A DNA stretch of 64,000 bases from a bacterium. Lineage in GTDB: Bacteria; Actinomycetota; Acidimicrobiia; Spongiisociales; ZC4RG35. The notes under the pieces were generated by a model. The model did no database searches, had not been told where the DNA came from, and saw only the letters and a program-made list of their open reading frames with translations. Numbering within the stretch: position 1 is the stretch's first letter; each line of letters starts with the position of its first letter. The stretch covers positions 72,503 to 136,502 of the forward strand of contig JAPPLW010000099.1 of NCBI GenBank assembly GCA_028819345.1, in the 5' to 3' direction. Position numbers and translations under genes: made by a program. Positions 1 to 64,000 of the stretch are shown one piece after another.

Positions 1-111
1 GGGGGGGGGGGGGGGGGGGGCCCCCGCCCCCCCCCCGCGGGGGTGCCCCCGCCCCGCGCCGCCCCCCCCGCGGGGGGGGGGGGGGGGGGCCGCCCCCCCC
101 CCCCCCCGCGC
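1..111. other. G/C homopolymer tract at contig end, probable artefact
   Basis: This stretch is almost entirely runs of G and C, beginning with 20 consecutive G. Normal high-GC coding sequence begins abruptly after it. The SpoIID-type gene reads cleanly down to about position 112 and becomes meaningless inside the tract. The likeliest explanation is low-quality sequence or an assembly artefact at a contig end, so no protein should be read from it. Confidence 0.75.
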
Positions 112-2611
112 CGGGGAACATGGTCCTCCAACTCTGCATGCCCACCACTCCGTCCACCGCCAGACCATTGGCCCGCTGCCACTCCCGGGTGGCCTGGACC
201 GTGCCGGCGCCGAAATACCCGTCGGCCGCCACCCCCAATGCGGACTGCCAGGTCCGCACCCACTTCCCGCGGCTGCCCAGCCGCAGGACGAACCCGGGGT
301 AGCTGGGAACCTGTGGATCGGTTGTCTCCGGTTCCGGCTCCACCGGAGGGTCGGGCTCCGTCTCCGGGTCGGGCTCCGGTTGGGGAGGGGCGGGCTCGAG
401 GAACATCTTGTTCCACGACTGCTCACCGACTATCCCGTCGGGAGTGAGACCGTTGGCCTGCTGCCACTCCCGGGTGGCGGCGGCTGTGCCGGGTCCGAAG
501 TCCCCATCCGCGGTGACGCCCAGCGCCTCCTGCCAGAGTCGCACGTCACTCCCGCGGCTTCCCTCCCGAAGGGGCTGACCGGGATATGGGTGCTCGATGA
601 TCAGCGCACTGGGCGGAGTGGGCACAGACGGCGGGCTCGAACCTATCTGGTTGCCGGCGGTAACCGTGAAGCTGTACGCCACGCCCGGGCGGAGGCCGCT
701 GAACGTCGCGGTGGTCTGGGATGCCGCTACCGTGATCGGATCGGAATGGGCCGGATCGACGGTGACCGTGTAGCTCTCGGGCGCAAACCGGGAGGAGACC
801 GGGCTCCAGTTCACCGTGGCCACGCGGCCACCGATGGCCGTCACGTCGGCGGGAGCGGGCGGGGGCGCCCACCAGTCCGCCAGGTAGGCGATCTTGAAAT
901 ACCGGGACCTGAGGCGGAGCGCGGACTTGAGGGTGGGGGCCGACACCCTTTCGGTGACTCTCTCGCCTCCCCGGATCCCGGCGATGTTGAGAAACTGGGC
1001 GCTGCCCCACGGGTAGGACACCGTTTCCACCGAGATGACGTCATCGAATCGATTGGACAGCTCGTAGATGTCGAGCAGTTGGGAAAGGGAGATGGTCTTT
1101 GCCCAGAAGGCGTTGGGATTGACCGCGGGATCGATCGACCACGGATCGTCGACCGAGACCAGGTATGGCCGCCCCGCCGTCCCCCAGATCGTCGAGGAGT
1201 CCTCGGTTGCGCCACCGCTGGATGACGAGTAGAAGGCCTGCACCACCCCTACGGCCTCTTGGGGATGGGTCAGGACCCTCCCGGCGGTGGCCCGGGCGCC
1301 CACCAACTCCCAGCGACCATTGCTCTGCACTTCCCGGTTCCATCCCCCGTACACCTGGTCGCGGGTGTCACTCACCACATGGCACCAGCAGGCCGACTTG
1401 CGGGAACTACTCAACGAAGACTCCGATCCCCGCCGCAGCATGGCATAAATGGCGTACGACCGGGCGGCGATGGCCTGCGCCTCCAACGCGGCGTCGGGCC
1501 ACGGGGGCGGTATCTCTGCTATGCCTGCCACGTAGTCCTCTATGTCCATTTGCATGGAGAAATGGATCCTTCCCCCGCTGGGACGGACCCGCACATTGCC
1601 GTGGATGAACTGTGTCATCTCTCCTCCATAGTTCAGGCCCCTCAGGCCCACCCGGTTGGCGTGCGACAGATCCTGGATGCTCAAACGGCATCCCGCCGCC
1701 ACGCCCAACGGGTTGGCGGTGCAGGACCCGTCCCCGGCGGCGGTCACCACCAGGTCCTCTCCCGCATCGAGGTAGTAGGCGCCGGCGCAGTCGGGCAGAC
1801 CGCTTCCCTCCAGCAGCGCTTCCCAGGTTTGGCTCCCTACCGCTCCGTCGGCTCCCAGGCCCTGGGACGCTTGAAAGGAGACCACCGCATCCCGGACCGC
1901 CTGGTTGAAGGAACCGACCGCCTCCCGTAGATACCCCAGTTCCACCAGCCTGGTAACCAGCAGATCGGTGAAAGTGTTGTCACGGCCGGGAACCGTCCCT
2001 TCGGCTAGTACCGGATAGGAGGCGTACTCCCCGTCGAAGCAGACCCTCACCCGGCCGGTCACCACCGCGAAGGTCAACTCGGACCGGTTCTGCCTTATCC
2101 CTACCCAGATGGGCAGCGGTTCGGTTATCACCCAGGAACCGGGGATGGCATTGGCGAGGTTCTCGACGGACGATCCCTGGTAGAAGTGCTGAAGAATCTG
2201 GGTGGCGGTGTAGCCCTCTTCCGCCATGCCCTTGGCGCCGTACTGGGTGAGACCCACACCATGTCCATGGCCGGATCCCTCGATGATCAACTGCACCCTG
2301 TCCGGGCTGGTGGTCGTGGCCGTGCCCGAATCGGGAAACATCGCCCGCCAGGAGCCCGGGCCTACTATCCCATCCGCCTCCAGTCCTCGCTCGTTCTGCC
2401 AGGCGATGGTGGCTGCCTCGGTTTGCCGTCCGAACACCCCGTCAGCAGGAATCCCCAGAGCCTCCTGCCAGACCCTGACCGACTCGCCCCGGCTGCCTAG
2501 CCGGAGGGGCTCGCCCGGATAATCGGCCGCCACGGCCGGAACGGCCGTTCCCAGCAGCAGGATCACCGTGACCAGAAACGCCGCCACCCGCTTGGACGAG
2601 TGTCGTCCCAT
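1..2611 (-). CDS. Secreted SpoIID/LytB-domain protein with peptidoglycan-binding and Fn3 domains (3' end missing)
   Basis: The gene starts at ATG 2611 and stays open to the left edge, so the C-terminus is unknown. Residues 1-28 are a signal peptide (MGRHSSKR, a hydrophobic run, then AVAA). Next come a PG_binding_1 repeat (about 32-76) and the SpoIID/amidase-enhancer domain, marked by FYQGSSV near 142 and the family signature IEDYVAGIAEIPPPWP near 358 followed by AQAIAARSYA. A further PG-binding repeat is inserted inside that domain (about 222-264). A fibronectin type III domain (about 579-662) and two more PG-binding repeats (about 674-735 and 774-833) follow, separated by a Pro/Glu-rich linker. 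SpoIID homologues are lytic transglycosylases or amidase activators, so a cell-wall remodelling role is inferred. Confidence 0.85.
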   Translation of the reverse strand, partial: MGRHSSKRVAAFLVTVILLLGTAVPAVAADYPGEPLRLGSRGESVRVWQEALGIPADGVFGRQTEAATIAWQNERGLEADGIVGPGSWRAMFPDSGTATTTSPDRVQLIIEGSGHGHGVGLTQYGAKGMAEEGYTATQILQHFYQGSSVENLANAIPGSWVITEPLPIWVGIRQNRSELTFAVVTGRVRVCFDGEYASYPVLAEGTVPGRDNTFTDLLVTRLVELGYLREAVGSFNQAVRDAVVSFQASQGLGADGAVGSQTWEALLEGSGLPDCAGAYYLDAGEDLVVTAAGDGSCTANPLGVAAGCRLSIQDLSHANRVGLRGLNYGGEMTQFIHGNVRVRPSGGRIHFSMQMDIEDYVAGIAEIPPPWPDAALEAQAIAARSYAIYAMLRRGSESSLSSSRKSACWCHVVSDTRDQVYGGWNREVQSNGRWELVGARATAGRVLTHPQEAVGVVQAFYSSSSGGATEDSSTIWGTAGRPYLVSVDDPWSIDPAVNPNAFWAKTISLSQLLDIYELSNRFDDVISVETVSYPWGSAQFLNIAGIRGGERVTERVSAPTLKSALRLRSRYFKIAYLADWWAPPPAPADVTAIGGRVATVNWSPVSSRFAPESYTVTVDPAHSDPITVAASQTTATFSGLRPGVAYSFTVTAGNQIGSSPPSVPTPPSALIIEHPYPGQPLREGSRGSDVRLWQEALGVTADGDFGPGTAAATREWQQANGLTPDGIVGEQSWNKMFLEPAPPQPEPDPETEPDPPVEPEPETTDPQVPSYPGFVLRLGSRGKWVRTWQSALGVAADGYFGAGTVQATREWQRANGLAVDGVVGMQSWRTMFPGAGGGGGGPPPPPPRGGRRGAGAPPRGGGGGPPPPPP

Positions 2612-2709
2612 CGAATTCCTGATGCCTTCCAAGGTCAAGCCCTCAGTCTTGAAAAGATATCCAATGCCCCACCCGCGCCGCTTCGCCAAGTTTAGGGGCC
2701 GGACCGAGG

Positions 2710-4422
2710 CTAAAAGTGCGACTTGGCGACCGGCCGGCGGCCGATCACCACGGGAGTCCTTCCCGGTGACGAGGGGGTGGCCGCCTGCTTTGAGCTCTTG
2801 GCGTGATAACTGGAGCGCACCAGCGGGCCTGATTCCACATGCGGGATGCCCAGAGCCTCACCGTAGGAGCGGTATTCCTCGAACTCGTCGGGATGAACGT
2901 AGCGATGCACCGGTCGGTGGCGGGGGCTGGGACGCAGGTATTGGCCGATCGTGACTATGTCCACTCCAACCGCCCGCAGGTCGGCCAGCGCCCCCAGCAC
3001 CTCCTCGCGGGTCTCGCCCATCCCCACGATCAACCCCGACTTGACGAGTCCTTCGGCATAGAGCCGCCTGGCTCGGGCCAGAAGAGCCAGGGAGCGTCCG
3101 TAATTAGCCGAGGTGCGAATCTCCCGCTGCAGCCGGACGACGGTTTCGGTGTTGTGATTGAGCACATCGGGACGCTCCGCCATCACCGTCTCCAGTGCTT
3201 CCGGATCCCCCTTGAAGTCGGGGATCAGCACCTCGATGTCGGTGAGGGGGGACCGGGCGCGAGTCTCCCTGATAGTGGCGGCGAAGACCGCCGAGCCCCC
3301 ATCCGCCAGGTCGTCGCGGTTCACGGAGGTGATCACCGCGTGGTTCAGGCCCATCCGGTGGATCGCCTCGGCGGCTCGGTAGGGCTCTTGGAGGTCGAGC
3401 CCCAGGGGCCGGGCGGTGGTCACGTCACAGAACCCGCAGGCGCGGGTGCAACGGTCGCCCAGAATCATCAGGGTTGCGGTCCCCATCCCCCAGCACTCGT
3501 AGATGTTGGGGCATCCCGCCTCTTCACAAACCGTGTTGAGGTCGAGGGATCGCATCAGCTTCTTCAGTTCCAGGTACTCGGCATCCATCCGGGCCGTCAC
3601 CCGCATCCACGGGGGGCGCTCCGGCTCGCCCGGCAGCCTTCGCGATCTCCCCGAGAGGCTGACCGCCCCACGGTCGGGAGAAAAGGTTCCCTGCCTGAGC
3701 AGCCTGTCCACCTCGAAGTCGGTATCCCGCCCCTGACCCCGGACAAATGCCGCCTTCTGGGTCTCCACCGAGGTCTTTCCGAACGTCTCGGCGAAGCGCG
3801 GCACAAAGGCTTCCACGGCTTCCTCGATCGACACGCGCCGGCCCAACAGTTCGGTCACCGACGTGACCGGGCGATCGGTGATTCCACAGGGGTTTATGTA
3901 CCCGAAATACTCCATGCTGGGATGCAGGTTGAGAGCGAAGCCGTGCATTGACACCCGCCGGGAGACCCGCACGCCGATAGCCGCCACCTTGCCGAGCCGG
4001 GTCCACACTCCGGTAAGCCCGGGTTCGGACCAGGATTCGACTCCCAGGTCCGAGAGGGTGGCCACCAGCGCGTCTTCCAGAGAGCGCACGTAGTCGGTTA
4101 TCCGAGCGGGTCGGACGGCCACAAGGGGATAGCCGACCAGTTGGCCGGGGCCGTGATAGGTTACGTCGCCTCCCCTGTCGACTCGGAAGAACTCCGCTCC
4201 GACCTCCGAGAGCCGGTCGGGATCGATCAACAGATGAGAACCGTCCCCTCTTCGTCCGACCGTGTAAACGTGAGGATGCTCCAGCAGCAACAGATAGTCA
4301 TCTGCGATGAATCCGCCGCTCCTGCGTTCCCAGATGGCTCGTTGTAGGTCCCATGCCTCCGCATAAGGGAGCCGCCCCAGCCATCGCACGCGAAGGGCGG
4401 GGCTCCGGCCGGGAGGGGTCAC
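2710..4422 (-). CDS. lipB-lipA: Fused octanoyltransferase-lipoyl synthase (LipB-LipA)
   Basis: One reading frame holds both lipoate enzymes. The N-terminal ~220 residues are LipB: RGGDVTYHGPGQL, the catalytic Lys in GKVAAIGV, and the catalytic Cys in NPCGITD. From about residue 260 comes LipA, with the auxiliary-cluster cysteines in VCEEAGCPNIYEC, the radical-SAM CxxxCxxC in CTRACGFCD, and the C-terminal RSSYHA motif. LipB moves octanoate from ACP to E2 lipoyl domains and LipA inserts the sulfurs. I chose GTG 4422 because it overlaps the upstream E2 stop as GTGA and has an AGGA ribosome site; an in-frame ATG lies at 4446. The gene directly follows E2, its protein substrate. Usually these are two genes; fusion order B then A leaves both active sites intact. 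Confidence 0.93.
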   Translation of the reverse strand: MTPPGRSPALRVRWLGRLPYAEAWDLQRAIWERRSGGFIADDYLLLLEHPHVYTVGRRGDGSHLLIDPDRLSEVGAEFFRVDRGGDVTYHGPGQLVGYPLVAVRPARITDYVRSLEDALVATLSDLGVESWSEPGLTGVWTRLGKVAAIGVRVSRRVSMHGFALNLHPSMEYFGYINPCGITDRPVTSVTELLGRRVSIEEAVEAFVPRFAETFGKTSVETQKAAFVRGQGRDTDFEVDRLLRQGTFSPDRGAVSLSGRSRRLPGEPERPPWMRVTARMDAEYLELKKLMRSLDLNTVCEEAGCPNIYECWGMGTATLMILGDRCTRACGFCDVTTARPLGLDLQEPYRAAEAIHRMGLNHAVITSVNRDDLADGGSAVFAATIRETRARSPLTDIEVLIPDFKGDPEALETVMAERPDVLNHNTETVVRLQREIRTSANYGRSLALLARARRLYAEGLVKSGLIVGMGETREEVLGALADLRAVGVDIVTIGQYLRPSPRHRPVHRYVHPDEFEEYRSYGEALGIPHVESGPLVRSSYHAKSSKQAATPSSPGRTPVVIGRRPVAKSHF

Positions 4423-5729
4423 TTCAGTTCCTGCTCCCAGTCCCATGTCTCCAGGTTGCTCTTGATGCGTTGCAGGAACAGCACCGCGGTCGATCCGTCA
4501 AAGGCGCGATGGTCCCAGGAAAAGCCCAGGTAACCGATGTGGCGGATGGCCAGGGCGTCACGGCCGTCGGCGGTGGTCACCACCACCGGGCGCTTGGCGA
4601 CCGTGTCGGTCGATAGGATGGCGACGTTGGGGACGTTGATGATCGGCGCCGACAGGAACGAATCGAACGGTCCGGGATTGGTGATGGTGAAGGTTGAACC
4701 GGTCATCTGGTCGGGACCAAGCTGGCGGCTGCGAGCCGCAGTGGACAGATGCCTGATACGGCGCGCCAACCCGACCAGACGCAGGTTGTCGGCATCCCGG
4801 ACGGTCACCACGACCAGGCCCTGCTGGTCGAGGTCCACGGCTATTCCCAGGTCGATCCGGCTGTGGTAGACGGCTTTGCGATCCTCGAGATAGAAGGAAC
4901 TGTTCACCACCGGGTAAGCCCGGAGAGCGTCGATCACGGCTCGGCACACGAAGGGCAGGTAGGTGAGGGAGAAGCCCTCTTCTCTCCTGAAGCGGGCCTT
5001 GTGGGCGGCGCGCACTTCGGCTATCCGCTCGAAGTCCACCTCGACCGAAGTCCACACGTGGGCGGCGGCTTGCCGCGAACGGATCATATTCTCCCCGATC
5101 CGGACGCGGAGGCGGCTCAAATCCACCCGTTCCTCTCCATCCGGGGGAGCGGTCGGCGCCGGAGCGTCCAGGGGAGGCCCGGGGGTGGGAACCGCGGAGA
5201 CGGGCTGGACGCCGCCCTCCAGGTAGGCCTCCACATCCCGACGGGTCACCCTCCCTCCCTCTCCGCTACCCGCTATCAGGCTGATGTCGATCCCGTGCTG
5301 GCGGACCAGTCGGCGAACCACCGGGGAGAGACGCCGGGAGCGTCCGGGCTGGCCGGCGGCCGGCGGCGTCGGCGGGAGACGAGGTTGCTCCCCACGGGGA
5401 ACCGGGGGCTCGTCCTCGGCGTCGGGGGGCGGGGATTCGGGAGGGGGCTCCGCCGCCGAAGCGTCGGACGACTCCTCCTGCCCGGAGCCTCCAGTGTCTC
5501 CCACCACGCAGAGGTCCCTTCCGACTTCTACCGTCTCCCCCTCGGACACCAGTATCTCGAGCATCACTCCCGACACCGGTGAGGGGATCTCGGTGTCCAC
5601 CTTGTCGGTGGAGATCTCCAGCACCACCTCGCCCTCGGAGACGGCGTCTCCCACCTGCTTTGCCCACCGCAGGATGGTCCCCTCGGTGACCGTCTCGCCC
5701 AGTTGAGGCATGGAGATGGTGGTTGTCAT
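4419..5729 (-). CDS. sucB: 2-oxoacid dehydrogenase E2 component (dihydrolipoamide acyltransferase)
   Basis: This is the E2 core of a 2-oxoacid dehydrogenase complex. The N-terminal lipoyl domain (about 1-78) carries the lipoylated lysine in EISTDKVDTE. After a Pro/Glu-rich linker comes the E3-binding domain (SPVVRRLVRQHGID, about 135-172), then the acyltransferase domain ending in the catalytic DHRAFDG. ATG 5729 has AGGAG six bases upstream. The gene lies 30 bases after lpdA (E3) and overlaps lipB-lipA, so E3, E2 and the lipoylation enzyme are probably co-transcribed. No E1 gene is in view. Sequence alone does not say whether the substrate is 2-oxoglutarate, pyruvate or a branched-chain 2-oxoacid, so the symbol is provisional. 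Confidence 0.88.
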   Translation of the reverse strand: MTTTISMPQLGETVTEGTILRWAKQVGDAVSEGEVVLEISTDKVDTEIPSPVSGVMLEILVSEGETVEVGRDLCVVGDTGGSGQEESSDASAAEPPPESPPPDAEDEPPVPRGEQPRLPPTPPAAGQPGRSRRLSPVVRRLVRQHGIDISLIAGSGEGGRVTRRDVEAYLEGGVQPVSAVPTPGPPLDAPAPTAPPDGEERVDLSRLRVRIGENMIRSRQAAAHVWTSVEVDFERIAEVRAAHKARFRREEGFSLTYLPFVCRAVIDALRAYPVVNSSFYLEDRKAVYHSRIDLGIAVDLDQQGLVVVTVRDADNLRLVGLARRIRHLSTAARSRQLGPDQMTGSTFTITNPGPFDSFLSAPIINVPNVAILSTDTVAKRPVVVTTADGRDALAIRHIGYLGFSWDHRAFDGSTAVLFLQRIKSNLETWDWEQELK

Positions 5730-5759
5730 CGAGAACTCCTAATCCAGTTTTTGCTTCTC

Positions 5760-7133
5760 TCAGTGCAGACTACGGCCGGTGGCCGACAGGAGAGTCTCCC
5801 CTACCGCCTCCGACAGGGTGGGATGAGCATGGATAAAGGTTGCCGCTTCCTCCGGCAGGGCCTCCCACCCCACTGCGAACATGAGTTCGTGGATCATCTC
5901 ACCTGCTTGCGGCCCCACAACGGCCGCACCCACCAGAGGGCCGTCCTTCTCTGCAACCACCTTCACCATCCCCTGGCTCTGCCCGATGATCAGCGCCCTG
6001 CCGACACCGCCGAAGGGATGCTTGGTGACCTGCACCTCCATTCCCATGGCCTGAGCATCGGCCGCGCTGATTCCCACCTCCGCCACCTCCGGGTGGGTGT
6101 AGGTGACCCTGGGAATCGCTCGATAGTCCACTGGGGCAGGTTCACCGGTGGCGATGTAGGTGGCCACCGCGATCCCCTCGGCGAAAGCTGCATGAGCCAG
6201 TTGGGGAGTGCCGGCCACTATGTCTCCCACGGCGTACACCCCGGGCTCGGCGGTCTCCATTGTCACCGGATCAACCTTGATGTAGCCTTGCTCCACCTCG
6301 GCTCGCACTGTTTCCAAGCCTATTCCGTCAGTGTTGGGTCCCCTGCCGACCGCCACCAGGGCGACGTCGGCCTCCAGGACCTTGTCCCGGAATGAGACCT
6401 TCACGCCGCGGTCGGTGACCTCGGCGGGACCCACCCCCGTTTTCAGATAGAACTTCACCCCCCTACGGCCGAGTTGTCGCTGCAACTGACGGGACGCATC
6501 GGCGTCCCCGCCGGGGATCAGCTGCTTCTCCAGTTCGAAGACCGAGACCTCAGCCCCCAGATCCACCAGGAGGGAGGCGAACTCACAGCCGATGACGCCA
6601 CCGCCTATTATCGCAACCCGGTCAGGCCGGGACGACCAGTCCACCGCGTGATCCGAGGTTACGATCCGCTCCCCGTCGATCTCCCAGCCCGGAATCGTCC
6701 GGGCGTGGGATCCGGTAGCCACCACCACCGTCCTTCCTTCCAGGGTCCCTCCTCCCTCCACGACGATCCTGCCCGGCCCGGAAAGGCGGCCCCGTCCGGG
6801 CACGACCTCCACCCCTCGTTTCCGCAGCAGACCGGAGAGGCCGGTCACCAACTGGTTGACCACCCGGTCCTTCCGGGCCAGGGCCGCCGACCAGTCGAGT
6901 TCCGGTTCGGACGTCAACACTCCGAACGCGTCCGCATTCTTCACTGTTGAGAACACCTCGGCCACCTGCAACCACTGCTTGGCTGGTATGCAACCGCGCA
7001 ACAAACATGTTCCGCCGGGCCGTTCCTCCTCCACCAGTGCAACCGAGAGCCCGAAGTTCCGGGCGTACAGGGCGGTGGCGTATCCTCCCGGCCCTCCTCC
7101 CAGGATCAGGATATCGAACGGGGACTCACTCAT
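5760..7133 (-). CDS. lpdA: Dihydrolipoyl dehydrogenase (E3)
   Basis: This FAD/NAD flavoprotein re-oxidises dihydrolipoamide on E2. It has the FAD-binding GGGPGGYATA at the N-terminus, the redox disulfide in GGTCLLRGCIPAK, a second nucleotide-binding GGGVIGCEFASLL, the NAD-side AVGDIVAG motif, and the C-terminal HAHPTLSE with the His-Glu pair of the active site. The length (457 aa) is normal. The disulfide loop reads LLRG instead of the common LNVG. I use ATG 7133; a TTG two codons upstream is less likely. The gene is first in the lpdA-E2-lipBA operon. Confidence 0.92.
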   Translation of the reverse strand: MSESPFDILILGGGPGGYATALYARNFGLSVALVEEERPGGTCLLRGCIPAKQWLQVAEVFSTVKNADAFGVLTSEPELDWSAALARKDRVVNQLVTGLSGLLRKRGVEVVPGRGRLSGPGRIVVEGGGTLEGRTVVVATGSHARTIPGWEIDGERIVTSDHAVDWSSRPDRVAIIGGGVIGCEFASLLVDLGAEVSVFELEKQLIPGGDADASRQLQRQLGRRGVKFYLKTGVGPAEVTDRGVKVSFRDKVLEADVALVAVGRGPNTDGIGLETVRAEVEQGYIKVDPVTMETAEPGVYAVGDIVAGTPQLAHAAFAEGIAVATYIATGEPAPVDYRAIPRVTYTHPEVAEVGISAADAQAMGMEVQVTKHPFGGVGRALIIGQSQGMVKVVAEKDGPLVGAAVVGPQAGEMIHELMFAVGWEALPEEAATFIHAHPTLSEAVGETLLSATGRSLH

Positions 7134-7176
7134 AGACAAAACGGGTGTTGGTCATAGAGGGGATATTAACTCTCCT

Positions 7177-7287
7177 ATGGATATCATCAGACCGATGCCC
7201 ACCCGGTACCTGATCATCGCTTCCGCCGCCGTGGGTCTGCTGATCCTGGTGGCAGGGATGATCTGGCTCTTGCGCCTGTACCTCTAA
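7177..7287 (+). CDS. Possible 36-aa single-pass membrane peptide
   Basis: A short frame starts MDIIRPMPTRYLII and ends in WLLRLYL. It contains a continuous hydrophobic stretch of about 20 residues (IIASAAVGLLILVAGMIWLL) with basic residues on both sides, as in small membrane proteins. A purine-rich GAGGGG lies about 14 bases before the ATG, rather far for a ribosome site. It sits between divergent lpdA and the convergent LLM oxidoreductase, overlapping the latter's stop by 4 bases. I do not recognise a family. It could be a chance frame, but its hydrophobic composition is unusual for random high-GC sequence. Confidence 0.35.
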   Translation: MDIIRPMPTRYLIIASAAVGLLILVAGMIWLLRLYL

Positions 7288-8198
7288 GCCGGCGCCATAA
7301 CCTCCACCGCCGGCTCGAGACCATCCTTGCCCACCGGCACCGGTCGAACGACCAACTCGTCCAGTCCCGCCGAACGGTAGGCATCCAACTGAGCCCGGCA
7401 TTCATCGGCGGTGCCGGCGATCCCCAGGTGCGTTGCCGACTCCCGGAGATCATCGGGATCCAGTCCCTGCTTCTCCACATGCCGGCGGTAGAAGCCGAGC
7501 CGCAGGTATTGGCCCAGTTCCTCGGCCAGCGCACGTCGAGCCTCATCCGGGTTCGAGGAGACCGCCACCCGCACGTAGGCCGCGATGTGGAAGAAGGAGG
7601 CCCCCCTGCCAAGACCGCGAAGCCACTCCGTGGTGGTACGGAGATGCGCCGCGCTGCACCAGTTGAGCAGTACTCCGTCCGCTTCCCGCACAGCCAACTC
7701 CAGCATGCGAGGCCCCATCGCCCCCACCACCGTCCATACGGGACCGGAGGGAAGCAGCCCGAGTCGGGCCCTCTCCACCGAGAAGAACCTGCCGTGGTGG
7801 GTCACCCTCCTCCCGTGTCTAAGCTCGCCGACGATCCTCAGGTAGTCGGAGACCGCAGCGAGGGGGGAGGAAAGATCGAAGTCGAAGAACCGCCGCGCCG
7901 CCACAGGATGCCCGGATCCGATTCCCAACACCATGCGCCCTGGGCCGGCTATGGCCGAGATGGTGGCGGCGCCCATCGCCGCAGCCACAGGAGAGCGAAC
8001 GTAAACCGGCAGCACTCCGGTGGCCAGGCGGATCCTGGAAGTGGCGGTTGCCCACCCCGCCAGGGTGGAGAAAGCTTCCCGCGCGGTGGACTCGTTGGTC
8101 CAGGCCGCACTGTAGCCGAGTTGTTCCGCGCGGGCCGCTATCTCGGTGAGCCGCCGGGCGGAGAGGCCCGGATCCACCAACGACACCCCTAACTCCAT
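7284..8198 (-). CDS. LLM-class flavin-dependent oxidoreductase
   Basis: This is a luciferase-like TIM-barrel enzyme of the F420/FMN-dependent family. It begins MELGVSLVDPGLSARRLTE, and has the typical RIRLATGVLPVYVRSP strand, the GRMVLGIGSGHP segment and the HHGRFFSVERARL loop. The substrate cannot be predicted. ATG 8198 forms a TGATG junction with the stop of the zinc-ribbon gene, which fixes the start; an in-frame TTG 16 codons upstream is much weaker. It is the last gene of a five-gene minus-strand unit. F420 rather than FMN is inferred from the actinobacterial setting. Confidence 0.85.
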   Translation of the reverse strand: MELGVSLVDPGLSARRLTEIAARAEQLGYSAAWTNESTAREAFSTLAGWATATSRIRLATGVLPVYVRSPVAAAMGAATISAIAGPGRMVLGIGSGHPVAARRFFDFDLSSPLAAVSDYLRIVGELRHGRRVTHHGRFFSVERARLGLLPSGPVWTVVGAMGPRMLELAVREADGVLLNWCSAAHLRTTTEWLRGLGRGASFFHIAAYVRVAVSSNPDEARRALAEELGQYLRLGFYRRHVEKQGLDPDDLRESATHLGIAGTADECRAQLDAYRSAGLDELVVRPVPVGKDGLEPAVEVMAPA

Positions 8199-8548
8199 CA
8201 AACGCCCGAACCGGGAAGGGAGACCTCTGCGCGGCAGTTGGGACAAATGGCTGTCTGGATCGGTCCCACGATGAATTTAAAGGAGCACTCCGGACAGGAG
8301 ACCCGCGGAGATGGGGGATCCGGCGGAGGGGGCGGCGGGACGCCAGGACCGGACGGAGGGGGCGCCGGGTACCCGCCCGGACCGGGTCCCGGGGCGGGGT
8401 GGGAGGGATCGGGGCCGGACGGGGGGACGCCTCCCGGACCGGGAGCGGGCCCCGAGACCTGGTTGACTGCTCCACACCTCGGACAGGAGAAACGGCCTGG
8501 GCGGGGAATGTTGACACTGGAGCGACAGGCTCCGCATCTGACTCTCAT
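8198..8548 (-). CDS. Double zinc-ribbon protein with Pro/Gly-rich linker
   Basis: This 116-aa protein has one CxxC...CxxC zinc ribbon at each end: CGAC/CPRC at residues 5-26 and CPEC/CPNC near residues 83-105. About 55 residues between them are nearly all Pro, Gly and Ser. The layout suggests two metal-binding heads joined by a flexible tether. I recognise no named family; the C-terminal part resembles MJ0042-type zinc-ribbon segments. A GGGGAGGAG site precedes ATG 8548, and the stop overlaps the start of the LLM gene, so the two are translationally coupled. No enzyme motif is visible; an adaptor role is only inference. Confidence 0.7.
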   Translation of the reverse strand: MRVRCGACRSSVNIPRPGRFSCPRCGAVNQVSGPAPGPGGVPPSGPDPSHPAPGPGPGGYPAPPPSGPGVPPPPPPDPPSPRVSCPECSFKFIVGPIQTAICPNCRAEVSLPGSGV

Positions 8549-8554
8549 AGTTTG

Positions 8555-9010
8555 CTACTCCTCCCCGGGCAACTCGGCCACCGATTGGACCCGCTCTCCC
8601 ACCGCGCCGATCGACTGCAGGTAGTGGGCCTCAAGCGCCAGCACCGCCCGGATGTCATCAGAGGTTATCCCTGCGGGGTGACGCCGGGAAATCTGTTGGC
8701 AAATGTAACTCACCGCGGAATCCGATCCGCCCGCCACTGTTTCAACCGGTTGGCGGCGGTCCTTCTGAGCCAGACCCTGCAAATAGAAGAGTTCCCACTC
8801 TATGACACGTTGGATCCCCGCGTCCCCCAAGCGCTCATACGCCTCGGGCGCCAGGTTCTCCCGGATGTGACCCACAGCGTCGGAGACCACGTAGGTAACC
8901 CCTTCGCCAGCTCCTCTCCGTCTCGCCTCCTGCCACAACAGGATCGCCACCAAAGCGAGGAAGAGCGCGGCCAGCAACCCACCGAGGGCAACCGAGGTGA
9001 AGCCCGACAC
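8555..9010 (-). CDS. Hypothetical membrane-anchored protein
   Basis: From GTG 9010 the product is about 151 aa. It opens with a single transmembrane helix (SVALGGLLAALFLALVAILL) followed by WQEARRR, then a soluble, mostly helical domain rich in Glu, Arg and Ala. I do not recognise the domain. The gene starts 16 bases after the acyl-CoA dehydrogenase stop and ends 6 bases before the zinc-ribbon gene, so it sits firmly inside the operon. The GTG is chosen because the same frame further upstream would overlap the dehydrogenase and reads as low-complexity Ser/Pro. No clear ribosome site is visible. Confidence 0.6.
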   Translation of the reverse strand: MSGFTSVALGGLLAALFLALVAILLWQEARRRGAGEGVTYVVSDAVGHIRENLAPEAYERLGDAGIQRVIEWELFYLQGLAQKDRRQPVETVAGGSDSAVSYICQQISRRHPAGITSDDIRAVLALEAHYLQSIGAVGERVQSVAELPGEE

Positions 9011-9026
9011 TGCTTGACCGCAGTGA

Positions 9027-10151
9027 CTAGAGCCCGAGTTGCCCGGCGATCTTTTCCCTGTGAAATGAGGGGTCGCCGAACAGCAACTCGGAGCTCTTGG
9101 CCCTCTTGAAGTAGAGGTGGGCGTTGTGTTCCCAGGTGAAGCCGATCCCGCCATGGATCTGGATGTTCTCCGCTGCGGAGAAGAAGTATGCCTCCGAGCA
9201 GTACGACTTGGCGAGACTGGCCATCAGCGGACGCTCTTCGTTGTCCTCGCTGACCGCCCAGCCTGCGTAGTAGGCGGCCGAGCGAGCCGCCTCCACCTGG
9301 GCCAGAACGTCGGCGCACTTGTGCTTGATGGCCTGGAAGGAGCCGATCGGCCGCCCGAACTGCTTTCTGACCTTGGCGTAGGAGACCGCCATATCCAAGC
9401 AGGCCTGAGCGCCACCCACCTGCTCGGCGGAGAGCGCCACCACCGCTTTCTCCATCATCCTCTCGAGGACCGGCCATCCTCCTCCCTCCATCCCCAGCAG
9501 AGCGTCGGCGCCCAGCGACACATCGTCCAGGGTTATCTCGGCCTGCTTGCGCGTCTGGTCCATGGTCTCCAATCTGGTTGCGCCCACGCCATCGGTCCCG
9601 GCGGGCACCAGGAACAGGGACACTCCCTGATCGGTGCGAGCCGCCACCACCAGCAGGTCCGCGATGTGACCGTCCAGGACGAAGCTCTTGGTCCCCGCCA
9701 CGGTCCATCCTCCTCCCGGACGCGGCCGGGCCTCGGTGGTTATTCCCTCGGCTTCCCACCGTCCGTTCGGCTCGGCGAAGGCCACTGTGGCGATCAAGTC
9801 CCCGCCGGCGATGGACGGCAGCAACTCCTGTTTCTGCCGGTCGTCTCCCGCTTCTTCGATCACCCCCGCCGCCATCACCACCGTCGAGAGGAACGGTCCG
9901 CAGAAGAGGGACCTCCCCTGCTCCTCCAACACCACGAACAACTCCAGGAAGGTGAACCCGGCCCCTCCCCACTCCACCGGAATGGCCATCCCCAACCACC
10001 CCATCTCGGCCAACGCCGCCCAGTGGCGCGGGTCGTATCCCCGCTCTGTGTCCATGAGTTGACGCACGGTTTCCATCGGACAGTTCTCATCCAGCCACTG
10101 TCGCGTGTAGCGGCGCAGTTCCTCCTGCTCGGTGGTGAAGGAAAAGTTCAT
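9027..10151 (-). CDS. Acyl-CoA dehydrogenase
   Basis: This is a flavoprotein of acyl-CoA oxidation (374 aa). It starts MNFSFTTEQEELRR, has WGGAGFTFLE in the N-terminal helical domain, the beta-domain TKSFVLDG, and the FAD/tetramer region RKQFGRPIGSFQAIKHK. The C-terminal QIHGGIGFTWEHNAHLYFKRA is typical of actinobacterial FadE proteins, including ones that work as unequal heterotetramer subunits. ATG 10151 overlaps the stop of the Lon-like gene by four bases (ATGA). The substrate is not predictable; no partner subunit gene is adjacent, so it may be a homotetramer. Confidence 0.9.
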   Translation of the reverse strand: MNFSFTTEQEELRRYTRQWLDENCPMETVRQLMDTERGYDPRHWAALAEMGWLGMAIPVEWGGAGFTFLELFVVLEEQGRSLFCGPFLSTVVMAAGVIEEAGDDRQKQELLPSIAGGDLIATVAFAEPNGRWEAEGITTEARPRPGGGWTVAGTKSFVLDGHIADLLVVAARTDQGVSLFLVPAGTDGVGATRLETMDQTRKQAEITLDDVSLGADALLGMEGGGWPVLERMMEKAVVALSAEQVGGAQACLDMAVSYAKVRKQFGRPIGSFQAIKHKCADVLAQVEAARSAAYYAGWAVSEDNEERPLMASLAKSYCSEAYFFSAAENIQIHGGIGFTWEHNAHLYFKRAKSSELLFGDPSFHREKIAGQLGL

Positions 10152-11188
10152 TGCTCCTCTATTATCCCCGACTTGCCTTCCCGAAGGTAGCTCACCGCTT
10201 CGGAGATCGATTCGACCGCCACGATCTCAACCTCCACGGGAGCGGTGCTGGCCTCATCGTAGTTGTCCCGAGGCACCAGCACCACGTCCGCGCCGGCCGC
10301 CTCAGCCGCCACCAGTTTCTGGCGGATCCCCCCGATCGCCCCCACCGATCCATCCATGCTGATGGTCCCCGTTCCCGCCACCACCCTCCCGTCCGTCAAC
10401 TCTCCCTGCTCCAGCAGATCGATTATCGCCAGCGTATAGATCATCCCCGCCGACGGCCCACCGTAGTTCGCCGAGTCGATCTCGATCGGATAGGCGGTGG
10501 AGGCCGTGATCCCCACCATGGCTCGTTCAGGTGTTTCGGGGTTCTCATACAGCGCAAAGCTGAGGGCTGTGGGCTCGGCGTCCCGGATCACTGTCACCTG
10601 CACCTCATCCCCGGGCCGACGGTCCTCCAGTATGCGGCGGATGTCCTCCACTGTCCGGACCGGCTGCGACTCCATCCCCACCACCAAGTCGCCATCGACG
10701 AGCGCATCGGAGGCCGGCGCCTCGTGGAAGACCCCCACCACCTCCACCCCTTCAGCAAGGGTCTCCTCCAGGCCGAGTTCGGAGAGGGCCACCGCGATAG
10801 CTATGTCCTTGGACCTGTCCATGGCGCGGAGATTCCGTTGGCGGGCCTCCTCGTCGGTCTCCCCCCCGGGACGGAGCAACTCCCTCTCGATCAAGTCGAT
10901 TCTCTGGTCGAAGAAGGCGATGGCGGCCTCGTACAGATTGACCGGCTGGAGGCTGACGGTAAGAAGAATCAATTCCCCCTCCGGCTGGAACACCGCCAGA
11001 TCCTCCTCGACGATCACCGCGTCGACCGCGTCATCGGTGGGGCCGGCCGAGGCGGCGAAGTAGGGGAGGTTGACCAGCCAGGCCAGGGGGGTCAGGAGCG
11101 CCAGGACGACCGCGGTCCACCAGAGGGACCGCCGCCGGGAACGGGCGGAAGGAGACACGTAACGGTGAGTGGAGGCCAACTGTTCCAT
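10148..11188 (-). CDS. Membrane-anchored PDZ / Lon-like serine protease (YlbL-type)
   Basis: Layout: one N-terminal transmembrane helix (WWTAVVLALLTPLAWLV), an extracytoplasmic linker, a PDZ domain (FHEAPASDALVDGDLVVGM onward), and a C-terminal Lon-type (S16) proteolytic domain. The last has the catalytic Ser in NYGGPSAGM and the catalytic Lys in GIRQKLVAAEAAGAD. These secreted Lon-like proteases are found in Firmicutes and Actinobacteria. I use ATG 11188 (MEQLAST) because the frame upstream shows no domain; AAAAGG lies about 12 bases before it. It is the first gene of the five-gene unit. Confidence 0.85.
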   Translation of the reverse strand: MEQLASTHRYVSPSARSRRRSLWWTAVVLALLTPLAWLVNLPYFAASAGPTDDAVDAVIVEEDLAVFQPEGELILLTVSLQPVNLYEAAIAFFDQRIDLIERELLRPGGETDEEARQRNLRAMDRSKDIAIAVALSELGLEETLAEGVEVVGVFHEAPASDALVDGDLVVGMESQPVRTVEDIRRILEDRRPGDEVQVTVIRDAEPTALSFALYENPETPERAMVGITASTAYPIEIDSANYGGPSAGMIYTLAIIDLLEQGELTDGRVVAGTGTISMDGSVGAIGGIRQKLVAAEAAGADVVLVPRDNYDEASTAPVEVEIVAVESISEAVSYLREGKSGIIEEQ

Positions 11189-11328
11189 CAAGCGTATATG
11201 CCTTTTTATCCATAGGGACAGTGCGTTCTGACACCTGAGGAGGGGCCGATGGTCCGGTAACCTGGATGGAGCAACCGCGGTCATACCAGCAACCCCATAG
11301 ATCGAACCGGCAACCCAAAGGAGCGGCA

Positions 11329-11934
11329 ATGGCGTTTTTCACCCCCCATCACGAAGTTCTGGCGGCTCGGGTTCTCCGGCCGGCGCGAGCCACTCCCATA
11401 GCGCTGGTCTGGGTGGCTCAAGTGGTGGGATTCGCCCTGTTGACCGCTCTCTTCGCCCAGATCCGCATAACGCTTCCATTTACGCCGGTCCCCATCACCG
11501 GCCAGACCTTCGCGGTCCTGCTGTCCGGGGCTGCGCTGGGCATGTGGGCCGGGGGCGCCAGTCAATTCCTGTACATAGTGCTGGGTGTCTTCTTCCCGTT
11601 CTACGCCGGTGGAACATCGGGGACCGAGGTGCTGTTCGGCGCCACCGGTGGGTACCTCTTCGGGTTCGTGATCGCAGCCGCCCTGGTGGGCAAGCTCGCC
11701 GAGCGTCATCACGACCGTCGGGTGATCTCGGCGGTCACCGCCTTTTTGACCGGAAGTCTGATCATCTACGTATTCGGCGTGATCGGGTTGATGGCAGCAG
11801 CGGCGACCCAATTCGATCTGGTTACCGCCTTGGAGAAGGGAGTGGTGCCCTTTGTCGTGGGAGACGTGATCAAGGCATACGCCGCCGGCCTGCTGCTTCC
11901 CGCCGCCTGGCGCCTCACCAACCGCGACACTTAG
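11329..11934 (+). CDS. bioY: Biotin transporter substrate-binding subunit BioY
   Basis: This is an integral membrane protein of about 201 aa with five or six hydrophobic helices. The family hallmark ITLPFTPVPITGQTFAVLLSGA is followed by GMWAGGASQFLYIVLG and GTEVLFGATGGYLFGF. BioY binds biotin, alone or with an ECF energising module (bioM/bioN); no such genes are adjacent. ATG 11329 has AAAGGAGC directly upstream, which settles the start over an in-frame ATG 21 codons earlier. It is divergent from the Lon-like protease gene, with a 140-base spacer that must hold its promoter. Confidence 0.93.
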   Translation: MAFFTPHHEVLAARVLRPARATPIALVWVAQVVGFALLTALFAQIRITLPFTPVPITGQTFAVLLSGAALGMWAGGASQFLYIVLGVFFPFYAGGTSGTEVLFGATGGYLFGFVIAAALVGKLAERHHDRRVISAVTAFLTGSLIIYVFGVIGLMAAAATQFDLVTALEKGVVPFVVGDVIKAYAAGLLLPAAWRLTNRDT

Positions 11935-12030
11935 CACCCGGCAATCTGCAGCAGAGGGAAGCAGACCGACCAACTCATAGCTGAAGATCGTTGAACCGGA
12001 CCCTCCACCCCGGAGCGCAGCCGCCTTTAC

Positions 12031-12122
12031 GTGACGCCAGACACCCTGGTCGTACGTCTTACCATTGCTACTGGGAGACGTCAACTTAAGAGAAAGGTCT
12101 GGCCAGTGGGGCTACGCCCGTC
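12031..12122 (+). promoter_or_regulatory. Possible structured leader with nested inverted repeats and overlapping short frame
   Basis: GCCAGAC at 12036-12042 pairs with GTCTGGC at 12097-12103, and inside it ACGTCT at 12054-12059 pairs with AGACGT at 12076-12081. The arms are nested, so a two-stem leader RNA is possible. A short frame from GTG 12031 (32 codons, including TLVVRLTIA) runs through both stems and stops at 12129, overlapping the ATG of the TPP enzyme. I see no ribosome site for the short frame and no conserved riboswitch core. Confidence 0.3.
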
Positions 12123-13814
12123 ATGGTAAGGATGAGCGGAGGCCAAGCTCTCGTGCAATCCCTTGTCGGAGAGGGCGTGGAGGTTGTGTTCGGGGTGCCG
12201 GGCATACAGTTGTACGGGATAGTTTCAGCCCTGCGGGATGAACCCGGTATCCGGTTGATCACCACCCGGCACGAGCAGGCCACCACATACATGGCCGATG
12301 GCTATGCCCGGGCAACAGGGAAACCCGGCGTGGCGCTGGTGGTTCCAGGCGTAGGCCTCTACAACGCCGCGGCCGGGATCGCTACCGCTTATGCCCGCTG
12401 CTCACCCGTACTGGTGATCGCCGGTCAGATTCCCCGGGATCAGATCGGCAAGAACGGCGGGGCGGTTCACGAGATCGAGGATCAGTCCTCGGTGGTGCGC
12501 CCTGTCACCAAGTGGCGAAGGACGGTACTCAACGCCAAGGAGATACCAGGTGTGGTCAACGAGGCCTTCCGGCAGATGCGCACCGGGTGTCCCCGTCCTG
12601 TGTTGATCGAGATCCCGCCCGATGTCGGCGTGGAACGAGAGCAAGTCGCTCTCCGAGGACCCGCTCCCGTGTCGCCGTTGGCGCCCAGCCGGGAACGACT
12701 TCGGGAAGCGGCCTCCGTTATAGCGGAATCCCGTCTTCCCCTGATTTATGCGGGAGGCGGCGTGGCGCGATCCAATGCAGAAGCAGCCCTCGTCAGGTTG
12801 GCTGAAGCAACCAATATCCCGGTCATCACATCCGGCGGCGGGAAGGGGACCATACCGGACAGCCATCCTCTGTCTTACGGTTCATGCGTCAGCCCGAGGG
12901 GGGAGAGACACGAGATGAACCAACTCTACGAGGTGATGCAATCGGCCGATGTCGTGATCGGGGTCGGCACGCGTTTCTCGCTGGGGAACCCGGCCGGGGA
13001 CGCTTCCACTCTCATCAATATCAATGTCGATGACAGCCAACTGATGAACGTGCAGTCCAACACGATCCCCTTGCACGGCGATGCCCGGACAACCATCGAA
13101 GCACTTCTTCCCCTCCTTCGCCAAGTCGGGGCCGGAGACCGGCCTTCACCCGCTGAAGCGGTGGTCGCAGCGCGCCGGTTGATTGCCTACTACGACATCC
13201 AGGACCAAGAGCCACAGTACCCCATTCTGAAGGTGCTACAGGACAGCATCCCCGATGACGCCTTCGTGGTCTGGGGGGTGTCACAGTTTGGCTTCTATGC
13301 CCGGACCCATTTCCAGGTGAACCATCCCAAGACATACATAGATTCCGGGTATTCGTTCAATCTGGGATACTCGTTCCCGACCGCCCTGGGCGTCAAAGTG
13401 GCGCATCCTGACCGTCCGGTGTTGTGCATTGTCGGGGATGGCGGTTTCTTGTTCAACTCGTCTGAGCTGTCCACCGCGGTCAGGTACGGGATAAACGTGA
13501 CGACCGTAATCTTCAGGAACGACTCGTATGGCAATGTGGCCCGCGACCTCGACGAGTTGTTCGGCGGGACTTACGAGACCGATCTGCACAATCCGGACTT
13601 TGTCGACTTCGCGCGATCGTTCGGGGCAGTCGGCATGCGGGCCGACCATCCCGCGGACCTGAGCAGTCTGATCCCGCGCGCACTGGCACATCCGAGTCCG
13701 GTCATCATTGACGTCCCGGTGCAGAGCATGCCGCTCCCCAGGCCCAGAGCGCTCCAGCACGTACCTTCTCTTTCCTGGGCGGTCCCCGAAAGAGATCAAA
13801 CTCCCGCCTCGTGA
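12123..13814 (+). CDS. Thiamine-diphosphate-dependent enzyme, acetolactate-synthase-like
   Basis: The protein has the three-domain POX/AHAS fold. The N-terminal PYR domain has the cofactor-activating Glu in ITTRHEQATTYMADGYARATG. A central domain spans about residues 190-325. The C-terminal domain has the ThDP/Mg site GDGGFLFNSSELS ending in FRNDSYGN. It is 563 aa, a normal length. It is clearly a different clade from the ilvB at 57760: it has no small-subunit gene beside it and is not in the ilv operon. Substrate is unknown; oxalyl-CoA, benzoylformate and glyoxylate carboligase-type enzymes share this fold. ATG 12123 is used; ATG 12132 is equally possible. Confidence 0.85.
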   Translation: MVRMSGGQALVQSLVGEGVEVVFGVPGIQLYGIVSALRDEPGIRLITTRHEQATTYMADGYARATGKPGVALVVPGVGLYNAAAGIATAYARCSPVLVIAGQIPRDQIGKNGGAVHEIEDQSSVVRPVTKWRRTVLNAKEIPGVVNEAFRQMRTGCPRPVLIEIPPDVGVEREQVALRGPAPVSPLAPSRERLREAASVIAESRLPLIYAGGGVARSNAEAALVRLAEATNIPVITSGGGKGTIPDSHPLSYGSCVSPRGERHEMNQLYEVMQSADVVIGVGTRFSLGNPAGDASTLININVDDSQLMNVQSNTIPLHGDARTTIEALLPLLRQVGAGDRPSPAEAVVAARRLIAYYDIQDQEPQYPILKVLQDSIPDDAFVVWGVSQFGFYARTHFQVNHPKTYIDSGYSFNLGYSFPTALGVKVAHPDRPVLCIVGDGGFLFNSSELSTAVRYGINVTTVIFRNDSYGNVARDLDELFGGTYETDLHNPDFVDFARSFGAVGMRADHPADLSSLIPRALAHPSPVIIDVPVQSMPLPRPRALQHVPSLSWAVPERDQTPAS

Positions 13815-13891
13815 GCGAACCAGCCATGCAAGGGGGAGTCCTTGAGGACGTAAGCCGTCACAACCATGCTCTTGACCACAAACCCATGTCG

Positions 13892-14248
13892 TCAGATACG
13901 GCTCTCGATGAGGGCAATCAATGCCTCGGCGTCGCCGTCCCACCGGTCAAGTTCACCGGAGTCAACCAATACCCGCCAGGCATCATCTGCTCCCGCCAGA
14001 ACCGCGGGCAGGGTGCCGGCGGCGCTTCTCTGGGCGTGTGACGCACGGTCGCGGTGGATCAATTGCAGCTTGAAGGGTGCGTCCGAGCAGGCTCTCTTCC
14101 AGTCTCGCCGACCCAGGGGGTTCCAACCGTGAGTGATGTCGCACAGGGCGCAGTGTTCTCCTCCCGACATCAGTCCCAGCGCATAACGCAACTCCCCCCT
14201 CCAACCTCCGTCGGCGTTGTAAATACCCACTATCTGCTCATCCTTCAC
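13892..14248 (-). CDS. Conserved hypothetical protein with CxxC motif
   Basis: This 118-aa protein starts VKDEQIVGIYNADGG and carries GELRYALG, then EHCALCDITHGW with a CxxC pair, and ends in a Trp/Asp/Leu-rich helix. I recognise the general look of an actinobacterial hypothetical family but not a function. GTG 14248 is chosen because an AAGGAGG ribosome site lies eight bases upstream; longer starts would overlap livG and lack such a site. It trails livG by 40 bases and is probably the last gene of the uptake operon. The cysteines could bind metal or act as a redox pair; that is inference. Confidence 0.65.
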   Translation of the reverse strand: MKDEQIVGIYNADGGWRGELRYALGLMSGGEHCALCDITHGWNPLGRRDWKRACSDAPFKLQLIHRDRASHAQRSAAGTLPAVLAGADDAWRVLVDSGELDRWDGDAEALIALIESRI

Positions 14249-14288
14249 GCTGGAGCCCTCCTTGGGCGAGAGGAAGGGCGCCCCGTTC

Positions 14289-15098
14289 TCAACCGGACTC
14301 CGGCATGGAGGCGTCACCGGTTGTGCCGAGATAGGCCCTGATCACGTCCGCGTTGGTCTGGACCTCCTCGGGCAGACCCTCCGCGATCATCCGACCGAAG
14401 TCAAGCACCATGACGCGGTCGGCAATGTCCATGACCAGGCTCATGTCGTGCTCCACCAGAATCATTGTGATGCCCATCTCGTCCTGGATGTCGAGGATGA
14501 ACCGGGCCATGTCCTCGGTCTCCTCCAGGTTCATACCCGCCACCGGCTCGTCCAGCAGCAGGAGTTCGGGATCCATGGCCAGCGCCCGACCCAACTCCAC
14601 CCGCTTCTGGATCCCGTATGGGAGCAGCCCCACCGGATGTTTTCGCCAGCGCTCGATCTCCAGGAAGTGGATTATCTCCTCCACCCTGTAACGGTTCTCC
14701 AGTTCCTCCCGCTTGGCCCTACCCCACCACAGCATCCCGGCCAGCCAGCCGTGGTTCATCCGGATATGACGACCGGAGAGGATATTGTCCATCACCGTCA
14801 TGTGAGCGAAGAGCGCGATGTTCTGAAAGGTGCGAGCGATGCCCCGCTCGGCGGTCTGGTTGGGTTTCAGGCCCATGAGGGAACCGCCCTTCCAGAGAAT
14901 GGACCCCTCCTGAGGTCGATACACCTGGTTGATGCAGTTGAAGATCGAAGTCTTACCCGCGCCGTTGGGACCGATGATCGCGAACAACTCGCCTTCGGTC
15001 ACATGGAAGGACACGTTTTCCAAGGCCACCAGGCCCCTGAAAGAGAGGCTTATGTCGCGGACGTCCAGAAGGGCGGGCCGGCCGGCGTCGGCGCTCAT
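14289..15098 (-). CDS. livG: Branched-chain amino acid/amide ABC transporter ATPase LivG
   Basis: This is one of two cytoplasmic ATPases of a HAAT-family uptake system. It has Walker A GPNGAGKTS, the family insert GLKPNQTAERGIARTFQNIALF, signature LPYGIQKRVELGRAL, and Walker B LLLLDEPVAGM followed by the switch-region EHDMSLVMDIADR. ATG 15098 overlaps the livF stop as ATGA, so translation is coupled; an ATG three codons upstream is less likely. Signature and Walker motifs are intact, so the protein should be active with LivF. Confidence 0.92.
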   Translation of the reverse strand: MSADAGRPALLDVRDISLSFRGLVALENVSFHVTEGELFAIIGPNGAGKTSIFNCINQVYRPQEGSILWKGGSLMGLKPNQTAERGIARTFQNIALFAHMTVMDNILSGRHIRMNHGWLAGMLWWGRAKREELENRYRVEEIIHFLEIERWRKHPVGLLPYGIQKRVELGRALAMDPELLLLDEPVAGMNLEETEDMARFILDIQDEMGITMILVEHDMSLVMDIADRVMVLDFGRMIAEGLPEEVQTNADVIRAYLGTTGDASMPESG

Positions 15099-15883
15099 GA
15101 CAGCCATCGCTTGCGGCGCTTATAGTGCTTGACTTCTCGGAACGATTTGCGTTCGCCGGCGCGGAGACCCAGGTAGAACTCCTGGACGTCCTCGTCGGCC
15201 AGGAGCTTCTCGGAAGCCCCCTCCATGACCACCTTGCCGTTCTCCATCACATAGCCATGATCGGCGATGGAAAGGGCCAGGCGAGCATTCTGCTCGATCA
15301 GCAGCACAGCCGTTCCCTGCCGGTTGATCTCCACGATGACCTCGGCGATCAGTTCCGCCAAGCGGGGAGCCAAGCCAAGAGAAGGTTCGTCGAGGATCAT
15401 CAGTTTGGGAGACTGCATCAGCGCCCGGGCGATGGCCAGCACCTGCTGCTCTCCTCCCGACATGTATCCCGCTACCTGGGTACGCCGTTCGGCAAGAGTG
15501 GGGAACAGGGTCATCACCCGGTCATGGGCCCTCCGAGAAGCGTTTCGATCCCGGTTGATGTAGGCGCCGGCCGCCAGATTCTCATCCACCGTCATCTCCG
15601 CGAAGATCCGCCGGCCTTCCATTACCTGACTGATCCCCATCCTCACCCGCTCCGAGGGGAGCTTCCGGGTTATGTCCTTTCCCGCAAACCGGATCGAGCC
15701 TTTGGTGACGTCCCCCTCATGTACATCCAGGAGGCCCGTTATCGCTCGGGCCGTCGTCGTCTTTCCGGCTCCGTTGGCGCCCAGCAACGCCACGATCGAC
15801 CCCTCCGGAGCTTCCAGGGAGACTCCTCTCAGTACGAGAACCACGTCCTTGTAGACGACTTCCAGGTTGGACACTTCCAGCAT
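15095..15883 (-). CDS. livF: Branched-chain amino acid/amide ABC transporter ATPase LivF
   Basis: This is the second ATPase of the uptake system. It has Walker A GANGAGKTT, Q-loop region ISQVMEGRRIFAEMTV (typical LivF), signature YMSGGEQQVLAIARAL and Walker B LMILDEPSLGLAPR, then LLIEQNARLAL. ATG 15883 (MLEVSNLEVVY) is preceded by AAAAGGAT, which decides the start over a 26-codon upstream extension. The C-terminus carries an extra basic tail (EVKHYKRRKRWLS). The gene follows livK by 78 bases and overlaps livG. Confidence 0.92.
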   Translation of the reverse strand: MLEVSNLEVVYKDVVLVLRGVSLEAPEGSIVALLGANGAGKTTTARAITGLLDVHEGDVTKGSIRFAGKDITRKLPSERVRMGISQVMEGRRIFAEMTVDENLAAGAYINRDRNASRRAHDRVMTLFPTLAERRTQVAGYMSGGEQQVLAIARALMQSPKLMILDEPSLGLAPRLAELIAEVIVEINRQGTAVLLIEQNARLALSIADHGYVMENGKVVMEGASEKLLADEDVQEFYLGLRAGERKSFREVKHYKRRKRWLS

Positions 15884-15961
15884 GGGCGATCCTTTTCGCA
15901 CTTGCAACCCCAGGGGGCCGGCCCACCCGGCGATAGGAGGGCCGGCCCCGCCGTCAACCAC

Positions 15962-17386
15962 TCAGGAGAGCTTGTAGCAAGCTTCTTCGAAGAAGTAGTC
16001 GGCAGCTATCGGGTGGGTGTAATGGGACTCGATCACCCTGGTTCCGATCGCGGTAGTGCCTGCAGCCAGTCCCTCCGGATCGGGACGATTTATCCATGTC
16101 TGGCGTTGAAGACGCTCGTTGGGGCTGCCCACGTAGCTCTCGTTGGGAGCGATGCCGCCGAAGTCGACCTCCTCCATGCTCTTGGCAGCGGCCAACACCC
16201 CGCGCTGGGTCATGTCGCCGTTCTCATAGGCGACCTTCAGAGCTTCGTGCAGGATCATTCCCTCGACGAAACCCTCGATGACGTAGTCGATCGGAGGCAC
16301 CTCCGGCGCATATTGGGCCATCAGGTCACGCAGATTCTGCATACCGGGAGAATCATCCGTGTAGGGCGGGAAGTAGGAGGCCCCATAGAAGTCCCGGGTC
16401 ACGGCGTCCTTGATTGGGGAATCGGGGGCCACGAAAGCGGGGCTCCAATTGGCGACGGTGCCCGACCACTTCGCCACCAACCCCTGGGCGAGGGCTGCGC
16501 CATAAACCTCGGCGAGTGTGGTGGGGTTGGCCGCCACCCACACAATGTCGGCGCCGCTCTGGGCGATGGCGTTGCCGACAGGGGCGTTGTCCTGGGAAGG
16601 AATAATCTGTCCCGAGCCGTCATAGACGATCTCCATGCCCAGCGCCTCGGCTGCTATCTTGGCGCCCGCAGCAGAGTCCAGCCCGTAGTCGCCCGGGAAG
16701 GTGGCGATCGCAAGAGTGGGATCGGCGACTCCGTTTTCCCCGGAGACATCGGACAGATACCCGATCATGTTCATCGCCTCTATGCAGTAGGACGTGCCGT
16801 GGGAGAGAAGGTTGGCGTTCAGATCGGGATCCGACCAGCCCGAATACCAGGTGAGCGGAATGGCCAGAATGCCATCTTCCGCCAGTTCCGGAAGGATTGC
16901 AATAGTGTGTGGCGACCCGGTGGAATGCCCGAACGCCACGACTTCGTCCCTGAGTTCCTCGAAGAACTGGACATGGTTGTCAACCGAATACGCCGTGTCC
17001 CGGTAAAGCAGTTCCACCATTAGCCCGTGCACTCCGCCTCTGGCGTTGACGTCCGCCCAGAAGGTGTTGACGCCCGCCACCAGCAAGTTCACAGCAGGTC
17101 CGAAGGGTCCGGTCAAGTCAGAGAGCATTCCCACCTTGATTACACCCGCTTCAAGATCCACACCTATGTCGGTGGCGATCATCATGGGTTCTTCCTCGGC
17201 CATGGTGTCTTCCGTGGTCTCCTCGGGAGGGGCCGTGGTGGCGGGAGCAGCCGTAGTGGCGGGAGCGGCCGTGGTTGCAGGAGCAGCCGTGGTGGCGGGA
17301 GTCTCGGCTTGGTCATCTCCTCCGCAAGATGCCGCTATCAGGCTCAACGCCATGATCATGGCCAACCACTTGAATCTGGTCTTCAT
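15962..17386 (-). CDS. livK: ABC transporter substrate-binding lipoprotein (LivK-like)
   Basis: This is an extracytoplasmic Leu/Ile/Val-binding type receptor (Peripla_BP_6). Residues 1-20 form a lipoprotein signal (MKTRFKWLAMIMALSLIAAS) with the lipidated Cys next, in AASCGG. A low-complexity linker of repeated Pro-Ala-Thr-Thr-Ala units follows, then acidic residues, then the two-lobe binding domain from about residue 70 (IKVGMLSDLTGPFG). ATG 17386 has AAGGGG six bases upstream; an ATG six codons earlier has no site. The ligand cannot be told from sequence; an acyl-CoA ligase in the same operon hints that it may not be an ordinary amino acid. Confidence 0.88.
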   Translation of the reverse strand: MKTRFKWLAMIMALSLIAASCGGDDQAETPATTAAPATTAAPATTAAPATTAPPEETTEDTMAEEEPMMIATDIGVDLEAGVIKVGMLSDLTGPFGPAVNLLVAGVNTFWADVNARGGVHGLMVELLYRDTAYSVDNHVQFFEELRDEVVAFGHSTGSPHTIAILPELAEDGILAIPLTWYSGWSDPDLNANLLSHGTSYCIEAMNMIGYLSDVSGENGVADPTLAIATFPGDYGLDSAAGAKIAAEALGMEIVYDGSGQIIPSQDNAPVGNAIAQSGADIVWVAANPTTLAEVYGAALAQGLVAKWSGTVANWSPAFVAPDSPIKDAVTRDFYGASYFPPYTDDSPGMQNLRDLMAQYAPEVPPIDYVIEGFVEGMILHEALKVAYENGDMTQRGVLAAAKSMEEVDFGGIAPNESYVGSPNERLQRQTWINRPDPEGLAAGTTAIGTRVIESHYTHPIAADYFFEEACYKLS

Positions 17387-17449
17387 ATCCTTCCCCTTCT
17401 TCATAGTTCGCTTCAGTACATCGTCTCTTGGGACTTGCGCCCTAAACCC

Positions 17450-17477
17450 ATCATAAATCAGAGAGGACCTCTCTCAA
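17450..17477 (-). promoter_or_regulatory. Candidate promoter for livK
   Basis: On the minus strand, TTGAGA (17477-17472) and TATGAT (17455-17450) match the -35 and -10 consensus at five of six positions each, with a 16-base spacer. The start point would lie near 17443, leaving about 57 bases before livK ATG 17386. The -35 element overlaps the livM stop, so this would be an internal promoter boosting the receptor gene relative to the permeases. Confidence 0.4.
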
Positions 17478-18715
17478 TAGGTAAACGGCCATCCTTTCCA
17501 GTAGTTGCGAATCCTCAGCCAGATCCCATACAGACCCAATGGCTCGAAGATCATGAACAGGATCACCAGGAGACCGAACAGAACCTGGTTGAGTTGGAAC
17601 ACCGACAGTCCAGGACCTGCTCCAGGGAGGACATTCACTACCCCGAAGTCGTCGGGGGAGACCGAGAGCACTACGTCGGCAACCGTGGCCAACAAACCCT
17701 CTCCATCAGCGATCACGTTGCTCAGCCACTCCGTGAAGTCCTGGACCAGGCGGGGCAGCAGGATCACGAACGCCGACCCCATCAAAGCGCCCGAGACGGT
17801 GCCCGCCCCTCCGATAAGGATGATGGCGATGAACTCCACCGACAGGAAGAGGTCCCAGGTCTCAGGAATCTGCCTCCCGACGAAAGATGCGAACAGAGCG
17901 CCGGCCACCCCGGCGTATGCCGAGGAAATCCCGAAGGCCATCAGTTTGTACTTGAACTCGTTCACACCCATTATCTCTGCGGCGATATCGCGGTCGCGAA
18001 TAGCCTGGAAAGCGCGACCCGCCCTGGTGCGCTGCAGGTTCTTGGCCAGCACCGTCGCCACCACCAGGAGACCCAGCATCAAGAGATAGACCTTGGCCTC
18101 CTCGCTGATCTCGAATCCCAACCAGACTCCGTCTGAGGCGAAGTCAACCAAGGGCTCCTCCTCCTTCCACATCCGTAGCTGGAACTCCGGAAACCTTCGT
18201 CCCGCGAAGGACCCGCCGGTAATGAACTTGAGGTTGCGCCAAGCCCACTCGCCGATGAACACCAGTCCCAGGGTGGCGAATGCCAGATAGAGGCCCCGCA
18301 CCCGCACCGCGGCCGGACCAACCAGCAGCCCGATGGCGGCCGGGATGATTCCCGCCATGGGAAGCCAAATCCACATGGGGAGACCCAAACCCCACAAATC
18401 GCCGGGTGGAGCGCCGAAAACCACACCCACATAGGCGCCGAGGCCCATGAAAAAGGCGTGCCCCAGGGACACTTGGCCCGCCACTCCGGTGAGCAAGTTG
18501 ATACCCAATGCCCCGATACCGAAGATGGCCACGTGCGACAGGAGCTTCATCCAGTCGTTGTTTCCGAGAAAGTCGGGGTAAAAGGGGATGCTGGATGCGA
18601 TGGGGGCGAGAACCGCCAGCACCAGAAAGGTCGCCAACGCCACCTTTTTCGTGGCCGTGGGCATCAGCGCCTGATCGGCGGAGTAGGAGGTGTAGAGGTG
18701 GGGACGGCCTCTCAC
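17474..18715 (-). CDS. livM: Branched-chain amino acid/amide ABC transporter permease LivM
   Basis: This is an inner-membrane permease with about ten hydrophobic helices. Family markers are GINLLTGVAGQVSLGHAFFM, GLYLAFATLGLVFI, RAGRAFQAIRDRDIAAEIMG and IILIGGAGTVSGALMGSA. GTG 18715 overlaps the livH stop by four bases (GTGA), so the first ~17 residues are accepted, although an internal ATG (MPTATKK) is possible. A loop of about 40 residues after the fifth helix (KFITGGSFAGRRFPEF onward) is typical of this subunit. It pairs with LivH to form the channel. Confidence 0.92.
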   Translation of the reverse strand: MRGRPHLYTSYSADQALMPTATKKVALATFLVLAVLAPIASSIPFYPDFLGNNDWMKLLSHVAIFGIGALGINLLTGVAGQVSLGHAFFMGLGAYVGVVFGAPPGDLWGLGLPMWIWLPMAGIIPAAIGLLVGPAAVRVRGLYLAFATLGLVFIGEWAWRNLKFITGGSFAGRRFPEFQLRMWKEEEPLVDFASDGVWLGFEISEEAKVYLLMLGLLVVATVLAKNLQRTRAGRAFQAIRDRDIAAEIMGVNEFKYKLMAFGISSAYAGVAGALFASFVGRQIPETWDLFLSVEFIAIILIGGAGTVSGALMGSAFVILLPRLVQDFTEWLSNVIADGEGLLATVADVVLSVSPDDFGVVNVLPGAGPGLSVFQLNQVLFGLLVILFMIFEPLGLYGIWLRIRNYWKGWPFTY

Positions 18716-19662
18716 ACCCGCCTGACCTCCTCGGTCCCGAAGATGCCGTAGGGACGGATGAACAACACGATCATCATCACGAGATAGGGCACAATCCCGC
18801 TGAAGCCCGTCCCGAACAACGGATGGTTCAAATAGCTGCCGGCCGCAGCCTCGGCAACTCCCACCGCCAACCCTCCGACCACCGCTCCCACAACGGAGTC
18901 CAGCCCTCCCAGAATGATGGCGGGAAAAGCGCGGAATACCAGGAAAGCGGTGTCGGGGAATACGCCTATCCGCCGGGGATAGACGGATCCGAAGATCCCA
19001 CCCACCGTGGCCAGCACGGCGCCGATCGCCCAGGCTATGGCGAAGATGACGCCAACGTTGATTCCCTGGGCGCGAGCCGCCTCCTGGTCGAAGGCGGTGG
19101 CCCGCATCGCGACTCCGGTGCGGCTCCGGAAGAAGACCCCCACCAGCAGCACCAGCGCCGCAGCCACCAGGAACTGGGCGATTTCGGTGTGGGCGATGAT
19201 CACGAACCCAAGGTCGGCAGCGGCGTCCCCCCAGGGATCGGCCATGGATCGGGGATCGGGACCGATGTAGTCAGTGACGATGGTCATCAGGATGACATTC
19301 ATGCCCAAAGTGACGATGGCCACCGAGAACAGGTCTTCTCCCACCATGGGACGCAGGAAGACCCTCTCCAGCAGGATGCCCACCAGCGCTGAGAGCGCCA
19401 ACGCCGTCACCACCGAGATGGACCAACCCAGAAGGGGAGGCAAATCGAGAAAACGACCGGGAAAATTGAGTTCCACCGCCACTCCGGCGGTGATGAAGGC
19501 CCCGACGGTGGCCAAAGCGCCGTGGGCGAAGTTCACCACCTGGGTGGCTTTGAATATGATGACGAACCCCATCGCCAGCAGTGCGTAGATGGTCCCCAGG
19601 GAGAGTCCGCTGACGATGGTGCCCGCCAATTGGCTGTATTCGGCTTGGGCCAGGATCTCCAT
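18712..19662 (-). CDS. livH: Branched-chain amino acid/amide ABC transporter permease LivH
   Basis: This second membrane permease of the system has 316 aa and about eight helices. Diagnostic stretches are GLSLGTIYALLAMGFVIIFK, QVVNFAHGALATVGAF, MRATAFDQEAARAQGINVG and FPAIILGGLDSVVGAVVGGL. It starts at ATG 19662 after a 58-base gap from fadD and overlaps livM by four bases. Confidence 0.92.
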   Translation of the reverse strand: MEILAQAEYSQLAGTIVSGLSLGTIYALLAMGFVIIFKATQVVNFAHGALATVGAFITAGVAVELNFPGRFLDLPPLLGWSISVVTALALSALVGILLERVFLRPMVGEDLFSVAIVTLGMNVILMTIVTDYIGPDPRSMADPWGDAAADLGFVIIAHTEIAQFLVAAALVLLVGVFFRSRTGVAMRATAFDQEAARAQGINVGVIFAIAWAIGAVLATVGGIFGSVYPRRIGVFPDTAFLVFRAFPAIILGGLDSVVGAVVGGLAVGVAEAAAGSYLNHPLFGTGFSGIVPYLVMMIVLFIRPYGIFGTEEVRRV

Positions 19663-19720
19663 GGTCAGGGACTGAGCATCATCAGGGCATCCCCAAACCC
19701 GGTCGCCGAGTCAGCGCCAT

Positions 19721-21607
19721 TCAGGTCCTCGAGGAGTACATGTCGACGATCAAATCCCCGAACATCTCTTCCATTGATGATCTTTTCAGCTTCTGGGTGG
19801 CGGTCAACTCTCCATCCTCGTGGTCGAGCTCTTTGGGAAGCATGCGGAATTCACGGATGTTCTCCACCCGGGAGAACTTGGAGTTCGTCCGGGCGATGAC
19901 CCCCTTTATCAACTCCATTACTTCGGGCTTCTCTCCCAGGTCCCGATAGGTCGTGTAGGGGATGTTCCGACGCGTGGCCCAGTCCCCAACTGTGTCGAAC
20001 TCGATACCGACCAACGCGGTGAGGTAGTTCCTCCCGTCGCCGATCACCATCGCCTCCTTCACGAAGGGTGAGGTCTTGAGGCTGTTCTCGATCTCCGAGG
20101 GAGAGATGTTCTTGCCGCCCGAGGTGATGATTATGTGTTTGATCCGGTCCACGATCTTGACGTAGGTGCCGTCCACCCATTCCCCCACATCCCCGGTACG
20201 CAGCCACCCGTCGGCAGTGAATGCCTCAGCGGTCTCTTCCGGCTTGTTCCAGTATCCCCGGAACACCCCTGGGTGCCTGGTCTGGATTTCCCCGGTCTCC
20301 GGATCAATCCGGAATCCTATTCCGGGGTATGGTTCCCCCACCGTGCCAAGCTTCATCCGCCCAAAGAAATTGTTGGTGGCAAAACCCGCGTTCTCGGTCA
20401 TTCCGTACACCTCGTAGAGATTCACCCCCAGCCCGTGGAAGAATTCAATGACCTCCGGAGCGATGGGCGCCGCTCCGGTTGCCGCAAACCGGCAGCGTCG
20501 GAGGCCGATCCTCTCCAGTAGCGCCCGGAAGACCAGTGGATAGCCAAGCATGAAGAGAATGCCGCTCTGTAAGGTGTGCCTACCCCCGTTTTTGACCCGC
20601 TGCCGTCCGATGACCCTGGCCAGTGCGCTGCAGAAGGACATGAAAACCCGTTTGAACCGCGTGGCGTCCTTGCTCTTGATGATCACCGAAGCATGGAGTT
20701 TCTCCCAGATGCGCGGAACCGCAAAGAAGAGGGTGGGTTGCACCTCCCTCAGATTCTCCTGCACAGTGTCGATGGACTCGGCGAAATTCAAGGTCGTCCC
20801 GGTGACAGCAGACGTCCAAGTGGAGAAGATCCGTTCGGCCACATGGCAGAGAGGCAGGTATGTGAGTATCTCGTCGGAGGGATTGGGCCCCACGTTGTTC
20901 GGCATGCGGCTATCGGCGTTGATCAGTTCATCGAAGCAGTACTCCGCATTGGCGTTGTCCAGCATCGCTCCCTTGGGCGGGCCGGTGGTGCCCGAGGTGT
21001 AGACCAGGGTCATCACATCATCGGGTCCTGCCTCCCCCATCCGTTCTTCGACCGCGCCCGGATTCTCGGCCCGATGCAAACGACCCATCTCCAGGAAATC
21101 GTCCCAGAATACGAACCTGGGGTCATTCCGATAGGCCCGGAAGCCGCGCGGCTCCACATGAACGACCCTCTCCAGATCGGGGAGGGTGTCGATCACCTCC
21201 ATCAGCTTGTCCGCCTGTTCCTGGTCCTCCGCCAGATGGATACGCGATCCCGAGTCGGAGAGCAGGTACCGGACCTCGGCCGCAGGGTTGGTCGGGTAGA
21301 GCCCGACCGTTATCCCTCGGACTGCCACGGTGGCCACATCCAGGATCACCCATTCGGGACGGTCTTCGGAGTGGATGGAAACCCGGTCACCTGTCTCCAC
21401 TCCCAGCGCCAAGAGGCCGTGGGCGGCCAGCAACACCTGCTCCCAGTATGTGCCCCAGGTGGTCTCCTGCCATATACCCAAGTCCTTGTGGCGCAACGCC
21501 ACCAGGTCGGGACTGCTCATGGCCCGCTCTCTGACGAGTCGGGCGACAGTCCTTGTCCCCATCGCGGCTGCCGCCGGGGACACGCTGTTCTCCATTACGA
21601 CCGTCAC
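19721..21607 (-). CDS. fadD: AMP-forming long-chain acyl-CoA synthetase
   Basis: This is an ANL-superfamily ligase of 628 aa, of the long FadD15-like kind. It has the P-loop-like YTSGTTGPPKGAM, AFAVPRIWEKLHASV-type core, the acyl-AMP motif YGMTENAGF, and WLRTGDVGEWVDGTYVKIVDR with the hinge, followed by SGGKNISPSEIEN. It adenylates a carboxylate and transfers it to CoA. GTG 21607 has AGGGAG six bases upstream. It heads the liv operon, an arrangement known from several bacteria that take up aromatic or branched carboxylates, so ligand import followed by CoA activation is inferred. Confidence 0.92.
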   Translation of the reverse strand: MTVVMENSVSPAAAAMGTRTVARLVRERAMSSPDLVALRHKDLGIWQETTWGTYWEQVLLAAHGLLALGVETGDRVSIHSEDRPEWVILDVATVAVRGITVGLYPTNPAAEVRYLLSDSGSRIHLAEDQEQADKLMEVIDTLPDLERVVHVEPRGFRAYRNDPRFVFWDDFLEMGRLHRAENPGAVEERMGEAGPDDVMTLVYTSGTTGPPKGAMLDNANAEYCFDELINADSRMPNNVGPNPSDEILTYLPLCHVAERIFSTWTSAVTGTTLNFAESIDTVQENLREVQPTLFFAVPRIWEKLHASVIIKSKDATRFKRVFMSFCSALARVIGRQRVKNGGRHTLQSGILFMLGYPLVFRALLERIGLRRCRFAATGAAPIAPEVIEFFHGLGVNLYEVYGMTENAGFATNNFFGRMKLGTVGEPYPGIGFRIDPETGEIQTRHPGVFRGYWNKPEETAEAFTADGWLRTGDVGEWVDGTYVKIVDRIKHIIITSGGKNISPSEIENSLKTSPFVKEAMVIGDGRNYLTALVGIEFDTVGDWATRRNIPYTTYRDLGEKPEVMELIKGVIARTNSKFSRVENIREFRMLPKELDHEDGELTATQKLKRSSMEEMFGDLIVDMYSSRT

Positions 21608-21695
21608 CGGACGCTCCCTTCAAACCTGCGGGACAGGCGTCTTAACAGAATATCAAGACCTGACCACCGATTCCTTCCGGCACGGGTACCGCGCC

Positions 21696-22130
21696 TCAGG
21701 ACCCCAGAGACCATTCCGCGCCACCCTCCCAGTGCTCCTTTTTCCAGATGGGCGCCCTCTCCTTCAACTCGTCTATCAGGTAGCGAGCCGCGGCGAAGGC
21801 CTCCGCCCGATGGGCGCTGGAGACCGCCACCGCCACCGCCACCTCTCCCACTTCCACCCTGCCCATGCGGTGCTCCACCGCCATGGCGATGACCGACCAG
21901 CGTCGGGCGGCCTCCGAGACGATTTCTGTGATCTTTCCGCACACCCGGGTCCTGTACACCTCATACTCGAGATGGGTCACCCCCTCCCGGCGCGGGGAGT
22001 GGTTGCGGACGGTCCCCAAGAACAGGGCAACCGCTCCCGCCTCGGGATGGCCCACCTCCTCCAGCAAGCCACCCACGTCGATGCTGTCTTCCACCACCGC
22101 AACGCGGGAACTGGGAAAAGGGGTATTCAT
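21696..22130 (-). CDS. moaE: Molybdopterin synthase catalytic subunit MoaE
   Basis: MoaE, with MoaD, puts sulfur into precursor Z to make molybdopterin. Motifs are GAVALFLGTVRNHS, the HRMGRVEVGE core strand, and the C-terminal RAPIWKKE holding the catalytic lysines. The length (144 aa) is normal. moaD and other moa genes are not in view. It is divergent from the zincin-like gene, 41 bases away. An Arg-Arg-Glu-Gly stretch after NHSP replaces the commoner NQGR loop, a modest variation. Confidence 0.92.
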   Translation of the reverse strand: MNTPFPSSRVAVVEDSIDVGGLLEEVGHPEAGAVALFLGTVRNHSPRREGVTHLEYEVYRTRVCGKITEIVSEAARRWSVIAMAVEHRMGRVEVGEVAVAVAVSSAHRAEAFAAARYLIDELKERAPIWKKEHWEGGAEWSLGS

Positions 22131-22171
22131 ACACAGAGAAGTTAGCCCCCATCCGCCGTAAAATCGGCGCG

Positions 22172-23251
22172 GTGAGCGAAGATCTCTTCACCCGGTTGAT
22201 GCGAATGTTCAGCCAGCCCGGCCCGGTGAACCTGGACCTGGCCCGCGAGATATCCCGCCATCTGGCCGGAGAGCCACAGTTGCTCAATCCATGGACCTCC
22301 GAAGAACTCATCGAACTGGTGAGACTGGCCGAGTACCAAATCTCCGAGGTCGCTCCCTTCAGCTTCCCACCCGCCTCGACGGTGATTCCGCTCGGTCCCC
22401 GGGAGTGGGGCGACGCCATGGTGGAGGAATTCGCCCCGGTTGTGGAACCATTCGCGGCCCAGGTGGGGGAAGGCGCAGCAGGCCAGCCTTGGGGGATGCT
22501 GATCCCACTGGGCCCGGTCCTAGCCGGCGCGCAACTCGGGGCCATGGCAGGACTGATGTCCGGCCGGGTGATCGGAGCTTGCGAGACCGGACTGCCCACC
22601 GGGCCCTCCAACCGGACCCTCCTGGTGGCTACGGTGATAGAAGACCTGGCCGACCAACTTCCTGTGGACGGCCGCCAGGTGCGCATGTGGGCGGCTCTTT
22701 ACGAGACGGCCCACCGGGCGGTGTTCTCTCTTCCGCATGTGGCGGACCTCTTCCGCGCTTTCAATGAGGACTATGCCTCGAGCCTGAAGCTGGCGCCGGA
22801 TTCGCTGATGGAGCAACTCGGATCGATGGGAACCGACCCATCGGCGATCTTCCAATTGGATCTGGACGGCGAGGGAGCAGACCTCTTCGACTCCTCGGCC
22901 GCCGGGCCGGCCCGTGAGAACCTGAACGCCTTTCTGGGAATGACCGGCGGAATGGCGCGGTGGCTGGTCGCAGAGGCGGGAGCCCGGCTTCTTCCCGACC
23001 TCGACACGATCGCTTCGGAACGCCAAGGTACCCTGGATCTCTCAGATCCGGCCATGCAGACCGGAGCGATGGTCACCGCCTCTCCGGAAGCGATCGCCGC
23101 CGGGGAAGTCTTCCTTACCGAAACCGAGGAGCGTTTCGGGCCCGACGCAGCTCAGCGCGTCTGGCAGCCCGACGGATTCCCGACCCCCGAGGAGATCGAC
23201 GACCCCGTGGGCTGGGCAGCCCGGGTGTTACTGAACGATCCCCTCTGGTAG
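22172..23251 (+). CDS. Zincin-like (DUF2342-type) protein with degenerate metal site
   Basis: This 359-aa protein resembles the actinobacterial family of putative zinc-dependent hydrolases (DUF2342, sometimes annotated with F420 biosynthesis). The family's HExxH is expected where this protein has YETAH (177-181): the first metal-binding His is Tyr, while Glu178 and His181 remain. The rest, including GPVLAGAQLGAMAGLMSGRVIG and the C-terminal zinc-domain helices ending GWAARVLLNDPLW, looks intact. It may be an inactive or structurally repurposed member. The GTG 22172 start has no strong ribosome site. It is followed by ahpE in the same direction, 47 bases on. Confidence 0.7.
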   Translation: MSEDLFTRLMRMFSQPGPVNLDLAREISRHLAGEPQLLNPWTSEELIELVRLAEYQISEVAPFSFPPASTVIPLGPREWGDAMVEEFAPVVEPFAAQVGEGAAGQPWGMLIPLGPVLAGAQLGAMAGLMSGRVIGACETGLPTGPSNRTLLVATVIEDLADQLPVDGRQVRMWAALYETAHRAVFSLPHVADLFRAFNEDYASSLKLAPDSLMEQLGSMGTDPSAIFQLDLDGEGADLFDSSAAGPARENLNAFLGMTGGMARWLVAEAGARLLPDLDTIASERQGTLDLSDPAMQTGAMVTASPEAIAAGEVFLTETEERFGPDAAQRVWQPDGFPTPEEIDDPVGWAARVLLNDPLW

Positions 23252-23298
23252 TCCTGTAAGCTTCGGCAACTACTGTCCCCAACCCGGGAGAACCCAAA

Positions 23299-23757
23299 AT
23301 GCCTGCAGAAGTTGGCGCACCCGCTCCCCCCTTCTCTTTGCACGACCAAGACGGCAACACTGTGACGCTGGACGATTTGACCGACCGCAACACGCTTCTG
23401 GTGTTCATACCTTTCCCCTTCACCGGCATCTGTGAAGCAGAACTCTGTGAGATCCGGGACCATTCCGACGATATCTCGAGCCTCGACGCCAATGTGGTGG
23501 TAATCACCTGCGATACCCGATTCTCCAACAAGAAGTGGGCGGATGAACAAGGGTTTGACTTCCCCATCCTCTCCGACTTTTGGCCACACGGCCAGACCGC
23601 CCGGGAGTATGGGTGCTTCAACGACGAGATGGGCGTGGCGTCACGGTCCACTTACGTACTCGACCAGACCGGAGTGGTCAGGGAGATAATCTCTACCGAC
23701 GCGTTGAAAACTCCTCGCGAATTCCAGAGCTACGGCGAAGCGCTGCAACGTCTCTGA
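23299..23757 (+). CDS. ahpE: AhpE-type peroxiredoxin
   Basis: This thiol peroxidase of 152 aa reduces peroxides. The peroxidatic cysteine is Cys45 in FTGICEAELC, with Thr42 in the conserved place. The motif matches mycobacterial AhpE (FTGIC). Unlike the one-Cys AhpE, a second Cys sits at 50 and another in VITCDTRF, so an intramolecular resolving step is possible. The thioredoxin-fold features VLDQTGVVRE and FPILSDFWPHG are present. ATG 23299 is preceded by GGGAGAA. Confidence 0.9.
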   Translation: MPAEVGAPAPPFSLHDQDGNTVTLDDLTDRNTLLVFIPFPFTGICEAELCEIRDHSDDISSLDANVVVITCDTRFSNKKWADEQGFDFPILSDFWPHGQTAREYGCFNDEMGVASRSTYVLDQTGVVREIISTDALKTPREFQSYGEALQRL

Positions 23758-23794
23758 TCAGCCCCCCCCCCGGGACCCCGTCACTGACCTATTC

Positions 23795-24022
23795 CTAGGA
23801 CTCCTCGGCGGCGTCCGTTGCGGCGGCGTCCGTTGCGGCGGCGGCTTCTTCGGCTTTGCCTTCTTCAACCCCCTTGCGGAACTCGCGGGCAGATGATCCC
23901 AACGATCGCGCCAGCTTGGGAAGCTTGGAGGCGCCGAACAGGAGCAGCAGTATCAGAACAATTATCCCAAGTTCCAAGGGTTTCAGCCCGAACAACGTCT
24001 TCTCCTTTGTGGTCTCTTGCAC
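23795..24022 (-). CDS. tatA: Sec-independent translocase subunit TatA
   Basis: This 75-aa protein has a short N-terminal segment, one transmembrane helix (LELGIIVLILLLLFGASKLPKLA) with the FG hinge, an amphipathic helix (RSLGSSAREFRKGVEEG), and an acidic Ala/Thr-rich tail. That is the TatA/TatE pattern for export of folded proteins. The tail is encoded partly by a perfect 15-base tandem repeat (23807-23836). No tatB or tatC is nearby. It is convergent with ahpE. Confidence 0.9.
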   Translation of the reverse strand: MQETTKEKTLFGLKPLELGIIVLILLLLFGASKLPKLARSLGSSAREFRKGVEEGKAEEAAAATDAAATDAAEES

Positions 24023-24040
24023 CGCCGGGGTGCGGAGCAG

Positions 24041-24925
24041 TTAGCCCAAGGCTAGCGCATCGATGGCTTTCTGGAGCCGCTCCCTGGTGACAAACCGGAT
24101 CCGGGGGTCTCGGCGTTCCCACTCGTAGACGGAAAATGGCCCATATTTCTCCGTAACCAGCATCCCGCGGGCCATGCGGGAGCCTGCCATGTCCATGACG
24201 AAGCGGCGCATGTCGCTCTCCGTGAGTTCAGGATGCCCATCCGCCAGGTGTGGGATCTCCCTCACCATCACGGTGGCGGCGCCCTTGCGGGCGTGGAAGG
24301 TCGCCGAATCCGGACCCGGGGACACCGTGTAGCCGCGCAGGGCCAGAATGCCGCGCACCAAGGCCCCGGCGGTCATGTTCCCGGGGTCTACGCCCTGGAG
24401 GCGGAGGGCCGCCTCCACCTTGGCCGGGATGGTCAGAAACGCCGCCAGAGGCGCCAGCGCCTCCCCCTCGGGGGGCGGGGTCGGCGTAGACGAGATTCCG
24501 GATGCCACGAAATCGCTGTCCAGCGGATCTCGGGTCGCCTCGGAAAGCCCCACTATCTCGGGAACGGGAAAATTCTCGGGGAGCTTGCCCGGCTCTTCGA
24601 AGTCCACACTCCCCACCTGTTTGGACCGGTCCCCGTGGACGACGAAAACCTCTACCCTGTCCAGGCCTTCCAGGGGAAGGGTCTGGCGGGCACGCCGCAC
24701 CGCCTCCAGGGCGTAGTAGCACAGCAGGTCGGTGAGGATAGGGTCGTCCTCAACCATCGGCACCCCGAAGGTGACCTGGATCGCATCCCCGGAAACCGAC
24801 AGGTCTTGTAAGTTTGGTACCGGAGCCAGGGGATCCGGCTCGGGTTGGGCGGAAGAGCGGGGACGGACGCGACGAACCAGGCGAACCGACAAGATGATGA
24901 GGCCTGCCAACGCCAGCAGGAGCAC
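24041..24925 (-). CDS. Membrane-anchored protein with Mrr-like C-terminal domain
   Basis: The N-terminus is one transmembrane helix (LLLALAGLIILSVRLVRRV). An acidic Pro-rich linker and a soluble region of unknown fold follow. The last ~90 residues (GYTVSPGPDSATFHARKGAATVMV, then FVMDMAGSRMARGMLVTEKYG and RFVTRERLQKAID) resemble the restriction-endonuclease-like domain of Mrr/DUF2034 membrane proteins, but I cannot place a full set of catalytic Asp/Glu/Lys residues. GTG 24925 cuts into the hydrophobic helix; the frame is open for another ten codons with GGGAG near 24955, so a non-standard start upstream is possible. Function unknown. Confidence 0.6.
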   Translation of the reverse strand: MLLLALAGLIILSVRLVRRVRPRSSAQPEPDPLAPVPNLQDLSVSGDAIQVTFGVPMVEDDPILTDLLCYYALEAVRRARQTLPLEGLDRVEVFVVHGDRSKQVGSVDFEEPGKLPENFPVPEIVGLSEATRDPLDSDFVASGISSTPTPPPEGEALAPLAAFLTIPAKVEAALRLQGVDPGNMTAGALVRGILALRGYTVSPGPDSATFHARKGAATVMVREIPHLADGHPELTESDMRRFVMDMAGSRMARGMLVTEKYGPFSVYEWERRDPRIRFVTRERLQKAIDALALG

Positions 24926-24987
24926 GGCATAACCGAACAGTCCCAGAATTACTCCCTAGTTCTCGGCCTCTCCATTGTAGGGAGATC

Positions 24988-25263
24988 TCAGGAGGCTACC
25001 GCCGTCCTCCTCGACCGCTCGTGCCGGACCCGGCGACGCTCTCGCTCCGACAACCCTCCCCAGATTCCAAAACGCTCGCCGTTGTCCAGCGCGAAGTCCA
25101 GACATTCGATCTTCACCTCGCACATCCCACAGATCGCCTTGGCCTTGCGGGTGGAGGATCCCCGTTCGGGAAAGAACAAGTCGGTATCCGCTCCCAGGCA
25201 GTTGGCATAGTTTTGCCAGCCCAACTGATCGTTGGCCATCGCATCTATCAAGCTCCGTCGCAT
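24988..25263 (-). CDS. whiB: WhiB-family iron-sulfur transcription regulator
   Basis: WhiB proteins bind a [4Fe-4S] cluster and the primary sigma factor to control gene expression. The four cluster cysteines are Cys22, Cys45, Cys48 and Cys54, the turn motif is GIWGG (66-70), and a basic DNA-binding tail follows (ERERRRVRHERSRR). The length (91 aa) is typical. ATG 25263 has AAGGA seven bases upstream. A strong promoter and a palindrome lie just upstream. It is divergent from sdhC. The family is confined to Actinobacteria and their phages, which supports the host assignment. Confidence 0.95.
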   Translation of the reverse strand: MRRSLIDAMANDQLGWQNYANCLGADTDLFFPERGSSTRKAKAICGMCEVKIECLDFALDNGERFGIWGGLSERERRRVRHERSRRTAVAS

Positions 25264-25306
25264 CTTTCGTCCTTATCTACAAACCAGGCCGCCCGCCGCC
25301 CGGTCC

Positions 25307-25325
25307 TTACATCGATGTAATTACA
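25307..25325. promoter_or_regulatory. Overlapping palindromes, candidate operator of whiB
   Basis: TTACATCGATGTAA (25307-25320) is a perfect 14-base palindrome, and TGTAATTACA (25316-25325) is a perfect 10-base palindrome overlapping it. They lie just downstream of the whiB -10 element, at about the transcription start and first bases of the transcript, a position suited to repressor binding. The AT-rich composition stands out in this GC-rich window. Confidence 0.5.
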
Positions 25326-25333
25326 ATCATGCG

Positions 25334-25362
25334 ACTATAGACAGGGCGCGGGACATTGTCAA
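25334..25362 (-). promoter_or_regulatory. Strong sigma-70-type promoter of whiB
   Basis: On the minus strand a perfect -35 TTGACA (25362-25357) is followed by a 17-base spacer and -10 TATAGT (25339-25334), which matches consensus at five of six positions. The start point should be near 25327, giving a leader of about 65 bases before whiB ATG 25263. Confidence 0.75.
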
Positions 25363-25436
25363 ATGAGATGGAGGCTGTGGCTCACTGTCTCCGGAACGTT
25401 TACAATCTTTGGGCAGTCGATGCCTGAACGAGTTCC

Positions 25437-26156
25437 GTGACGCCCGCCTCCGTTTCAACCTCTCGACGCCGTCCCTGGCCGATGGAGTTCTACCGCTCGG
25501 CCGTCGGTAAGAAGTGGGTCATGGGCGTCACCGGCATCGCTCTCCTGGGGTTCGTGCTGGCCCACATGATCGGCAACCTCAAGGTCTATCTGGGTGAAGG
25601 GCAGTTGGATTCATACGCCCACTTCCTCAGGGAGTTGCTTTACCCGCTACTCCCCAAGACCGTCACGCTTTGGCTGATGCGGACCGGCCTGGTGATCGCA
25701 TTCCTCCTTCACATCCACGCAGCGGCCAGTCTCACCTTGCTGAACCGACGGGCCAACACCGCCTACCGGGGTCCCCGCGACCTGGCGGTGGCGAGCTACG
25801 CCTCCCGAACCATGCGATGGAGCGGCGTGATCGTGGCCGTCTTCCTGCTGTGGCATCTCGCCGATCTGACCTGGGGAGTGACTCCCATGGCGCCTGAGGG
25901 ATGGACGGCCGGGGCGGTGGAGGCCAACCTGGCCGCCTCCCTGTCCCGGGGAGGGGTAGCAGTCCTGTACATCGTGGCCAATCTGCTGCTGGGCATCCAC
26001 ATCTACCACGGCGCATGGTCTCTCTTCCAAAGTCTGGGATTGGCCCATCCCTCCTACAACCGCTGGCGACGCTGGTTCGCGCAGGCCTTTTCCGCGGTGA
26101 TCGTGATAGGCAACGTCAGCATACCGATCGCGGTCTGGACCGGGTGGGTGGGATGA
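25437..26156 (+). CDS. sdhC: Succinate dehydrogenase cytochrome b subunit
   Basis: This membrane anchor of succinate dehydrogenase is of the trans/non-classical type, where one b558-family protein replaces SdhC and SdhD. It has five predicted helices. Heme-ligand histidines are in [26 protein letters not shown] and [13 protein letters not shown] 25437 is used; ATG 25482 ([12 protein letters not shown]) would drop 15 Ser/Arg-rich residues and is plausible. It overlaps sdhA as ATGA. The pattern matches Mycobacterium Sdh1-type and epsilonproteobacterial enzymes. Confidence 0.92.
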
Positions 26157-28078
26157 GTACGGTCCGGTTGGATGCGAAGACCCCACCAGGGCCCCTCGCC
26201 GACGCGTGGGACAATCACCGCTTCTCCCTCAAGCTGGTCAACCCCGCCAACAAGCGGCATTTCAAGATCATCGTGATCGGAACCGGCCTGGCGGGCGCCT
26301 CGGCCGCCGCCACCTTGGCCGAACTCGGCTACCAGGTCGACGCCTTCACCTTTCATGACACCCCCCGCCGGGCCCACTCCATCGCCGCCCAGGGCGGCAT
26401 CAACGCCGCCAAGAACTATCGAAACGACGGAGACTCGGTGGACCGGCTCTTCTACGACACCATCAAGGGCGGAGACTTCCGCTCCCGGGAAGCCAATGTC
26501 TACCGGTTGGCGCAACTCTCACTCAACATCATCGACCAGGCCACGGCTCAGGGTGTCCCCTTCGCCCGGGAGTACGGCGGGCTCCTGGACAACCGCTCCT
26601 TCGGTGGCGCCCAGGTGGCTCGCACGTTCTACTCCCGGGGTCAAACCGGCCAGCAACTGCTGCTGGGCGCCTACCAGGCCATGGCGCGACAGGTGGGACT
26701 GGGCACCGTCAAGCTGTGGGTGCGCACCGAGTTCATGGACGTGGTCCTGAAGGAAGGGCGGGCCGTCGGCGTTGTGGTAAGAGACCTCCTCACCGGGGAG
26801 ATCACCTCTCACTCGGCTCATGCGGTGGTCCTGTGCACCGGCGGTTACTCCAATGTCTATTACTTATCCACCAATGCAATGACCTGCAACGCCACGGCGA
26901 TATGGCGGGCACACCGTCGGGGAGCAGCCTTCGCCAATCCGTGCTTCACCCAGATCCATCCCACCTGCATACCGGCTGCCGAGGACTTCCAGTCCAAGTT
27001 GACCTTGATGTCTGAGTCCCTGCGTAACGACGGACGGGTCTGGGTCCCCGCCTCCCCCGATGACGATCGGCCGCCCCGACAGATCCCGGAGAGTGATCGG
27101 GACTATTACTTGGAGAGGGTCTACCCGGCATTCGGAAACCTGGTTCCCAGAGACGTCGCTTCCCGGGCCGCCAAGCGCATGGTCGACGCAGGCCATGGGG
27201 TGGGAGCAAGGAAAAACGGCGTTTACCTGGACTTTCAGGATGCGATCGCCCGGCTCGGCCGCGAAGCCGTCGCCGCTCGCTACGACAACCTGATGGAGAT
27301 GTACAACCGGATCACCGATGAGGATCCCTATCAGGATCCGATGCGGATTTACCCCGCTCCCCACTACACCATGGGTGGGTTGTGGGTGGATTACAACCTG
27401 ATGACCACCATCCCCGGGTTGTACGCCCTGGGTGAAGCCAACTTCTCGGACCACGGCGCCAACCGGTTGGGGGCCTCCGCCCTCATGCAGGGACTGGCCG
27501 ACGGCTACTTCGTGCTCCCCTACACCATCGGCGACTATGTGGCGGAATTCCTGAATGAATCCCCGGTTCCTACGACCGACGAGGCATTTGCCCAAACCGA
27601 AGCCGAACTCCGGGAGCGGATCTCCGGATTGCTTTCGATGAATGGCAACCGCACGGTGGACGACTTTCACCGTCAACTGGGCAGGGTGGTATGGGACGAG
27701 TGCGGAATGTCCCGAAGCGAGGAGGGCTTGGACCGGGCCTTGACCTACCTGCCTGATCTCTACGAGGAGTTCCGGAGTGACGCCCGGGTCCCCGGTGATG
27801 GGGAAAGCCTCAACCAGACGCTCGAGAAAGCCGCCCGGCTGGAGGACTTCTTCGAGTTGGCGATGGCTATGTGCGTGGACGCCCGGCACCGGGAAGAGTC
27901 GTGCGGCGGACATTTCCGGGTGGAGCACCAGACTCCTCAAGGCGAAGCGGTCCGTGACGATGAGCAGTTCACGATGGTGTCGGCGTGGTTCTGGACAGGC
28001 GACCCCACCCGGCCCTTGTTGCAGGAAGAGCCACTGGCGTTCGAAAACGTGCAGCTAACCACCCGGAGCTACAAATGA
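26153..28078 (+). CDS. sdhA: Succinate dehydrogenase / fumarate reductase flavoprotein subunit
   Basis: This is the catalytic FAD subunit, 641 aa. It has the dinucleotide fold [18 protein letters not shown], the covalent-FAD histidine in [17 protein letters not shown], and the active-site segments [10 protein letters not shown] and [10 protein letters not shown], then [21 protein letters not shown] 26153 overlaps the sdhC stop, and its own stop overlaps sdhB ATG, so the three genes are tightly coupled. It oxidises succinate to fumarate at the membrane. The long, non-classical form agrees with the single-anchor sdhC. Confidence 0.95.
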
Positions 28079-28827
28079 ACATCACCCTGAGGGCATGGCG
28101 CCAGGCAGGCCCGTCGGACGAAGGCGGATTCGAGACCTACCAGGTTTCCGACGTGTCCTCGGACATGTCGTTCCTGGAGATGCTGGACGTGTTGAACGAA
28201 CGACTCACACTGGAGGGGCTGGAGCCCATCGCCTTCGACTCGGACTGCAGGGAAGGGATTTGCGGCGCCTGCGGGGTGATGATCAACGGTCGGGCTCATG
28301 GACCGCAGGCGGCCACAGCCACCTGCCAACTCCACATGAGGAGCTTCGAAGACGGCGACACCATCACCGTCGAACCCTGGCGGGCGGCGGCCTTCGCAGT
28401 CATTCGCGATCTGGTGGTCGACCGATCCGCTTTCGACCGGATCATCGAAGCTGGCGGCTTCATCACGGTCGCCACCGGTTCCGCCCCGGAAGCCAACCTG
28501 ACCCCGGTCCCCAAGGAGACGGCCGAGACCGCTTTCGACGCCGCGGCGTGCATCGGGTGCGGGGCATGTGTGGCGGCCTGTCCCAACTCCGCCGCACAGC
28601 TGTTCACCGCCGCCAAGGCCTCCCACCTCAGTCTCCTTCCCCAGGGTGGTGCGGAACGGTACGTCCGGACCGAGCGCATGGTGGACACCATGGAGCGGTT
28701 CTTCGGATCGTGCACCAACCACGGAGAATGCGAAGCCGCCTGCCCCAAACAGATTTCCATCGACTTCATAGCCATGATGAACCGCGACTACGTCAAGGCC
28801 AAGGTCAAGAACCGCGGAAACGCCTGA
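28075..28827 (+). CDS. sdhB: Succinate dehydrogenase iron-sulfur subunit
   Basis: This subunit carries electrons from FAD to quinone through three clusters. The [2Fe-2S] ligands are in [10 protein letters not shown] and the following Cys (TATC). The [4Fe-4S] motif is [12 protein letters not shown]. The [3Fe-4S] motif is [12 protein letters not shown]. It is about 250 aa. ATG 28075 overlaps the sdhA stop as ATGA. The alpha/beta hydrolase gene starts eight bases after its stop. Confidence 0.95.
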
Positions 28828-28835
28828 CGAAGACC

Positions 28836-29744
28836 GTGACTGCTCAGGAAGCCATGTGGGAGATCCCCGAACCCTCCGCCACACGCCAGGCGGTGATGGG
28901 AGACGGCACCGAGATTGCGTTGCGCCGTCATGGGAACCCGGATGGACCCAGGTTGGTTCTGACTCACGGCAACGGCCTGGCCATCGATCTCTACTACCCC
29001 TTCTGGTCTCTGCTGGCTGACGATTACGACGTGATTGTCTACGACCTCAGAGACCATGGTTGGAACGAGGTCAGCCCTCTCGAAACGCACAACATGCCCA
29101 CCTTCGTGGATGACCATGATCGCATAATGGAAGCCATCGACCAGCACTTCGGCGACAAGCCGAAGATTGGCGTATTCCATTCGATCTCGGCCTTGATCTC
29201 GCTGCTGTCGCCCACCAGGGGAAGCGGATTCGTCGGGCGCTTCTTGTTCGATCCCCCCCTCTGCAAGCCGGGGAGAAGTTACCAGCAGATGGAGGAGGCC
29301 GCCACCCGCACCGCTACGCTCACCCGGCGGCGCGCGGAGCGGTTTTCCACCCTGGAGGACTTCTCGTTTCTCCTTGGATTCGTTCCGTTATTCTCTCGCG
29401 TCGTCCCTGGCGTGCTCGACCTGATGGCCAGGACGACCCTCCGTGAAAGCGAAGGTCGGCAGGGGTACGAATTGAGGTGTCCCAAGGAATACGAGGCTCG
29501 GATCGTCGAGTACGCAGGCGTCTTCTCGGTGATGGTTGACTTCGACACCCTGGCGTCGCCCACCAAGGTCATGGGCGCAGATCCCACGCTTCCCTTCTCC
29601 TACCTCCCCACTCTCGATCTGAGTGACATCCTGACCGTCGACTACGACTTCCTACCCGAAGCCACCCACTTCCTTCAACTTGAAGAACCTGAGGAATGCG
29701 CCGCGGCGCTGCGGGAGTTCATCGACGACATCCTGGAAGGCTGA
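28836..29744 (+). CDS. Alpha/beta hydrolase, copy A (sdh operon)
   Basis: This is a 302-aa alpha/beta-hydrolase-fold protein. HGNGLAIDLYYPFWSLL contains the oxyanion-hole HGxG-like motif. The nucleophile elbow reads FHSISALISLL, so the usual GxSxG glycines are replaced. The final His is in ATHFLQLE. It begins at GTG 28836 (VTAQEAMWEIPEP), eight bases after sdhB, and is probably co-transcribed with sdhCAB. A second copy of the same family, roughly 60 percent identical by eye and with a matching N-terminus, lies at 34867. I do not know the substrate. Confidence 0.8.
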   Translation: MTAQEAMWEIPEPSATRQAVMGDGTEIALRRHGNPDGPRLVLTHGNGLAIDLYYPFWSLLADDYDVIVYDLRDHGWNEVSPLETHNMPTFVDDHDRIMEAIDQHFGDKPKIGVFHSISALISLLSPTRGSGFVGRFLFDPPLCKPGRSYQQMEEAATRTATLTRRRAERFSTLEDFSFLLGFVPLFSRVVPGVLDLMARTTLRESEGRQGYELRCPKEYEARIVEYAGVFSVMVDFDTLASPTKVMGADPTLPFSYLPTLDLSDILTVDYDFLPEATHFLQLEEPEECAAALREFIDDILEG

Positions 29745-29785
29745 CACCTCGCTCGATCAGCGGATCAGGGGAACCGGGACTTTTC

Positions 29786-32761
29786 TCAGGAACCCTCCAC
29801 TCTCACGGTGATGATGTCCATCCCGTGATACTTCTGGTGCCGGAAATCGGAGGCATAGTGGCGCAGGAGCCGAAAGGAGATCTCCCTCTCGTCCCATGTC
29901 TGAAGCTCGTCATCGAGATATGCCAACCGGTCTTGGAGGTTCTCTTCCTCCACAACCGTGACGAACTCCAGTTCAATGGCTCCCCCTTCGGGGTAGGCCA
30001 AGAGGATCAGCCGCGGCGTCTTGCCGTCCTGGTACCGGTTGGAAGGCGCCAACAGGCTGGCTAAGGCTTCTTCCCCCGCCGAACACAACCGCCGGGTTGA
30101 AGGAGCGGCCCAACCCCTTTGGCAGGCCAGGTCCTGAAGAAACCCGTCGATCAAGGAGAAAGACGATCCGTCCAGAGCCGTCCGGAGCCGTTTGGGCCGG
30201 CCACGGCTCAGCTTCAGGAACAGTGACAATCCCACCGCGGTGACCGCGCCCAGGGTGAGGCCGTCACCCAGCAGCAGATCCCAAGGCTCCTCCAAAACAC
30301 CCTCCAGAACGTTGCGCTGCAACATGCCGACTCCCACCGCGTAGGACAGGCCCACCATCACGATGTTCTGCGGACTGAGACCGGCCTGGGAAACGGTGCG
30401 CAGACCCTCCATGATCACGGTCACGGTGGGAGGCCCGACCTCCATGCCCTCCAGAAACTCCTCCAACTCGATCAGGGCCGGTTCCACCAACGCGCTGTGA
30501 AACGCCCGCGTGGTATTGAGCCTTCTGGCCCGGACCCCCTCTGATTCAAAGTCCCTCAAGATGGCCTCGATCTCTTCTATCGGGCCGCTGACCACTTGGT
30601 GGGCGCCGTTGTCAGCAGATACGCTCAACCCCAAACCGCCTGACTCCCCGTTCCGCGCCTCGACCGCCGCCGCCACCCGCTCCGCGGATGCGAAGACCGC
30701 GGCCATTGCGCCCGGCTCTGTTCCCGACAACAGCCTCCCTCGCGCCGCGGCTAACCGCATCCCGTCTTCCAGGCTGAACACCCCCGCGGCCTGCGACGCC
30801 GCCAACTCCCCGACGCTGTGCCCCATCACCACGCTGGGGTGAATGCCGACACTCGACCAAAGCGCGGTCAAGGCGCACTCCAACGCATAGAGCGCAGGCT
30901 GCTCCCAAGCCGTGTCGCCCAGGTCTCCCGCCGCTCCCTCTCGACCGAACATGACGTCCAGCAGAGATGCGCCCGTCTCGGATTCGAACACCTCCTCGCA
31001 GCGGTCGAGAACCGCCCTTGCCACCGGCTCGGTCTCGTAGAGGTCCCGTCCCATACCCACCCACTGGCTTCCCTGCCCGGTATAGACAAACCCAACCTTG
31101 CCCGGGTTCAGCGCCTCGTTTCCCGCGCCGGCCTGCGAGAGTCCTCCCAACTGCTCCCGCAGGGAGTCGACGTCCCCGAACACAATGCCTGCCCTGTGGG
31201 CGAAATGACTCCGCCCGACACCCGCCGTCCAGGACATATCCGAAAGGACCGGGTCGAGGCCGGCGTCCCGGAGGTCAGCCTCGGCGGCCCGATCGTCCAG
31301 CCAAGCCAGGTAACGCTCGGCAAGTTCCCGGAAGGCGCGGTCCGACTTGGCGGACAACGGGAGAAGACGGGTCCGGCGGGGCCGGGAGATCCCCACAGTC
31401 CCGGGAGCGGCTGCCGGCAAGTGTTCTCCGAGTTCATCATCCTCGCTGGGGGGATACTCTTCCACCACGATGTGGGCGTTGGTGCCGGATATCCCGAACG
31501 AGTTCACGCCCGCCAGTCGAGGGCGCTTGGGGCCGGACGGCCAGTCCATCATGGTCGAGGTCACCTGAAGAGGCAGTCGTTCCCAGTCGATGCTGGGGCT
31601 TGGATTGCGGAAGTGGAGATGCTTGGGGATCACCCCCTGGTTCACCACCAGGGCCGCCTTGATCAGCCCGGCGATTCCGGCAGCCGATTCCAGATGGCCG
31701 ATGTTGGTTTTCACCGAACCGATGAGGAGGGGACGGTCGGCTTGGCGGCCGGGACCGAAGACGTTCCCCACGGCATTGATCTCGATGGGATCGCCCACGG
31801 CGGTTCCGGTCCCGTGCGCCTCCAGGTAATCAATCTCGGAAGGCGTCACTCCCGCCTCGGAGATAGCGGTCTCCATCACCTGCTCCAGTGACGGCGTATT
31901 CGGGACGGTCAACCCGGTGCTGGCCCCGCCGTGGTTCACCGCCGCTCCGCGGATGACGGCCCAGATGCGGTCTCCATCGGCCTCGGCCTCCCTCAACCTC
32001 TTCAGGACGACTACCCCGCACCCCTCACCCCGCACATACCCGTTGGCGGAGGCATCGAATGCCTTGCACTGCCCATCGGGGGAAAGCATCATCGCATCCG
32101 CCCGCAACTCATAGATCCGAGTGTTCAAGATGGCCTGGACCCCGCCCACAATGGCCAGATCGGCCTTGCCCTGCTGGAGGTCCGCCACCCCGTCATGCAC
32201 CGCCACCAGGGACGAGGCGCAGGCGGCGTCGACGGCTTTCGCAGGCCCGACCAGACCTAGGACGAAAGAGACCCGTCCGCTGGCGCCGTTGAGGTTTGTG
32301 CCGCTCAGAGCGTACAGGGAACCGGCCGCCTCGGCGGGCTTGTCCGATTCAACAACCAGCATCCGGTACTCGTCATTGCTGATCCCCGTGTACACGCCCG
32401 TTCGGGTGCCTCTCAGCCTTTCCGGGTCGATACAGGCATCCTCCAATGCCTGCCAGCCCACCTCCAGCATCATGCGTTGCTGCGGGTCCAGGAGTTGTGC
32501 TTCCACCGGGGAGATGCGGAAGAAGGCTGCGTCGAATTGCTCAATCCCGTCCACGAACGCGCCGAATCGGCATGCCTCGTTCCGGGCGGAGGGATCAGCG
32601 AAGAGATCACCCAGACGGTCTCCACCGGAACCGGGAAGGCCCTCGGTCACGGTGTTCTTGCCCTCTAAGAGAAGTTGCCAGAAGGCGTCCAAGTCGTCCG
32701 CGCCGGGGAATTTGCAGGCCATTCCGACAATGGCTATCGGCTCTGCGGCCTGTCCTCTCAT
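29786..32761 (-). CDS. Type I polyketide synthase KS-AT fused in frame to NCS2-permease-like tail and HATPase-like domain
   Basis: Residues 1-435 are a complete ketosynthase: Cys181 in DAACASSL, His316 in EAHGTGT, His356 in NIGHLESA. A linker follows, then an acyltransferase from about 555 with Ser649 in GHSVGE and His755 in AFHS, suggesting malonyl-CoA. The acyltransferase stops short at about 782 (PPTVTVI), where the family would continue SNVTG. From there the frame continues as EGLRTVSQAGLSPQNIVMVG and two hydrophobic helices ending near 850, which looks like the C-terminal end of an NCS2 xanthine/uracil permease. Residues 865-991 look like a degenerate RsbW-type HATPase. No ACP or reductive domain is present. 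It is either a genuine deletion fusion or a misassembly; the join is near 30415. Confidence 0.75.
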   Translation of the reverse strand: MRGQAAEPIAIVGMACKFPGADDLDAFWQLLLEGKNTVTEGLPGSGGDRLGDLFADPSARNEACRFGAFVDGIEQFDAAFFRISPVEAQLLDPQQRMMLEVGWQALEDACIDPERLRGTRTGVYTGISNDEYRMLVVESDKPAEAAGSLYALSGTNLNGASGRVSFVLGLVGPAKAVDAACASSLVAVHDGVADLQQGKADLAIVGGVQAILNTRIYELRADAMMLSPDGQCKAFDASANGYVRGEGCGVVVLKRLREAEADGDRIWAVIRGAAVNHGGASTGLTVPNTPSLEQVMETAISEAGVTPSEIDYLEAHGTGTAVGDPIEINAVGNVFGPGRQADRPLLIGSVKTNIGHLESAAGIAGLIKAALVVNQGVIPKHLHFRNPSPSIDWERLPLQVTSTMMDWPSGPKRPRLAGVNSFGISGTNAHIVVEEYPPSEDDELGEHLPAAAPGTVGISRPRRTRLLPLSAKSDRAFRELAERYLAWLDDRAAEADLRDAGLDPVLSDMSWTAGVGRSHFAHRAGIVFGDVDSLREQLGGLSQAGAGNEALNPGKVGFVYTGQGSQWVGMGRDLYETEPVARAVLDRCEEVFESETGASLLDVMFGREGAAGDLGDTAWEQPALYALECALTALWSSVGIHPSVVMGHSVGELAASQAAGVFSLEDGMRLAAARGRLLSGTEPGAMAAVFASAERVAAAVEARNGESGGLGLSVSADNGAHQVVSGPIEEIEAILRDFESEGVRARRLNTTRAFHSALVEPALIELEEFLEGMEVGPPTVTVIMEGLRTVSQAGLSPQNIVMVGLSYAVGVGMLQRNVLEGVLEEPWDLLLGDGLTLGAVTAVGLSLFLKLSRGRPKRLRTALDGSSFSLIDGFLQDLACQRGWAAPSTRRLCSAGEEALASLLAPSNRYQDGKTPRLILLAYPEGGAIELEFVTVVEEENLQDRLAYLDDELQTWDEREISFRLLRHYASDFRHQKYHGMDIITVRVEGS

Positions 32762-32887
32762 CGCCTCACGCTGCCAGTCCCCCTATGACGATCTCTCCCG
32801 GAACCTTCACGGTCTCCGAATGCATTCATGGCACACACATTTTAGCTATTCGGCCACAGAGATGGCTTGGACCTGCTTCTCGGTCGG

Positions 32888-33871
32888 TTACCGAGTGATG
32901 AGGGCGCGGAGTTCGGGCAGGACTTCTTTCTCCACTATTTCCAGGGTGCGGTCGGGGTTGACGGAGGCGATCTGGATGGCCACGTAGTCGGCGCCTATCT
33001 CGGTGACCAGCGGCCGGTAGACCTCGATCAGGTCCTCGGTGGTGGCGGCGAGCGTGTACTTGCCGAGAATCTCCGCTCGGTCCATGGAGTCGGCTCGCTC
33101 CCTCAGCACCATGGGGTCGACGGCCTGCAGTCGCCCGGGCGCGCGCAGGCCTCGCATGCTGCCCAGGGCTTCCCATGCCTCCGACTCGTCCCCGGCCAGA
33201 ACACACCAGCGGGTGGTCATCAAAGTTCCCGGACGTCCCCACTTCTCTGCCGAGGCGCGAAAGGGTCCGATCACCCTCTCTATAGTGTCCGCCGGGTCCT
33301 TGACACTGGTGATCAGCCCATCGGACCGCCTGCCGGCAAACGTAGCCGACTGCGGACCTCCGGCAGCCATCCAGATGGGTGTCTTGCGGGGCGGGGGGCT
33401 GTACAGCTTGGCCTTGTCGGTTGTGTACCAGTCGCCTGAGAAGTCAAGCTTCTCCCCCGCCAACAAACGGTGCATGATCTCCAGGGCCTCCCGCATTCTC
33501 CTGATGCGTTCCCGGTAGTCACCGAAGCGGAAGCCCAAGGGCCCCTCGTTGATGTTCTCACCGGTACCCACACCCAACACGAACTTCCCTCCGGACAGTC
33601 GGTCCACAGTCGCCGCCGCCTGTGCCACCAGGGCGGGGTGATAGTGATAGAGAGGACAGGTCACGGAAGTGGCCAGTTCGGCGTCGGTTCGGGCCGCCAC
33701 CGCCCCCAGCCAGGACCAGACGAAACCCGAAGCGCAATTGTCGTCGACCCAGGGATGGAAGTGGTCGGACCCCAGAATCATGTCAAAACCGGCTTCCTCC
33801 GCCCGCACCGCCTGGTCGACCAGGACCTCGGGCTGATAGGACTCATGGCTGCACAACCAGGCAAACTTCAA
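32888..33871 (-). CDS. F420-dependent LLM oxidoreductase (glucose-6-phosphate dehydrogenase-like)
   Basis: This 327-aa TIM-barrel enzyme resembles the F420-dependent glucose-6-phosphate dehydrogenase (Fgd) group of the LLM class. It begins MKFAWLCSHESYQPEVLVDQ, followed by ILGSDHFHPWVDDNCASGFVWSWL, which holds the F420-contacting Asp and His, then VGTGENINEGPLG and MAAGGPQSATFAGRRSDG. The true substrate may differ from glucose 6-phosphate. It is divergent from the DapA-like gene and upstream of the polyketide synthase gene on the same strand, 126 bases apart. Confidence 0.88.
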   Translation of the reverse strand: MKFAWLCSHESYQPEVLVDQAVRAEEAGFDMILGSDHFHPWVDDNCASGFVWSWLGAVAARTDAELATSVTCPLYHYHPALVAQAAATVDRLSGGKFVLGVGTGENINEGPLGFRFGDYRERIRRMREALEIMHRLLAGEKLDFSGDWYTTDKAKLYSPPPRKTPIWMAAGGPQSATFAGRRSDGLITSVKDPADTIERVIGPFRASAEKWGRPGTLMTTRWCVLAGDESEAWEALGSMRGLRAPGRLQAVDPMVLRERADSMDRAEILGKYTLAATTEDLIEVYRPLVTEIGADYVAIQIASVNPDRTLEIVEKEVLPELRALITR

Positions 33872-33938
33872 TCTCTTGCTCCTTGAATCGATACCGGCCC
33901 AAGGCTACCGGCGGCGGAGAAGGCTATCATCCAACGCA

Positions 33939-34799
33939 ATGAATTCACTCCCGCGGGCAATGCCGGCCATCATCACTCCCTTCAATGACGAGCAGGAACT
34001 CGATCTCGACGCTCACCGCCACAACCTGTCCTTCCTGGGCGGACTGGGATACCAGGGCTTTGTCCTGGCCGGATCCACCGGCGAAGGACCCCTTCTCGAG
34101 CCCGGAGAACGACGCCGACTTACGGCCGCCTCCCGGGAGGGCGTCGGGGACGACACCTTCCTGCTGTGCGGGATAAACGCCGAGACGAATCGCGAGGCCA
34201 GACGCCAGATCAGCGAAGCGGCCCAAGGCGGCGCCGACGCCGCGCTGGTGTTGACTCCCACCACGCTGTCCCGCAATCGCACCAATTTCGTGACTGCTTT
34301 CTTCACGGACGTGGCCGACGAATCGCCCCTCCCTGTCTTTATCTATTCGGTGCCGCTGGTGACCGCATACTCGATTCCCTTGGACGCGGTGTGGGAACTG
34401 GCCCAACACCCCAACGTGGTGGGCATGAAGGACTCCAGCGGAGACGCCATCCGCATCCAGCGGACGCTGGCGGGACTCCCGGACAACTTCGCGCTGTACA
34501 ACGGATCGGCCCATTCGGTCACCCTGACGCTCGCCGCCGGGGCGCATGGCGTTATATTGGCGGCTGCCAATTACGTGCCGCGGCTGGGTCTGGAAGTAGT
34601 AGCCGCTGCACTGGAGACACCTCCGGGGGACATGAAGAAGCAGCATCGGCTGACAGCCGCCAATGACGGGGTGGCGCGGTACGGGATTCCCGGAGTCAAG
34701 GCAGCATCCGAGATGGTGGGACTGCGGGCCGGCCGTTGTCGGGCTCCCTTGCTGCCGGTCCCCGAGGACGCCCCGGCCGGGTTCGCCCATCTGCTCTAG
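33939..34799 (+). CDS. Dihydrodipicolinate synthase family aldolase/lyase
   Basis: This is a class I Schiff-base aldolase of the DapA/NanA superfamily, 286 aa. It has GSTGEGPLLEPGERR at the substrate-carboxylate site, the catalytic Tyr in FIYSVPLVTA (YSVP instead of YNVP), and the Schiff-base Lys in VVGMKDSSGD. A true DapA is expected near lysine genes; here the neighbours are an F420-type enzyme, a PKS and two hydrolases, so another 2-oxo-acid substrate is likely. ATG 33939 is used because upstream sequence has no family match. Confidence 0.88.
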   Translation: MNSLPRAMPAIITPFNDEQELDLDAHRHNLSFLGGLGYQGFVLAGSTGEGPLLEPGERRRLTAASREGVGDDTFLLCGINAETNREARRQISEAAQGGADAALVLTPTTLSRNRTNFVTAFFTDVADESPLPVFIYSVPLVTAYSIPLDAVWELAQHPNVVGMKDSSGDAIRIQRTLAGLPDNFALYNGSAHSVTLTLAAGAHGVILAAANYVPRLGLEVVAAALETPPGDMKKQHRLTAANDGVARYGIPGVKAASEMVGLRAGRCRAPLLPVPEDAPAGFAHLL

Positions 34800-34866
34800 G
34801 CAAGAGCGCCGCGGGGCTTTCTGCACCCAGCGGAACCCCAGGGCAGGTAAACAGGGTCATCGGTAG

Positions 34867-35778
34867 TTGACCCCCCACACGCAAACAGCGTGGGAGGTAC
34901 CTGAACCTCGTTCCGTTCGTACCGCCCGGATGGGCGATGGCACGAACATCGTCCTCCGGCGGCACGGGAACCCCGGGGAACCCCGGTTGGTGGTGTGCCA
35001 TGGCAACGGATTGGCCTCCGACCTGTACTACCCGTTCTGGTCTCTGCTGACCGGAGAATGCGACCTCATCGTCTATGACCTCAGGAATCATGGTTGGAAT
35101 GAGGTCACAGCCATCGGCAACCACAACATACCGTCTCTTGTCAAGGATCATGACCTCATCATGGAGACCATTGACAGCTACTTCGGGTACAAGCCCAAGG
35201 TGGGAGCCTTCCACTCCGTCTCGGCGCTGATCTCACTCCTCTCTCCCACCAAGGGGAGCGCCTTCGCCGGGCGCATCCTGTTTGACGCTCCGCTGTGCAG
35301 ACCCGGCCAGACCACTGAGGAAATGGAGGCAGCCACCGCCCGCAACGCGGCGGCCGCCAGAAAACGCAGAGAGAGCTTCGCCAACTGGGAAGACTTCTCA
35401 CATCGCCTTCGATCCGTTCCGGCTCTCTCCCGGGTAGTTCCAGGCGTCTTCGACCTGATGGCGAAGACAACCCTCCGCAAGGACCCGGGCAGTGATCATT
35501 ATGAACTGCGCTGCCCACGTGAATACGAGGCGCGCCTTGCCGAATACGGGGAGATCTACTCAGGGATGGTCGACCTGGGGGACTTGGCGTCACCGACGAA
35601 AGTGCTCGGCGCCGACCCGTCCATACCTTTCTCCTACCTGCCCTCCCTCGGCCTGACTGACATTGTTACGGTCGATTTCGACTTCCTCCCCGATTCAACC
35701 CACCTCCTTCAACTGGAGAAACCTGAGGCGTGCGCCGCGGCCGTACGGGACTTTCTGAACACAATCCATGATGGTTGA
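34867..35778 (+). CDS. Alpha/beta hydrolase, copy B
   Basis: This paralogue of the hydrolase at 28836 has the same length and architecture: HGNGLASDLYYPFWSLL, IVYDLRNHGWNEV, elbow FHSVSALISLL, final STHLLQLEKPEA. Identity is about 60 percent by eye, so the duplication is old. The start is TTG 34867, with CAGGG upstream; its N-terminus (LTPHTQTAWEVPEP) lines up with copy A (VTAQEAMWEIPEP), which supports the choice. The next in-frame ATG would remove 20 conserved residues. The two copies bracket the PKS, LLM and DapA-like genes. Confidence 0.8.
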   Translation: MTPHTQTAWEVPEPRSVRTARMGDGTNIVLRRHGNPGEPRLVVCHGNGLASDLYYPFWSLLTGECDLIVYDLRNHGWNEVTAIGNHNIPSLVKDHDLIMETIDSYFGYKPKVGAFHSVSALISLLSPTKGSAFAGRILFDAPLCRPGQTTEEMEAATARNAAAARKRRESFANWEDFSHRLRSVPALSRVVPGVFDLMAKTTLRKDPGSDHYELRCPREYEARLAEYGEIYSGMVDLGDLASPTKVLGADPSIPFSYLPSLGLTDIVTVDFDFLPDSTHLLQLEKPEACAAAVRDFLNTIHDG

Positions 35779-35812
35779 CTCCCCGACTGTCCAAAGCCGC
35801 CGATGATCCCAG

Positions 35813-35830
35813 CCGGCGCTCGGCCGCCGG
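35813..35830. terminator. GC hairpin between convergent genes
   Basis: CCGGCG (35813-35818) pairs with CGCCGG (35825-35830) around a six-base loop in the 70-base gap between convergent hydrolase B and the Wzt-like ATPase. There is no U-tract on either side, so it would be at best a weak or factor-dependent terminator. Confidence 0.25.
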
Positions 35831-35848
35831 GACTTGCCCCACTCGCTT

Positions 35849-36586
35849 CTACACCCCTCCTCCCGTGTATGCCTCGATCACTTCCTCCGGCGATCCCTCT
35901 CTCCGGATGCATCCCTTGTCCAGCCAGATGGCGCGCGAAGCCAGGTCCTGCACCAACTCCATGTCGTGGGAGACCAGAATCGTGGCCGCTCCCCGCTCCA
36001 TCACGCTTCGCACCCGCCGGCGAGACTTCTCCCGGAAACTCTGATCTCCCACACTGAGGATCTCGTCGACCAAGAGGACGTCGGGATCGATGTCGGTGAC
36101 GATCGAGAAGCCCAGCCGGGCCAGCATCCCCGAAGAGAAGGTGCGGACGGCCACATCCGCAAACTCCGACAGCCCCGCCCAATCGATTATCGGCCCGGCC
36201 CGCTCGGCCATCTCCCGCGGCGACCGGCCCAGGATGGCGCCGTACAGGACGACGTTCTCCGTGGCGGTCAACTCAGGATTGAACCCCGCACCCAACTCGA
36301 TCAGTGGCGCCACGAGGCCCCTGACGATCATCCGTCCCCGGGTGGGGGGCAACACCCGGGCCACCATCTTCATCAGCGTGGACTTGCCTGCTCCGTTGTC
36401 TCCGATGACGCCCAGTACCTCCCCGTACTCGATCCGGAAGGACAAGTCCCGGATCGCATGGAGTTCATCGACTTCGATCTTTCGTCGAAGAGAACGGATC
36501 ACCTGCTCTTTGAAGGTGCCGGGACGGTCCCTGACCAGGGGGTACACCAAGGAGACCTCTCGACATTCGACAGCCGGGGAACTCAC
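35849..36586 (-). CDS. Polysaccharide/teichoic-acid-type ABC exporter ATPase (Wzt/TagH-like)
   Basis: This is the ATPase subunit of an O-antigen or teichoic-acid type exporter. It has Walker A GDNGAGKSTLMK, the family stretch LVAPLIELGAGFNPELTATENV, signature FSSGMLARLGFS and Walker B VLLVDEILSVGDQSF with VSHDMELVQDLA. GTG 36586 overlaps the permease stop as GTGA, and is preferred over ATG 36610 for that reason. The C-terminus ends soon after the ATPase core, so there is no carbohydrate-binding extension. Substrate unknown; no glycosyltransferases are in this window. Confidence 0.9.
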   Translation of the reverse strand: MSSPAVECREVSLVYPLVRDRPGTFKEQVIRSLRRKIEVDELHAIRDLSFRIEYGEVLGVIGDNGAGKSTLMKMVARVLPPTRGRMIVRGLVAPLIELGAGFNPELTATENVVLYGAILGRSPREMAERAGPIIDWAGLSEFADVAVRTFSSGMLARLGFSIVTDIDPDVLLVDEILSVGDQSFREKSRRRVRSVMERGAATILVSHDMELVQDLASRAIWLDKGCIRREGSPEEVIEAYTGGGV

Positions 36587-37422
36587 ACCAGCACCGCCAG
36601 CCTTCGCCATGACCGCGAGAACGTCCAGGCGCCCCCGAGGAGAGCGACGAGAGACGTCGAGACCATCACCGCCCACATCCACCCCGGAGCGAAGCTTCCC
36701 CCGTAGACCAGTCCCCGGAACACCTCCAGGTAGGAATAGAGCGGGTTGACGTAGATGAGTGGAAGTATCCGATCAGGAATGATGGTGACCGGATAGAACC
36801 CAGGAGTGGCATACATGGCCAGCGTGAGCATCACTCCCACAATGTCCAGCACATCCCGGTAGGCGACTGCCAGGGAGGCAACCACCATCCCCAACCCCGC
36901 AACGAACATGGCAAGGAACAACAATGGGACCGGCGCCAGGAGGACCGTAACCGGAATCCCCACCCCGGCGATCAGCTGCACCACCAGCAGCAGCACGATG
37001 TTGATGGCGAAGTTCACCAGCGCAGCAAGGGCAGGCGCCACGGCAAACACCTCCGCCGGCACATACACCTTGGACAGAGTCCCCGCCGAACCGACAATGG
37101 ACGACCCCGACGCCACCACCCCCTGGGAGAAGAAGGTGATGAGCATTACCCCCGACAGCACGTACACCACGTATGGAACGCCACCGGGGATCTCGAACCG
37201 GAAAACGGTGCTGAAAACCGCCCACATGACGGCCACGGTCAGCAGGGGATTGAGAAGAGTCCACCACACCCCCAGCATGGACCGCTTGTAGCGCACCGTC
37301 AGATCCCTCTGCACCAGGAGTCCCAAGAGTCCCCGGTACCGGCGCAGGTTGGTGATCTCGGAGACAATCACCCTCCGAGGCTGGTCGGAGTCGTAGTAGG
37401 TGTTTTGGGTCAGGTTCTCCAG
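36583..37422 (-). CDS. Polysaccharide ABC exporter permease (Wzm/TagG-like), probable CTG start
   Basis: This ABC-2 type membrane protein has six helices. Markers are RDLTVRYKRSMLGVWWTLLNPL near the N-terminus and YPVTIIPDRILPLIYVNPLYSYLEVFRGLVYGG near the C-terminus. The first conventional start is GTG 37371, but the frame stays open upstream and encodes LENLTQNTYYDSDQPRR, which resembles the N-terminus of this family (YDS followed by a basic stretch). A CTG at 37422 lies six bases after a full GGAG within AAAGGAG, whereas GTG 37371 has no clear site. I therefore take CTG as the likely start. It works with the ATPase at 35849. Confidence 0.85.
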   Translation of the reverse strand: MENLTQNTYYDSDQPRRVIVSEITNLRRYRGLLGLLVQRDLTVRYKRSMLGVWWTLLNPLLTVAVMWAVFSTVFRFEIPGGVPYVVYVLSGVMLITFFSQGVVASGSSIVGSAGTLSKVYVPAEVFAVAPALAALVNFAINIVLLLVVQLIAGVGIPVTVLLAPVPLLFLAMFVAGLGMVVASLAVAYRDVLDIVGVMLTLAMYATPGFYPVTIIPDRILPLIYVNPLYSYLEVFRGLVYGGSFAPGWMWAVMVSTSLVALLGGAWTFSRSWRRLAVLV

Positions 37423-38198
37423 AGCCCTCTCCTTTCAAACACCTCCCGCAGCAGATCAGGCCGGTCGGTCATGATCCCGTCCACTCCCTTGTTCAACAGC
37501 CTCTCCATCACCCCCGGGCGGTCGATGGTCCAGACATGTACCTGCAGGCCCATGCGATGGTAGGCCCGGACGGTCCGCCGGGTGACAAGGGGCACCAGGC
37601 CGGATCGAGGCGGGATCTGCAAGGCGACATTGTCGGTGCGGGCCGATCGCCCCAGCCAGGCGGCCTTGACCAACCGGGCGACCTCCTCCTCGCCGGCGGA
37701 GGTGGCTATGCCTTCGGAGAGTGCTCGCACACGTGCCAACCTTGCGTCGGAAAAGGAGGCGACGATTACTCTGTCGCTCATTCCCGTCTTGCGAATCAGG
37801 CGCAAGAGCGGCTCCTCGGTGTGATCGGCCTTCAGTTCGAGCACCATGTGGAGATCGGGAAAAGAGTGAGCCACCTCCTCCAGGGACGGAATACGTATCC
37901 CCCGTCCTCTGAAAGGGAAACCCCGGGCGGGCAGGTGAGTGTATCCGGCGTCCAGTTCTTGCAACGCCTTCCATTCCAGCTTCGCCACCTCGCCGCGGCC
38001 ATCTGTGGTGCGTTCCAGGGTGGGATCGTGATGACAAACCACCACCCCGTCGGCAGTCACGTGAAGATCGGTCTCGATCCACCGGTACCCCATCTCCACA
38101 GTCCGGGAAAAGGCCTCCATGGTGTTCTCCGGCCACAGACCCGCCCCTCCCCGATGAGAGATCGCCAGGGGGAGTGTCTCCGACGCCGAGGGGCTCAT
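37410..38198 (-). CDS. Glycerophosphodiester phosphodiesterase
   Basis: This is a 262-aa GDPD TIM-barrel hydrolase that splits glycerophosphodiesters into glycerol 3-phosphate and an alcohol. Active-site motifs are ISHRGGAGLWPENTMEAF, the metal-binding WIETDLHVTADG and the general acid CHHDPTLERTTDG. There is no signal peptide, so it is cytoplasmic. ATG 38198 overlaps the upstream stop as ATGA. Being between an exporter and a zinc-finger protein, it may act on lipid-linked or wall-polymer fragments; that link is only positional. Confidence 0.9.
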   Translation of the reverse strand: MSPSASETLPLAISHRGGAGLWPENTMEAFSRTVEMGYRWIETDLHVTADGVVVCHHDPTLERTTDGRGEVAKLEWKALQELDAGYTHLPARGFPFRGRGIRIPSLEEVAHSFPDLHMVLELKADHTEEPLLRLIRKTGMSDRVIVASFSDARLARVRALSEGIATSAGEEEVARLVKAAWLGRSARTDNVALQIPPRSGLVPLVTRRTVRAYHRMGLQVHVWTIDRPGVMERLLNKGVDGIMTDRPDLLREVFERRGLWRT

Positions 38199-39433
38199 CC
38201 AGACTGGCCCGCCGCAGTCAGATCTCCCTCCCGGATCAACTCCCACACCATCGGAAGGTCGGGATGGTACGCCAACTCGTAGAAGTGGCCGACGTCCATG
38301 ATCACCATGTCTCCGATCGCGCCCCTGCCCAGCCATCCCCTGGTTGTGTCGCCCAGTGCCTGCGCACCTCCGAAGGTGGCGCACCACAACGCCGTCTCGA
38401 TCGGGACTTCGCCTGCCTCGGAAGCCGCCCAGGCCAGAAAGGGCATGGAGGTCACGGACCTCTCGCCGGGCAGGCAGTCGCTGCCCAGCGCCACCGGTAT
38501 GCCCAACTCCATGAGGCTGCGAATCGGCAGCCGGGTCCGGAGACTGGCCACCGGCAACACCACCACCGCTCCTCCCTGCAAACGCAGCGCCTCCAGGGTC
38601 GACTCGTCCAACTCTGTCATGTCCTGGACCGCCAGGGGACGGACCGACCGCACCAGGTCGGAGGGGATCCCGGGTCGGCCGTGCAGCCGGACCCGCTTGC
38701 GCAGATTGCCCATAGAAGCACACAGCTTCCTCACATCGGCGGAGGAGAAGCCTCCCGAGCCCACCGTCACGGAGAGGCCGGAGGCGTACTGGGAGACATC
38801 CCGCAGGATGCTGCGCGCGGCGGGATCATAGGGTGAGGGAAAGCCGGCATCGGGCCCTACCGTCCAGCTTGTCACGACCTTGAGGGGGAGTTGCTCCCCC
38901 AGCATGGCCGCGGTGGAAAGGCGCTGTTGGTCCTCCAGCGGATCGCCCCGGCTTCTAACCGACACCGAAAGGCAGGTCGCCCCGCCGGCCAGCAGACGCC
39001 CCGCCCACTCGGCCGCCATCTCGGGCTCTGTCGTCCCGTTGGACGTCCCGCGGCGCCCGGTTCCGCCCGCCACCTGGGAGAAGGCGTCCACAAAACCCGG
39101 CACCACCACCCTACCCCCGCAATCAAGCCGGGGCAGGCCTTCGAGTTGAGGGGGAAGCTCGTTTTCGGATCCCACCCATGCCACCTTGCCCTTCCGGATC
39201 GCCACCGCCGCGTTCTCGATGATGCCGAAGAAGTTCCCCCACGACGGATCGTTGGTCATCAGGCGGCCGATGCCGGTGACCAGCCGGTCCGTTCCATGCG
39301 GTCGAAGCGCCTCCTGGGCAACCGTGTGGGCAGTCACTGCGCATTCGTCACAGATCCCCACGCCTTTCGGGCCGGCGACCACGTAAGAGCCGGGGCCGGG
39401 AAGCCGGCTGCAGAATGAGCATCTGGCAGACAT
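38195..39433 (-). CDS. ClpX-type zinc finger fused to degenerate imidazolonepropionase-like amidohydrolase
   Basis: Residues 1-40 match the N-terminal zinc finger of ClpX: Cys5, Cys8, Cys28 and Cys31, with AGPKGVGICDEC. From about 55 on the protein is a HutI-type amidohydrolase: GKVAWVGS, LDCGGRVVVPGFVDA, ALGSDCLPGERSVTSMPFLAWA and IGDMVIMDVGHF. The metal-binding HxH after PGFVDA is replaced (Phe118, Gln120), and the second-barrel His is missing at VQDM (269-272), while His251 and Asp319 remain. Zinc-dependent hydrolysis therefore looks impossible. No other hut gene is near. It may be a binding protein or pseudoenzyme; the zinc finger suggests protein contacts, as in ClpX. It heads the GDPD-exporter operon. 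Confidence 0.8.
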   Translation of the reverse strand: MSARCSFCSRLPGPGSYVVAGPKGVGICDECAVTAHTVAQEALRPHGTDRLVTGIGRLMTNDPSWGNFFGIIENAAVAIRKGKVAWVGSENELPPQLEGLPRLDCGGRVVVPGFVDAFSQVAGGTGRRGTSNGTTEPEMAAEWAGRLLAGGATCLSVSVRSRGDPLEDQQRLSTAAMLGEQLPLKVVTSWTVGPDAGFPSPYDPAARSILRDVSQYASGLSVTVGSGGFSSADVRKLCASMGNLRKRVRLHGRPGIPSDLVRSVRPLAVQDMTELDESTLEALRLQGGAVVVLPVASLRTRLPIRSLMELGIPVALGSDCLPGERSVTSMPFLAWAASEAGEVPIETALWCATFGGAQALGDTTRGWLGRGAIGDMVIMDVGHFYELAYHPDLPMVWELIREGDLTAAGQSG

Positions 39434-39555
39434 CTAAAGGATGAGCGTAGACAATCCGGACAAGGACCGGGGGTTACCGCGAGGCTACCGCGCCGGACCG
39501 GGAGGAACCGCGCTTTGCTACCGTGGAGGACACCCCGATCCGAAAGGTTCACCCA

Positions 39556-40329
39556 GTGGAGTGCGGATACGAGTTGGCCGGCGAGGTAGCCGTGGTCACC
39601 CTTCGCCGACCCTCCCGTTACAACGCCATCAGCCTGTCGATGGCCCGGGATCTCACCGTAGCGATACGACGGGCGGGCGCCGAAGCCCGGGCGGCGGTGA
39701 TCACCGGTGAGGGCCGGGCGTTTAGCGCCGGTGCGGATCTCATGGAACTCACCAGGGACATCGAGGAGGTCGGGGATCTCGAGACCATCCTTCACCGCCA
39801 CTTTCATCCCCTCATCGACGCCCTCTGGGAGTCGGAGGTCCCCACTCTGGCGGCGATCAACGGACCGGCCGCAGGAGCGGGAATGGGTATCGCGCTGTGC
39901 TGCGATCTACGAGTGATGGAACCGGGGTCCTACTTCATGAGCGCCTTCATCCATCTGGGACTCACGCCCGATTCCGGCGCCGCTTGGGTGCTGCCGCGGA
40001 TGGTGGGGCTGGGAAGGGCGATGGAGATCGTCATGTCCGGAAGAAAGGTGGCAGCCGGGGAGGCGCTTGAGATCGGGCTCTGCAGCAAGGTGTCAGCCTC
40101 CGGCCAGGCCTTCTCCGAAGCCTTGGAGTGGGCTAAGCGGCTCTGTGACGGACCCACCACCGCCTACGGCGCCAGCCGACGGCTCCTCTATGAGACCACG
40201 GCCCTGGGGTTCGCAGAAGGCCTGGCCGCTGAAGCCGTCAGCCAGGGGCGCCTGGGTGAGTCGGCGCTCTTCGTTGAGGGGGTGGCGGCCTTCAAGGAGA
40301 AGCGAAAGGCCGACTTCCGCTCGGTGTAG
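39556..40329 (+). CDS. Enoyl-CoA hydratase/isomerase family protein
   Basis: This is a crotonase-fold enzyme. It has the CoA-binding and oxyanion segments RPSRYNAIS, GRAFSAGADL and NGPAAGAGMGIALCCDLRV, and the active-site region HLGLTPDSGAAWVLPRMVG. An Asp rather than Glu sits at the second catalytic place, as in PaaG-like isomerases. GTG 39556 has GAAAGG eight bases upstream and gives a standard 257-aa protein; GTG 39523 would add 11 residues. It is divergent from the zinc-finger amidohydrolase. The exact reaction cannot be assigned. Confidence 0.88.
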   Translation: MECGYELAGEVAVVTLRRPSRYNAISLSMARDLTVAIRRAGAEARAAVITGEGRAFSAGADLMELTRDIEEVGDLETILHRHFHPLIDALWESEVPTLAAINGPAAGAGMGIALCCDLRVMEPGSYFMSAFIHLGLTPDSGAAWVLPRMVGLGRAMEIVMSGRKVAAGEALEIGLCSKVSASGQAFSEALEWAKRLCDGPTTAYGASRRLLYETTALGFAEGLAAEAVSQGRLGESALFVEGVAAFKEKRKADFRSV

Positions 40330-40397
40330 GGGGGACTGCCGGCGGTGGGTGGGAATGGCCCAGGCGCCCTTTCGAGGCGCTCTCTACAATTGTTCCG

Positions 40398-41093
40398 ATG
40401 TGTGGCAGGTTCGGCCAAGCCCGGGGCCCGGATTATTACGGCGAGTACCTCGAGGCCGAGGAGGCGGTCCCCGAACCCCTGTCTCCCAGCTGGAACGTGG
40501 CGCCCACCGATCCTGTCTACGCATTTCGTTACCGCAAGGGAAGCTTGCGCCTCGAGACCATGCGCTGGGGTCTGATTCCCCATTGGGCCCCGGATCTGAA
40601 GACCTTCCACATCAACGCTCGGTCGGAGACTCTGCTGGAAAAACCGCTGTTCCGGGTCGGCCTGACCAGGCGTCGCTGCCTGATCCCCGCCGACGGCTTC
40701 TACGAGTGGACTTCTCGCTCGAGAGGTCACGTTCCCCACTGGTTCTTCCGCGCCGACGGAGAGCCGCTTGTATTCGCCGGGCTGTGGGGGGTGCGACGCC
40801 ATCCGGTGGACGGGGAATGGCTGGTGTCCTGCTCGATAATCACCGGCCCATCGGAAGGCCCCATCGCCGCCGTCCATCACCGAATGCCCGTGGCCCTGCC
40901 CCCGGACCGCTGGGATCCCTGGCTGGATCCCGACCTGGAGGATGGGATCGCAGCCCGGGACCTTCTGGCGGCGCCCGAGACCGGAGGGTGGGCCACCCAC
41001 CCGGTGTCCCGCAGGGTCAACAAGGTGAGCAACAACGACCCCACGCTGATCGAGCCGGTCTCCTACCCGGCCGCTTCCACATTGGAAATGTAG
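40398..41093 (+). CDS. SOS response-associated peptidase (SRAP/YedK/HMCES)
   Basis: SRAP proteins crosslink to abasic sites in single-stranded DNA. The essential Cys2 follows the initiator Met (MCGRFGQ). Asn33 is in the SWNVAPT motif, Glu103 is in GFYEW and the active-site His is in HHRMPV, so all catalytic residues are present. The length is 231 aa. It is followed 29 bases later by a permease gene in the same direction. No LexA-type box was seen upstream. Confidence 0.93.
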   Translation: MCGRFGQARGPDYYGEYLEAEEAVPEPLSPSWNVAPTDPVYAFRYRKGSLRLETMRWGLIPHWAPDLKTFHINARSETLLEKPLFRVGLTRRRCLIPADGFYEWTSRSRGHVPHWFFRADGEPLVFAGLWGVRRHPVDGEWLVSCSIITGPSEGPIAAVHHRMPVALPPDRWDPWLDPDLEDGIAARDLLAAPETGGWATHPVSRRVNKVSNNDPTLIEPVSYPAASTLEM

Positions 41094-41122
41094 AACGGGG
41101 CACAGCCACGGTGGCGGCAGCG

Positions 41123-41998
41123 ATGATCAGTGATGCGATCTGGCTGTTCGTGGAACTGCTGGCCCTGTTCCTCGGGGTCTCCTTCGTTTTGAACCTGCTA
41201 CAACGCAGGCTGGGAAACGCCCGTCTCAAGACGCTGATGGGCGCCAGTCCCCTGAAAGCTGCCTTACGGGGAATCGCGGTGGGGTTCATCACGCCATTCT
41301 GCACCTATTCGGCAATCCCGGTTCTGGTCGCCCTCCGGCAGGCAGGGGTGACAGCCGCCGGGTACGTGGCGTTCGTAGTGGCGGCGCCGGTGCTCGATCC
41401 GATTCTCTTCGGTGCGCTGCTGATCATCGTGGGGTGGAAAGCCGCCCTCATCTACCTGGGAGTGGCATTTGCGGCCGCTCTCGCCCTGGCGCTAGTGGCG
41501 GAAAGGGTGAACCTGGAACGCTTCATGAAACCGCTTCCGGTTGCCGCGGGATCGGCCGAGCACGCCACGCCCTGGGCGGGCATCGGTCTCGAGTGGCGCC
41601 CGGCCTGGAAGAGTTCCCGGGCTCTGCTCCGAACCATGTTGCCCCTGCTGGTCGTCGGAGTGGGGATCGGTCTGGCGATCACCGTCTTCCTTCCTGCGGA
41701 GACCGTCGCCCGCATCCCGGTGCTGGCCGGTGACGGCGCCATCCTCGCGGCGGCCGCGGTCGGGACCTTCTTCTACATCAGCACCGAGATATTCGTGCCC
41801 ATCGCCGACGCCCTCCGCTCGGCGGGAATCGGGATAGGCGCCATAGTCGCCCTCACCATCGCCGGCGCCGGGTTCAACATCCCCGAATTCGTAATCCTGA
41901 GCAAACTGGCCGGCAAGGGAATTCTGGCCGCATTCGGTCTGTACGTGTTCGGGGTGGCGGTGGTGGGCGGGCTGATCGCCCAGATGCTCGTTGGTTAG
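41123..41998 (+). CDS. YraQ/UPF0718-type membrane permease
   Basis: This membrane protein of about 291 aa has eight hydrophobic segments in two halves. It resembles the DUF318/YraQ permease family: GFITPFCTYSAIPVLVALRQAGV matches the family segment usually written PFCSCGVIP, so the second Cys is a Tyr and only one Cys remains. A second half-motif is FYISTEIFVPIADALRSAG. Members are linked to arsenic or metal export in some bacteria, but the loss of the Cys pair makes that doubtful. ATG 41123 is used; GTG 41111 is possible. Confidence 0.75.
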   Translation: MISDAIWLFVELLALFLGVSFVLNLLQRRLGNARLKTLMGASPLKAALRGIAVGFITPFCTYSAIPVLVALRQAGVTAAGYVAFVVAAPVLDPILFGALLIIVGWKAALIYLGVAFAAALALALVAERVNLERFMKPLPVAAGSAEHATPWAGIGLEWRPAWKSSRALLRTMLPLLVVGVGIGLAITVFLPAETVARIPVLAGDGAILAAAAVGTFFYISTEIFVPIADALRSAGIGIGAIVALTIAGAGFNIPEFVILSKLAGKGILAAFGLYVFGVAVVGGLIAQMLVG

Positions 41999-41999
41999 C

Positions 42000-42554
42000 T
42001 CAGGGCTGTCTTCCCACCAGCGCCAGGTAACGATCGACGATCGAGGCGTCCTCGGGGACCTGGACCGGAGGTCCGATCCGCCCGGTCTTGCGGAACATCT
42101 CGGCTCTCCCGCCGATCAGGTCGTGGCTGATCCGGCACAACTCAGGGGGTAGGTTCACCTCCACGCCGGTTGCGGTCCCGATATCCCAGGCGTGAGTCAA
42201 GGGATCCCATTGAACGTAGGACACGAAAGTGGCCATGTCCATCCTTCCGAACCAGTATTTGTCCTCCCGTTCCATCACGCCCGGTTTACTGAGCGCCGCC
42301 ACCAAGGGACCCCTGGTCTCCTCCCACCGGGCCAGGGGATCCTCGGGAGCATCGGGCTTCCCCGGCCTGGCCCACTCCCCCGTCCGGGCGATGTGAGCCA
42401 AGGCGTCCAGCACCTCGCACTGATGCGCCAATACGTCACGCGCCGTCCAACCTTCGCACACCGAGTCGTTGGCCCAGGCGTCGGTCGGCACCTTCCGGCA
42501 AACCGCGTCGAAGAGGTCCACGGCTGCCATGAAGTTCTCGAGCTTCCGGTTCAT
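42000..42554 (-). CDS. DinB-fold / maleylpyruvate-isomerase-type protein (TIGR03086-like)
   Basis: This 184-aa four-helix protein resembles the actinobacterial mycothiol-dependent maleylpyruvate isomerase/DinB family. It has CEGWTARDVLAHQ with the first metal His, and WDPLTHAWDIGTATG with the second. The domain usually binds Zn or Ni and uses mycothiol in Actinobacteria. The product is probably a thiol-dependent enzyme, substrate unknown. Its stop abuts that of the permease (convergent), and it is divergent from the gamma-glutamyltransferase gene, 216 bases away. Confidence 0.8.
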   Translation of the reverse strand: MNRKLENFMAAVDLFDAVCRKVPTDAWANDSVCEGWTARDVLAHQCEVLDALAHIARTGEWARPGKPDAPEDPLARWEETRGPLVAALSKPGVMEREDKYWFGRMDMATFVSYVQWDPLTHAWDIGTATGVEVNLPPELCRISHDLIGGRAEMFRKTGRIGPPVQVPEDASIVDRYLALVGRQP

Positions 42555-42770
42555 GCCGAGATCGATGGTACCCCGGCGCCCAGAGACCCATCCCGGCCCT
42601 CCAAACCGCTACCTGGAGCAGACCGGGAACAGCCGCCCCACCCCCGGGCTCCTCGTCGCCAGGACTCAAGCCCGGCTCCGCGGCGGGTTATGCTCCGTGA
42701 CGCGAGAACCGTTGGCCGGGCGCCACAGGCATCCCGGGCTCCGGACCCGCCCCCCAGACCGAGCCGACAG

Positions 42771-44564
42771 ATGCCCGACCACAAGACCGACAAACCATCC
42801 TCCGGCGGACCAGTCCCCGGGCCGCGGACGAGCCGTCCGGTCATCTCCGGGACCCGCGGGATAATCTCGAGCGGCCACTACCTGACGTCGATGGCGGGGA
42901 TGCGCATGATGGTATCGGGAGGGAACGCCTTCGACGCGGTGGCGGCAGGGGTCTTCGCGGGTGTGGTGGTCGAGCCGACCGCCGCCTGTTCCCTCGCCGC
43001 CGAGAGCGTCTTCATGCTCTACGACGCCCGTTCGGGGGACCTCAAGTCGCTTAGCGGCCAAGGCGTGGCCCCGGCCAAGGCGACGCTCGAGTTCTACCGC
43101 TCAAATGGACTTGACGACGTCCCCACCGGCCCCGGTCCCCTGGCGCCCCTGTCGTTCACCGTGCCCGGCGTCGTGCACGCCACCATCTCGATGCTCGAGA
43201 GGTACGGAACCAAGAGCCTCAGCGAGGTGATCAGTCCGGCAATCCAATACGCCGAGGAGGGGATACCCCACTACCGGCAGATGATCGACTTCCTGGGACT
43301 GGAACCCACCATCCGCCAGTTCCGGCTCTTCCCCCCCGGCGGGATGGAGGTCTTCTATGACGACGCAAAGCTGCCGCAGGAGGGGTCGCTCTTCTACCAG
43401 CCCGGCCTGGCCGGGACATTGAGATCGTTGGCGGCCGCCGAGGCGTCGTCAGGGGGATCCCGGTCGGACGGACTGCGCGCCGGGATCGACGAGTTCTACC
43501 GCGGGAGAGTCGCCAGGCTGATCGCCGATGCATCGGAGAGCGTCGGCGGAGTCCTCGGGTACGAGGACCTCGGCGCCTACCGGTCGCAGTTCGAAGAGCC
43601 GCTCCGCACCACCTTCTCGGGCTATGAAATCTGCGGCCAGAGGACCTGGTCGCAGGCCGGCGTTCTCCTCCAGACGCTGAACATGCTCGACCACTTCGAC
43701 CTACGAGCCATGGGCCACAACACCCCGGCCTACATCCACACCGTCATCGAGGCCCTGAAGCTTTCCATGGCGGACCGCCAGACCTTTTACGGAGATCCCG
43801 ACTTCGCCGACGTGCCGGTCTCCAGACTCCTGTCCAAGGAGTACGGCGAGGCTCGGGCCTCCATGATCGACCCCGGCCGGGCGGTCCCCGAGTTGCCGCC
43901 TCCGGGGGACCCCTGGGGTGGGGTGGTCCCTCCCGAGAGGCTGGGCGCCCCTGCAGGGGGATCCGGCGGCAAACTCGGTCAGGCGGGAGGCACCACCCAC
44001 GTCGCCGCGATCGACCGGGCCGGAAACATGGCGTGCGCCACGCCCAGCGGCGGCTCTTTCGAGAAATCGGTGTTCTTTCCGGAGTTGGGATGCGCCATCA
44101 GCACCCGCTCCGAGGTGTTCAACCTGTCGGCGGGGCACCCCAACGTCATCGAGCCGGGTAAGCGGCCCAGGACCACGCTGGTCAATTACATCGCCGTCAA
44201 GGATGGCATACCACAGATGACCTTCGGTTGTCCGGGCGGAGACCACCAGACCCAGGCCAACCTCCAGCTGATGCTGAACACGTTCATCTTCGGCATGAAC
44301 CCCCAGGAGGCCATCGAGGCGCCACGGTTCGCCACCGACAGCGTCCCCGACTCCTTCTACCCCCACAACTACTACCCCGGCCAGCTTTCTCTGGAGGCGG
44401 GAATTCCAAGCGGGACGGCCGAGACCCTGGGGCGGAGGGGCCACAGAGTAGTGAGAGCGGAGGTCTGCGGGGTGGGCGCCACCGTCACCCACCGCGATCC
44501 GGAGTCCGGCGTTCTCAGCACCGGGGGAGACCCCAGGCGGCCCTGCTACGCGTTGAGTTGGTAG
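42771..44564 (+). CDS. Gamma-glutamyltransferase family protein
   Basis: This Ntn-hydrolase of the GGT family has 597 aa. The N-terminal half begins around RGIISSGHYLTSMAGMRMM, followed by GGNAFDAVAAG. Self-cleavage would occur before the nucleophile Thr in QAGGTTHVAAID, giving the small subunit. The glutamate pocket has PGKRPRTTLV and the C-terminal FGCPGGDHQTQANLQ. No signal peptide is seen, so it is probably cytoplasmic; substrates may be gamma-glutamyl amides rather than glutathione. ATG 42771 has no good ribosome site; an in-frame ATG at 42690 would add a Pro/Arg-rich stretch with no match. Confidence 0.88.
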   Translation: MPDHKTDKPSSGGPVPGPRTSRPVISGTRGIISSGHYLTSMAGMRMMVSGGNAFDAVAAGVFAGVVVEPTAACSLAAESVFMLYDARSGDLKSLSGQGVAPAKATLEFYRSNGLDDVPTGPGPLAPLSFTVPGVVHATISMLERYGTKSLSEVISPAIQYAEEGIPHYRQMIDFLGLEPTIRQFRLFPPGGMEVFYDDAKLPQEGSLFYQPGLAGTLRSLAAAEASSGGSRSDGLRAGIDEFYRGRVARLIADASESVGGVLGYEDLGAYRSQFEEPLRTTFSGYEICGQRTWSQAGVLLQTLNMLDHFDLRAMGHNTPAYIHTVIEALKLSMADRQTFYGDPDFADVPVSRLLSKEYGEARASMIDPGRAVPELPPPGDPWGGVVPPERLGAPAGGSGGKLGQAGGTTHVAAIDRAGNMACATPSGGSFEKSVFFPELGCAISTRSEVFNLSAGHPNVIEPGKRPRTTLVNYIAVKDGIPQMTFGCPGGDHQTQANLQLMLNTFIFGMNPQEAIEAPRFATDSVPDSFYPHNYYPGQLSLEAGIPSGTAETLGRRGHRVVRAEVCGVGATVTHRDPESGVLSTGGDPRRPCYALSW

Positions 44565-44653
44565 ACGTCAGGGCGCACCGACAAGGGACGATGCGTATGG
44601 CTGTCCCGCCGCCCTCCACTCAGCCGCCGCGACCACCATCCGGTCCGATAGGA

Positions 44654-44896
44654 TCAGTTCCCCAGTTTCGCTCGGATCAGCGCGGCCGCCTCGCCCACGG
44701 TGGTGATCTCTTCGGCTTCCTCGTCCGGGATTTCCACGCCGAACTCGTCCTCCAGCGCCATTAACAGCTCCACAACGCCGAGCGAATCGACATCCAGGTC
44801 CTCCTCGAAATTGGCGTCAGGGTGCAGCTTGTCCTCTTCGAGATCCAATTCCTCCACCAGAATCTTCTTTAGCCTGACGTCGATGTCCGCGCTCAT
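44654..44896 (-). CDS. acpP: Acyl carrier protein
   Basis: This small acidic protein of 80 aa carries fatty acyl chains on a phosphopantetheine arm, attached at the Ser in [10 protein letters not shown]. The surrounding acidic helices ([25 protein letters not shown]) are typical of ACP. ATG 44896 is preceded by AAGGGAAG. It lies 108 bases after fabG and closes the fab cluster. It could also serve LipB as octanoate donor. Confidence 0.95.
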
Positions 44897-45004
44897 AGCT
44901 TCCCTTTCTTTCGTTTCGGCTACCAGACTTGTCCAGCCGACCTATTGGACGGCGCGGGCGGGGTGTGGGTTACCATTCCACCGCATTAGGGTACGGAACT
45001 CCTC

Positions 45005-45739
45005 TCAGAGCGCCAAGCCCCCGTCCACCTGCCAGACCTGGCCGGTCACGTACGAGGCGGCTTCAGACCCCAGGAAACCCACCACATTAGCCACCTCGGC
45101 AGGGTCTCCCACCCTGCCCAGAGCCGCTCCGGAGGCGGTGGCCTCCGCCGCCTTGGCCCCCAGTGGGGCGGTCAGGTCGGTGGCTATGAATCCCGGCGCC
45201 ACCACATTGACCGTGATGCCTCGGGACCCGACCTCACGCGCCACCGATTTGGCGAATCCGATCAACCCCGCCTTCGAGGCGGCGTAGTTGGCCTGACCGG
45301 GGTTGCCGCTCACCCCCGCCACGGAACTGATGCAAATCACCCTCCCCCACCGGGCGCGGAGCATGCTCCTAAGAGCCGCCTTCGTGCACAGAAAGGCTGA
45401 CCGGAGATTGACCGCCAGAACCTCATCGAACTGCTCGGGGCTCATGCGCGCCAACAGCCCATCCCTGGTGATCCCGGCGTTGTTGACCAGGATCTCCACC
45501 GGGCCCAGGGTCTGCTTGGCCTCCTCGAACATCCGGTTCACCTGGTCGGCGTCCGACACGTCGGCCCCGATGGCCACGGCTTCTCCCCCGGCCCCCCGGA
45601 TGGCCTGCACCACCTCGGCGGCGGCATCGGATCGTCGGGCAAAGTTGACCGCCACCCGACAGCCTCGTCCGGCCATCTCCATGCAGACCGCCCGGCCGAT
45701 CCCCCGTGATCCTCCGGTGACCAGGGCGACCCGGCTCAT
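45005..45739 (-). CDS. fabG: 3-oxoacyl-ACP reductase
   Basis: This is an NADPH-dependent short-chain reductase of fatty acid synthesis, 244 aa. It has the coenzyme motif TGGSRGIGRAV, the NAG strand LVNNAGITRDGL, and the catalytic Ser-Tyr-Lys in ISSVAGVSGNPGQANYAASKAG. The C-terminal YVTGQVWQVDGGLAL is standard. ATG 45739 overlaps the fabH stop as ATGA. Confidence 0.93.
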   Translation of the reverse strand: MSRVALVTGGSRGIGRAVCMEMAGRGCRVAVNFARRSDAAAEVVQAIRGAGGEAVAIGADVSDADQVNRMFEEAKQTLGPVEILVNNAGITRDGLLARMSPEQFDEVLAVNLRSAFLCTKAALRSMLRARWGRVICISSVAGVSGNPGQANYAASKAGLIGFAKSVAREVGSRGITVNVVAPGFIATDLTAPLGAKAAEATASGAALGRVGDPAEVANVVGFLGSEAASYVTGQVWQVDGGLAL

Positions 45740-46833
45740 CTCAGTTTCTCCGGATACCCGTACACCCGGAAATTGGCCTCCAGCAATTCCATGAGGCTGC
45801 GGTCGGTCGGAGCAAGGGAGGCTTCGCTCCGCCCCAGGGGTTCGGTCCGCTCTCCCCAGCGGAGCACGGCCGCCCCGGCGGTCAGCCCACCCCCGAACGC
45901 GGCGAACACCACGTTGGCGCCGGCTGAGATGTACCCCTGCTCCAGGGCTTCGACCAACGCCACCGGAATGGTGGCCGCCGAGGTGTTCCCGTAGGCGTGG
46001 ATATTGGTGTAGACCTTCTCGGAAGGAAGCTTCAACCGTTTGGCGGTAGCATCGATGATCCTCATGTTGGCCTGATGGGGAATGAGCAGATCCACTTCCT
46101 CCAGTCCCAGGCCGGCCTCGGCGACCGCCCTCACCGACAGGTCTCCCATCGCCACCACCGCCCGGCGGAACACCTCTCGCCCGTTCATGGTGATCCCGCC
46201 GTGGGGAGGCTCCAGGGAACGGGCCGGCATCCCGCTGAGCCCGTCGTTGGGCACCTCCAGGTAGCCCAGGGCGGAAGAGTCCATCTGCACGAACCCCGAG
46301 AGGAGACCGTGGTCTTCCTCGGTCGGCTCCACCACCACCGCACCGGCGGCGTCGCCGAACAGGACCGCGGTCGATCGGTCGGTGAAATCGAGCAGGGCGC
46401 TGAGTCGTTCGGTCGCGGCGACCAGCACCCTCGAATGCATGCCTGACTCGATCATCTTGGCGGCGTTTATCAACGAGTAGACAAAGCCCGAGCAGTTGGC
46501 GTTGAGGTCGAAGGCCGCAGTGGGGACCGGCGCGCCCAGCAAACGGTGCACATGAGCCGCTGTGGCGGGGATAACGGAGTCGGACGTGCAGGAGGCGACA
46601 ATGATCAGATCGATCTCACCTATGTCCCGGCCGGCGGCCGCCAGGGCATGTTCGGACGCCACCGCCGCCATCTCGGACGGCTCCACATGACTGATCCGCC
46701 TCTCCTTGATCCCGGAGCGAACCGTGATCCACTCATCGGAGGTGTCGATCATCCGTTCCAGGTCGGCGTTGCTCAGCACGGTTGGGGGAACGCACTTTCC
46801 CCATCCGGTAATTGCAGCCCGGGTCATGGTCAC
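45736..46833 (-). CDS. fabH: 3-oxoacyl-ACP synthase III
   Basis: This enzyme starts fatty acid chains by condensing acyl-CoA with malonyl-ACP. The catalytic Cys is in LNANCSGFVYSL, the His in IPHQANMRI and the Asn in YGNTSAATIP. It is 365 aa, about 35 longer than E. coli FabH, with an extra C-terminal tail (ASLAPTDRSLMELLEANFRVYG). GTG 46833 overlaps the fabD stop as GTGA; ATG 46827 two codons later is an alternative. Confidence 0.92.
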   Translation of the reverse strand: MTMTRAAITGWGKCVPPTVLSNADLERMIDTSDEWITVRSGIKERRISHVEPSEMAAVASEHALAAAGRDIGEIDLIIVASCTSDSVIPATAAHVHRLLGAPVPTAAFDLNANCSGFVYSLINAAKMIESGMHSRVLVAATERLSALLDFTDRSTAVLFGDAAGAVVVEPTEEDHGLLSGFVQMDSSALGYLEVPNDGLSGMPARSLEPPHGGITMNGREVFRRAVVAMGDLSVRAVAEAGLGLEEVDLLIPHQANMRIIDATAKRLKLPSEKVYTNIHAYGNTSAATIPVALVEALEQGYISAGANVVFAAFGGGLTAGAAVLRWGERTEPLGRSEASLAPTDRSLMELLEANFRVYGYPEKLR

Positions 46834-47780
46834 TCTCCTCGCGAAAACTCCATGCTAGATATGGATTCCGCCACCCTAGCCGCTCCGGCCACATCATTAA
46901 CGGTCAGCACCTTCGCCGAGCGAACCGTACGCCTGGCCAGACCGGCGGTCACCTTGCCCGGGCCGACGTGCACGAAAACCTCGACTCCCTGCCGCGCCAT
47001 GGCTGAGAGGCTCGCTGAGAACCTGACCGGAGAGGAGACCTGGGCGACCAGGGTCTCGGCGATGCGAGCGCCGTCCATCGGTTCGCCGCTGACATTGGCG
47101 TAGACCGGGAAGCGGGCCGGACGCGACCTGAGCCCGACCAGAGCCTCTTCCACGCCGCGGGCGGCCGGCGCCATGAAACCCGAGTGAAAGGCTCCCGCCA
47201 CCGGCAGCCGGACCATCCTGCGAATTCCAAGGCTCCGACCCCGAGCCTCGAGCCAATCGAGATCAGAGGCTCCTCCGGCCATCACCACCTGACCCGGCGC
47301 GTTCAGATTGGCCACCACCAACCGCCCTCCCTCCAGTCGGCGGACCTCGGCCACCTCCTCCGCAGCAGTGTCATCCACGCCCATCAGCGCCATCATTCCC
47401 GAGTCCTCGGCGTCGGCGGCCTCGGCCATTGCCCGGCCTCTCGCCGACACCACCGACAACGCCTCTTCGAACCCGAACACCCCCGCAGCGGCCAGAGCGG
47501 TGTACTCGCCCAGGGAATGGCCGGCGGCGGCGATGGGGAGACAGGGAAGCCGGTCCGATAGTTCGACCCAAAGGGCATAGGAGAGACAGAAGAGGGCGGG
47601 CTGGGCCCGCTCCGTGCGGACCAGCAGCTCTTCGGGTCCCGTCAGGCAGAGTTCGCGAAGGGACCAACCCAACAATTCGTCCACACGGTCACCCAGAAGG
47701 TCGGGCCGAGCCTCGAACAGATCGGCGCCCATTCCCACGAACTGGCTGCCTTGGCCGGGAAAGAGGACTGCGTAACTCAC
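46830..47780 (-). CDS. fabD: Malonyl-CoA:ACP transacylase
   Basis: This enzyme loads malonyl groups onto ACP. It has the entry motif LFPGQGSQFVGMG, the nucleophile Ser in AAGHSLGEYTAL, an active-site His in VAGAFHSGFM, and the C-terminal FVHVGPGKVTAGLARR. It is 316 aa and starts at GTG 47780. It could in principle also serve the polyketide synthase, whose own acyltransferase domain is truncated. Confidence 0.93.
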   Translation of the reverse strand: MSYAVLFPGQGSQFVGMGADLFEARPDLLGDRVDELLGWSLRELCLTGPEELLVRTERAQPALFCLSYALWVELSDRLPCLPIAAAGHSLGEYTALAAAGVFGFEEALSVVSARGRAMAEAADAEDSGMMALMGVDDTAAEEVAEVRRLEGGRLVVANLNAPGQVVMAGGASDLDWLEARGRSLGIRRMVRLPVAGAFHSGFMAPAARGVEEALVGLRSRPARFPVYANVSGEPMDGARIAETLVAQVSSPVRFSASLSAMARQGVEVFVHVGPGKVTAGLARRTVRSAKVLTVNDVAGAARVAESISSMEFSRGE

Positions 47781-47824
47781 TAGTGCTGAGGTATGACCCC
47801 GATAGGAAAGCTGCGGTTACCCGG

Positions 47825-48859
47825 TCATTCCGGGGTGAAAGCCGCCAGCAACCGCTCCACGTCGGCGTCGTCCACATCGCGATGGGTCACCAGACGCACT
47901 GTCCCGGCCAAGGGATCCCTGACGACCACCCCTGACTCCTTCAGTCGGGCGCGGACCGGCGCCCATCCTCCCCGCAGTCTTCCCACCTCCACCCGAACCA
48001 TGTTCGTTTCGGTTATCTCGGGATCCACCGCTCCCGGATGACGGTCGGCCAGGCCGCGCGCCATCCGCGACGCCAGTTCATGGTCGGCAGAGAGACGGGA
48101 CCAGTCACGGAGGGCGATACGCGCCGGGGCCGCAATGATCCCAGCCTGTCTCATGGCCCCTCCCAGCCTCTTCCGGAGGTAACGCGCCTCGGCCACCAGG
48201 TCGGCCGAACCGCACAGGATGGACCCCACCGGCGCTCCCAGGCCCTTGGAGAAGCAGAACTGCACCGTATCCACCCCTTCGGCGAACCGGGCCGGGGGAA
48301 GTCCGGAGGCCACCGCCGCGTTGAACACCCGCGCCCCGTCGAGGTGGATGGACAGGCCGTGTCGCCGGGCCGCACGATTGCCCTCCGCCATCACCTCGGC
48401 GGGGATCACCCTTCCGCCCGACATGTTGTGAGTGTTCTCCCATACCATCAGCCCGATACGTGGGTAAAGACTGCCCGCCAACTGCATTGACCGGTCGATG
48501 TCAGCGGGGGTGATCCGTCCGGCGTCCACATCCATCGTGCGAAAGGCCACACCCGACAAGGCGGCGCCCGCACCCGCTTCAACATTGCGCAGGTGCGTCC
48601 CCGCGTCGCAGAGCACGTCCTCTCCCCGCCGGGTCTGGAGCATTATGCCCAGTTGGTTCCCCATCGTCCCCGTGGGAGTGAGCACCGCCGCCTCCTGGCC
48701 GACGATGGAAGCCGCCTCTTCCTCCAAAGCGTTGACCGTGGGATCGTCGCGGTAGACGTCATCGCCCACCATCGCCTCCGCCATGGCCCGCCGCATCTCC
48801 GGGGTGGGTCTGGTAACGGTGTCGGAGCGAAAGTCGGCGGTTCCGTCGGGAAAAGGCAC
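47825..48859 (-). CDS. ltaE: Low-specificity threonine aldolase
   Basis: This PLP enzyme cleaves threonine/allo-threonine to glycine and acetaldehyde. It begins DFRSDTVTRPTPEMRRAM, has PTGTMGNQ for phosphate binding, HLDGARVFNAAVASG for the PLP ring contact, and the Schiff-base Lys in FCFSKGLGAPVGS. It is 344 aa and fold type I. GTG 48859 follows the alaC stop by three bases. Clustering with alaC suggests a shared amino-acid role. Confidence 0.9.
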   Translation of the reverse strand: MPFPDGTADFRSDTVTRPTPEMRRAMAEAMVGDDVYRDDPTVNALEEEAASIVGQEAAVLTPTGTMGNQLGIMLQTRRGEDVLCDAGTHLRNVEAGAGAALSGVAFRTMDVDAGRITPADIDRSMQLAGSLYPRIGLMVWENTHNMSGGRVIPAEVMAEGNRAARRHGLSIHLDGARVFNAAVASGLPPARFAEGVDTVQFCFSKGLGAPVGSILCGSADLVAEARYLRKRLGGAMRQAGIIAAPARIALRDWSRLSADHELASRMARGLADRHPGAVDPEITETNMVRVEVGRLRGGWAPVRARLKESGVVVRDPLAGTVRLVTHRDVDDADVERLLAAFTPE

Positions 48860-48862
48860 AGA

Positions 48863-50035
48863 TCAGAGAAGCTCGAGCGTCCGGCGCAAACTGGTGACCG
48901 CCTGGCCGATCCTCTGGCGGTTCTCGACCAAGGCGAAACGGATGTGCCGGTCGCCGCTGGGGCCGAATCCGATTCCGGGACTGACCGCCACCTTTGCCTC
49001 CCGCAGGAGGTGCAGGGCAAACTCCACCGACCCCATGTCCACGTAGGGCTCCGGGATGGGCGCCCAAACGAACATCGTGCCCTGGGGCTTCAGCACCTTC
49101 CAGCCGGAGTTGTTCAGGCCATCCACCAGGGCATCGCGCCGATCCCCGTAGATCGCTCTTACCCCATCGACATAGTCATCCCCGGAATTGAGGGCGACGA
49201 TGGTTGCGATCTGGATGGGCTGGAAGGTCCCGTAGTCGAGATAGGACTTGAGCTTGGTCAGGGCCGCCACCGCAGCAGCGTTGCCCAGTACGAATCCCAT
49301 CCGCCAACCCGCCATGGAATGGCCCTTGGTCATGCTGTACAACTCCACCCCCACCTCCGCGGCGCCCTCCACCTGCAGGAGCGAGGGCGGCCGATAGCCG
49401 TCATAGTGCATGTCGGCGTACGCGAAGTCATGGACGATGAACGCGCCGTGCTGATGGGCGAACGCCACCAAACGCTCGAAGAAGGACAGTTCGATGCAGG
49501 TCGTGGTGGGATTGTGCGGGAAGGAGACGATGATCACCCTCGGCTTCGGCCAGGACGAGCGATAGAGCACCTCCAGCCTTTCGAAGTACTCCGACTCCGA
49601 GACCACCGGAAGGCGGGCAATGTCGGAGCCGGCCAGAATCGGCGCGTAGATGTGGATGGGATAGGAGGGTTCCGGCACCACCGTGGTGTCCCCCGAGTCG
49701 ACCAGGGTCCACAGCAGGTGGGACAGTCCTTCCTTGGCGCCGATCGTGGCGACCACCTGCGTCTCCGGGTCGATTGAGACTCCGAAGCGTCGTTGGTACC
49801 GATCAGCGATGGCCTGGCGGAGGTTCGGCAGCCCGCGCGACGAGGAGTAGCGGTGGTTCTTACCCTTGTTGGCCGCCTCGGTCAACTTGTCCACCACGAA
49901 TGGAGGCGATGGCAGGTCAGGGTTGCCGAAGCCAAGGTCCACAACGTCCTCTCCGGCGCGGCGGGCAGCCACCTTCGCCTGGTCCACCTGAGCGAAAACG
50001 TAAGGCGGAAGACTGTGGATGCGCCTGAACTCCAT
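48863..50035 (-). CDS. alaC: Alanine/glutamate-pyruvate aminotransferase (AlaC-like)
   Basis: This class I aminotransferase, 390 aa, closely follows AlaC: RIHSLPPYVFAQVDQAKVAA, DLGFGNPDLPSPP, IGAKEGLSHLLWTLVDSGD, VPEPSYPIHIYAP, FPHNPTTT, and the PLP Lys in SMTKGHSMAGWRMG, with the C-terminal Arg in DRHIRFALVEN. It makes alanine from pyruvate and glutamate and can have valine-pyruvate side activity, which fits its presence in a unit with ilvD. The ATG is at 50035. Confidence 0.87.
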   Translation of the reverse strand: MEFRRIHSLPPYVFAQVDQAKVAARRAGEDVVDLGFGNPDLPSPPFVVDKLTEAANKGKNHRYSSSRGLPNLRQAIADRYQRRFGVSIDPETQVVATIGAKEGLSHLLWTLVDSGDTTVVPEPSYPIHIYAPILAGSDIARLPVVSESEYFERLEVLYRSSWPKPRVIIVSFPHNPTTTCIELSFFERLVAFAHQHGAFIVHDFAYADMHYDGYRPPSLLQVEGAAEVGVELYSMTKGHSMAGWRMGFVLGNAAAVAALTKLKSYLDYGTFQPIQIATIVALNSGDDYVDGVRAIYGDRRDALVDGLNNSGWKVLKPQGTMFVWAPIPEPYVDMGSVEFALHLLREAKVAVSPGIGFGPSGDRHIRFALVENRQRIGQAVTSLRRTLELL

Positions 50036-50047
50036 ACTCGCAGGCTA

Positions 50048-50809
50048 CTAGCGGTCGGCGCCGTTTTGCAGCGCAGAATGGCAAAATAAGGCAGGCGCCC
50101 ACCGCCGGAAGGTGGCGACTCGCGGAGGAGTGAGCGCCACAACCAGCGACTGTGCGCCAGCCTCCACCCTCCTTGACAGGGTTCTCCGAAGGGTGTCCAC
50201 TGAACAGGCAGTGTCCAGGAGACCTCCCCAACTGATCGATACCGAGGGGTTCAGCTTCTTCATCTGCTCCACGGCAACCTCGAAAGCCGCAGGCTCGCCG
50301 CCCCAGGCGTTCCAACCATCCGCCTGTTCGGCCGCCACCTCCCGCACCTCCCGGCTCCATCCTCCCACCCATATCTCGACGCCCGGGGTCCGAGCCCGTA
50401 CCGCGGCGATGGTTTTCCTCAGAAGCCGTATGCGTTCGGGAAACGGTGGTTGGGCGATCCCCAGCCGGTTGCTTTCGGCGCGTGACCTGGAGTCGCCCAC
50501 CCCCAAGCCGATCAGGGGAGGCGCACGGCAGATCGCGGCAAGAGTTCCTGCCACGCTGGCCGTGTAGGAGGGAGAGCGGAGTGTCGTCTGCAGCACCAGC
50601 GAACCGACGCGGCGCTCGGCCGCCGCCGCCGCCATACCCAGCGCGGTGGTAGCTTCCAGCACCGGAGAGGACGGACGGCGCCAGCCGGCCAGATGGTCTG
50701 TGGCCAGCACTCCGGCCAGGCCCACCGACTCCGACTCTCTCACCATCCCGGTGAGTTCCCGGGGGGACGACTGGAAGAGAGGCAGCACCGTCCAGACGGG
50801 AAGGTTCAT
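50048..50809 (-). CDS. LLM-class flavin-dependent oxidoreductase, short form
   Basis: This is a 253-aa luciferase-fold protein. It has VWTVLPLFQSSPRELTGMV at the start, VLATDHLAGW, the SLVLQTTLRSPSY strand and LIGLGVGDS. It is shorter than typical LLM enzymes (about 300 aa), with the C-terminal part reduced. It is the third LLM member in this window, and is not closely similar to the other two. It lies 12 bases before alaC and 10 bases after the DUF1232 gene. Substrate and cofactor (F420 or FMN) are unknown. Confidence 0.75.
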   Translation of the reverse strand: MNLPVWTVLPLFQSSPRELTGMVRESESVGLAGVLATDHLAGWRRPSSPVLEATTALGMAAAAAERRVGSLVLQTTLRSPSYTASVAGTLAAICRAPPLIGLGVGDSRSRAESNRLGIAQPPFPERIRLLRKTIAAVRARTPGVEIWVGGWSREVREVAAEQADGWNAWGGEPAAFEVAVEQMKKLNPSVSISWGGLLDTACSVDTLRRTLSRRVEAGAQSLVVALTPPRVATFRRWAPALFCHSALQNGADR

Positions 50810-50819
50810 TGCCCCGTAG

Positions 50820-51227
50820 TCACTCTCCCACCAGCCACCGGATCATCCACCGGACCCTCCTCGGCATGAATTCGATCAGAAGCCCCACCCCCAGGAGTAT
50901 CCGTCCCAGCGCTTCCGGTTCTCCGTCCCAGTGCTCGGCCACCACCTCATCGGGCGCTGCCTCGATGAGCACCGCCAAGGCCACGACCACCGCCAACAGG
51001 TCATCAACCAGCCCAACCACCGGGATCACATCCGGGATCAGGTCCAGGGGGATCACCGCGTAAACGGCCAGACCGGCCGCCAGGCGTTTGGCGCGCACCG
51101 GAACCCTTGGGTCCCGGGAGAGCCGGGCCACCAACTTGGCAAACTGTGGCAGACCGGAAACCAGTCCTGTCACGGTCGTCGCCAACAGGCGTCGACCATC
51201 TGCGAACCCTTTGTCTTTCCCGCTCAT
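50820..51227 (-). CDS. DUF1232 (YkvA-type) membrane protein
   Basis: This is a 135-aa protein with the DUF1232 hallmark AVYAVIPLDLIPDVIPVVGLVDDLLAVVV split across two hydrophobic helices (residues about 60-90), then an acidic stretch and a hydrophobic/basic C-terminus (MPRRVRWMIRWLVGE). The function of the family is not established. ATG 51227 overlaps the phosphoesterase stop as ATGA, so longer starts are rejected. Confidence 0.82.
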   Translation of the reverse strand: MSGKDKGFADGRRLLATTVTGLVSGLPQFAKLVARLSRDPRVPVRAKRLAAGLAVYAVIPLDLIPDVIPVVGLVDDLLAVVVALAVLIEAAPDEVVAEHWDGEPEALGRILLGVGLLIEFMPRRVRWMIRWLVGE

Positions 51228-52054
51228 CCGATCTCCGCTCGTAGTCCGTCGGCCACTCCATCCGCCGAGAGCCTCACCGGCCGGCGCGTGGCTCGAAAAT
51301 ACCCGACATTGCGACACAGGGTGGATCCCACCCGCCATTGATGGGCCTGTGGCTGGTGGACATCTCCGAAGAAGTGGTAGCGAGGACGCACCTCGAGCAG
51401 GTAGTCGAGAATCGGGCGGGACGCCCTCTCGAACCTTCCGGTCACCACATCGAAGTGCAGGGCCGGCACCGCAGGGGCGAGATGGGTGCAGAGGATGTCC
51501 ACCTCTCCCAGTCCGGCCAGCTTGTCCGCCATCTCCTGGTCCGAGACCTCCCCGGAAGCATTCATGGGAGTGGTCAAACCTCCACCGGCAAAGCCCACCC
51601 GGTGGCCTTCGATCACCACCACCTCTCCATCCACGAACCTGGATCCCTCCGGAAGGCTCTGGCGTAACAGTTCAGGGCGGTCGACGTTCCCGTAGGTCAC
51701 GTACGACTCGGATGCCTCCAGAGCCTCCCGCATCAGGCGGTATTGCTTCTCCACTTCCACGCTCAACGCCGCGCGGAACCACTCGTAGCGGTCACCGACT
51801 CTCTCCGCCCACAGCGACCGCATCTCCTCGAACCGCGAACCTCCCCGGGAGGCGGCGATTCTGCGGGCGAAGTCGATGCCGAGGACTTCGGCGAAGATGC
51901 CTTCCCCGGTCCGGTAATCCACCAGGTTGATCAGGTCCCCCAGGACGAGAAGGGGCTCCCCCCTGGAAGCCACCTCCGCCAGGGCGGAAAAGCGGCCATG
52001 GATGTCCGACACCAGCAACACGACAAATCTAAAAGTGGTTGGTAACCGCTCCAT
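51224..52054 (-). CDS. Calcineurin-like metallophosphoesterase
   Basis: It has a two-metal phosphoesterase fold: SDIHG near residue 17, [20 protein letters not shown] as the variant of GNHE, CTHLAP and FFGDVHQPQ as the last metal histidines. About 276 aa from ATG 52054. That start overlaps ilvD by 26 bases; a GTG at 52021 (VLLVSDIHG) would remove the overlap and is possible. An insertion of about 50 residues between the second and third motifs is rich in Arg, Glu and Tyr. Substrate unknown. Confidence 0.78.
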
Positions 52055-53702
52055 TCTCCGCGCCGCCCACCAGGTTGGCGTACTTGGCAAGGGCGCCCGA
52101 GGGATAACGGACCGGGGCCGGCTTCCACCCTGCCCTCCTCTCTTCCAGCACGTCATCGGCCACCAGAAGGTCCAGACGGCGGGCGGCCACATCAACTCTG
52201 ATGCGGTCTCCCTCCTCCACCAGGCCGATCGGCCCTCCCACCTCGGACTCGGGGGCGACGTGGCCGATGCACAGGCCGGTGGTGCCGCCCGAGAAACGCC
52301 CGTCCGTTATCAGCAGGACCTCCGACCCCAATCCCGCTCCCTTGATCGCCGCGGTGATGGCGAGCATCTCCCGCATACCAGGGCCGCCGCGCGGACCCTC
52401 GGTCCGGATCACCAGTACTTCCCCGGGTTGGATGTTTCCCGAAAAGAGCGCCGCCAAGGCTCCCTGTTCCCCGTCGAAGACCCGGGCTGGACCCTCGAAC
52501 ACCTCGAGGGCCACCCCGGCCACCTTGACCACGGCTCCCTTCGGCGCCAGGGAACCTCGCAGGATGGCGATGCCGCCCTCCGCTGCGATGGGATCGGAGG
52601 CGGCACGCAGCACGTCCTGTTCAGTCGGGACCTTCACATCCCTGAGGTTTTCCGCCATGGTCTTTCCGGTGGCCGTCAGGCAGTCGCCGTGCAGCAACCC
52701 CTCTTCGGAGAGGACCTTCAACACCACGGGAACTCCTCCGAGATGGTCAACGTCCACCATGTGATACCTGCCGAACGGCTTCAGGTCCCCGATGTGGGGA
52801 GTCCGGCGGCTGATACGGTCGAAGTCCTCCAGCTCCAGTTCCACTCCCGCCTCATGCGCCAGAGCCATCAGATGGAGCACCGCGTTGGTGGAACCGCCCA
52901 GCGCCATCACGGTGGTGATGGCGTTCTCGAATGCCGGCCGGGTCATGATCTGGCGGGGCCGTATTCCCTCCCTGAGGAGATTCATCACCGCCTCGCCGCT
53001 CTGGCGCGCATAGACGCCCAGGCGGGTGTCGACCGCGGGAACCGACGCCGACCCGGGGAGGGACATCCCGATCGCTTCTCCCACCGAGGCCATGGTGTTG
53101 GCTGTGAACATCCCCGCGCAAGAACCGGCGCCCGGACAGGCGTTGCGTTCGATTTCATCAAGATCCTCGGCGCTGATCCGCCCCTGGGACTCGGCCCCGA
53201 TCCCCTCGAAGACATCCACGATGGAGATGTCCCGGCCCCGGTAGCGGCCGGGCAGGCTCGATCCACCATACAGGAACACCGCGGGCAGGTTTGAGCGGGC
53301 CGCCGCCATAAGCATGCCCGGCAGGGACTTGTCGCACCCGGCGATGGTCACCAGGGCGTCGAATCGCTCGGCGTGCACCATCAATTCCACCGAGTCGGCG
53401 ATCACTTCCCGGGAGACGAGGGAGGCTCGCATCCCCTCGTGGCCCATCGAGATGCCGTCCGAGACCGCAATGGTGGCGAATGAGAGCCCCACGCCGCCTC
53501 CGACGCGTACCCCCTCCTTGGCCCGCTCAGCGAGGACCGGGCCGGTGATGTTGCAGGGCGTGACCTCGTTCCCCGCCGAAACCACGCCTACCTGCGGCTT
53601 GGTGAAGTCTTCATCGGAGAGGCCCACCGCCCGCAGCATTGCGCGCGCTCCGGCGCGGGCGGGACCCTCCGTTACGTCTTGAGAATGAATCTTGAGCGAC
53701 AT
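52029..53702 (-). CDS. ilvD: Dihydroxy-acid dehydratase
   Basis: IlvD dehydrates dihydroxy-isovalerate and dihydroxy-methylvalerate, the third step of valine/isoleucine synthesis. It has an Fe-S cluster bound by cysteines in [16 protein letters not shown] and [16 protein letters not shown], plus [11 protein letters not shown] and the C-terminal [11 protein letters not shown]. The ATG at 53702 (MSLKIHSQ) is chosen; an ATG eight codons earlier is possible. It is on the opposite strand from ilvBNC, 4 kb away. Confidence 0.93.
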
Positions 53703-53762
53703 ATCCCGATGATAAGCCGCGTCCATCGGACAAGGATTCTCCCTCGGGGATCGGAGAGACCC

Positions 53763-54368
53763 CTACTCCAAAACCGAATACCCGGTCCAAGTTGCCGACC
53801 ACCGGGCAAGGGTGGAGAGCAATGTGTCGTAGTGGTCGGTCAAGACCAGGACTCCAATCGCCGCCAGCACCGCCTTGGCCCCTATTGCCACCCACCGGCC
53901 GTCCATCCACTTGCGGACAACCGGAAGGTACATAACCACTGCCAGGATGGCTACCAGCGGGATCATCACTCCTATCAGATACACCCCCAACAACCAGAGC
54001 GCCGCGCCCGGCTCATCCCGCGCCCGGGTCAGTACCGCTCCCAGTTCCTCTCCCACGCATGGAAACCACGTGCTGCCGGCGAACGCTCCGATGAGGGCGG
54101 CGGCGCCCAGGCCGGCCACGCGGTGGTTCACCATCAGCGCAAGCGCCACTCCCCCGATGACCAGCAGCGCCGTCGCCACCCGACCGGCCAGGAGGTTGGA
54201 GATGCCGGCCGCCCTGATCCAGGCCGAGAGGATGGTGAACCCGGCAAACACGCCCAGCATCCCCATGCGGTCCTTTCTTCTCAGCACCACCAATGCCAGG
54301 CCAACCAGCAGGACGGAGTAGGAGCAGGCCAGAACGCTCGAGCGGATCCCCTCCGCGAAGAGGCTCAC
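53763..54368 (-). CDS. ccdA: CcdA/DsbD-type thiol-disulfide membrane transporter
   Basis: This is a six-helix membrane protein of about 201 aa. Redox cysteines lie in the first helix (LACSYSVLLV) and the fourth (STWFPCVGEELGAVL), at the places used by CcdA to carry electrons across the membrane. GTG 54368 overlaps the stop of the upstream thioredoxin gene as GTGA, so longer starts are rejected. It would pass electrons from cytoplasmic thioredoxin to the TlpA-like partner. Together they resemble actinobacterial DipZ split into two genes. Confidence 0.8.
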   Translation of the reverse strand: MSLFAEGIRSSVLACSYSVLLVGLALVVLRRKDRMGMLGVFAGFTILSAWIRAAGISNLLAGRVATALLVIGGVALALMVNHRVAGLGAAALIGAFAGSTWFPCVGEELGAVLTRARDEPGAALWLLGVYLIGVMIPLVAILAVVMYLPVVRKWMDGRWVAIGAKAVLAAIGVLVLTDHYDTLLSTLARWSATWTGYSVLE

Positions 54369-55102
54369 ATCCCCTCTGAGAGGAGGAATGCCACGGTCTG
54401 CTCCAACTCGCGGTACTTGCCTTCCCCGATGTGGTCGAAGCGAACCCGACCTTCCCGGTCCAGCACGTAGGTACGCGGCCAGTAGGCCGTGCCGCCCGCC
54501 TGCCACTCCCAGAAGGTCCTGCGCCTGGTGTCCAGCACCACCGGCCAGGTGACCCCCAGGTCAACCAAGGCCTTCTTGATGTTGTCCACGTCCTCTTCGT
54601 ATTTGAACTCGGGGGAATGGATGCCGACGATCTCCATACCCTGATCGCGGTACCTGCCGTACATCTCCTGGGTGTAGGGGATGCGGTTCTTGCAGTTGTA
54701 GCAGCCGAAGGTCCAGAACTCCACCACTACCACCTTGCCGCGCAACTCCTCGAGTGTCTCGACCTCCGACTGCAACCAGCCGTCGATGTCCACCAGCCGG
54801 GGATGGACCTCTCCCAGCACCTCGGGGGTCGGAAAGGTTGTGGTGGTCGTCGAAGCAACAGTGGTCGTGGTGGTTGTGGGGACCGTGGTCACCGGGGCAG
54901 TAGCCGCGGTGGTGACCGCAGCGGCGTCCGGTTCTTCATCGGCAGCCGTGGTTGAAGCCGAGGAGGTGGTGGTCGTATCCAGCGCCGCCTCCGTCTCCGG
55001 CGCCGCCTCCTCAGGGTCTTGGGAGGTCAACCAGGTCCATCCCAGGGCGATCACCCCTGTGGCGAGGACAGCCAGCAGAACCAGGCGCGAATCGATCTTC
55101 AT
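54365..55102 (-). CDS. Membrane-anchored TlpA/DipZ-type thioredoxin
   Basis: An N-terminal transmembrane anchor (LVLLAVLATGVIALGWTWL) is followed by about 60 residues of Thr/Ala-rich, likely disordered sequence, then an extracytoplasmic thioredoxin domain from about residue 95. The redox pair is Cys134 and Cys137 in WTFGCYNCKN. The cis-Pro is in AYWPRTYV. The motif resembles the DipZ C-terminal domain (FWTYSCINC). It probably reduces or oxidises exported proteins with electrons from CcdA. Confidence 0.85.
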   Translation of the reverse strand: MKIDSRLVLLAVLATGVIALGWTWLTSQDPEEAAPETEAALDTTTTSSASTTAADEEPDAAAVTTAATAPVTTVPTTTTTTVASTTTTTFPTPEVLGEVHPRLVDIDGWLQSEVETLEELRGKVVVVEFWTFGCYNCKNRIPYTQEMYGRYRDQGMEIVGIHSPEFKYEEDVDNIKKALVDLGVTWPVVLDTRRRTFWEWQAGGTAYWPRTYVLDREGRVRFDHIGEGKYRELEQTVAFLLSEGM

Positions 55103-55157
55103 AACCGCAGAAACTAGCGAGCCTTGAGCGCTAACTCTCCTTCGAAGTTGCCGCTGC

Positions 55158-56273
55158 TCACGTATCCACCCCTGCCATGGCCAGTTCCTCCCTCACCTCC
55201 GGGGAGCTCTCCCGAGAAGCGGCGTGCCGGAGGAACATCTCCGCCCGGCGAATGGACAGCCTTACTCCCATGCGATGGACCGCCCACGCTGCATGCAACC
55301 GAAGCATCCAGTCGGGACTCCCCAGATAGCCGGCGACCAGGTCGAGGTGTTCTGCCGTCCCGGTGTTGCCCAGGGCCACCAGGGCGTTGCGGCGCAACAC
55401 CCGGGGACGGCGGGAGGGTAGATAGAAGTGCTCGAACCGGCCGGTCAACTCCCGATCCGGGGTCCGCAGAAGCTTCACCAGGTCAACCGATCCTCGGGGA
55501 GAGACAGACCGATCCAGCAGGCGGGAACCGGGCGGGCAGGCCGTGAGGCACTCGTCACACCCATAGAGGCGGTCTTCCAGAAAGGGGCGCAGATCCCGAG
55601 GTATGACTCCCGGACTCTGGGCCAACGCCGCCAGGCACAACCGGGCGTCCAGCACACCGGGCGCCACGAGGGCCCCGGTTGGACAGGCGGGAAGGCATGC
55701 CACACAACTCCCGCAGTTCCGCTCCATGAGTCCCGAGACCGGCAATCGGGCGTCGGTCACAACCGATCCGATCAGAAACCAGGGTCCCACCCCCGGCGAC
55801 AGAATCATCGTGCTCTTCCCCCACCACCCCACTCCGGCTCTCACGGCCGCCGCGCGGTCCACCAGGCGGGAATCGTCGACCAGAACCTCGGAGCGGAACC
55901 CGGCCTCCCCCAGTTCGACGGACAGTCTCTCCAGGCCGGACCGCAGGGGCTGGTAGGCGTCGGTGACCGCGAAACGGGCTACCCGTCCCCGACCGGCTAG
56001 GGCCGGGCCCGGATCGCCTGCATCAGGAAGGTACGACCGGATCCCCACCACCAGTCGCTCCGCCCAGGGGAAGGTACGGCGGACATCGGTGGAGACATCC
56101 GGATCGGTGAAGGTGAAACCCAGCCGAGCCGACATCCCCGTGGACTTGCGAGAACCGATGGTGAGCCGGGTGGCGGCGAATGGATCGGCGGTACAGACCC
56201 CGACCCTGTCCAGTCCCACCTCCGCGGCCAGGGCGGTCAGTCGGGCGGTCAGACCGGCGAGCTTGCCATCCAC
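55158..56273 (-). CDS. queG: Epoxyqueuosine reductase QueG
   Basis: QueG reduces epoxyqueuosine to queuosine in the tRNA wobble base, using cobalamin and two [4Fe-4S] clusters. The cluster motifs are CGSCVACLPACPTGAL and CDECLTACPPG; the catalytic Asp is in LVDRAAAVRAGVGWWGKST. A HEAT-repeat-like C-terminus (ALVALGNTGTAEHLDLVAGY) matches longer QueG forms. ATG 56273 overlaps the NYN gene by 25 bases. No other queuosine gene is in view; scattered actinobacteria have the pathway. Confidence 0.9.
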   Translation of the reverse strand: MDGKLAGLTARLTALAAEVGLDRVGVCTADPFAATRLTIGSRKSTGMSARLGFTFTDPDVSTDVRRTFPWAERLVVGIRSYLPDAGDPGPALAGRGRVARFAVTDAYQPLRSGLERLSVELGEAGFRSEVLVDDSRLVDRAAAVRAGVGWWGKSTMILSPGVGPWFLIGSVVTDARLPVSGLMERNCGSCVACLPACPTGALVAPGVLDARLCLAALAQSPGVIPRDLRPFLEDRLYGCDECLTACPPGSRLLDRSVSPRGSVDLVKLLRTPDRELTGRFEHFYLPSRRPRVLRRNALVALGNTGTAEHLDLVAGYLGSPDWMLRLHAAWAVHRMGVRLSIRRAEMFLRHAASRESSPEVREELAMAGVDT

Positions 56274-57505
56274 TCCGCCAACGCCTCCGAAGCGAGAATG
56301 ACCGCGCCGTGCGTCCGGCTACGTTCCGCCAGACCGTTGTCGCTGGTGATGACCGCCACCCTCTCCCCCGTCCGCCCGGCGGCTTCCCTGGCGATGGCGT
56401 CATCGGCGTCCTCCACGTAGAAGCCGGTCAGGCGACGGCTTCTGAAGCGATTGTCCCAGTCTGGGTCCAACCCGCTCACATGACGGGAGTCCAGGTAGAA
56501 GAGGACCTGGTGGCGGCCGATCGAGTACTCGGCCAGATTGTCCAGTTTGTTGGTGATGAACTCAATCGTCCGCGGGTCCGGTTTGCCGGGAACGTGCCGG
56601 TGAGAGTTCCAGTAGTGAGCGGCGTTCCACCCATCCACCACCAGGATCAGCCGGGGAGCTTCGTAATAAATCCACTGCATCGCCCCACCCGACTTGGGAT
56701 CCACGCCCGGTGGCAGCTCCAGCAGCCCGGGACGCGTCTCGTCCCGTTCGGGCTGGGAATCCGAGCCCACCTCCCAGAAGCTCACCATCTGATCCAACAT
56801 CCGAGCCGCTTCCAGGGGATCTCGGCTGAATCCGACTTCTCCCCCGGTGCCGGGGCTCGAACGAGCGGGAACAGGTTTCGTCTTCGAACTGTATCGCCTG
56901 CGCAGTTCGTCATACCGGCGGTCGGCCTCGGTCAGTTCGTCCCAGGCTGCGTTAGTCTCCCTCTCCCATCTGGCCGACTCCCTGCTCCCCTCTGAGACCT
57001 TTCTCTCCAGTTGGCAGATTCGCTCCCGGGCGCGCCTCAGGTCCCTTCTCAACTGATCGGTGCGCTGTCGTGTGCCCTTCTCAGCCAGCCGCCGCTGTTC
57101 AGCCAACTGGCTCTTGAGCAACCTCACTTCCGACTGCGCCTCCCCTAGGCTCGCCCTGAGCCCGTCGGCGTCCGATAGGGCCTCTTGCCGCTCTACCTCG
57201 GCCAAATGACCCCGGGCACGGAACTCCCAGCCCTCCGACCTCTCCAGAAACAGCACCGAGGCGGCGGTCCGGGGATCGGTCCTGTTCTCTCTGGCAGCGT
57301 CCCAACCGCTCAGGGTGGCTTGGCGAAAGCCTGCGTCTCTTTCGAGTTCCCGGAAGAGTGCCTGGGCCTCGATGGGCGTAAGCCTCCGCGACGAAGAACT
57401 GCGGGTCCTGCGGAGATTGTGGGGTACCTCATCCGGTCGCATAGCCTTGATCACCCTCCGGGCCTCCTCCAAAGCAAGCCGAAAGTCTTCAGGCCGAAAA
57501 TTCAT
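56249..57505 (-). CDS. NYN-domain (YacP-like) protein with coiled coil
   Basis: This 418-aa protein has three parts. The first ~90 residues are helical and basic (VPHNLRRTRSSSSRR). A long Arg/Glu-rich coiled coil runs from about 100 to 215. The C-terminal NYN/YacP ribonuclease-like domain (about 280-415) has LILVVDGWNAAHYW, TGFYVEDADDAIAREAAG and VITSDNGLAERS, giving the acidic metal-binding residues. RNA cleavage is probable from the domain. It starts at ATG 57505 and overlaps queG, which acts on tRNA; a shared tRNA link is inference. Confidence 0.8.
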   Translation of the reverse strand: MNFRPEDFRLALEEARRVIKAMRPDEVPHNLRRTRSSSSRRLTPIEAQALFRELERDAGFRQATLSGWDAARENRTDPRTAASVLFLERSEGWEFRARGHLAEVERQEALSDADGLRASLGEAQSEVRLLKSQLAEQRRLAEKGTRQRTDQLRRDLRRARERICQLERKVSEGSRESARWERETNAAWDELTEADRRYDELRRRYSSKTKPVPARSSPGTGGEVGFSRDPLEAARMLDQMVSFWEVGSDSQPERDETRPGLLELPPGVDPKSGGAMQWIYYEAPRLILVVDGWNAAHYWNSHRHVPGKPDPRTIEFITNKLDNLAEYSIGRHQVLFYLDSRHVSGLDPDWDNRFRSRRLTGFYVEDADDAIAREAAGRTGERVAVITSDNGLAERSRTHGAVILASEALAEWMASSPV

Positions 57506-57600
57506 GATCTAGGGCTGCCTTCACATCTTTAAAGATACGGCCACGGGCGCCATTTGCACTTCTACAGGCAGCAACGGGACATCAATTCCGCCTATTCGAG

Positions 57601-57629
57601 TTGCAAGGTTGCGAACAAGAGACCATAAT
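57601..57629 (+). promoter_or_regulatory. Promoter of the ilvBNC operon
   Basis: -35 TTGCAA (57601-57606), a 17-base spacer, and -10 CATAAT (57624-57629, five of six consensus). Only nine bases separate the -10 from the leader-peptide ATG at 57639, so transcription would start at or within a few bases of the ATG. The leader transcript would thus be leaderless or nearly so. Confidence 0.6.
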
Positions 57630-57638
57630 GTCCAATCA

Positions 57639-57674
57639 ATGAGAAACATCCACCTGTTGCTGGTACTCGAATAG
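57639..57674 (+). CDS. ilvL: ilvB operon leader peptide MRNIHLLLVLE
   Basis: This is an 11-codon frame, too short for usual gene calling. Six of its 11 residues are Ile, Leu or Val, with Leu-Leu-Leu-Val-Leu in a row, the amino acids made by the pathway it precedes. A hairpin (ACGCG 57678-57682 with CGCGT 57690-57694) and then a terminator hairpin follow at the spacing expected for transcription attenuation. A ribosome stalling at these codons when branched-chain aminoacyl-tRNA is scarce would allow readthrough into ilvB. No ribosome site is present, which fits leaderless translation. Confidence 0.7.
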   Translation: MRNIHLLLVLE

Positions 57675-57702
57675 CGTACGCGCATAAACCGCGTGTGCGC
57701 TG

Positions 57703-57738
57703 AATCCCTCCCCCAAAAGGAGGGATTTCTCTTTGTTA
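57703..57738 (+). terminator. Attenuator terminator before ilvB
   Basis: AATCCCTCC (57703-57711) pairs perfectly with GGAGGGATT (57719-57727) around a seven-base loop, followed by T-rich sequence TTTCTCTTTGTT-like (57726-57736). The nine-pair stem and the T tract make a factor-independent terminator, 22 bases before ilvB ATG. Its position after the leader peptide marks it as an attenuator. Confidence 0.7.
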
Positions 57739-57759
57739 GCCTCACGAAAGCCAACCACC

Positions 57760-59463
57760 ATGACAACAATCACCGGATCGCAATCGGTTATCTCCTCGCT
57801 GGAGCACGAGGGCGTAGATCTGATATTCGGCATTCCGGGTGGGGCAATCCTCCCCGCTTACGACCCTCTTTATTCCAGCCCTATCCGCCACATCCTGGCA
57901 CGCCACGAACAAGGCGCCGGCCATATGGCGGCCGGTTACGCATGGGCCACCGGCCGCGTGGGCGTATGCGTCGCCACATCGGGACCCGGAGCGACCAACT
58001 TGGTGACTCCTCTGGCAGACGCGCTGATGGACTCTGTGCCCATGGTCGCCATCACCGGGCAGGTCCCGACCCACGCAGTCGGGAACGACGCCTTCCAAGA
58101 GGCTTACACGGTGGGGATCACCATGCCTACCACAAAACACAACTACTTCGTCACCGATCCCGATGAAATCCCGACCGTTATCCGCCAAGCCTTTCACCTT
58201 GCCTCCTCCGGTCGGCCGGGGCCGGTGCTGGTGGATCTTCCCAAGGACGTGCTGAATCAGGAGACCGAGTGGTATCCACCCCAAGACCTGGAACTTCCCG
58301 GTTACAAACCCACTTTGGACGGCCATCCGCGGCGGGTGAAGGAGGCAGTCGAGATGCTGGCGGCCAGCCGGCGACCGGTGCTGTACGTGGGGGGAGGCAT
58401 AATCAAGTCAGAGGCTTCCGAGGCATTGACCCGGTTTGCGGAGATCACCAATATTCCGGTGGTGACCACCCTGATGGGAAGGGGCGCCATTCCCGACAGC
58501 CATCCGCTGTGTCTGGGGATGCCGGGGATGCATGGCAATTACACAGCCATCACCTCCATGCAGAAGTGCGACGTCCTGGCCGCTTTCGGGGTCCGCTTCG
58601 ACGACCGGGTGACCGGCGATCCCAATCACTTCGCGGTCGACGCAAAGATAATCCACGCCGATGTCGATCCCGCCGAGATAGGCAAGGTGCGAACCGCGGA
58701 CATCCCGATCGTGGCGGACGCCCGCCGGGTGTTGACGCAGATGATCAAGGCCTGGGGAGACCGTCCCCCGGTCGCCAATCAAGAGTGGTGGGAAACCATA
58801 CGGGAATGGCAGACCAAGTACCCCCTCTCCTACGACCAGCAACCGGATGGCCCGATCAAGCCCCAGTTCGTGATAGATGAGTTGGCCAGGGTTACCGGAG
58901 GGGACGCCATCCTGGTGGCGGGAGTCGGCCAGCACCAGATGTGGGCCTCGCAATTCTGGAATTTCGATCGTCCGCGCCGCTGGATCAACTCCGGGGGCCT
59001 GGGAACCATGGGTTTCGCCGTCCCGGCCGCGATCGGCGCCAAGGCAGGGATGCCGGATGAACTCGTCTACGCGGTGGACGGCGACGGGTGCTTCCAGATG
59101 ACCTTCCAGGAATTGATCGCCGCCGCCGCCCACCAGATCCCCGTCAAGGTGGCGGTGTTCAACAACGGCGCCCACGGGATGGTCAAGCAGTGGCAGAAGC
59201 TCTTCTACGGAGGACGGCTCTCGGCAAGCCTGCTCAATTCCGAGGTAGTGGACTACGTGAAACTGGCTGAGGGAATGGGCTGCATCGGGCTGAGGGCGGA
59301 GGCGCCGGAGGAGGTGGGCCCCACCCTTGAGAAGTCCCTGACCATCGACGACCGCCCGGTGGTGGTGGAAATGGTGGTCGACCCCGACGAGATGGTGTTC
59401 CCAATGGTCCCCGCCGGAGGCTCCAACGACAACGTGATCCTGGGACCGGAGCCGGGGGACTGA
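57760..59463 (+). CDS. ilvB: Acetolactate synthase large subunit
   Basis: This ThDP/FAD enzyme condenses pyruvate with pyruvate or 2-oxobutyrate, the first common step of branched-chain synthesis. It has the activating Glu in LARHEQGAGHMAAGYAWATG, the FAD-domain GMPGMHGNYTAIT, and the ThDP/Mg motif GDGCFQMTFQEL ending NNGAHGMVKQW. It is 567 aa from ATG 57760 (MTTITGSQ); a TTG at 57733 is in frame but would place the ribosome site inside the terminator stem. ilvN starts two bases after the stop. Confidence 0.95.
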   Translation: MTTITGSQSVISSLEHEGVDLIFGIPGGAILPAYDPLYSSPIRHILARHEQGAGHMAAGYAWATGRVGVCVATSGPGATNLVTPLADALMDSVPMVAITGQVPTHAVGNDAFQEAYTVGITMPTTKHNYFVTDPDEIPTVIRQAFHLASSGRPGPVLVDLPKDVLNQETEWYPPQDLELPGYKPTLDGHPRRVKEAVEMLAASRRPVLYVGGGIIKSEASEALTRFAEITNIPVVTTLMGRGAIPDSHPLCLGMPGMHGNYTAITSMQKCDVLAAFGVRFDDRVTGDPNHFAVDAKIIHADVDPAEIGKVRTADIPIVADARRVLTQMIKAWGDRPPVANQEWWETIREWQTKYPLSYDQQPDGPIKPQFVIDELARVTGGDAILVAGVGQHQMWASQFWNFDRPRRWINSGGLGTMGFAVPAAIGAKAGMPDELVYAVDGDGCFQMTFQELIAAAAHQIPVKVAVFNNGAHGMVKQWQKLFYGGRLSASLLNSEVVDYVKLAEGMGCIGLRAEAPEEVGPTLEKSLTIDDRPVVVEMVVDPDEMVFPMVPAGGSNDNVILGPEPGD

Positions 59464-59465
59464 CG

Positions 59466-59990
59466 GTGACGGTACTACCACACCCACCCCGCCATACGTT
59501 GAGCCTGGTTGTGGAGAATCGCCCGGGAGTGCTGGCCAGGGTCTCCTCTTGCCTGGCCCGCCGAGGGTTCAACATCCATTCGCTGGCCGTGGGCCCAACC
59601 ATCGATCCGGGCCTATCCCGCATTACCGTGGTGGTGGAGTCCGAGAAGATCGAACAGGTGAAGAAGCAGCTGCACAAGCTGATCAACGTGATCAGGATCT
59701 TCGAACTCGAGCCCTCCATGGCGGTGGAGCGAGAGACCATGCTGATCCGTGTCGCGGCAATCGGTAACGCTCGTTCCGAGGCAATTGAAGTAGCCAATAT
59801 CTTCAAAGCGACCGTGGTGGACGTGGGATACAACAGCCTTACCTTCGAAGTGACGGGTCGACCTGCGAAGCTCAACGACCTCATCGAGCTTCTGCGGCCG
59901 TTCGGTGTGGTGGAACTGGTCAAGTCGGGGCGGATTGCCATCGGGCGGGCCGCCAAGAGCAAGCCCTCCCGGATGAGGGCGGTGGGATAG
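59466..59990 (+). CDS. ilvN: Acetolactate synthase small regulatory subunit
   Basis: This 174-aa regulatory subunit confers valine feedback. It has an N-terminal ACT domain (HTLSLVVENRPGVLARVSS, RRGFNIHSLAVGPT) and a C-terminal ALS_ss domain (VDVGYNSLTFEVTGRPAKLNDLIELL). GTG 59466 follows ilvB with only two bases between, so expression is coupled. ilvC follows 15 bases after. Confidence 0.94.
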   Translation: MTVLPHPPRHTLSLVVENRPGVLARVSSCLARRGFNIHSLAVGPTIDPGLSRITVVVESEKIEQVKKQLHKLINVIRIFELEPSMAVERETMLIRVAAIGNARSEAIEVANIFKATVVDVGYNSLTFEVTGRPAKLNDLIELLRPFGVVELVKSGRIAIGRAAKSKPSRMRAVG

Positions 59991-60005
59991 GCGGTGAGAG
60001 CTTAA

Positions 60006-61010
60006 GTGGCGGAGATCTTCTATGACAAGGATGCGGATCCCGAGGTAATCAAGGACCGCAAGGTCGCCGTGATCGGCTATGGGAGCCAGGGACACGCTCA
60101 TGCTCTCAACCTGTCCGAGTCCGGGGTGGAAGTGGTGGTGGGCCTGCGACCCGATTCGGCCCGGCGCTCCCAGGTCCTGGACGACGGGCTGGCGGTGATG
60201 GATCCTCCTGACGCCGCCGAGTGGGCCGACGTCGTCACGATGCTGGTCCCGGACCAACTCATGGCGGACTTCTACAACGCCCGGATCGCCGACCGGATGG
60301 AGCCCGGCAACGCCTTGCTGTTCGCCCACGGTTTCAACATCCACTTTGGGGAGATAACGCCCGCCGCCGACCTCGATGTGCTGATGGTCGCGCCCAAGGG
60401 CCCCGGTCATCTGGTGCGGCGCACCTACACGGAGGGGTCCGGGGTTCCCTGCCTGCTTGCCATCCACCAGGACGCCACCGGGTCCGCATTCGAGTTGGGT
60501 ATGTCCTATTCCTGGGGAATAGGCGGGGCCCGGGCCGGCGTGCTGCAGACCACCTTCCGGGAGGAGACCGAGACCGATCTCTTCGGCGAGCAGGTAATCC
60601 TGTGCGGCGGCGTCTCCCAGTTGATCAAGGCCTCCTATGAAACGCTGGTGGAGGCGGGTTACGAGCCCGAGTCCGCCTACTTCGAGACTCTTCACGAGTT
60701 GAAGCTGATCGTGGACCTCCTGTACGAGGGGGGGCTGTCCTGGATGCGCTACTCCGTCTCCGACACCGCCGAGTACGGCGACTACACCCGGGGCGCGCGG
60801 ATCATCACCGATGAGAGCCGCGCCGAGATGAAAAGGGTGCTGGCGGAGATACAGTCCGGCGCCTTTGCCCGCGAGTGGATGGCCCAGGCCCGGGAGGGGG
60901 CTCCCTACCTTTTGGAGCAGCGGGCCGCCAACCGGTCGCATCCCATCGAAGAGGTGGGACGTGAACTTCGTCAAATGATGCCCTTCCTCGACCCCAAGGC
61001 GCCCGAGTGA
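60006..61010 (+). CDS. ilvC: Ketol-acid reductoisomerase
   Basis: This is a class I NADPH-dependent KARI, 334 aa. It has the Rossmann motif [19 protein letters not shown], the loop [11 protein letters not shown] that selects NADPH, and the metal- and substrate-binding [17 protein letters not shown] with [14 protein letters not shown] 60006 has a purine-rich AGGCGGTGAGAG upstream. It carries out the second step of valine/isoleucine synthesis. Confidence 0.95.
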
Positions 61011-61070
61011 ATCGCGCCGGGGTCCTGACAATGGACGGAACGCTGGCCCAGGGTTGTCTGGCGCTGACTC

Positions 61071-61100
61071 GGCCGGGCGGCGGTCTTCGCCGGCCCGGCC
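61071..61100 (+). promoter_or_regulatory. Stable GC hairpin between ilvC and leuA
   Basis: 61071-61082 pairs with 61088-61100 over 12 pairs with a single-base bulge around a five-base loop. It sits inside a 27-codon frame (ATG 61031 to TAG 61114) with six Leu codons, 34 bases before leuA. There is no U-tract after it. It may end or stabilise the ilvC message, or tune leuA; the Leu-rich frame could be chance. Confidence 0.4.
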
Positions 61101-61148
61101 TTCACACCCTCTAGGCCCCAGCCCTCAACCCCACAAACAGGAGCCTCC

Positions 61149-62663
61149 ATGTCAGACAGATTGATCATTTTCGACACGACCTTGCGAGACGGGGAGCAAG
61201 CCCCCGGCATCGCCCTGACGCCGGACGAAAAACTCGTGATCGCCCACCAGTTGGCTCGCCTGCGGGTGGATGTTCTGGAAGCCGGATTCGCAGCCTCCTC
61301 CTCCGGTGATTTCCGAGCGGTCTCACAGATAGCCGCCGAGGTGAAGGGACCGGTGATCGCCAGCCTGGCCCGCGCTCACCCCGACGACATCGACCAGGCT
61401 TGGGATGCGCTGCGCCATGCCGATCGGGCCCGCATCCATGTGTTCATGTCCACATCCCCGATCCACATGGAACGGATGTTGCGCATGACCCCCACGGAGG
61501 TGCTGAAGGCCTCGGTAGAGGGGGTCCGGCGGGCGCGCCGATACACCGACGACGTGGAATTCTCCCCCCAGGACGCCACCCGCTCCGACCATGAGTTCCT
61601 GGTGGATGTGTGCCGGGCGGCCGTGGAGGCCGGCGCCACCACCTTAAATATTCCCGACACGGTGGGATACGCCACCCCAGCCGAGTTCGTGGAGTTGATG
61701 AAGCGTATCTACGCGGAGGTGCGAGGCGACCGGAGCGACGTCACCATCTCGGTTCACTGTCACGACGATCTGGGGCTGGCGGTGGCGAACTCGCTTTCGG
61801 CCATCTCGGCAGGAGCGCGGCAGATCGAAGGAGCGGTGAACGGCATCGGCGAGCGGGCCGGCAACACCTCCATCGAGGAGATCATCATGGCCATCAAGAC
61901 CCGCCAGGACGTCTTCGGCGTGGAGATAGGAGCGGACACCACCCAGATCTTTGACACCTCCCGGCTGGTTTCCCGGCTGACCGGTTACCCGGTGCAGTTC
62001 AACAAGGCAGTGGTGGGCCGCAACGCCTTCGCCCACGAGTCGGGCATCCACCAGCACGGCGTGCTCCGGGACCGGGAGACCTACGAGATTATGAACGCCG
62101 AGTCCATCGGGCAGACAGGCGCCCAGATCATTCTCGGCAAGCACTCCGGCCGGGCGGGCTTTGCCGACGCCCTGGCAAACCTGGACCTCTCCCTGGAAGA
62201 GGACGAGTTCAACCAGGCCTTCGAGAAGTTCAAGGCAATGGCCGACCGGAAGCTGGAGATCGGCGAACGCGAGCTGCGGGCAATCGCGGCCACCGGTTTG
62301 TCTCAATCGTCCGAAGCCGAGGTGAGGATCGCCGGCATCAACGTGTCCGGGGGCCATGACACCACCCCCACTGCCGTGGTCACCCTGGAGAAGGGAGGCG
62401 TCACCTCCGATTACACCGGACATGGGGACGGAATGGTCCACGCCGCATTTTCGGCTATCAAACAATGCTTTGGCATTGAAGCCCGGTTGGTCGACTACCG
62501 GGTTGTGCCCGTCACTTCGGGAGCGGACGCCATGGCCGAGGTGAACGTGGTGGTCAGGGTCGTTGACAACACCTACTCGGGAAAGGCGGTCTCAACCGAC
62601 GTGGTGGAGGGATCAGCCGAGGCGTTCGTGGACGCTCTGAACCGCGCCGTGGGCGCCAAATGA
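61149..62663 (+). CDS. leuA: 2-isopropylmalate synthase
   Basis: This enzyme condenses 2-oxoisovalerate with acetyl-CoA, the first step of leucine synthesis. It has the catalytic-domain signature FDTTLRDGEQAPG, the metal motif SVHCHDDLGLAVANS, and NAFAHESGIHQHGVL. The C-terminal LeuA regulatory domain (from about residue 385) is present. It is 504 aa, the E. coli-type form rather than the longer class II form of mycobacteria. ATG 61149 has AGGAG seven bases upstream. Confidence 0.94.
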   Translation: MSDRLIIFDTTLRDGEQAPGIALTPDEKLVIAHQLARLRVDVLEAGFAASSSGDFRAVSQIAAEVKGPVIASLARAHPDDIDQAWDALRHADRARIHVFMSTSPIHMERMLRMTPTEVLKASVEGVRRARRYTDDVEFSPQDATRSDHEFLVDVCRAAVEAGATTLNIPDTVGYATPAEFVELMKRIYAEVRGDRSDVTISVHCHDDLGLAVANSLSAISAGARQIEGAVNGIGERAGNTSIEEIIMAIKTRQDVFGVEIGADTTQIFDTSRLVSRLTGYPVQFNKAVVGRNAFAHESGIHQHGVLRDRETYEIMNAESIGQTGAQIILGKHSGRAGFADALANLDLSLEEDEFNQAFEKFKAMADRKLEIGERELRAIAATGLSQSSEAEVRIAGINVSGGHDTTPTAVVTLEKGGVTSDYTGHGDGMVHAAFSAIKQCFGIEARLVDYRVVPVTSGADAMAEVNVVVRVVDNTYSGKAVSTDVVEGSAEAFVDALNRAVGAK

Positions 62664-62747
62664 CAACGTAGCGTTCCCACTCCTCTTTCGATGTGGTGAG
62701 AACAGGGAGGGACCTTCGGCCTTTGCCCAACAGTGAGAGGGGAATGC

Positions 62748-63035
62748 ATGGTACCTTGTATTCCCATGCGTCGCAGAGATTCCGGCATAGCAAGAATCCT
62801 CCGGGAAGCCCGCACCGGCCAAGGACTCAGTCAGCGGGAACTGGGCCAGAGATCCGGGCTTACGCAGGCACAAATCTCGCTGATCGAGAATGGAGAGGTC
62901 GACTCGCGGCTTTCCAGCCTGATCGCTGTGGTCGACGTGCTGGGACTCGACCTGACCCTCACCCCCCGACCTCCCTCCTCGGCCCCTCCCCCCACGCAGT
63001 CGGCCCCTCCCCCCACGCAGGAGGATAAGCCTTAG
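62748..63035 (+). CDS. XRE-family helix-turn-helix protein with Pro-rich tail
   Basis: This 95-aa DNA-binding protein has the HTH in residues about 20-65 (REARTGQGLSQRELGQRSG, TQAQISLIENGEVDSRLSS). A tail SAPPPTQSAPPPTQ is encoded by a perfect 21-base tandem repeat. ATG 62748 is chosen because AGGGG lies five bases upstream. It resembles HipB/antitoxin-like regulators in size, but no toxin gene follows. Its place between leuA and leuB suggests it may regulate the pathway; that is inference. Confidence 0.78.
   Translation: MVPCIPMRRRDSGIARILREARTGQGLSQRELGQRSGLTQAQISLIENGEVDSRLSSLIAVVDVLGLDLTLTPRPPSSAPPPTQSAPPPTQEDKP
62979..63020 (+). repeat. Perfect 21-base tandem repeat, two copies
   Basis: Positions 62979-62999 and 63000-63020 are identical, a C-rich unit encoding Ser-Ala-Pro-Pro-Pro-Thr-Gln inside the HTH gene. 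Being a multiple of three, changes in copy number would keep the frame and only vary the tail length. Confidence 0.85.
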
Positions 63036-63112
63036 ACCTGGAGCAAGGCTCCATAGAACAAACCGGCGCTCCGGTATCGGAGGAAGCCAAGCACTTCGAG
63101 TTCACCGACGAA

Positions 63113-63143
63113 TTGACGTGATCCGGCGCCGGTCGATTAATAT
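63113..63143 (+). promoter_or_regulatory. Candidate leaderless promoter of leuB with palindrome in spacer
   Basis: -35 TTGACG (63113-63118) and -10 TAATAT (63138-63143) are separated by 19 bases, longer than ideal. Only eight bases remain before leuB GTG 63152, so the message would be nearly leaderless. The spacer contains the perfect palindrome CCGGCGCCGG (63123-63132), where a bound protein could block or twist the promoter. Confidence 0.35.
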
Positions 63144-63151
63144 GTCTCGCA

Positions 63152-64000
63152 GTGAGCGCCTACCGATTGGCAGTGATCCCCGGCGACGGGATCGGTCCGG
63201 AAGTAATCGCCTGTGCCTTGGATGCAGTGGAGGCGGCTGCTCGGGAGTTCGGGTTCAGGGTGGACCTCACCGACTATGACCTGGGGAGCGGGCGCTATCT
63301 CGCCACCGGAGAGGTCTTGCCCGACTCGGTGGTGGCCGAGTTGGCCGAGCATGACGCCATCCTTCACGGCGCGGTGGGCACCCCGGAGGTCCCTCCGGGC
63401 GTCCTGGAACGGGGTCTCCTGCTGCGACTGCGGTTCGAGTTCGACATGTATGTGAATTTCCGCCCCATCAAGCTCTATCCAGGTGTCTCCAGTGCCATCA
63501 CCGGACTCACGCCCGAACGGTGCGACATGGAGGTGATGAGGGAGAACACCGAGGGTCTGTACTCGGGCAGCGGGGGATTCCTCCACAAGGGGACCGATGC
63601 CGAGATCGCCAACCAGAACTCGGTCAACACGCGGACGGGAACCGAGCGAATCGTCCGGTACGCCTTCGAACGGGCTATGAGGAGAGACCGTCGGTTGACC
63701 CTTTGCCACAAGACCAACGTGCTCACCTTCGCGGGCGACCTTTGGCAGCGGACCACCGACGAGGTGGCGGCGGAGTATCCGCAGGTCGAGGTCGACTACG
63801 TGCATGTGGACGCCGCCTGCATCCACCTGATCGAGAGCCCCGAGCGCTTCGACGTGATAGTGACCGACAATATGTTCGGCGACATCATCACCGACCTGGG
63901 AGGGGCGATAGCAGGGGGAATCGGCCTCGCGGCCAGCGGCAACCTGAATCCGACCGGCGAGTATCCCTCCCTCTTCGAGCCGGTGCACGGGACCGCCCCC
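63152..64000 (+). CDS. leuB: 3-isopropylmalate dehydrogenase (3' end beyond window)
   Basis: This NAD-dependent decarboxylating dehydrogenase carries out the third leucine step. It starts at GTG 63152 ([19 protein letters not shown]). Substrate-binding arginines are in [10 protein letters not shown] and [12 protein letters not shown], the catalytic Lys in [12 protein letters not shown], and metal aspartates in [15 protein letters not shown]. The frame is open to the last base at EPVHGTAP, so about 60-70 residues are missing. It is very close in style to actinobacterial LeuB ([11 protein letters not shown]). leuC and leuD are not in view. Confidence 0.93.

Follow-up and report, generated by a model that had tools for sequence, protein, structure and literature searches.

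What does a single open reading frame encode when it begins as a polyketide synthase and ends as a nucleobase permease? The question arises in a window of 64,000 nt from contig JAPPLW010000099.1 of the draft genome GCA_028819345.1 (G000), where a reverse-strand frame starts as the 5' part of a type I polyketide synthase (PKS) gene and runs on into the 3' end of a gene for an NCS2 permease. The original prediction left two origins open, an in-frame deletion or a misassembly, and proposed that the product, if real, would be a synthase tethered to the membrane with a nucleotide-binding tail. The features on which the analysis rests are listed below.

27985-28827, forward strand: succinate dehydrogenase/fumarate reductase iron-sulfur subunit, named from its translated sequence and not by a library search; left boundary of the locus, in blastn synteny with G001, G002, G003 and G005
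28842-29744, forward strand: intact alpha/beta hydrolase of the cassette (Pfam Abhydrolase_6), adjoining permease, phosphopantetheinyl transferase (PPTase) and PKS genes in several phyla
29786-32761, reverse strand: chimeric frame of 991 aa, PKS gene 5' part and permease gene 3' end in frame
29786-30411, reverse strand: permease-derived part, the last ~208 of 577 residues, with approximately the two final membrane helices plus a degenerate domain of RsbW/SpoIIAB fold
30412-30414, no strand: deletion junction, the 3-bp microhomology TGA common to the acyltransferase and permease parents
30415-32761, reverse strand: PKS-derived part, residues 1-782, with ketosynthase (KS), linker and an acyltransferase (AT) without its C-terminal third, assigned by Pfam and by identity to congeners
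32888-33871, reverse strand: luciferase-like monooxygenase, the right-hand boundary common to all six congeners

The two parts of the chimeric frame

The first ~782 residues had been read as a KS-AT with its catalytic residues, and both the domains and the motifs bear this out. Pfam assigned ketoacyl-synt to residues 7-259, Ketoacyl-synt_C to 268-384 and KAsynt_C_assoc to 387-495, and the motifs DAACASS (178), EAHGTGT (314), KTNIGH (351), GHSVGE (647) and AFHS (753) are all present. The KS therefore carries the Cys-His-His set of a type I PKS, and the whole PKS-derived part shares 86-89% protein identity with the N-terminus of the PKS in the congeners G003, G004 and G005. The AT retains its catalytic Ser and His but is cut, since the match to Acyl_transf_1 (PF00698, residues 558-783) covers only positions 2-219 of the 319 in the profile. 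This agrees with the break predicted at the site where SNVTG was expected; in the congeners the AT continues there as SNLTG. Pfam found no PP-binding match in the fused frame, and the acyl carrier protein (ACP) of G003 sits inside the stretch that the window has lost.

The remainder of the frame shows 95, 95 and 83% identity to the permeases of G003, G005 and G004, respectively. Residues 781-850 align with the final 71 positions of the NCBIfam model pbuX (337-407 of 407), and two full-length permease paralogues elsewhere in G000 (580 and 597 aa) show 43% and 40% identity to the tail, which confirms the NCS2 C-terminus recognized earlier. The parent permease of G003 matches the NCS2 models TIGR00801 and TIGR03173 over residues 23-436, scoring under the curated cut-off in either case. 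Of the core and gate domains of a full NCS2 permease (about 14 helices), by contrast, only the final ~70 residues remain in the fused tail, followed by an extra C-terminal domain. One weak hydrophobic helix passes the Kyte-Doolittle cut in the tail, compared with 12 segments in the intact permease.

The extra domain, described from the outset as a degenerate RsbW-like or HATPase-like region, has no sequence match in Pfam or the PDB. An AlphaFold model of the tail, built from 19 homologues and of medium confidence (pLDDT 68 overall, 82-89 over residues 71-120), nevertheless points to the same assignment. The best solved matches in Foldseek were RsbW, UsfX and SpoIIAB (E 8e-7 to 6e-4, probability 1.00, TM by target 0.65-0.85), and the predicted model thus adopts an RsbW/SpoIIAB-like fold. 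The tail differs from these anti-sigma factors in sharing only 8-16% identity with them, in lacking a Pfam match and in its conserved columns, which are without the canonical Asn/GxG nucleotide motifs. On inspection of the 19 aligned homologues, the invariant columns include GEE but neither the helix Asn of the N-box nor the DxGxG of the G-box, which makes ATP binding by the tail domain doubtful. The domain was not made by the fusion; it is part of the normal permease and present in the aligned full-length homologues. The NCS2 permeases of this group (window 29786-30200; alignment) hence carry a C-terminal RsbW/SpoIIAB-fold domain that sequence libraries miss. Since anti-anti-sigma factor genes are listed next to such a permease (PMC3908369), a partner-switching control of transport by permeases with this tail is conceivable.

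The junction and the missing interval

The junction was aligned against both parent sites of G003, G004 and G005. The join lies at window position 30411|30415: in the base-level alignment, the match to the permease extends as far as 30414 and that to the AT starts at 30412, so that three bases are common to both. The 33-bp word across the junction reads CAGACCCTCCATGATCACGGTCACGGTGGGAGG. In alignments with G003 and G004 the window forms two colinear blocks which meet at 30412-30427. The frame continues without a stop through all 991 codons, in accordance with the claim of an intact frame near 30415.

Five congeners were searched for the parent genes. In each of G003 and G004 one contig carries both parents, with the order and strand seen in the window, which is colinear with these genomes at 91-92% and 88% identity, respectively. 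An interval of 10,349 bp by comparison with G003, or 10,342 bp with G004, is missing from the window. It encodes the rest of a 3.4-kaa PKS (the AT C-terminus, DH, MT, ER, KR, ACP and a second KS-AT), a 250-aa PPTase and residues 1-369 of the permease. No copy of the interval occurs on any other contig of G000, and no other Sfp-type PPTase in this genome was convincing (best E 0.03). G005 has the locus as well, split across three contigs whose ends showed no exact overlap.

Adjacent same-strand parents in relatives, one lost interval and little homology at the join are the marks of an illegitimate deletion scar. The locus resembles deletion-fusion pseudogenes formed by illegitimate recombination at short microhomologies in its two same-strand stumps, its 3-bp overlap and its single lost interval, and differs from them in that its frame happens to stay open. 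The parents' spacing of 10.35 kb on one strand in congeners favors the in-frame deletion put forward initially. Two separate full-length genes in relatives had been named as a finding against the fusion; such genes exist, but a real deletion predicts the same.

Two routes involving repeats were rejected. Words of at least 9 bp shared within 150 bp of the G003 breakpoints were not found, which argues against a repeat-mediated deletion and against an assembler collapse at a long repeat. Two same-strand alpha/beta hydrolase paralogues (28842-29744 and 34867-35778; 64% protein identity) flank the cassette. These hydrolase genes, ~70% identical, were considered as a recombining repeat and discarded, as they are not located at the breakpoints.

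Origin of the chimeric frame

The most economical reading is a non-functional scar. With good confidence, we regard the frame as the product of a ~10.35-kb deletion that took out the central part of a PKS cassette in this acidimicrobiian sponge symbiont, most likely a recent loss of function that left neither a working synthase nor a working transporter. Illegitimate end-joining at the 3-bp microhomology would have removed the PKS portion from the AT C-terminus through DH-MT-ER-KR-ACP-KS-AT, the PPTase gene and the first 369 permease codons, and would have joined the start of the PKS gene to the end of the neighboring permease gene. The two stumps happen to share a frame, which leaves the 991-codon frame open; with a chance of one in three, this state needs no selection. 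Both parent genes with their order, the breakpoints, the lack of the interval in the assembly and the single occurrence of the fusion are observations, from which we infer a deletion that is real in the organism, recent and destructive of function. Relaxed selection on the KS-AT after the deletion was considered and not borne out: the ratio of replacement to silent changes (N/S) is 0.38 on the window branch and 0.56 and 0.41 on the sister branches. The lack of excess replacements is as expected for a recent deletion, but leaves function unsettled, because a fusion still under constraint predicts the same.

A variant of this reading, whose probability is counted within that of the deletion, concerns how the ends were brought together. 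Homology-facilitated illegitimate recombination, in which one end is homologous and the other illegitimate, is a described mechanism (PMC3240628). DNA of a G005-like relative would have entered by homologous recombination on the left side of the join and by illegitimate joining at TGA, with loss of the middle of the cassette. We consider this course possible yet unlikely. The tract at 28400-30411 is nearer to G005 (95.8%) than to G003 (92.6%) and ends near the deletion junction; identity to G005 is 95.8% at 28.4-30.41 kb and falls to 87.6% at 30.43-32.43 kb. With arms of 2 kb, 69% of the informative sites are G005-like left of the join as opposed to 38% on the right (Fisher p 2e-8), and the strongest affinity switch of the window is found at 30500. 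With arms of 0.5 and 1 kb, however, many positions switch more strongly (the junction comes 22nd among 716 and 42nd among 764), and the left end of the G005-like tract is ill-defined.

The same switch beside the join is what could be expected if the cassette were intact in the source population and the assembler had either passed over 10.3 kb or merged two strains at 30412. Such an error seems improbable. It is favored by the draft state of the assembly (120 contigs) and by the G005 cassette, whose split into three contigs marks the region as hard to assemble. The affinity switch is nevertheless weak evidence against a real deletion, because the window shows similar switches at other positions. 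An overlap of 3 bp with no 9-bp word nearby is far below assembler k-mers, and the window contains no N. Moreover, the missing 10 kb is not found on another contig of G000, and two congeners have likewise lost or lack the cassette. On either side of the join the window is about 92% identical to G003, near-uniformly over the whole 64 kb, which also led us to reject a chimera of two species. The misassembly raised at the outset thus stands as an alternative, though a less likely one than the deletion.

A functional fused protein is very improbable. In its general form, the frame would encode a membrane-tethered KS-AT with a nucleotide-sensing tail that works with a carrier protein in trans. The open frame, the intact KS and AT motifs and the absence of excess replacements in the KS-AT would suit such a neo-protein. 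Against it stand the AT that stops at position 219 of 319, the loss of both ACP and PPTase, the single weak helix in place of 12 hydrophobic segments, a tail alignment without a canonical nucleotide-binding motif and the want of a second example among the 296 genomes of the class. Since the fused protein has neither an ACP nor the end of the AT and has lost most permease helices, a membrane-tethered synthase is unlikely, and the tethered enzyme envisaged in the original prediction, with approximately two helices, a degenerate GHKL-like domain and no counterpart, finds no support. That this deletion-born protein of a sponge symbiont is expressed and selected as a membrane-docked KS-AT served by fatty-acid carrier proteins in trans is less likely still.

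The parent cassette and its loss in the genus

The fusion is a singleton. The other homologues of the tail in the class (296 genomes) lie in permease frames of up to 702 aa or in fragments, a scan of genome contigs yielded matches in congeners and in other phyla without a further case of the fusion, and the homologues fetched from other phyla match over the whole permease. Other genomes with the same architecture, which would have spoken for a real fusion protein, were accordingly absent from both searches.

In two congeners the cassette is reduced further. G002 retains the flanks with a 240-bp KS relic between them (L066:9004-9243), and in G001 the cassette is absent, with about 100 bp left between the same flanking genes (L079:11634-11735). 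From the relic and the absence we conclude that the loss recurs and that the cassette is undergoing loss in the genus; the scar in the window would be one of several such losses. In G003 and G004 the PKS gene has one +1 frameshift each, at differing sites and in both cases within a short homopolymer (L061:15060-15110 and L062:12440-12700), and in G058 the KS-AT is likewise split. Frameshifts have been reported in 15.4% of supA amplicons (PMC4245539), and those of G003 and G004 may reflect decay, phase variation or error.

By its architecture, the parent cluster is probably the known sponge cluster sup ('sponge symbiont ubiquitous PKS'), which comprises the PKS SupA and the permease SupE. For a permease of 557 aa, SupE (ABE03914) is listed as the best match (PMC3908369, Table 1), and methyl-branched fatty acids have been proposed as the sup product (PMC4245539; PMC9864124). 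The likeness, drawn from a comparison of architecture only, lies in a fully reducing type I PKS with a methyltransferase beside a permease in the intact relatives, in sponge symbionts; of this arrangement, the window has kept only the KS-AT and the end of the permease. Sup is described as mono-modular (PMC4245539), whereas the PKS of the congeners consists of a full module and a second KS-AT.

Permease, hydrolase, PPTase and PKS genes also occur together in metagenome-assembled genomes (MAGs) of Chloroflexi and Candidatus Binatota. In those of Gemmatimonadota and Latescibacterota, permease, hydrolase and PKS genes are found together, with no PPTase detected in the stretch examined. The cassette PKS of the other phyla (L089-L097) is about 55-76% identical. 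Judging by their isolate names, these MAGs are probably sponge-associated. The clustering of the cassette across several phyla points to horizontal spread. Within the family of the window, the permease tail was detected in none of 28 sampled genomes of other genera, so that the cassette was probably acquired horizontally.

What looks like a new multidomain protein in a draft genome from the environment can thus be a deletion scar, and synteny with congeners reveals it. The locus adds evidence that a PKS/permease cassette common to sponge symbionts of several phyla has been repeatedly lost or broken in one genus, and this repeated loss bears on whether host or symbiont still needs its product.
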